Source of the DNA: a virus
DNA: 23,449 nt
Reading direction: 5' to 3' (one strand)
Virus record (IMG/VR): IMGVR_UViG_3300029319_000529
Coordinates: 1 to 23,449 of that record
This document shows positions 1-23,449 of this stretch, one piece after another; positions within the stretch are counted from its first letter, which is position 1, and every line of letters starts with the position of its first letter. The position numbers were made by a program, and so were the translations under genes. Under the pieces are notes generated by a model. The model was not told the DNA's origin. It did not search any database and was given only the letters and a program-made list of their open reading frames with translations.

Positions 1-558
1 AATACTTAAATTTAATTTATCATCTACAATAGGTGGTGTCCATTTAAATCTTAACTCACCTTGACCATATTCAATATCTTCCAATCCTAACTCTGTCCAA
101 CCAATTTTAGCCATTAACCAATCACCAGTATATCTTACCCAATATTCTTGATTAAGATATTCGTTACCCCATTGACGACCTTCCGACCTTTTAATCAAAT
201 ACTCCCAACCTTGTACAGGTCCAAATGTAGCACTCTCGTTAGCATTTTGTTCAGAACCATCATACCAAGTTCCACCATTTCCAGCGTTCTTGACACCTCG
301 TTTTGGTTCATAATTGAATCTACCAATTTTTCTCAATCCAAATGACTTTTGAAAATCTGGTTTTAATTCTCTATCAGTTCTACCTACTTCTAATTGTCCT
401 GTACTAAGACCACCAATGATAGCAAATCTGTCATCTTGGTGTCTTGGTGCGTTTAAACTAAAACTAGCGTATGCTGTAGAATATTTAAAAAAGTTTAATA
501 TGAAATCTTGGCCAAACAAAGATGTTGACAAGAGTATCCCAATTAATAATTTTCTCAT
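1..558 (-). CDS. Exported outer-membrane-like protein, 3' end outside window
   Basis: Open reading frame from an ATG at 558-556 to the window edge, giving the first 186 residues without a stop. A GGAG ribosome site lies 7 bases upstream. Residues 1-17 (MRKLLIGILLSTSLFGQ) form a clear signal peptide with a likely cut after FGQ. The mature part is rich in aromatic, Gly and charged residues in alternating patterns (for example LRKIGRFNYEP, GWEYLIKR, EYWVRYTGDW, GELRFKW), as expected of a beta-barrel or another exported beta-rich protein. Proteins of this general look (RKI.RF.YE, GWEYL, WVRY) occur, to my recollection, in uncultured marine phage genomes, but I cannot name a family. It lies downstream of the mini-MscS gene with its own leader. 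The function may be alteration of the host surface, which is inference. Cellular origin by transfer is possible. Confidence 0.75.
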   Translation of the reverse strand, partial: MRKLLIGILLSTSLFGQDFILNFFKYSTAYASFSLNAPRHQDDRFAIIGGLSTGQLEVGRTDRELKPDFQKSFGLRKIGRFNYEPKRGVKNAGNGGTWYDGSEQNANESATFGPVQGWEYLIKRSEGRQWGNEYLNQEYWVRYTGDWLMAKIGWTELGLEDIEYGQGELRFKWTPPIVDDKLNLSI

Positions 559-589
559 TTTTATCTCCAGTTAGCGTTGCTCTACAACT

Positions 590-597
590 ATAAATAT
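590..597 (-). promoter_or_regulatory. ATATTTAT octamer upstream of the outer-membrane-like gene
   Basis: On the sense (minus) strand the gap before the gene starting at 558 reads ATATTTATAG, about 31 bases before the ATG. The same octamer precedes all seven apparent transcription units in the window. It could be a promoter core; no clear -35 element is visible. Confidence 0.3.
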
Positions 598-606
598 CAG
601 ATTTGT

Positions 607-954
607 CTATTTTCCATATTTAGATAAATCAAGATTTGGTAATGGTTTCTCGATTTTTAGGTCTTTCAACTTAGAATTTGCTACGACTAATTTAGAACCA
701 CCTACGACTCTACCATCTAATACATGATAAATAAAGAACACAGTTTTCCACATTCCTACTCTTACTATACGACCAGGTGCACCATCAACTTCTACGACAT
801 CATCTTCGTTATAGTCATTACCTAAAAAAACCATTATGCCATCTACGGCTTCTTTTATGGTATTTTGAAAGATGAGTGTCACTACACCCACAAGAAATAA
901 CCAACCATATTGTCCTATCAAACCCTCGACAAGACCTTGTGCTTGGCTGTCCAC
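607..954 (-). CDS. Minimal MscS-like mechanosensitive channel protein (one membrane helix plus beta domain)
   Basis: 115 residues, starting with GTG at 954-952 behind an AGGAGA site. Residues about 16-43 form one membrane helix. Residues 44-100 follow the MscS pattern: the helix runs into FLGNDYNEDDVVEVDGAPG (compare the MscS F..F..GE.V...G..G segment), then GRIVRVGMWKTVFF, a DG turn at 80-81, and VVANSKLKD, which corresponds to the IPN(S/G) end of the MscS beta domain. The helix therefore matches the pore-lining TM3, while TM1, TM2 and the large C-terminal domain of full MscS (about 286 residues) are absent. It should form an oligomeric inner-membrane protein. GC is about 37%, above the neighbouring tail genes. 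A role in osmotic protection or lysis timing is inference. The family assignment rests on motif reading, not on a search. Confidence 0.7.
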   Translation of the reverse strand: MDSQAQGLVEGLIGQYGWLFLVGVVTLIFQNTIKEAVDGIMVFLGNDYNEDDVVEVDGAPGRIVRVGMWKTVFFIYHVLDGRVVGGSKLVVANSKLKDLKIEKPLPNLDLSKYGK

Positions 955-990
955 GAGTATTCTCCTATTTTAAGTTATATTATTACACTA

Positions 991-998
991 ATAAATAT
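991..998 (-). promoter_or_regulatory. ATATTTAT octamer upstream of the MscS-like gene
   Basis: The 60-base gap before the GTG start at 954 holds ATATTTATTAG on the sense strand, preceded by an alternating TATATATATT stretch, about 33 bases before the start codon. It belongs to the set of seven. Promoter function is inferred. Confidence 0.3.
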
Positions 999-1014
999 AA
1001 TATATATAGCAGAA

Positions 1015-2127
1015 TTATGAGTCAAATCGTACTAAAAATGAAAGTGGTAAATCTTTATCGTTTTTAATTGGATTTGAAATTTTTGCTATTGCTAATAGCT
1101 CATTTGTATCATTATATAGACCTATATTTGTGATATATGTTCCGAATTCTGAATGTGTAGTAAAACTACGATATTCTGTTCCACCAGAATATGATCTTGC
1201 ATAAGAACTACTACCAGCTGGTAACACTAAATCTTTTGTATTCTCATATTGTGGTGCATCTATACCCGTTCCAAATTTACCATTTGTACAATATCTAGCA
1301 TCTTGTGGTATAATGATACTCCCACTTCTACCAACAACAACACTTGGATTTGTTGTTTGATTAAATTCATATTCGTTTACATTACATAAATACTGATATT
1401 CAGTAGAAGTTTTTGTTGCTTGATATTTAATAGACCATCCATCACCACCAGTTCCAAGTCCGACATTTGCATAAGAACCTGTATTTGTAATTGTAATTAT
1501 ACCATGTTCATAAAATACATTACCTACAGCACTACCACTACCTTCTGCAGTTACAGTTCCAGCTGAATAACTTGAGGAAAAGTTATAATCGTATAATTGT
1601 CCAAGTCCATCATCTCGTAAATCAAATGTTACATCACTACTATCGTCAAGAATTTTAACCGAAAGTGGTTTTATTTCTTCACCAAAATATTGCTGTGGAA
1701 TCGTGATAACATTAACATTATCATGTAATTCTCTTGGAACTATCGTACCCCAATCTTCTCTACCATACGGATATTTTCTACTCCAATTTCCACCACTATA
1801 TATTGGAAATCTTGTTGTATTAGATTTAGGATTAGGAATAGTATCATATTGATAATAACAATTTCTTATTTGATAATATAAAGGAAGTTTATAAAATGTT
1901 CCCATACTATACCAAGTACTCCAATGTTTATTTAGACTCTGAGATAATTCATTATAAATACCAAAACTTTGGGATGCGGCAGAACCAGTTAAAAAATTAT
2001 GGAAACTTCCACTTGTTCCTTGTAAACCAAAAACACCACTCCCACTATCTGTATTTGTAAATGTGAATTGTTTATAAGTTTTGAAGTCTTTGACTGATCT
2101 ATCACTTGGGGATATATCCTTAAACAT
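1015..2127 (-). CDS. Virion structural protein, third and most divergent member of a paralogous trio
   Basis: 370 residues, ATG behind a strong AAAGGAG site. The C-terminal part (roughly residues 330-370) carries TYITNIGLYNDTNELLAIAK followed by a NPIKNDKDLPLSFLVRFD end, clearly related to the ends of the two proteins encoded upstream (TYITTVGLYNDNNELLAVAK). The middle keeps the order of a NEYEFNQTTNPSVVVG segment matching EYNWSQNPTYYTG in the paralogues. The N-terminal 120 residues have diverged and are rich in Ser, Gly and aromatic residues. The DDSSDV segment corresponds to the IDDSDA/IDDSGA segments in the paralogues. There is no signal peptide or membrane helix. It is probably a tail- or capsid-associated structural or host-contact protein, last in its run; the exact virion role is unknown. 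Confidence 0.7.
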   Translation of the reverse strand: MFKDISPSDRSVKDFKTYKQFTFTNTDSGSGVFGLQGTSGSFHNFLTGSAASQSFGIYNELSQSLNKHWSTWYSMGTFYKLPLYYQIRNCYYQYDTIPNPKSNTTRFPIYSGGNWSRKYPYGREDWGTIVPRELHDNVNVITIPQQYFGEEIKPLSVKILDDSSDVTFDLRDDGLGQLYDYNFSSSYSAGTVTAEGSGSAVGNVFYEHGIITITNTGSYANVGLGTGGDGWSIKYQATKTSTEYQYLCNVNEYEFNQTTNPSVVVGRSGSIIIPQDARYCTNGKFGTGIDAPQYENTKDLVLPAGSSSYARSYSGGTEYRSFTTHSEFGTYITNIGLYNDTNELLAIAKISNPIKNDKDLPLSFLVRFDS

Positions 2128-2138
2128 TGGATTCTCCT

Positions 2139-3176
2139 TTAATAGTCAAGTCTTACTTTGATTAGTGCTTCAGTATTTGCATCTTTTTTAAATGGTTTTG
2201 ACATCTTAGCCACTGCTAATAATTCATTATTATCATTGTATAAACCTACAGTAGTAATATAAGTAGTAGGTTCTCGTTTAAATGAATTATTTACCAATTC
2301 AGCATTTGAACCAGTAAAAAATGAAGGATTTTGACTATGATTAAATTCACCTGCCAATACATCACAAAAATAGAATGAACTTCTTTTTTGTTCTTCTCTA
2401 CGGGCTGAAAAATATGAACCACTCTCAATAGATTTTAATAGTTTTCTATGATTCAAATTATTTGTACCAGTACTCCTTACGAGTGGTTCTATGAAAGCAG
2501 ATTCAGAAGTATTTACTGAACCAGATGCTAAGGAATTAGGATTCAAAATAATCATACCAAGTTCAGGATAAAATAAACCATACGAACCAGAATTAGTTGA
2601 AGTTGCTGTTGTAGATGCCGTTGTATGAACTCCGTTTGCTACAGAACCACTAACTACATTAAATTCCCTTTTGGCATTACCAAGTTGTGGATTTTTATTT
2701 GCATCACTATCATCAATTAATCTTATTGAGCGACTACCACTTGATAAGTGTAATTCCCAATTACCTGGATCCATTTTTTCTCTATACCGTGCTCTATTTA
2801 CAGCTATCGCAAAAACATCTTCACTTTTATAATCGGTTCCTGAACCACCATGAAAATTAAATTGAGTTGTTTCAGCAGGTAATAGGACTTGTCTTAATTG
2901 AGAATATATTGCCTTAGTAGGATTAGTTGTTCCTGCAGTAGTTGAACCCTCTGACCCAGAACCATGTTGATGTCCATATGTTATAGCAAATTCAACTGGT
3001 TGAGTTTGGTCATTTGATGCATGGACATCATAATAATATTTACCATTATTAGAATCTTGTGTTGAACCAGTATAAAAAGTAGTTATATTACCAGTATCAC
3101 CCGACCACATTGGTTCGGCTACTGTGGTATATAAATTTTCTACTTTTTTGTCAGGATCGAAAACTTTAAAAGCCAT
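2139..3176 (-). CDS. Virion structural protein, second member of the paralogous trio
   Basis: 345 residues, ATG behind AAAAGGAG. It is very similar in layout to the protein encoded just upstream: N-terminal PMWSGDTGNITTFYTGSTQ, then YYYDVHA and FAITYGHQHGSGS, then KAIYSQLRQVLL, FAIAVNRARYREKMDPGNWEL (residues about 126-146), IDDSDA, a YGLFYPELGMIILN segment, ARREEQKRSSFYFCDV, and the terminal TYITTVGLYNDNNELLAVAK block. The RARYREK(M/L)DPGNWELH stretch is the best conserved. The composition (Ser/Gly/Thr/Asn-rich, many short GSGS turns) is typical of phage surface proteins. The gap to the next gene is 11 bases. It probably arose by tandem duplication with its neighbour; the role in the particle cannot be told from the sequence. 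Confidence 0.75.
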   Translation of the reverse strand: MAFKVFDPDKKVENLYTTVAEPMWSGDTGNITTFYTGSTQDSNNGKYYYDVHASNDQTQPVEFAITYGHQHGSGSEGSTTAGTTNPTKAIYSQLRQVLLPAETTQFNFHGGSGTDYKSEDVFAIAVNRARYREKMDPGNWELHLSSGSRSIRLIDDSDANKNPQLGNAKREFNVVSGSVANGVHTTASTTATSTNSGSYGLFYPELGMIILNPNSLASGSVNTSESAFIEPLVRSTGTNNLNHRKLLKSIESGSYFSARREEQKRSSFYFCDVLAGEFNHSQNPSFFTGSNAELVNNSFKREPTTYITTVGLYNDNNELLAVAKMSKPFKKDANTEALIKVRLDY

Positions 3177-3192
3177 TTAAAATCTCCTTTTC

Positions 3193-4254
3193 CTAAAAGT
3201 CTAATCTAACTTTGATTACTGCTTCTCTATCTCTTGATTTCAATAAAGGTTGACTTAGTTTAGCAACTGCTAATAACTCATTATTATCATTATATAGACC
3301 AACCGTAGTGATATATGACTTAGGATCTTGAATAAAAGTTGTATTAGTTAATTCTGCAGAAGTTCCAGTATAATAAGTTGGATTCTGACTCCAATTATAT
3401 TCATCAGACCTAACTCTACAGAAATAATGAGATGACTTAATCTGTTCTTCTCTACGAGCTTGAAATTTACCACCATTAACAATTGCGTTAAATAATTTTA
3501 AAGCATTATTTTGATTGGTATCAGCTGTTGTATTAGTTGCAAGATTTAAATCATCTGCTAAATCTAATCTTTTTCCATTCAACACTATAAGTCCTAATTC
3601 AGGATAGAATAATCCATAAGAACCAAGTGCAGTTCTTTCTGATGATGCTCCACTACCAGATATTGAAGAAGTTCCACTTTGTATAGAACCACTAACAACA
3701 TTAAAAACTCTTTCAGAAGCTTTTACTGATGAATCTGCAGTTGCTCCACTATCGTCAATTAACTTAACTACTCTTTTTCCTGAACCTGCACTTGCACTTA
3801 CATGAAGTTCCCAGTTTCCTGGATCCAACTTTTCTCTGTATCGTGCTCTGTTTACAGATATCACATAAATGGATTTTCCTTTATCACCAGTATTTGAATT
3901 ACCAGATGGAAATTCAAATTTATCTGTACTTGTAGAATTTTTAATACAAACATTTCTAAATTGACGATAAATTGCCTTAGATGGATTGTTTCCATCAGAA
4001 GTAGACAAAGAACCACTTCCATCGTAATGTCCATAAGCTACTGCAAATTGAACTTCTCGTGTTGAATCACTTCCCGCTTTGTCATAAACATCATAGTACC
4101 AAGCTCCACTACTTCCACTTTGAGTAGAACCAGTATAAAAGGCGGTTAAAGTAGCTGCTCCTCCCGACCAAACTGGAGAAGATATCGTACTTGGAATATT
4201 CGTCCTCTTATCTGTACCCTGTAAGGGTGTGAAAAAATTGTCTATTTCGCTCAT
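3193..4254 (-). CDS. Virion structural protein, first member of the paralogous trio
   Basis: 353 residues, ATG behind a strong AAGGAGATAAACA site. It shares the whole layout of the next gene: PVWSGGAATLTAFYTGSTQ, YYDVYD, FAVAYGHYDGSGS, KAIYRQFRNVCI, the RARYREKLDPGNWELH block, IDDSGA, GLFYPELGLIVLNGKRL, ARREEQIKSSHYFCRV and the terminal SYITTVGLYNDNNELLAVAK block ending in KVRLDF. It opens a small run of three related genes with its own upstream octamer (4272-4279). There is no enzyme motif, signal peptide or membrane segment. Proteins ending in this GLYNDNNELLAVAK block are, to my recollection, common in marine myovirus tail regions, but I know no assigned function. Confidence 0.75.
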   Translation of the reverse strand: MSEIDNFFTPLQGTDKRTNIPSTISSPVWSGGAATLTAFYTGSTQSGSSGAWYYDVYDKAGSDSTREVQFAVAYGHYDGSGSLSTSDGNNPSKAIYRQFRNVCIKNSTSTDKFEFPSGNSNTGDKGKSIYVISVNRARYREKLDPGNWELHVSASAGSGKRVVKLIDDSGATADSSVKASERVFNVVSGSIQSGTSSISGSGASSERTALGSYGLFYPELGLIVLNGKRLDLADDLNLATNTTADTNQNNALKLFNAIVNGGKFQARREEQIKSSHYFCRVRSDEYNWSQNPTYYTGTSAELTNTTFIQDPKSYITTVGLYNDNNELLAVAKLSQPLLKSRDREAVIKVRLDF

Positions 4255-4271
4255 TGTTTATCTCCTTATGT

Positions 4272-4279
4272 ATAAATAT
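4272..4279 (-). promoter_or_regulatory. ATATTTAT octamer upstream of the trio of structural genes
   Basis: Sense strand reads GTGTATATTTATACATAAGGAG, so the octamer is only 17 bases before the ATG at 4254 and just ahead of the ribosome site. If it is a -10-like element the leader would be very short. It belongs to the set of seven. Confidence 0.3.
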
Positions 4280-4304
4280 ACACTTAATATATTCTCATTA
4301 AATT

Positions 4305-4757
4305 TTATGGATTATACCCACCTGCTCCACCTGTCACTACTCCAGGTGGTGGACCCGTCATTGTTTGTTGTTGCTGTTGTTGCTGTTGCTGCTGTTGTTG
4401 CTGTTGCTGTTGTTGCTGTTGTTGCTGTTGTTGACCATTTTGTTGTTGACCATTCTGATTTTGGAATTCAGGTGGTGGTCCATCATTTGCACTAAATCCA
4501 GCTGGTGGTGTTACAACATTTGGACTAGCTACTTGAGTTGGTTGTGTTGCAACTATTACTACAGAACTTACATCTGATCCATTTTCATTTGTTACAGTCA
4601 AGGTAACTTCCCATACACCTGCCTGAAATGTATGTGTTGGATTGGCCTGTGTAGATGATCCTCCATCTCCAAAGCTCCAATTATATGTTAAACCATCACC
4701 TTGTGATGTATTTTGAAAAGTTATAGTAACTGGTGCTATATTTTGTGTTACTCCCAT
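4305..4757 (-). CDS. PKD-domain protein with 23-residue glutamine tract
   Basis: 150 residues, ATG behind AAGGAGATAA. Residues 8-72 are a PKD-type immunoglobulin-like fold: VTITFQNTSQGDG, then the hallmark YNWSFGDGG (25-33), NPTHTF (39-44) and the WEVTLTVTNENGSD strand (49-62). The usual first strand (P.A.F.Y) is missing before residue 8, although similar segments occur at the C-ends of the two preceding genes. Residues 94-108 are Pro/Gln/Asn-rich (PPPEFQNQNG, QQQNG), residues 109-131 are 23 consecutive Gln, and the C-end is GPPPGVVTGGAGGYNP. PKD domains mediate protein or carbohydrate contacts at surfaces, so a decoration or fibre-tip role is plausible. An 18-base direct repeat brackets most of the gene. 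The polyQ tract is unusual for a phage protein. Confidence 0.75.
   Translation of the reverse strand: MGVTQNIAPVTITFQNTSQGDGLTYNWSFGDGGSSTQANPTHTFQAGVWEVTLTVTNENGSDVSSVVIVATQPTQVASPNVVTPPAGFSANDGPPPEFQNQNGQQQNGQQQQQQQQQQQQQQQQQQQQQQQTMTGPPPGVVTGGAGGYNP
4338..4355. repeat. 18-base direct repeat, copy 1 (end of PKD/polyQ gene)
   Basis: Identical to 4775-4792. On the sense strand it reads GGTCCACCACCTGGAGTA and encodes GPPPGV in frame. The two copies are 437 bases apart and bracket nearly all of the PKD/polyQ gene. Confidence 0.9.
4365..4433 (-). repeat. CAA/CAG microsatellite encoding 23 glutamines
   Basis: Sixty-nine bases consisting only of CAA and CAG codons on the sense strand, in irregular mixture. 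The mixed codons make the tract less slippery than a pure repeat, but length change by multiples of three is still likely. Further Gln codons follow at 4440-4448 (three) and singly nearby. The long Leu/Val-rich reading frames on the opposite strand are shadows of it. Confidence 0.95.
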
Positions 4758-4768
4758 ATCTTATCTCC

Positions 4769-5395
4769 TTAAATTACTCCAGGTGGTGGACCACTTCCCG
4801 CATTCCATCCTGGTGGTATTTCTGGTGTAGTTTCTGTAACAACATTATAATTAAAATTTGCAATTGGTGGTGTTCCAACTACGGGTGAACCTTGACTATC
4901 TACTGCAAATATAAAATCTGATACAGGTGGGTTATTAATATCATACATATCAACTAAGTTATCAGCACCAAGTTCAAATTTATATGTTTCATCATCTCTC
5001 CATGCCTGTTGTTCTTCATCAAAATAATACAAATTTTCAGTTAATGGACTTACATCAATTACATCATTTTTTCCTGTTAAATCTATTTGTGCTGGTATAT
5101 TAGTTAATGATGTTTGTAATGCTACAGGAGGTGGATGTACTATAAAATAATTCATTACTTCTGAATCGTGAACTGGACTTTCCACCACAGGCATATTCTC
5201 TATAACTCTACCTCTCAAATTAGTTGGTTGAGATTCATCATATAAAGAATAATCTATTTCATCATCACCTAAAGCCCATTTTGTAATTATATAATCACCA
5301 CTTGTATCACCAGCTAATGCATCTGCCAATAACTCTCTACCTCTTTTGGTAAAATGTGCTGTTACAGTTTGTTTTGATTTGTCTAAATATCCCAT
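4769..5395 (-). CDS. Structural protein with the shared 'GR..L / DDEIDY' N-terminal domain and Pro-rich tail
   Basis: 208 residues. The N-terminal 85 residues belong to the domain found in the three genes upstream: MGYLDKSKQTVTAHFTKRGR, then ITKWALGDDEIDYSLYDES (residues about 37-55), then RGRVIENMPVVESP and EVMNYFIVHP. The middle (LYYFDEEQQAWRDDETYKF) has no match in its paralogues. The C-terminal 53 residues are Pro-rich and hold two PKD first-strand-like segments, PPVSDFIFAVDS (156-167) and TPPIANFNYNVV (175-186), before ending in GPPPGVI. Unlike its paralogues it lacks the C-terminal 'TS.VITG..SGA' domain. It follows the previous stop by two bases with no good ribosome site, so it is probably coupled to it. 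Likely a virion protein; function unknown. Confidence 0.7.
   Translation of the reverse strand: MGYLDKSKQTVTAHFTKRGRELLADALAGDTSGDYIITKWALGDDEIDYSLYDESQPTNLRGRVIENMPVVESPVHDSEVMNYFIVHPPPVALQTSLTNIPAQIDLTGKNDVIDVSPLTENLYYFDEEQQAWRDDETYKFELGADNLVDMYDINNPPVSDFIFAVDSQGSPVVGTPPIANFNYNVVTETTPEIPPGWNAGSGPPPGVI
4775..4792. repeat. 18-base direct repeat, copy 2 (end of upstream structural gene)
   Basis: Identical to 4338-4355 and in the same reading phase; encodes GPPPGV directly before the last residue and stop of the 208-residue protein. Recombination with copy 1 would join this gene in frame to the last residues of the PKD/polyQ gene. Confidence 0.9.
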
Positions 5396-5397
5396 AA

Positions 5398-5709
5398 TTA
5401 AAATATTGTCCCATCACCAATTGGTGGTGTATTGTTATCATTACCACCCACATCGTAAGTAAATCCTGCTACTGGAGGTGGTGCTGTAGTTTGAACTGGA
5501 GGTGGACTATAATTACTAACTGATGCCCCCTTATTCACTATTACATTTATAGTCCAAGTTGCTGCACTTCTCTCACCAGTAATCTGTAAAGTAGTGTTTT
5601 TTGTAGCTGAAACATCTTTTGCCTTTAATCTAACCGTACTTAAACCACTCAGTACTTTCTTTTCTGGTGTACCATCTTTTCCAGTTTGAAGTGCTCCCAA
5701 TACTCCCAT
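5398..5709 (-). CDS. Detached C-terminal domain of the structural family, with Pro-rich tail
   Basis: 103 residues, overlapping the stop of the previous gene as TAATG, with GGGAG 8 bases ahead of the ATG. Residues 4-58 align by eye with the C-terminal part of the 231-residue paralogue: KKVLSGLSTVRLKAKD against KKVVSRVATIRTQEG, and TTLQITGERSAATWTINVIV against TSIIITGQMSGAIYVLPVKV. It therefore looks like the second half of a two-domain protein whose first half is the separate gene just upstream. The C-terminal tail (77-103) begins PPPVAGFTYDVGG, resembling a PKD first strand. No enzyme motif. Likely a virion component produced in step with its partner. Confidence 0.65.
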   Translation of the reverse strand: MGVLGALQTGKDGTPEKKVLSGLSTVRLKAKDVSATKNTTLQITGERSAATWTINVIVNKGASVSNYSPPPVQTTAPPPVAGFTYDVGGNDNNTPPIGDGTIF

Positions 5710-6074
5710 TACTTACTCCCATCCGTATCACCAACAGAAAAAGTTGGTGTTGGTACATCTGGACTCTCTTGAATTTTTCTTTTAAATATAAAATATCTCA
5801 TAATTTCACCATCCGTTGGTGATTTCCAATTTACATTTGGTTCTGTCAATGGTTGATTATCAATCACTTGACCATATGGTTTTGCAAAAGTTGTAACATC
5901 ACTTACAGTTTCATCCCATAAACTATAATCAATTTCATCATCTGCTAATGCAAATTTAGTAATGATATGTTCACCATTTTGATTCTCACCAAATACTGCT
6001 TTTCTTAAATAATCCCTACCTTTGTTTGTAAGTATTGCGTCTACAGCTAAAGTACTCTTATCTATAAATCCCAT
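5709..6074 (-). CDS. Detached N-terminal domain of the structural family
   Basis: 121 residues, ATG behind GGAGAG. It consists only of the shared N-terminal domain: MGFIDKSTLAVDAILTNKGR, ITKFALADDEIDYSLWDE (residues about 38-55), YGQVIDNQPLTEP and EIMRYFIFKR, then a short tail. The two paralogues upstream continue into a C-terminal domain; here that domain is a separate gene starting inside this gene's stop codon (TAATG). This is either a gene fission or an assembly of two modules. It has a longer insertion (FGENQNGEH) before the conserved ITKFAL strand, shared in position with the 208-residue paralogue. Probably a virion protein. Confidence 0.7.
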   Translation of the reverse strand: MGFIDKSTLAVDAILTNKGRDYLRKAVFGENQNGEHIITKFALADDEIDYSLWDETVSDVTTFAKPYGQVIDNQPLTEPNVNWKSPTDGEIMRYFIFKRKIQESPDVPTPTFSVGDTDGSK

Positions 6075-6078
6075 AATC

Positions 6079-6774
6079 TTACTCTCCAGGTGAATTGTCT
6101 ACATAATTAACCTTTACTGGTAAAACATAAATTGCTCCTGACATTTGGCCAGTTATAATAATTGATGTTTCCCTTGATGTTCCTACCGTTCCCTCTTGTG
6201 TTCTTATTGTTGCAACTCGTGAAACTACTTTTTTACTTGTTCTTCCAGTTTCTTCACCATAAATTGCCCCTCCAGTAAAACTAACTTCATCACCTTGTCC
6301 TGTTCCTACATCAACTACATTTTTATTTAATACTAAGAAACTATAATCTTCAGCTGAAAATGCTCCATCTGCTCCACTCGTAGATGGATTTATTACATGG
6401 TCATTAAATGTCCAAGGCTGTACATCCACAGAATTATATGTAGTTTCTAATGCATTATCTCCAAGTAAAGAATTTGGTGTTACATTACTAATATAAGGTA
6501 ATGCCTTCGTTCCTACTGGAATGGTAATTAACTTATATTTCATTACAACTTCAGGATCTACACAAGGTTCTATCATTGGAGTTGCTTCTAATACAGCACC
6601 ATAATAATCTGTTCCAAGTGGATGTGCTGTATCCCATAAGGTATAATCTATCTCATCATCTGATAATGCAAATTTTGTAATATTAAATTTACCATCACTT
6701 TTTGAGAGATATTGCTTACCTTTTTTGGTTAATACTGCATTTAAAATGTATGAAGTATTATTTATAAATCCCAT
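6079..6774 (-). CDS. Two-domain structural protein of the 'LTKKG / FALSDDEIDY' family
   Basis: 231 residues, ATG behind AAGGA. N-terminal domain: MGFINNTSYILNAVLTKKGK, a DGKFNITKFALSDDEIDY block (28-45), GTDYYGAVLEATPMIEP and VVMKYKLITI (to about residue 85). A variable middle follows. The C-terminal domain (about 175-225) carries GRTSKKVVSRVATIRT and TSIIITGQMSGAIYVLPVKV. I recall this N-terminal pattern (LT..G...L...DG.F.I.KFAL.DDEIDY) from unassigned proteins in marine phage genomes. No signal peptide or membrane segment. It lies with its paralogues between the giant baseplate/fibre gene and the PKD gene, so a tail or baseplate attachment role is plausible but unproved. Confidence 0.75.
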   Translation of the reverse strand: MGFINNTSYILNAVLTKKGKQYLSKSDGKFNITKFALSDDEIDYTLWDTAHPLGTDYYGAVLEATPMIEPCVDPEVVMKYKLITIPVGTKALPYISNVTPNSLLGDNALETTYNSVDVQPWTFNDHVINPSTSGADGAFSAEDYSFLVLNKNVVDVGTGQGDEVSFTGGAIYGEETGRTSKKVVSRVATIRTQEGTVGTSRETSIIITGQMSGAIYVLPVKVNYVDNSPGE

Positions 6775-6783
6775 TCTCTATCC

Positions 6784-7653
6784 TTATGAGTTATAATCAA
6801 TAGTTACATCAAACTCTAATACTGCTCCTGATAAATCACCAGTTATTACTATAGATGTTGTTGAATCGGCAGTTACTTTTTTACTGTAAAGTAGTACTTC
6901 TCTACCATCATTTGGTATTGTAAGTTTATTACCTTGTTTTATCAATCCAGACATTGTTTGTGATATATGTTGTACATTATCTACAAAAGGCATCCAAAAT
7001 TTATCTGAACCACTATATCCAGTATTAGGTGTTCCTACTGCATTAATTTGTGCAATTGGTGCACCACCACCTGACTCAGATAATTCCCATTCTGGTGCTA
7101 AACACGCTACACTTGAATCTAAAAGTGTTACCGTATAAGTTTCACCTGACAATGTGTTATAATCCATATTACCAGATTGAAAATTTGAAATATGTCCAAT
7201 ATTAAATCCTACACTTCCTATGGCTCCACCACCTAACTCACCTTTTGGCCAATCACCTGCAAAATTGTTAGGTGCTGCTGGATTAATGACAACTCTATTT
7301 GTATTTCCATCTCCCGCTGAATTATACCAATTAACATCACCAAGGTCGGAAGAAGTATTACCTTTATCTTCTAACTTGGCCATGGCCTCACAACCATAAG
7401 TCCGAGTTACAAGTTTATACTTCATAATCTCTGATGGATCATTGAAAGGTTCGAGTGCTGGTAAATTATCTATTACCGCACCATAATAGTCCGTTCCTTG
7501 TGTATGAGTAGTATCCCACAGAGCGTAATCTATCTCATCATCACCCAAGGCAAATTTGGTAACATTAAAATCTCCACCACTTGACAAAATTTCTCGACCT
7601 TTCTTTGTCAATATGGCGTCTAATGTTCGGCTTGAATTATCTAAATATCCCAT
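6784..7653 (-). CDS. Two-domain structural protein, first of the 'LTKKG / FALGDDEIDY' series
   Basis: 289 residues, ATG behind TAGGAGAAAAAACA. Residues 1-85 hold the shared domain: MGYLDNSSRTLDAILTKKGR, GDFNVTKFALGDDEIDYAL, GTDYYGAVIDNLPALEP and EIMKYKLVTR. The large middle (about 90-245) is Gly/Asn/Ser-rich and unique to this copy. The C-end (about 250-289) carries REVLLYSKKVTADSTTSIVI and GDLSGAVLEFDVTIDY, matching the end of the 231-residue paralogue. It is the first gene after a 105-base gap with an upstream octamer, so it probably opens a transcription unit of five genes. Likely a virion protein; no function can be assigned. Confidence 0.75.
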   Translation of the reverse strand: MGYLDNSSRTLDAILTKKGREILSSGGDFNVTKFALGDDEIDYALWDTTHTQGTDYYGAVIDNLPALEPFNDPSEIMKYKLVTRTYGCEAMAKLEDKGNTSSDLGDVNWYNSAGDGNTNRVVINPAAPNNFAGDWPKGELGGGAIGSVGFNIGHISNFQSGNMDYNTLSGETYTVTLLDSSVACLAPEWELSESGGGAPIAQINAVGTPNTGYSGSDKFWMPFVDNVQHISQTMSGLIKQGNKLTIPNDGREVLLYSKKVTADSTTSIVITGDLSGAVLEFDVTIDYNS

Positions 7654-7758
7654 TGTTTTTTCTCCTATATAGTACGGATTTTATATAATTTATAAGATTC
7701 GACATAATAAAACTTGTTATTCTTCTCTTATAAATATAATCCTTTTAAATTTTTATCA
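7654..7758 (-). promoter_or_regulatory. Leader region before the five-gene structural unit
   Basis: This 105-base gap, very AT-rich, separates the giant fibre gene from the structural series. It holds ATATTTAT on the sense strand at 7730-7737 (about 76 bases before the ATG) and further AT-only blocks (CTTATAAATTATATAAAATC) nearer the gene. No hairpin terminator for the upstream gene is visible. Probable promoter region; strength and start point unknown. Confidence 0.35.
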
Positions 7759-10700
7759 TTATTTGTTCTTAACATCCATCTTAGTAGTTGGTTTATCGGA
7801 TGTTACTAATTTAGTAGGTGATACTATTTCAGTTTTAAATGCTGGTGAATTATCTTCCCAATTTTTCCCATCATCTGCTATAGTTGTGCTATCATCTTGT
7901 ACACATCCTACATAAAATAATCTATCAGTTCCTACTGCTTCATCCCATCTATTATCTAAATCAGTTCTAACAAAACTTGATGAATTTGGTTTATGTAGTG
8001 AAGCACTTTCTTGACTACCATAAAAATATTCTATCTCATCATTAAATCTTGATAATACATTTCTATCATATCGTGGCATTAAAACTTCTTCAAATATACT
8101 CTTAACACTACCATATTGAATTGTTGATCCAGAATAATCTGAACCATACCAACCACTATCGTCTCTATCACCAATATCATATATTGCTGGTCTTTCTAAA
8201 ATATGTTTTAACACAAATGAACCAGTTCCTGCTGCCTGTTCGGCTAAGGTATTACTTGGTGCATTCCAAGAAACAACTTCTGCAGTCCAATTAACAGAAG
8301 AACCAGTTGTTTGAGTTCTATTATTTAATCTATGTGGATCATATAAATTTATAGGTAATGTATTCAACAATTCTGGAGTAATTTCAAACGCAGATGCAGA
8401 AATAAATCCTCTTGGTTCTGAACCACTAAGTTGTGTATAGTAATTAACCCTAAACGGATCTGTATAAGTTAAATCGACCTCAAATGTTTCCCATTGTGCA
8501 GAAGAAGATAAATATGATCCAGTTTCCATAGTTTCTTTATTAATTCCATACGGATTAGACCAATTCATTTTATCTTCGTATGTTTGGTATGCAGCACTTT
8601 CAGAATATTCATTTGTTATATCAATTGTTGTAACATGATGTTGTTTTTCCCAAGTAGGTTCTTTACCAATAATAATCTTATCTCTCTCAAGAACCGTAGG
8701 TTCAATTAAAATACCAACCGTGGCATTAGCACGAGCTGGAATTAAATCGTGGACTTGTTTATATAATGATGCATCATAATATTTTAACAATCTCAAATAA
8801 TCCCAAAAGTTATTTGGTCCCGAATATTTTTGCCAATATAAGTTTCTTGCCGTTACAAGTCCTGTATATTGTTCGTTATATTGGTCACGAGGATCACCAA
8901 TATACTGGTCAAAATCAAGATTAGGCATTGATAAAATAATATCTTCATCTATGGCTGCAGATGGTGAAAAGAATACTCCAAGTTTGTTAGAATCTATTGG
9001 TGCTTTATCATAAGCTGGTATTGTTATACTTTCACCAAATTTTAAAACTGGGTTACCAACATCATCAATTCTCTCATCTGCTTCAATTCTTAATTTATTA
9101 GATGACCTACCACTTGGTCCCAAGTTAGGAACTTTCATTTTTGTTTCATCTACTACAGATGCAAAATGATCTCCCATTGCACTTGAGTATCCACTTGGAC
9201 TTGCAGATGCTGTAAATGATTGGTCGGCAGTTACATCTTGAAACCATTGATTTGCAGTTACACTTAAATCTTTATCGTCATCAAATGAATATCGAGTAAC
9301 TAAATCTTCCCAAGATGCAGATGGTGTATTACCATCAAATGCTATTGGAGCGGCCACATGATTATCAAATGCACTTTCTTGTAATGCCGTAGTCCAATTT
9401 CTGTATTCCATCATAGAACCACTTAATGATTCACCAAAATCACTACTTTGTGGTCCACCTAAAGTAACTGTTGTAGCACTACCAGAATATGCTAAATTAT
9501 ACGAACCCGAATTAACTCCAACAGAACCACTAATTGCCATTCCAACAGAAGATTCATAAATAATTTTACTTCTACCAGCATCATATTTTTTAGTATATAA
9601 TGTATAATCAACATTTAAACTACCAGTATCACTTGATACAAAACTTTTAGCAGAACCACTCATAGTTCTTGTCAACATTACAGACCAAAATTCTCCATCA
9701 AATACAGGAAACTCAGAAGATGAAATTTCATTATATCCATGACTACCACTTAACATAAAAGATACATAACCACGAGTGTCACTTGAACCATTATCTTTTA
9801 ATCTAATTGCCCAATCATTACCTCGTCTTACCAACACTTGATTTGAACCAGTAGCTGCAGAAAATCTGAACTCTACCGTATCAGGAACTCTATTAGTTGC
9901 ACTACCAGATACTACGGGAAACCAACTATTTGTAGAAACATAAGTATTATTAGATGCCCCAAAGAATTTTAAAGCCTTTGTAAATTTTCTTGTTAAGAAA
10001 TGGTCTGCTGAATTTCCTGGTAGTGCAGGTCCTCCATATTCAGTAACTCGTAAAATACTTGATGGTATACCATAACAATTTACTAATCCTTTAATTGCTC
10101 GTGATGTTCCTTTTGTCTTTAAGAAATAAGGCATATTATTTAAAATACGACTCCAAATTTCTCTTGATATATCTCGTTCAGCAGTTGTTCCAAACTCTAC
10201 TGGCTTTTCAGAACCACTTACTTGCATTCCAAACATATATTGTGGTAATGCAATTAAAGATTTACCATCGTGAACCGTCCACCCAAGTGATTGTGCAACA
10301 GGATGTATTAAAGTTTTTGCAATTCCCTCTGAAAGTTTATCTCTCCTATCATGCACAGCTGTCATAGCCTTTATGTATGTCCATATATCATCAAAATGAT
10401 GTCCAACCATATCAATAAATTTTAAGAATACTGCGTTCTCATCATTATCCTGTACAAACATCGGTAGATGTCCTTGTAATCTATGCTTATTTGCTTTATC
10501 GTAATCTGAAGCAGAAACTAATTGATTTGAATACCAATTTGAAGCTTTTGATTCAGAAGTTCTATATAGAATATATGGGTTGGAATATGTTCCTTCACCT
10601 GATTCTTTGGGCCAAGCATTATCATGAAATATCCCAACAGATTCACTTGAAAAAGAAGAACTTTGATTAAACATATATTTTTCAAATTTATCAAACGAAT

Positions 10701-13700
10701 TAATAGTCTCCATTCGTTGCTTTTCCCAATATTGTACTTGAGTCAACGAACCACTAATTGGTGTAAATGATGGACTAAATGTACCTGATCCAGATACAAT
10801 TAAATAAGAACCTGCTCCTGGGTCTGCCTTTACCTTTTTAAATCCACTTAATCCAGCTGAACCACTTCCAGCTCCTGCCAAAGATGCACTTCTATCAGTA
10901 TATTGTTCTATTAAATCTAATTTATATTTAAAGTTTTTAAGTCGTTGTTCAGCAGAACTAAAGTGAATAAAGTTTTCAAATAATGTAAAATCAACATTAA
11001 TATCTGCACTTAAACTACCACTTACAAGTTCGTTCTCAATATTATCCTTCATTTCAGTATCGGAAGATACTAACTGATTACGATTTTTAAATTCTGTCTG
11101 TCCTGGTCCTATTGGACTCTGTGTATTTAAGAAATCAGGAGTTCTTAAAACTACATCACTAACATATTCTTCAACAAAAGGAATAAGTGTAACATTTTCT
11201 TCTATCGGTGGTGACATTTCTCTAACAACCGTAACAAAATCTTTTTCTTCAATACCCTCTGGTAAAGGTTCATATAATTTATAAACTACTGAATGTGGGT
11301 AGTCAGGATATTCTTGTGTATCAATTTTAAAATTAGTTATTAAACTAAAATTGTTTGGTCCAACTTTTAATAATTTACTCAAATCAGTTGAATTATCATG
11401 TGGATATTGTATAAACCATTTATCAAAAGTAGAGTTTTGATTTACATCTAAAGTATTATCAAAATCATGTCCATCTTGTTCTCCAAGTTCAACATAACTA
11501 TTTTCTAATGTAATATTATTACCATTTATATTTTTAATATCACCTCGTAATGTACCATATACAGGAGTAGTTTCTGCTAAAGATGAAGTATAATCAACAT
11601 AAAAATCTGTAAATGTATTCCACCTTCGTATGTTAGCATCGTTATCAAATATTGTACCATCTGGAGCTAAACTTTGATAATCTGCAAAAAGTGTTGCAGT
11701 ACTAACTCTACCACCATGTTGCATAGAATTTTCTACTGATACTATTTCACCTATTAAATCAGTCGTTACAGGTGATACTTCTAATTTTTCGTAATTTTCT
11801 GTTAATTCAATTTGGACATTTTGTACCCACAAAATACCTTCAGGACCATAATTACCATATACATAAATTGTAGTATCCTTAGTTAAATCAAAATTTTCCT
11901 CTACTATTGCATTATAACTAACTCTTTCCCATTTTCCAACTTGTGAAACGGGTTTGTACCTAAACCATTCTCTTTCCCATGCCTCCTTGTAAGGAACTCC
12001 ACTTTCATCAGTACCAATAGTTGCTAAATTAGTTCCCCATACACCACTATTTCCTTGATCCCCCCAATATCTTGATCCATCACTTTTTTTACTATGTAAC
12101 AACCCAACAAGTGCACCTTTATTTGGTGTATCAGATTTTTGATTCCAAGATATTGTTATTTGATCTCCAGCCTTAACTCCTTGACTTACAAGTTTATGTG
12201 GTAATTTTTGTGCAATTCCTAACCATCTATGTGCTAAAGATAATGGTTCGTCCTCATCTGTATTGAATGCAGTTCTATGAGGACCTTGATAATCATTGTG
12301 GTTAGGAGCGTTAAATTGTGAATTTTGGTCAATGAATTTCATACAATTTTCACCAAATTCACCTTCACCTTCTACCCATTTAGCGTGATATCCTATCCAA
12401 CCACTATGCCAATCTGACCTATCAAATCTTCTACTATCATTATTCCCATATGCAAACCAATTAAATCCATCAGTCCATCCAGATGGTTTTACTGCATCAG
12501 ACCAAAGATTAGGATCTGGATATCTCCAAATATTAGAAGTTACATCATTTGGTTGCCATTCAAATACAACTGTTTGATTATTTTCTGTTTGGTCAGCCCA
12601 TATCCAAGCTGCCTTTCTTAACTTTGTATGTATAGTATCTAATTTCCAAAAATCATTATCACCATCTGTTTCATAATCATGTAATACTTTAACACCCCCA
12701 GTATAATCTTCACCATTTACTTGTGTAATATTCCATACACCAGGATTATCAACAGAAAATGTATCATCTCCATCATCGTCAGGTAAATCATAATCTGCTT
12801 CTGGATCTCCTGATTGATAAGTACTTTTTGCAGAACCTAATATATGTTCCATTCGAGTAAGTATACCAGCCTTACCACTTATATTATTTGCAGTAAGTCT
12901 TAGTTTATCTCCCAATTGAAAATCTGGAATTGTGTAATAATTAGACTTTTTCCAATTACTATCGTAATTAGCCCTAACCGTAATCTGTGTACCATTTGGT
13001 TTTATATGAATTAACCCATATTGCCAATCAACTTGTAACCATATTCCTAAGTTACCCGATATATCTTCGGCCCCATCTCCGTGATATGGACTTACTCGAA
13101 ATTCACCAGCACCCTTTACAATATCATCGGCACCAGCGTTTGCTATCTCAACATCATCCAATATAGTTATCTGACTATCTTGACTATAATTTTCGTCTGC
13201 TACATAAGCATCTTTAATACAAATTTTTCCACCGACCATCTCTTCAATAAATCCATCATCTTCATCCGTAAAAGTTGCTCTTACAGTATCATTGTCTATA
13301 AAAGTAATAAGTCCTGATGTTGGTACATCTTCTTCTTCTATTCTCTCACCACTAATCATATATGGCGTTGGTTGTCCTGCTATACTACCAGCTTCTATTT
13401 GAACATTTGTTATATATCGATTACCTACATTTGCATCTGCTGTTTTACCTAAATTTAATTTAAAAGAACCATCACCATTAGATGGTAGTGTTATTGCTTG
13501 ATACATAAGTTCCCAAACAATACCATCTATATTTTTAACTTTAAGTCTTTGTTTGTTATCACTAAAACTTTGTTCACTTCCACCTACTTCTATCTTTCCA
13601 CTAAATAGTTCTCGGTGAGTAAGTTCTGGCCATGCTTGATCCCAATGAACCCAACAACTCATTATATAAGTTTCACCAGGTATCCCATTTAATAAAAGTT

Positions 13701-14664
13701 GATAATTGTTATCATTAGTTTCATCCCCAAAATTAGAAGTTCTCAAAACAAATGTACTTGCTCCTGGATTTGCAAATGTAATTATCTGATGATTTCCAGA
13801 ATTTACTCCTAATTCATCAATATTTTCTTGATTTGCAAAATGGCCATTTGTTACTAAACTTTCGACAGGCTGTACAGTTTCATTATCAACTACTGGATTG
13901 TATCGTGATATAACTTCTGGAACCTCTTCATAATCAATGATAAATGCATCTCTAATTTTAAGAGTTCCACCTTTCATCGCATCTGTTAATGATATATTTC
14001 CACCATTTATTGTTGCTACATCACCATTATTACCAAATGTTATATTAGATTCCCCGCTCACATCAGTATAAGATAAACAAGTATAACCTAATAATCTAAA
14101 GGCCTCGAAATAATCGGTATCAATAATTCCTGGATTTGGTCTTAATCTTATTTCAGTTCGAGATGGTGATAGTTCTTGTAACCAAAGTTTATCATCTTGT
14201 ACAAGTAGTTCTATTGCAACTCCATTTTCATCCAATAAAGGAACTTGTGTTCCAGGAATAGGTTCATGACTTGCATATATCTTACCATTTGTATCAACCA
14301 TATAATCATCGGTAAAAATACTTTTATCTGATTTTTTTGTTAAAATATAATTAGATGAACCACCAATTCGTCTTAGAAAATTATAAACAATTTTATATGT
14401 TCCTCTTTCATAACCAAGATTTCTAAGATGAGAACCTATATCTAAAGATGGTGGTAGTGGATATTCAAGTTCACCAGAGGCAAGATAATTATCCTTTGTA
14501 TCATAAACACAATATTCTATTATATCAGTATTTAAAGTTCCGAATGGAGCTACTGGATCACCATCACTTATACCATCTATACCAACAAGAGGCAAATCTT
14601 TATCATTCAATCTCGATAACTTTCCTGTTGATGGATGTAATGTTAATTGTTTTTTCTTAGCCAT
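7759..14664 (-). CDS. Giant mosaic baseplate/tail-fibre protein with lectin-like modules
   Basis: 2,301 residues. The start overlaps the previous stop (TAATG) with a weak ribosome site, suggesting coupled translation. Visible parts: a beta-rich N-end; a small beta module near 207-245 (ITFGNNGDV to GGTLKIRDAF); a carbohydrate-binding-like module from SLVTNGHF (about 267) to QIEAGSIAGQPTPYMIS (about 438); a second small module near 449-487 (ITFIDNDTV to GGKICIKDAY); a second lectin-like module about 715-965 ending in VQNVQIELTENYEKL; a helical core beginning FENFIHFSSAEQRLKNFKYK (about 1228); NNMPYFLKTKGTSRAIKGL and GIPSSILRVTEYGG (about 1510-1545), resembling tail protein I/wedge proteins; a LamG/concanavalin-like region (about 1588-1760); and a C-terminal LIPARANATVGILIEPTVLE block (about 1970-1990). 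By position after gp6 it may replace T4 gp7 and carry receptor-binding modules. Domain names are by eye. Confidence 0.75.
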   Translation of the reverse strand: MAKKKQLTLHPSTGKLSRLNDKDLPLVGIDGISDGDPVAPFGTLNTDIIEYCVYDTKDNYLASGELEYPLPPSLDIGSHLRNLGYERGTYKIVYNFLRRIGGSSNYILTKKSDKSIFTDDYMVDTNGKIYASHEPIPGTQVPLLDENGVAIELLVQDDKLWLQELSPSRTEIRLRPNPGIIDTDYFEAFRLLGYTCLSYTDVSGESNITFGNNGDVATINGGNISLTDAMKGGTLKIRDAFIIDYEEVPEVISRYNPVVDNETVQPVESLVTNGHFANQENIDELGVNSGNHQIITFANPGASTFVLRTSNFGDETNDNNYQLLLNGIPGETYIMSCWVHWDQAWPELTHRELFSGKIEVGGSEQSFSDNKQRLKVKNIDGIVWELMYQAITLPSNGDGSFKLNLGKTADANVGNRYITNVQIEAGSIAGQPTPYMISGERIEEEDVPTSGLITFIDNDTVRATFTDEDDGFIEEMVGGKICIKDAYVADENYSQDSQITILDDVEIANAGADDIVKGAGEFRVSPYHGDGAEDISGNLGIWLQVDWQYGLIHIKPNGTQITVRANYDSNWKKSNYYTIPDFQLGDKLRLTANNISGKAGILTRMEHILGSAKSTYQSGDPEADYDLPDDDGDDTFSVDNPGVWNITQVNGEDYTGGVKVLHDYETDGDNDFWKLDTIHTKLRKAAWIWADQTENNQTVVFEWQPNDVTSNIWRYPDPNLWSDAVKPSGWTDGFNWFAYGNNDSRRFDRSDWHSGWIGYHAKWVEGEGEFGENCMKFIDQNSQFNAPNHNDYQGPHRTAFNTDEDEPLSLAHRWLGIAQKLPHKLVSQGVKAGDQITISWNQKSDTPNKGALVGLLHSKKSDGSRYWGDQGNSGVWGTNLATIGTDESGVPYKEAWEREWFRYKPVSQVGKWERVSYNAIVEENFDLTKDTTIYVYGNYGPEGILWVQNVQIELTENYEKLEVSPVTTDLIGEIVSVENSMQHGGRVSTATLFADYQSLAPDGTIFDNDANIRRWNTFTDFYVDYTSSLAETTPVYGTLRGDIKNINGNNITLENSYVELGEQDGHDFDNTLDVNQNSTFDKWFIQYPHDNSTDLSKLLKVGPNNFSLITNFKIDTQEYPDYPHSVVYKLYEPLPEGIEEKDFVTVVREMSPPIEENVTLIPFVEEYVSDVVLRTPDFLNTQSPIGPGQTEFKNRNQLVSSDTEMKDNIENELVSGSLSADINVDFTLFENFIHFSSAEQRLKNFKYKLDLIEQYTDRSASLAGAGSGSAGLSGFKKVKADPGAGSYLIVSGSGTFSPSFTPISGSLTQVQYWEKQRMETINSFDKFEKYMFNQSSSFSSESVGIFHDNAWPKESGEGTYSNPYILYRTSESKASNWYSNQLVSASDYDKANKHRLQGHLPMFVQDNDENAVFLKFIDMVGHHFDDIWTYIKAMTAVHDRRDKLSEGIAKTLIHPVAQSLGWTVHDGKSLIALPQYMFGMQVSGSEKPVEFGTTAERDISREIWSRILNNMPYFLKTKGTSRAIKGLVNCYGIPSSILRVTEYGGPALPGNSADHFLTRKFTKALKFFGASNNTYVSTNSWFPVVSGSATNRVPDTVEFRFSAATGSNQVLVRRGNDWAIRLKDNGSSDTRGYVSFMLSGSHGYNEISSSEFPVFDGEFWSVMLTRTMSGSAKSFVSSDTGSLNVDYTLYTKKYDAGRSKIIYESSVGMAISGSVGVNSGSYNLAYSGSATTVTLGGPQSSDFGESLSGSMMEYRNWTTALQESAFDNHVAAPIAFDGNTPSASWEDLVTRYSFDDDKDLSVTANQWFQDVTADQSFTASASPSGYSSAMGDHFASVVDETKMKVPNLGPSGRSSNKLRIEADERIDDVGNPVLKFGESITIPAYDKAPIDSNKLGVFFSPSAAIDEDIILSMPNLDFDQYIGDPRDQYNEQYTGLVTARNLYWQKYSGPNNFWDYLRLLKYYDASLYKQVHDLIPARANATVGILIEPTVLERDKIIIGKEPTWEKQHHVTTIDITNEYSESAAYQTYEDKMNWSNPYGINKETMETGSYLSSSAQWETFEVDLTYTDPFRVNYYTQLSGSEPRGFISASAFEITPELLNTLPINLYDPHRLNNRTQTTGSSVNWTAEVVSWNAPSNTLAEQAAGTGSFVLKHILERPAIYDIGDRDDSGWYGSDYSGSTIQYGSVKSIFEEVLMPRYDRNVLSRFNDEIEYFYGSQESASLHKPNSSSFVRTDLDNRWDEAVGTDRLFYVGCVQDDSTTIADDGKNWEDNSPAFKTEIVSPTKLVTSDKPTTKMDVKNK

Positions 14665-14966
14665 TAGAGTTCCGTAAATTCTCTTGCGAATATTTTATTA
14701 ATCTCCTCACTATCTTCATATATCCAATATCCCCCTTGATAGGAAATAGTATAATTTTCAGGATGACTTTGACCATCAGTTCCTTGACCTGGAACTATAT
14801 TTTCAAATAAAATAACATTCCTACTTTTTTTATCCCTAAGAATTCCATCATCGGTACTACAAGACTGTGATCTTTTTTCAATCAACTTTAAATATTCACT
14901 TTCATCTTTGGTTATTAGGCCTTGATAAAATGGAAGATTTTGTAATTCATCTTTTGTATAAGGCAT
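14664..14966 (-). CDS. Small conserved-looking tail-region protein, function unknown
   Basis: 100 residues, ATG behind a weak GTGAGA site, three bases after the DNRLRE-like gene, and overlapping the start of the giant fibre gene by TAATG. The N-half is charged and helical (YTKDELQNLPFYQGLITKDE, YLKLIEKRSQS). The second half has VILFENIVPGQGTDGQSHPE and YTISYQGGYWIYEDSEEINK, a likely small beta sheet. It has no signal peptide or membrane helix. Its tight position between wedge-type genes suggests a small baseplate or fibre-assembly component or chaperone, but nothing in the sequence decides this. Confidence 0.6.
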   Translation of the reverse strand: MPYTKDELQNLPFYQGLITKDESEYLKLIEKRSQSCSTDDGILRDKKSRNVILFENIVPGQGTDGQSHPENYTISYQGGYWIYEDSEEINKIFAREFTEL

Positions 14967-14969
14967 TTT

Positions 14970-16100
14970 TTATCTCACTACTTTAAAGGTATGTTTCTCA
15001 TCATAAAATTCTACCGTTTCATCGGCAGTTCCACTACCACTAACAACCTTATATTCTATTCTATAAAATCTTTCTGATTGTAATCCATCCATCCAATAAT
15101 TAAAATAATTTCCTGTTGAATCACAACTTACTACCGAACCACTACCGAATGGAACAATAATTTCTTCTGTATATGCATCTTTTATTTGATAGTATGTACT
15201 ACCACTTGGTAGATATTTTGCTGTTGTATATCCCGTACTATACCCACTTGTTGAGTAAGACTTTTCTGGATACCTTTCTCTACCTATAACTCTAAATTTT
15301 ACTTTTGATTTTTCCTTATACTCAGGTCGTAATCCTCTCATATAAAGAACCATATCTTCTAAATTATCAGATGAAAGTGCAGATAATGAACCTGTTGCCC
15401 AAGTTGAGTCATCCCAAACTACTTCAAGTTTTGGTTGATAAATCGTATGGGTATCTCTACTAAAAAATACAAATCTTCCATAATGTGTAGTATCACCTTC
15501 TGGTAAACTTGAATCTGAATTTCCTATACTACCACTTCTCTTTAACATAAATCCTTCATTGGCATATGAAGAACCACTATAAATCCAATTATTTACAATA
15601 CCTGTTACATCCATTCTGACATCTGCCGCTTCGTGTGTAAATGACTGAGAAGCTTCTAAACTATATTGTCCATCAGAACCACTATACCAAGTTCCACCTG
15701 ATCCAGTATAAACACTTGACCATTGTGTTTCAGTTGTTCCATTATCTCTATATCTCCAACTCGCACCATCTTCGATAATAGGATTTGAATCTTGACGGCC
15801 AGAACCCACATCCCAAGATTGACTTACTGGATATGCATATAATGTCTGTGATATATTTAATGCCTGTGAGTTAGCATCATATAAATTCAAATAGTAAGTA
15901 GGATTTGATATAAGACCATCAACTACAGATTGTGAAATATAAGTTAAATCAAATTTAATAAGAGCACGAGAAACATATATCACAGAACCATCTGCATTTT
16001 TATCTTTTCTAACCTCAAGAATTTCATCAAGTCCACTATTTAAACTCTGACTTTCCTCGTATAGTGTTGTATCCTTTGTTGCGAATTCAAAATAATGCAT
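14970..16100 (-). CDS. DNRLRE-like structural protein of the baseplate region
   Basis: 376 residues, start overlapping the gp6 stop as TAATG with GGGAGA ahead. Residues about 5-215 resemble DNRLRE/CBM96-type beta sandwiches: an early KDTTLYEES, then SRALIKFDLTYIS, PTYYLNLYDAN, YPVSQSWDVGSGR, SWRYRDNG and a DVRMDVTGIVNNWIYSGSSY / NEGFMLKRSGS segment like the WDVT..V..W....N.GF.L pattern of that family. The C-terminal part (about 235-376) has VLYMRGLRPEYKEKSKVKFR, RYPEKSYSTSGYSTGYTT, an YYQIKDAYTEEIIVPFGSGS strand pair and ends EKHTFKVVR. Lying directly after gp6, it may take the place of gp8 in T4 order, but I see no sequence match to gp8. Ser/Gly-rich turns suggest a surface protein. Confidence 0.65.
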   Translation of the reverse strand: MHYFEFATKDTTLYEESQSLNSGLDEILEVRKDKNADGSVIYVSRALIKFDLTYISQSVVDGLISNPTYYLNLYDANSQALNISQTLYAYPVSQSWDVGSGRQDSNPIIEDGASWRYRDNGTTETQWSSVYTGSGGTWYSGSDGQYSLEASQSFTHEAADVRMDVTGIVNNWIYSGSSYANEGFMLKRSGSIGNSDSSLPEGDTTHYGRFVFFSRDTHTIYQPKLEVVWDDSTWATGSLSALSSDNLEDMVLYMRGLRPEYKEKSKVKFRVIGRERYPEKSYSTSGYSTGYTTAKYLPSGSTYYQIKDAYTEEIIVPFGSGSVVSCDSTGNYFNYWMDGLQSERFYRIEYKVVSGSGTADETVEFYDEKHTFKVVR

Positions 16101-18034
16101 TATATATCTCCCATTACCCTACCTCGAATATCAGTATCGGGGTATTTAATTTCAAATATTGCAGGATCAACAGATGGATAAACTACACTATTAAAAGTTG
16201 CGGATGTAACATCATATATATTATCAGAATAAGTTAATCCACCAATAGTTCCCCATTTATTTTTTATTAAAACAAGTTCTGTACTACTTTCAAATGGTTT
16301 GACTACAGTTGCAACACCTTCTACACTTAATATATCAGAAACTACATCTGCTAATATAATTGGTTGATTAATTTGCCATCTATCAATATTAAATTTATTT
16401 CTTACTGCATTTACACATCCTAACAATACTTCATTTTTATTAAATCCTTTTTTCGTGTAAATTGCAAATTCTATTCCAATATTAATAACCCACGCATCTT
16501 TTAATTGAACTGCATCTGTCATCATTCTATATTGAGTTAAATATGTTTTTATATTTTCCTTAACAGCATTATTTATATAAACTAATTTTTTACTATTGTC
16601 ATATCCCAACATATACATATTTAATGCCAATGGATTAGGTTGAAATGTTGGGTCTGCTTCATTTTGTCCAGTTGCTGCTACTTGTTCGTCTTGTATCATA
16701 TAAACTTTAGCTATATTACCATACTTTGGTGGTAATGAATAAACACGAGTTATATAATCATCCTTTGTTACTGCCCTACTTTGTGCTTGAAAATATGCTG
16801 CGGCATTTGTTCTAACATCCTCAATTGTTTCTGGTCCACCACCACCCGTTCCTGGTTCTGGATTTGTAACTGCCAATGAATCTTGAGTTATAGTCTGTAA
16901 ATTACTATCTAAATTTAGAGAACTATCAAATTTTGGATCCTGTAATGTAATATTGTTAATCGTATTTGATGCCACATTATCATTAATTCCACCACCATAG
17001 GAATACTCAATAGTAAGTGTTGTATTTGTTGGAACTTGACCATAAGTTTCTGTTTTCAAAAAATTTGCTGGATCAAATGATGTATCAAGGAAACTTGGTG
17101 TTCCTGGTAAATTTGAACCAACTGAATTTGGATTTGGTATGATTTCTTCATCAGAACTTGTTGATGTACCAGAACCAAATCTCATTTCAGTTCTACCATC
17201 TGGTCTTATATATGTTTTAAATCTTTTAGATGTCTTAACAAGTTTTAATAAGAATGGTGCAAAATTTCTACCACCCACTAAATCAGGTGAATTGTTCTCA
17301 GTATTTTCAAAATCTGCAAATACCGTATCTTGTGCCAAAAATGGAACTTCATACCAATTATTACCATCACTATCTGTTACTGAAATTATTTCTAATACTG
17401 GTTCTTTATCAAGTGCTATTCTTTTATATTGCTCTGCTTCTCCAAAACTATGATAATCTTTAGTAATTGTTCCACTAACTGCCTTAACTTGTTTCTTCAA
17501 TAACCATTTAGTAATATTTTGTGAATCATCAACTTCAAATATATCATCTTGTCTTGGACTCAACGAACCAGAATCTCTAAATACTACATCACCAGTTGTT
17601 CTAAAAACCGTTCCATTATCTGATGTTACTTGCATTCCAGCTGGTATATGCATACAATAATCTTCATTTGGTTGTCTTTGTTCATCTACAACACTATTTG
17701 GATCTGCAGGTACGGTTTGGAAAACATCAAGGGTTATAGTTGCAGGTGATGCCTGTCTTGGTTTATATCCATATCCTTGTGCAATTTCATATATGGTTTT
17801 CTTTTCTTCAGCAAAAGCTAACATACTTTCTTTAAATTGTTCATCCATATAATATGATAAAGTATCACCAACATATGATGCCATTTCTATGAACATCATA
17901 CCTGGATCTGCTTCGTTAAAATCGTTATATGTATTTGGGAAATATGTTTTAGCAAATTCAATAAGACCATCTCTAAATGCAGAAAAGTCCTTATTTAAAT
18001 ATTTAACATCTTTACTAACTCCCTTTGTAGCCAT
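16100..18034 (-). CDS. gp6: Baseplate wedge protein, gp6-like (Baseplate_J type)
   Basis: 644 residues, close to the 660 of T4 gp6, ATG behind AAGGGAGA. The N-end shows the typical DFSAFRDGLIEFAKTYFPN, followed by FNEADPGMMFIEMASYVGD and TLSYYMDEQFKESML (39-72), GYGYKPRQASPA (87-98). The centre has ERIALDKE-like conserved strands and RPDGRTEMRFGSG. Residues about 405-443 carry the hallmark of the baseplate J fold, RTNAAAYFQAQSRAVTKDDY followed by ITRVYSLPPKYGNIAKVYM. The C-part (YGYDNSKK to the end) includes the NKFNIDRWQINQPI segment. In T4-like phages gp6 dimers link the baseplate wedges into a ring around the hub and trigger its opening. It sits directly after gp25, as partners should. Assignment is firm. 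Confidence 0.92.
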   Translation of the reverse strand: MATKGVSKDVKYLNKDFSAFRDGLIEFAKTYFPNTYNDFNEADPGMMFIEMASYVGDTLSYYMDEQFKESMLAFAEEKKTIYEIAQGYGYKPRQASPATITLDVFQTVPADPNSVVDEQRQPNEDYCMHIPAGMQVTSDNGTVFRTTGDVVFRDSGSLSPRQDDIFEVDDSQNITKWLLKKQVKAVSGTITKDYHSFGEAEQYKRIALDKEPVLEIISVTDSDGNNWYEVPFLAQDTVFADFENTENNSPDLVGGRNFAPFLLKLVKTSKRFKTYIRPDGRTEMRFGSGTSTSSDEEIIPNPNSVGSNLPGTPSFLDTSFDPANFLKTETYGQVPTNTTLTIEYSYGGGINDNVASNTINNITLQDPKFDSSLNLDSNLQTITQDSLAVTNPEPGTGGGGPETIEDVRTNAAAYFQAQSRAVTKDDYITRVYSLPPKYGNIAKVYMIQDEQVAATGQNEADPTFQPNPLALNMYMLGYDNSKKLVYINNAVKENIKTYLTQYRMMTDAVQLKDAWVINIGIEFAIYTKKGFNKNEVLLGCVNAVRNKFNIDRWQINQPIILADVVSDILSVEGVATVVKPFESSTELVLIKNKWGTIGGLTYSDNIYDVTSATFNSVVYPSVDPAIFEIKYPDTDIRGRVMGDI

Positions 18035-18045
18035 TTTCTTCTCCC

Positions 18046-18474
18046 TTATTCATTAATAGCCGATTCGAATTGGTCGAAATTAATTGATACAGATTCAAAT
18101 CTATCTGGTTCAAATGATAAACCAAAATCTATCGATATATTAACTCTATTTACATTGTATTCTGGAAATGTAATATTTATTTTTTTAATGTTTATGTAAG
18201 GCAACCAAGTTGATATTGATGTCCTAATAGAATCTTCTAAAATATCAGAAAAATCTTCATTCATAGGTTCAAATAAAATATTATGTAATTCCGAACCGAA
18301 AGCTGGTTGTCCGAGTCTTTCTCCAGGAATAGTTTGTAATAAATTTATAATATTATATTTTGCCTGTTGAAGAGTAGTTTTAGTTTGTTTAAAATATCCA
18401 GTAGTAGAATATCCAATAGGAAGTTCTAATCCAATATGTACATCTGGATTTAAATCTTTTTCTCTTGCTCCCAC
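18046..18474 (-). CDS. gp25: Baseplate wedge protein gp25 (GPW/gp25 family)
   Basis: 142 residues, similar to T4 gp25 (132). It starts with GTG at 18474-18472 behind AGGAGA, seven bases away; no in-frame ATG near it fits as well. Diagnostic block at 45-70: LLQTIPGERLGQPAFGSELH followed by NILFEP, containing the family's PGER...P.FGS and lFEP motifs. The C-terminal half has amphipathic ILEDSIRTSISTWLPYINIK and the VNRVNISIDFGLS strand. gp25 connects wedge, sheath initiator and hub region, and its homologues occur in all contractile injection machines (T4, P2 gpW, T6SS TssE, eCIS). The gene is 12 bases ahead of gp6. Confidence 0.95.
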   Translation of the reverse strand: MGAREKDLNPDVHIGLELPIGYSTTGYFKQTKTTLQQAKYNIINLLQTIPGERLGQPAFGSELHNILFEPMNEDFSDILEDSIRTSISTWLPYINIKKINITFPEYNVNRVNISIDFGLSFEPDRFESVSINFDQFESAINE

Positions 18475-18486
18475 TATATTCTCCTA

Positions 18487-19098
18487 TTAATTATTAATTA
18501 CCTCTTGACCGACAATCAAACCATTCTTTACCACAATTCTTTTACGAACTGTTATTCCTGATGGTGATGTATCTGAAACAACAAAATCCTCTGTAATTCC
18601 GATTGAACCTTTACTTTTAAATCCACCAGCATCTATTATTCCATCAGTTTTAATTGTACTTGAACTAAACATAATATTTAATTTATCAAAAATTCTTTTA
18701 AATATTATAAGTTGTTTTGCAAAATCTATATTAAATTTTGATACCGTCCTAAATCTTTTTAACATTTGTGATAATGCACTTTTTTTAATTTTAGGATCTC
18801 GTTGAACTTGTTTAATATTTAGATTACCAACCCACTCTTTTCTTTTTCCCATCGTAACTTGTTTTGGATTTAGAAACAAATTACCAGGTGCTCTATTTTC
18901 TAAAAAGGATTTATTGTCAAGTTTATCTATATTATCCTCACCAGTCAAATAAGAATGTATTGCATCTGCTTCTTCTGCAGATAATTTAGCATTTTCTTTT
19001 CTTATTCTTTTTTTAGTTTCAGTATCTTGGTCTTTAAAAATTCTTTTATTTTTAATACTCTCAAGTTTATACCTTAGAAATTGTTTATCTAATGCCAT
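18487..19098 (-). CDS. Basic tail-region protein, function unknown
   Basis: 203 residues, ATG behind GAGGTGAG. The first 120 residues are strongly basic and helical (KYKLESIKNKRIFKDQDTET-like composition with many Lys/Arg; APGNLFLNPKQVTMGKRKEW; SALSQMLKRFRTVSKFNIDF), followed by FAKQLIIFKRIFDKLNIMFS. The last 50 residues switch to a beta pattern: IIDAGGFKSKGSIGITEDFV, TVRKRIVVKNGLIVGQEVIN. No membrane helix or signal. Location just before gp25 suggests a baseplate or hub component, perhaps equivalent to T4 gp53 or gp48 in position only; no recognisable match. Confidence 0.6.
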   Translation of the reverse strand: MALDKQFLRYKLESIKNKRIFKDQDTETKKRIRKENAKLSAEEADAIHSYLTGEDNIDKLDNKSFLENRAPGNLFLNPKQVTMGKRKEWVGNLNIKQVQRDPKIKKSALSQMLKRFRTVSKFNIDFAKQLIIFKRIFDKLNIMFSSSTIKTDGIIDAGGFKSKGSIGITEDFVVSDTSPSGITVRKRIVVKNGLIVGQEVINN

Positions 19099-19108
19099 TA
19101 CTCACCTC

Positions 19109-19600
19109 TTATGGACGATAGTTCGTTCCACCTTTTTTTTGTTCTATGGCTTTCATTACCTTAGAATAATCTTTAGTTAATGCGTTCGTCACATGGTCAG
19201 GAACTTGCTCAACTGATACTCCAGCTTTCTTTATAGAATCAACTGCTGCTATTTCTCGTTTCTTTTCCTTTACGGTTTCTGTATCACCTAATCCAGTTTC
19301 TCTTGCAAGAATTTCATTCATCTTACTACTATCAAAGACTCCACCACCCATAGTTGGATATTCACCACTTTCTCCTTGTGGAACTCCACCAACGGTTTCA
19401 TTCAGAACTTTATTAAGTGCCTCGTTTGAGGTGTAATTTACTTCCTTTTTAGGTTTCTGAACTTTCTTTGGTGTTGGAGCTGTAACTAATTCGGCAAGTG
19501 AAGATGAGTCATTATCTTTAATAAATATCTCATTCATTTGTTTTTTAACTTCCTTACGAACTACCAACTCGATTATCTTTATCAGTTCTTGTTTTTTCAT
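19109..19600 (-). CDS. Low-complexity helical tail-region protein, function unknown
   Basis: 163 residues, ATG behind a strong AAAGGAG. The N-end is a long amphipathic helix (MKKQELIKIIELVVRKEVKK). A Lys/Pro/Thr-rich linker follows (VTAPTPKKVQKPKKEVNY), then a helical NEALNKVLNETVGG, a Gly-rich turn (TMGGGVFDSSKMNEILARE) and a C-terminal helix with EKKREIAAVDSIKKAG and SKVMKAIEQKK. There are no Cys residues and little hydrophobic core, suggesting an extended scaffold, adaptor or chaperone rather than an enzyme. I do not recognise it. Sits between the Cys-rich spike neighbour and the basic protein. Confidence 0.6.
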   Translation of the reverse strand: MKKQELIKIIELVVRKEVKKQMNEIFIKDNDSSSLAELVTAPTPKKVQKPKKEVNYTSNEALNKVLNETVGGVPQGESGEYPTMGGGVFDSSKMNEILARETGLGDTETVKEKKREIAAVDSIKKAGVSVEQVPDHVTNALTKDYSKVMKAIEQKKGGTNYRP

Positions 19601-19614
19601 TGTTTACTCCTTTA

Positions 19615-20868
19615 CTATAAACCTCTTAAATATTCATTTAATTCTGGACTTGCAAAACATCTTTCTAATTCTTCCATTTGTTTTGCCAATTCACTTGATA
19701 ATGCTGATGTATCTACATCATCAAAATTTGTATCAGTATCTAAATCTGTCCACACACCACCATTATCTTCACAAGATTTCTTATCTATATATTCTGTTAT
19801 AGAACAAAATCCAACTTTTTCATCCATACCTAAATTTTGTGTTTCACTTATCATCTTATTATACATATCTTCCAACTCTTTTAATTCATCAGGATCAATC
19901 CAAGTTCCACCAGCTGCCTCACATTCCTCTTTAGTTTTTGGTGGTTGTCCACCTGCATCTATTGCACATTGTGCAAGTATACTCATTAATTGTGCCTGTA
20001 AACTTGGTAATATTGCTGTAAATTTACCTATCGTTTTTACTAATGTAGAAACTACCATATCTATTAATCCTGCAAGATTTAATATTGCTAATAATGATTC
20101 AACGATAGGAACAATAAATGGTGGTGTCCATTTTAAAATCTTTTTTACTATTTTTACAATCTTATTAATTAATTTTACTATCTGAATTATCTGTTTTAAT
20201 ATTGGCATTATTTTCATTAATTGTTTTAATACTGCCTGCATTTGTCTAATAACTGCCTTTACTGGTGGTGTACAAACATCTTCAGGATCAAGTTTTGCTT
20301 TAGATACAATAGCATCAACTTCTGCAGTTAATTTTCCTAATGCCGCACTAAGTTTACCCACCATCTCTTGTACTTTAGCAGTAAACCCACTTAGTGCCCA
20401 AGCCTGTAAATCAGGTATTTGAAAATTTGCTATATCTGCAAGAAAATCTTTTTCTTCTTTAGATGGTAAATTAACATTACCAGAACCCACACAAAAACCT
20501 TTATTATCCTCTCCATCATCACCATCATTTCCCTTTGTATCATCACCAGTAGCTGTTGATAAATCTTGGGTTATATAAGGTGCACATTTTATTACACCTT
20601 TTTCAAGTACACACCCTTTATGTAATGTAGTTCCTATTGGTACTTCTTCCCCCTCTTCATACCTCATCAAATCATTACCAGTATCGGGCCAAATTACAGT
20701 TGCCCCATCATCACCTGCAACACATTCCATTTCCATAAATTTAAATGGATATTCTTCTCTATTATCACAAATTGCACTTCCCTCAATAAGTTCAGAACCC
20801 TCTATGATTATATCACCTGGACCTAATGTTACCTTTTGTCCAGCTATTGATTTACATCTTGTTGCCAT
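19615..20868 (-). CDS. Cysteine-rich protein with long amphipathic/hydrophobic core, next to the spike gene
   Basis: 417 residues, start overlapping the hub/spike stop (TAATG). N-part (1-100) is a beta-rich Cys-containing region (RCKSIAGQKVTLGPGDIIIE; ECVAGDDGATVIWPDTG; KGCVLEKGVIKCAPYIT), followed by an acidic linker rich in DDGE. Residues about 203-300 form an almost continuous run of hydrophobic/Lys helices (QLMKIMPILKQIIQIVKLIN, KIVKIVKKILKW, PFIVPIVESLLAILNLAG). The C-part has two copies of a CE..GG.W motif (CEAAGGTW near 316, CEDNGGVW near 364) and a helical end. Twelve Cys in total is unusual for a cytoplasm-assembled virion protein. The helical run could pack inside the tail lumen or insert in a membrane during injection; both are inference. 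No named family recognised. Confidence 0.65.
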   Translation of the reverse strand: MATRCKSIAGQKVTLGPGDIIIEGSELIEGSAICDNREEYPFKFMEMECVAGDDGATVIWPDTGNDLMRYEEGEEVPIGTTLHKGCVLEKGVIKCAPYITQDLSTATGDDTKGNDGDDGEDNKGFCVGSGNVNLPSKEEKDFLADIANFQIPDLQAWALSGFTAKVQEMVGKLSAALGKLTAEVDAIVSKAKLDPEDVCTPPVKAVIRQMQAVLKQLMKIMPILKQIIQIVKLINKIVKIVKKILKWTPPFIVPIVESLLAILNLAGLIDMVVSTLVKTIGKFTAILPSLQAQLMSILAQCAIDAGGQPPKTKEECEAAGGTWIDPDELKELEDMYNKMISETQNLGMDEKVGFCSITEYIDKKSCEDNGGVWTDLDTDTNFDDVDTSALSSELAKQMEELERCFASPELNEYLRGL

Positions 20869-22049
20869 TATACTGAAGGTCCTTTAGGATTTCCAACAAA
20901 TACCGTAGTACTTTTTGGTGAATCCTTGTGTGAAGATTTAAGTTGTGAAAGTGTTTGTGCCAATTCCATTGATGGTCCTATAATGTTATCTATCGGTATT
21001 TTAAAATCTATTACTGAACCCATTGATGGTGCTATTTGATTTGCAAATGAAACCAATGCATCAACTATTGGCCAAATAACATCATCCATTAATACATCAC
21101 CAGCAATTGCCGGTTGGTCTGCCATTCTATCTGCCAAATTAACAATAGGTGATTCTAAATTTAATCTTCTATCTGCTGCCATACTAATTTCATTTTTACT
21201 AAAAGCATGAATACTATTTAATTTAGTATTAAAAACTATCCTATCAGAATTTATAATAATTTGTTTTCCATCATATTTTTGTGGAACGGTTTTTCCGTGT
21301 GCCTTTTCAGATGACCTTTTAAATGGTACAACTTGTTTAGTAGTCATCCATAAGGAAGAACCATCTAAATTTATATCTTCCTTAATAGGTTTTTTAGGTA
21401 TCTTTTCTGTTACTCCTTGACCTACTCTCATAATAAGATTAGGTGAATTCCAGATTCCAGTATTTTCTACTACACCATCTTCTGTTTTAATTTCTTTTAC
21501 ATTACTACCCAACCTAATTGTGTTTCCAAATCTACCCTCAAAGGTTACATCACCTTCTTCTGCATTTAATGTTCGTATAAGTGGATTATTGACAGGAGGT
21601 AAATTATCTTTTGTTATATCAATGGTATATGATTTTGTAGATTTACTTAACCCCTTTACAATATTAGTATCTGTTCTATTTCTTAGATTTATTTTTTGTG
21701 TATAAAAAAACTGTCCAAAATATTTTGCTATAATGACATATTCACCAGGATAGGGATATCTTTTAATATCCGAATTCATTGGTATTGCCCGAATTATATC
21801 ATCACTACCCTTGTTACTGATGACCATTCGTGCCTTAATGTGACCATAAAACGAATAATCCCTTTCACCAGTTTCAGGAGTATATGGTAAATCTTCATCA
21901 TCAAGAAAACACTCAATAACTTCAGCAGCCTCAAGCTCATAAAACTCAGGAGCTTTTTGTTGTTTCATCATCTTACGAACTGCGCGTTGAGTTACTGGAC
22001 CATCTCCAATAACGATATGTTCGTCATCTCGATTTATTTTATATGCCAT
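20868..22049 (-). CDS. gp5: Baseplate hub / central spike protein, gp5-like, no lysozyme domain
   Basis: 393 residues, start overlapping the previous stop (TAATG) with AAGGA ahead. After an N-terminal arm, residues about 40-120 form a beta-barrel-like region (YSFYGHIKARMVISN, YPYPGEYVIIAKYFG, FFYTQKINLRN). Residues 165-183 carry GDVTFEGRFGNTIRLGSN, a pattern typical of OB-fold hub/spike proteins. Residues about 255-306 show short repeating strands (QIIINSDRIVFNTKLNSIHA, SKNEISMAADRRLNLESP) that resemble the beginning of a needle-like beta helix, followed by AIAGDVLMDDVIWPIVDAL. T4 gp5 has a lysozyme domain between OB fold and beta helix; none is seen here, as in many relatives. The position ahead of gp25/gp6 supports the call. 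Confidence 0.75.
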   Translation of the reverse strand: MAYKINRDDEHIVIGDGPVTQRAVRKMMKQQKAPEFYELEAAEVIECFLDDEDLPYTPETGERDYSFYGHIKARMVISNKGSDDIIRAIPMNSDIKRYPYPGEYVIIAKYFGQFFYTQKINLRNRTDTNIVKGLSKSTKSYTIDITKDNLPPVNNPLIRTLNAEEGDVTFEGRFGNTIRLGSNVKEIKTEDGVVENTGIWNSPNLIMRVGQGVTEKIPKKPIKEDINLDGSSLWMTTKQVVPFKRSSEKAHGKTVPQKYDGKQIIINSDRIVFNTKLNSIHAFSKNEISMAADRRLNLESPIVNLADRMADQPAIAGDVLMDDVIWPIVDALVSFANQIAPSMGSVIDFKIPIDNIIGPSMELAQTLSQLKSSHKDSPKSTTVFVGNPKGPSV

Positions 22050-22441
22050 TAATTATCCTTGGCTGTTTGAATATCGTCTGTGATTTCGTCTGATTTTTTT
22101 TGTATGTCCACAACTACATCATCTATACTTTTGAGTAGTTGTTCTTTCTCTTTGTCTGATAAACCGAACTCTGCTTCTGCACCACCTTTGGCTTCAGCAG
22201 AAATTAATCGTTGAACTACGGTAGCCAACTTAATTAATTGTTCATCATTCTTTACATTTATTTCTAAATACTCTTTTATCATAGGAATTAACTGAATAGC
22301 CATATCCCCATCCTTGATAAAACTCGTAAGTTCTTTAACCAATAATTCTAATTGTGTTTTATTATGTTTAGAATTGTCATAAATGTCTTGAAATAATGAT
22401 GATAGTGATTTACCTTTAAATAATTCGTAATCTTGACTCAT
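22049..22441 (-). CDS. Small acidic helical protein at the head of the baseplate run
   Basis: 130 residues, ATG behind AAGGAAA. Entirely helical in appearance: ELFKGKSLSSLFQDIYDNSK, TQLELLVKELTSFIKDGD, QLIPMIKEYLEINVKNDEQL, IKLATVVQRLISAEAKGG, and a C-terminal acidic helix (SDKEKEQLLKSIDDVVVDIQ). Proteins with the FKGK.L..L..DIY.NS and PMIKEYLE..VKND patterns occur, to my recollection, in unassigned marine T4-like phage genes. It is the first gene after the divergent spacer and is coupled to the spike gene by TAATG. Likely an assembly or hub-associated factor; function unknown. Confidence 0.65.
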   Translation of the reverse strand: MSQDYELFKGKSLSSLFQDIYDNSKHNKTQLELLVKELTSFIKDGDMAIQLIPMIKEYLEINVKNDEQLIKLATVVQRLISAEAKGGAEAEFGLSDKEKEQLLKSIDDVVVDIQKKSDEITDDIQTAKDN

Positions 22442-22646
22442 TATATTTTCCTTGCATTGTATTAAAAATAGATGTTATAACTCATAAATAAATATAAAAT
22501 AAACAAAAAATGAGTGCATATATATTGCAAAATAAAAAATTGTATATAATATATTTATTTATGTCGAGAGATATCTTGACAGCAGAAAACGGAAGTTAAA
22601 AATCCCTTTTTTGTTAAATGATAAGAAAATAAACGGGAGATAAACA
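22442..22646. promoter_or_regulatory. Divergent control region between the tail run and the small membrane protein
   Basis: 205 gene-free bases, more than 75% AT. Contents: the octamer ATATTTAT on the minus strand (22488-22495) facing the tail run, and on the plus strand (22551-22558) facing the small membrane gene; both belong to a perfect 13-base inverted repeat (22483-22495 and 22551-22563). A TATAAT sequence lies at 22545-22550 on the plus strand with only a poor -35 match upstream, and a perfect TTGACA at 22576-22581 without a good -10 at the usual spacing. Likely two back-to-back promoters; start points not determinable by eye. Confidence 0.5.
22483..22563. repeat. 13-base perfect inverted repeat spanning the divergent control region
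   Basis: CATAAATAAATAT at 22483-22495 and ATATTTATTTATG at 22551-22563, separated by 55 bases. Each arm contains the recurrent octamer pointing outwards to its own gene. The arms are far apart for a hairpin, so they are better read as two copies of one protein-binding element in opposite orientation. Confidence 0.7.
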
Positions 22647-22868
22647 ATGAAGGAAGTCATCTCATTGGTCAAAGGTTGGGTGGACGATATAGCTCACCTA
22701 CTCATTTCTTTTGTAGCAATTGGAGCCGTTGGTGAAGTGCTATTTGGAAGTGGTGTCTTTGGCGTAAATGTTATTGGTAACCTGACATCAATCATAAACA
22801 CATTCGGCGAATCTGGTTTCGCTGGACTCGTCGCTCTGTTGGTGTTGGTGGGTTTATTCCGTAAATAG
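22647..22868 (+). CDS. Small two-helix membrane protein, probably highly expressed
   Basis: 73 residues, the only plus-strand gene seen. ATG behind GGGAGATAAACA. Residues 16-34 (AHLLISFVAIGAVGEVLFG) and 57-71 (SGFAGLVALLVLVGLF) are membrane helices, joined by a Gly/Asn-rich loop (SGVFGVNVIGNLTSIINTFG) that may be partly buried; the short ends are charged (MKEVISLVKGWVDD and FRK). GC is about 44% (97 of 222 bases), far above the tail genes (one sampled stretch is 23%), with a strong ribosome site and its own terminator, all signs of high expression. Size and layout would fit a holin, a small virion membrane protein or an envelope-modifying peptide. I cannot assign it; a match to filamentous-phage coat protein was considered and not supported. 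Confidence 0.7.
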   Translation: MKEVISLVKGWVDDIAHLLISFVAIGAVGEVLFGSGVFGVNVIGNLTSIINTFGESGFAGLVALLVLVGLFRK

Positions 22869-22884
22869 CTATTATCGGATAATG

Positions 22885-22915
22885 AAAAAGGGGAACTAAT
22901 GTTCCCCTTTTTTTT
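22885..22915. terminator. Strong bidirectional rho-independent terminator
   Basis: A 12-base stem (AAAAAGGGGAAC paired with GTTCCCCTTTTT, loop TAAT at 22897-22900) followed by a T run to 22915 on the plus strand. On the minus strand the A run becomes a T run as well. It lies 16 bases after the plus-strand membrane gene and 8 bases after the stop of the convergent TonB-like gene, so it serves both. Confidence 0.92.
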
Positions 22916-22923
22916 GCTTAAGA

Positions 22924-23256
22924 TTATTGAAAAAGTATTGGTAGATTATATTGAACTCTTACTGGTCTACCATTCTGTTTTGCTGGATTAAACTTTATTG
23001 CCATAACTCTATCTATTATTGCATCGTTTAACTCTATATCAAAAGTATCTATTATTTCTGGGTTTATAACTTTTCCTCTTTCATCTACTATAAATTTTAC
23101 CAATACTTTTCCCTTATATTTTGAAGTATCTGGATATGGTAAATCTAAATAGTCGATTTCAAATGGTGATGTCATCTTTGGAAGTTGACTCTCACCGAAA
23201 GACGAGTTTTGGGCGGTCAACACGCCCATTAGTATTAAACAAATTAGTCGCTTCAT
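22924..23256 (-). CDS. Stand-alone periplasmic TonB C-terminal domain protein
   Basis: 110 residues from the ATG at 23256, chosen because AGGAGAA lies seven bases upstream; a longer frame to 23316 would run through the leader and palindrome. Residues 1-21 are a signal peptide (MKRLICLILMGVLTAQNSSF). Residues 45-110 match the TonB C-terminal domain: KGKVLVKFIVDERGKVINPE, IIDRVMAIKFNPAKQNGRPV and VQYNLPILFQ, that is G.V.V.F.VD..G.V, a helix, F.PA..NG.PV and a final strand. Full TonB (about 240 residues) has an N-terminal membrane anchor and Pro-rich spacer; both are absent, so this would be a free periplasmic domain, unless the signal peptide stays uncut as an anchor. It could bind TonB boxes of outer-membrane receptors or act like TolA/energy-coupling mimics. 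Presumably expressed from its own leader. Confidence 0.8.
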   Translation of the reverse strand: MKRLICLILMGVLTAQNSSFGESQLPKMTSPFEIDYLDLPYPDTSKYKGKVLVKFIVDERGKVINPEIIDTFDIELNDAIIDRVMAIKFNPAKQNGRPVRVQYNLPILFQ

Positions 23257-23291
23257 TTGTTGTTCTCCTGGTTTTTTAATGATAAGTACGG

Positions 23292-23310
23292 GAAAGTTAT
23301 TATAACTTTC
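23292..23310. promoter_or_regulatory. 19-base palindrome in the TonB-like gene leader (operator candidate)
   Basis: GAAAGTTATTATAACTTTC: perfect 9-base arms around one central base. It lies between the upstream octamer (23315-23322) and the ATG at 23256, where a repressor could block transcription. A very tight RNA hairpin is less likely because the loop is a single base. Confidence 0.45.
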
Positions 23311-23314
23311 GAAC

Positions 23315-23322
23315 ATAAATAT
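23315..23322 (-). promoter_or_regulatory. ATATTTAT octamer upstream of the TonB-like gene
   Basis: On the sense strand the leader reads TTTAATATTTATGTTCG, about 58 bases before the ATG and directly before the 19-base palindrome. One of the set of seven; promoter role inferred. Confidence 0.3.
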
Positions 23323-23346
23323 TAAATACCAAAAGAAAAAAAACTA

Positions 23347-23449
23347 CTATATCTGAATTTTATAAATTAATTTTCCCATAGTGGATGTAGGTTTATACAT
23401 ACCACCAACTATTATTGTATAGTCACCTGGTTCAATGTATTGAGTTCTT
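23347..23449 (-). CDS. C-terminal end of an unidentified beta-rich protein, 5' end outside window
   Basis: An open frame enters from the right edge and ends with two consecutive TAG stops (23349-23347, then 23346-23344). The visible 33 residues read RTQYIEPGDYTIIVGGMYKP and TSTMGKLIYKIQI. The YIEPGDYTIIVGG segment looks like an edge-strand hairpin of an immunoglobulin or fibronectin-type domain, similar to the last domain of some GH3 glycosidases, but 33 residues are too few to decide. The downstream leader of the TonB-like gene starts right after the stop. Confidence 0.45.
   Translation of the reverse strand, partial: RTQYIEPGDYTIIVGGMYKPTSTMGKLIYKIQI

Follow-up and report, generated by a model that had tools for sequence, protein, structure and literature searches.

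The TonB_C Gene and Its Product

The window, meaning the whole stretch of 23,449 bases analysed here, comes from IMG/VR as a virus record and carries contractile-tail genes. Near its right end, an open reading frame on the minus strand (22924–23256) encodes P0001, an exported protein of 110 amino acids plus stop whose single domain is the TonB C-terminal domain (TonB_C) and whose relatives form family A1. The start codon, an ATG at 23254–23256, is preceded by AGGAGA at a distance of 8 to 13 bases (23264–23269, minus strand), a candidate ribosome-binding site that is also present in relatives. A longer frame opens at 23316; the relatives align instead from the ATG at 23256.

The protein consists of an export signal, a short linker and the TonB_C domain. 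The predicted signal, MKRLICLILMGVLTAQ (residues 1–16; 23209–23256, minus strand), is typical by eye and is based on hydrophobicity and a lipobox check on the family; with the cleavage site inferred, the mature protein is predicted to have about 90 residues. Profile and structure place the TonB_C domain at residues 46–109 (22930–23121, minus strand; profile positions 13–77 of 79). The match to Pfam PF03544 reaches 42.6 bits against a cut-off of 24.6 (E 8.4e-11), while that to NCBIfam TIGR01352 passes marginally (27.5 against 27.1). Because the PF03544 match begins at profile position 13, the start of the domain is unconventional. None of the 27 A1 family rows has a lipobox, and no second strongly hydrophobic stretch occurs in the six rows listed, one of which is 96% identical to P0001. 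The single low signal score in the family, that of L094, arises because its entry in the family alignment A6 starts later than those of its relatives. The inner-membrane anchor and the periplasm-spanning spacer of TonB are thus absent from P0001, whose N-terminus resembles an export signal. No PHROG family was found for P0001, and P0001 and five neighbours gave no match to PADLOC defence families.

The fold was assessed with an AlphaFold2 model built on a 28-row family alignment (pLDDT 80.0, pTM 0.67), in which residues 51–110 reach a pLDDT near or above 90. TonB entries rank first in a Foldseek search. The best VIA-align match is 6i97_D, TonB bound to FoxA (Z 10.1 over 85 residues at 1.9 Å); E. 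coli TonB 1u07 gives Z 8.7, and the first 14 rows are all TonB or TonB homologues (Z 6.1–10.1). The best TolA row reaches only Z 5.5, so that the comparison with TonB and TolA proposed in a preliminary description of this DNA comes out in favour of TonB. A single-sequence search of the PDB returned enolase (E 0.0033) and no TonB, whereas all 13 matches of the family profile to PDB sequences are TonB (best E 0.0078), and the enolase match is taken as chance. P0001 is a phage-encoded export signal joined to one TonB C-terminal domain. The preliminary description, which named no strand, had the reading frame and this architecture right: a signal peptide followed by essentially only the TonB C-terminal fold, with neither anchor nor spacer.

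Control Elements and the Downstream Neighbour

Downstream of the TonB_C gene lies a convergent gene on the plus strand (22647–22868) for a 73-residue membrane protein, holin-like by appearance only. The two genes have in common a bidirectional terminator (22885–22912), which is the same in L002, L003 and L007. The terminator that had been assigned to the TonB_C gene as its own is therefore real, but it is shared. In 19 of the 31 contigs with at least 1.5 kb downstream, the gene for the 73-residue protein is no more than 3 kb away from the TonB_C gene; it is also found in operons of eight contigs that have no TonB_C gene. Its product matches neither GenBank phage proteins nor any holin family. 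A 24-nt inverted repeat, 88% complementary with its arms 33 nt apart, lies at 22483–22563, between the baseplate operon and this gene, and occurs in L003 as well. Elsewhere in the window, a PKD-like protein of 150 residues (4305–4757, minus strand) contains a run of about 20 glutamines, a coding repeat that could change length.

Between the TonB_C gene and the gene for a one-helix protein upstream lies a perfect 9+1+9 palindrome, GAAAGTTAT-A-ATAACTTTC (23292–23310). It is identical in L003, has one mismatch in L002, and keeps its arms with an altered loop in L007 and L008, a pattern that would fit an operator and an RNA hairpin alike. The earlier proposal of a palindromic operator holds in that the palindrome is perfect and kept in close relatives, but the window contains two palindromes of this form against about 1.2 expected, a count not above chance. 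The octamer that had been credited to the gene, TATAAATA, is not supported as a promoter element. With up to one mismatch it occurs 109 times, equal to the chance expectation of 110.4, and none of its six exact copies lies near the gene. Sites resembling sigma-70 promoters are likewise at chance level (five found, 4.9 expected). The suggestion that the gene is controlled separately from the tail genes needs amending, as it overlooks that the TonB_C gene is the end of another operon, which the window edge cuts.

Phage Origin and Conservation

The possibility that the window is bacterial chromosome, with the gene belonging to an ordinary Ton cluster, is excluded by the virus record and by the baseplate genes gp25 (PF04965, 46.3 bits) and a gp6-like gene. 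The ExbB profile found no match in 16 phage records of relatives, which are possibly fragments. No tRNAs or known RNA families were found in the window. In the same 16 large phage contigs PF03544 is always above its cut-off, with exactly one TonB_C domain each. The related contig L008 carries a UvsX-like recombinase, a single-strand-binding protein and a DnaB-like helicase, and the phages are therefore read as T4-type myophages.

Relatives of P0001 were found on 11 viral contigs by a single-sequence scan and on 35 by a profile scan with the alignment. The latter count includes L096, a 443-residue protein of another make, which is left out of the 27-row comparisons and of alignment A6. Six of seven pairwise comparisons within the family give dN/dS values of about 0.15–0.40; the seventh, between the window and L003, has only six changes and is uninformative on selection. 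A1 is a conserved phage family under purifying selection. A quick tree of TonB_C domains, built on few columns, places the phage rows on one side (SH-aLRT 94) and groups the long host TonBs apart. Among 50,697 GenBank phage records, TonB_C protein matches are partial, at under 60%, and confined to seven records. On L191 (G173:C64), a contig of a Neomarinimicrobiota bin that is perhaps a binned phage, a gene closely related to the phage TonB_C gene (149 bits) lies among small genes of phage-like appearance.

An Operon Cut by the Window Edge

The TonB_C gene is the last gene of an operon that extends beyond the window. What remains of the next gene inside the window is the 3' end (33 codons; 23347–23448, minus strand) of an Ig-like protein with one transmembrane helix, family A3. 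Two related phage contigs, L002/L063 and L003/L064, show the A2 and prepilin genes past A3. The first of these shares 8536 bases with the window at 96.3% identity and extends some 4.0 kb beyond the window on the right. Its genes lie on one strand in the order A5 (217 residues), three A4 genes (131–144), A2 (218), A3 (150) and A1.

These genes encode prepilin-like (A5), prepilin (A4), secreted (A2) and one-helix (A3) proteins. In L002, all three A4 proteins exceed the cut-offs of PF07963 and TIGR02532 but not that of the GspG equivalog (TIGR01710). A5 has no Pfam match. Its start, G^NSLAEFAVTTAMMATLATTAAPKF, carries the N-terminal motif G^NSLAEF and keeps Glu at +5 (E5) and Pro at +22 (P22), which are pilin landmarks. 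The model of A3 shows a transmembrane helix and an Ig-like sandwich; no family is claimed for it, as its best Z of 8.0 falls among many unrelated rows. A2 contains an invariant stretch, E-x-[IV]-T-x-VAGVRGAEAEDE (L063 2936–3589 and the other 44 non-redundant A2 rows), which resembles a TonB box (ETITAVA in one row). This makes A2 a lead only: it could be a candidate ligand of the TonB_C protein from its own operon. A survey of host receptors for TonB boxes to set against the A2 motif yielded few clear boxes.

The association was counted from both ends of the operon. On the A1 side, 26 of 35 contigs have A2 on the same strand no more than 1.5 kb upstream, as do 24 of the 30 with at least 500 nt upstream. 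Both A2 and pilin-like genes precede A1 in 18 of 24 contigs with at least 2.5 kb upstream, and in the other six pilin genes are absent nearby. Seen from A2, for which 80 of 105 confirmed contigs were kept in the survey, pilin-like genes are present in all 52 contigs with at least 2.5 kb upstream, and the TonB_C gene in 29 of 64 with at least 2 kb downstream. These neighbourhood counts include five near-identical contigs (L087–L091), each counted separately. Taken together, the counts from the two sides describe the pilin operon as a stable unit and TonB_C as its frequent but optional last gene. In L065 and L066 the TonB_C gene stands alone on its strand among other phage genes. In nine of nine records without the operon beside the TonB_C gene, all possibly fragments, A5 was not found elsewhere on the contig. 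A5 has no match among the 50,697 GenBank phage records either. The T2SSE ATPase (PF00437) is above its cut-off in none of 16 phage records, three of which give weak matches of 14–15 bits.

A small MscS-like protein of 111–115 residues is encoded at the opposite end of the window (607–954, minus strand) and on two further contigs (L077 7600–7932; L132 8620–8976), with a PF00924 score of 19.8 bits, just under the cut-off of 20.2. Its gene adjoins the TonB_C gene in three of 35 contigs, lying ahead of it in L075–L077, and elsewhere adjoins the pilin operon.

Probable Hosts and Their Machinery

The hosts of these phages are probably Ca. Neomarinimicrobiota (Marinimicrobia). Scanning genome contigs with A2 yielded 50 loci; the best 29 include 22 titled Marinimicrobia/Neomarinimicrobiota and one titled Alphaproteobacteria. 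A5 relatives are present in 32 of 245 genomes of Ca. Neomarinimicrobiota, often in tandem copies; in G002, G009 and G012 (L228, L227 and L230), tandem arrays of three A5-type pilin genes encode proteins with a Thr-rich N-terminal helix. In G003, G008 and G013 the region reads out as one cluster, which in G003 holds an A24 prepilin peptidase, a T2SSE ATPase, a sigma-54 activator, T2SSF, an AAA protein and a secretin. The same cluster contains A5- and A4-like pilins, further pseudopilins and an A2 homologue. From this content, and from the lack of T2SSE above cut-off in the 16 phage records, the phage operon corresponds to the filament and accessory part of a host machine of the type II secretion/type IV pilus kind, without its motor. 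In the stretches of host cluster read out (L226–L235), the A1 profile matched none of the called open reading frames of at least 80 residues at E 1e-3. When 56 A5 proteins are placed in a tree, the phage label has to change three times, and one group of phage proteins stands beside the host copy of G003 (99/90). The three changes point to transfer of A5 between host and phage that was repeated or went both ways.

The probable hosts also carry TonB and plug-domain receptors. TonB_C proteins occur in 12 of 13 probable host genomes, and plug-domain receptors match in all 13, with 4–29 matches each; a free TonB domain would therefore have targets in these cells. Neomarinimicrobiota also make short secreted TonB_C-only proteins (L188–L190, L193, L199 and L203). 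Because the hosts carry the same kind of protein, the missing anchor is in itself no sign of an inhibitor. A further feature separates the phage family from the host proteins. A YP motif in the first helix, 8–10 residues before the G at the domain start, is found in all 25 host TonBs and in eight of 10 host short proteins compared, a non-random sample taken among the best matches, and in none of the 27 phage proteins. Since the motif is missing, the peptide specificity of A1 may differ from that of TonB or be lost.

A Proposed Non-Energised Cap and Its Rivals

The preferred explanation, to which a probability of about 0.4 is given, is tentative: A1 would belong to an envelope-remodelling operon and act there as a non-energised cap. 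Once exported to the periplasm, this free domain would bind the peptides that TonB domains recognise. These could be TonB boxes in outer-membrane transporters, or else a strand resembling a TonB box in the secretion machine's outer-membrane partner. Because A1 has no anchor and no motor, it could bind but not energise; the phage brings no ExbB, and a bound A1 domain would be unable to pull. Binding without pulling would in turn block, as the preliminary description had proposed, and the domain would act as a competitive cap. Together with the pilin part of the operon, it would remodel or close the host's energised trans-envelope machines during infection. Pili and TonB-dependent transporters are classic phage doors, and the simplest purpose of the cap and the pilin part would be the exclusion of competing phages.

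Blocking of TonB boxes by A1 is plausible, since the probable hosts carry TonB and many plug-domain receptors and since a phage precedent exists. In an E. coli study, free periplasmic TonB fragments reportedly inhibited FhuA and FecA. In phage T5, Llp jams the TonB-dependent receptor FhuA from the periplasm (PMC9586334). Counting against the cap are the absence of the YP motif of host TonBs and the production by the hosts themselves of secreted TonB_C-only proteins. Furthermore, the link between the TonB_C gene and the operon is loose, since only 29 of 64 A2-bearing contigs carry the gene and six of 24 A1 contigs lack nearby pilins. The host cluster stretches read out likewise yielded no TonB_C gene.

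The same mechanism can be extended into a subunit-swap cassette, which appears unlikely as a whole. Here, T4-type marine phages would encode filament parts (a major pilin and pseudopilins) with accessories, would borrow the host's peptidase, ATPase and secretin, and would end the operon with a free TonB domain, which would cover strands resembling TonB boxes but exert no force on them. If this were true, one operon would rewire or shut both energised outer-membrane routes, pili and TonB-dependent transporters.

The looseness of the operon link also bears on the strongest rival, a possible though doubtful one, in which A1 is a pseudopilus accessory unrelated to TonB-dependent receptors. As a periplasmic adaptor, it would dock the phage pilins, or A2 and A3, onto the host platform or secretin. 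The position of A1 after the A5, A4, A3 and A2 genes on the same strand in most contigs speaks for such a role, and A2 and A5 have relatives in a host secretion cluster. The loss of the TonB YP motif also favours an adaptor, and A2, whose invariant motif resembles the TonB-box consensus, could be its partner, again as a lead only. The host cluster stretches read out, however, yielded no TonB_C homologue, and the TonB_C gene is missing from 35 of 64 operon-bearing contigs with at least 2 kb downstream and is present elsewhere with no operon nearby.

The short secreted TonB_C-only proteins of Neomarinimicrobiota suggest another origin for A1, as a phage copy of a host envelope protein with a housekeeping role such as cell-wall binding, carried as a general-purpose accessory gene. 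This is rather improbable: the host short proteins score just 42–63 bits against the phage profile, the phage family stays apart from them in the tree, no phage protein has the YP motif that eight of 10 host short proteins retain, and the host neighbourhoods compared are unlike the phage operon. A role in lysis, with A1 as periplasmic partner of the convergent 73-residue membrane protein, is very improbable, for although 19 of 31 contigs have that gene as a neighbour downstream within 3 kb, the two genes converge on a common terminator and so are not co-transcribed, the membrane protein matches no holin family, and its gene also accompanies operons without TonB_C in eight contigs.

Comparison with Known Systems

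A comparison of A1 with TonB itself shows a common fold in a different setting. The TonB C-terminal domain (PF03544; 1u07 from E. coli and the FoxA-bound 6i97 from P. aeruginosa) shares its fold with P0001 over residues 23–110. P0001, in contrast, has an export signal in place of the inner-membrane anchor and lacks both the spacer and the YP motif. Unlike the TonB energy transducer, A1 is accompanied by no encoded ExbB (0 of 16 phage records, possibly fragments), a part for which host partners could serve. The host secreted TonB_C-only proteins (such as L190 and L193; 112–133 residues) are closer in layout, combining an export signal with TonB_C as A1 does, but differ from it in their scores of 42–63 bits to the phage profile, in their neighbours and in the YP motif kept by eight of 10.

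The pilin part of the operon resembles the pseudopilins of type II secretion and type IV pilus systems (GspG, TIGR01710; N_methyl, PF07963), in that its A4 proteins pass PF07963 and TIGR02532 while remaining below the GspG cut-off. It differs from these systems in that the subunits are phage-encoded with no ATPase above cut-off, and the TonB_C gene itself is no pilin. Phage-borne pilins as such are not new, since PHROGs has a family named 'pilin' in the moron class (phrog_3433). The operon links these phages to Neomarinimicrobiota and is a case in which phages provide filament subunits for a secretion or pilus machine of an uncultured ocean phylum. It also offers a direct test of the roles of that machine and of the hosts' secreted TonB_C-only proteins.

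Phage genomes with Ton-related genes have precedents. Inovirus D_HF35_23 has an annotated TonB-like protein (OR148983.1 1113–1619; 31.8% identity over 59% of the query), and ExbB, a different Ton component from A1, is reported in Lentisphaerae phages (PMC11361711). The inovirus is a filamentous phage with no pilin genes annotated beside its TonB-like gene. As TonB_C domains occur both there and in the 443-residue protein of L096 (355–1683), its use by phages is not confined to a single setting. The literature listings surveyed describe no phage pseudopilin operon, no free TonB domain of a phage and no combination of the two.

Among the closest parallels are the phage T5 lipoproteins Llp and Cor, known for superinfection exclusion at FhuA, which like A1 are small exported phage proteins. 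Llp acts from the periplasm on a TonB-dependent transporter (PMC9586334); as a lipoprotein, it binds the plug rather than the TonB box. A1, by comparison, has no lipobox in any of 27 rows and consists of a TonB-type domain itself. The phage may use it to remodel or block the outer envelope of its host, and where Llp acts on one receptor, an A1 domain that caps TonB boxes would give the phage a receptor-general way to close its host.
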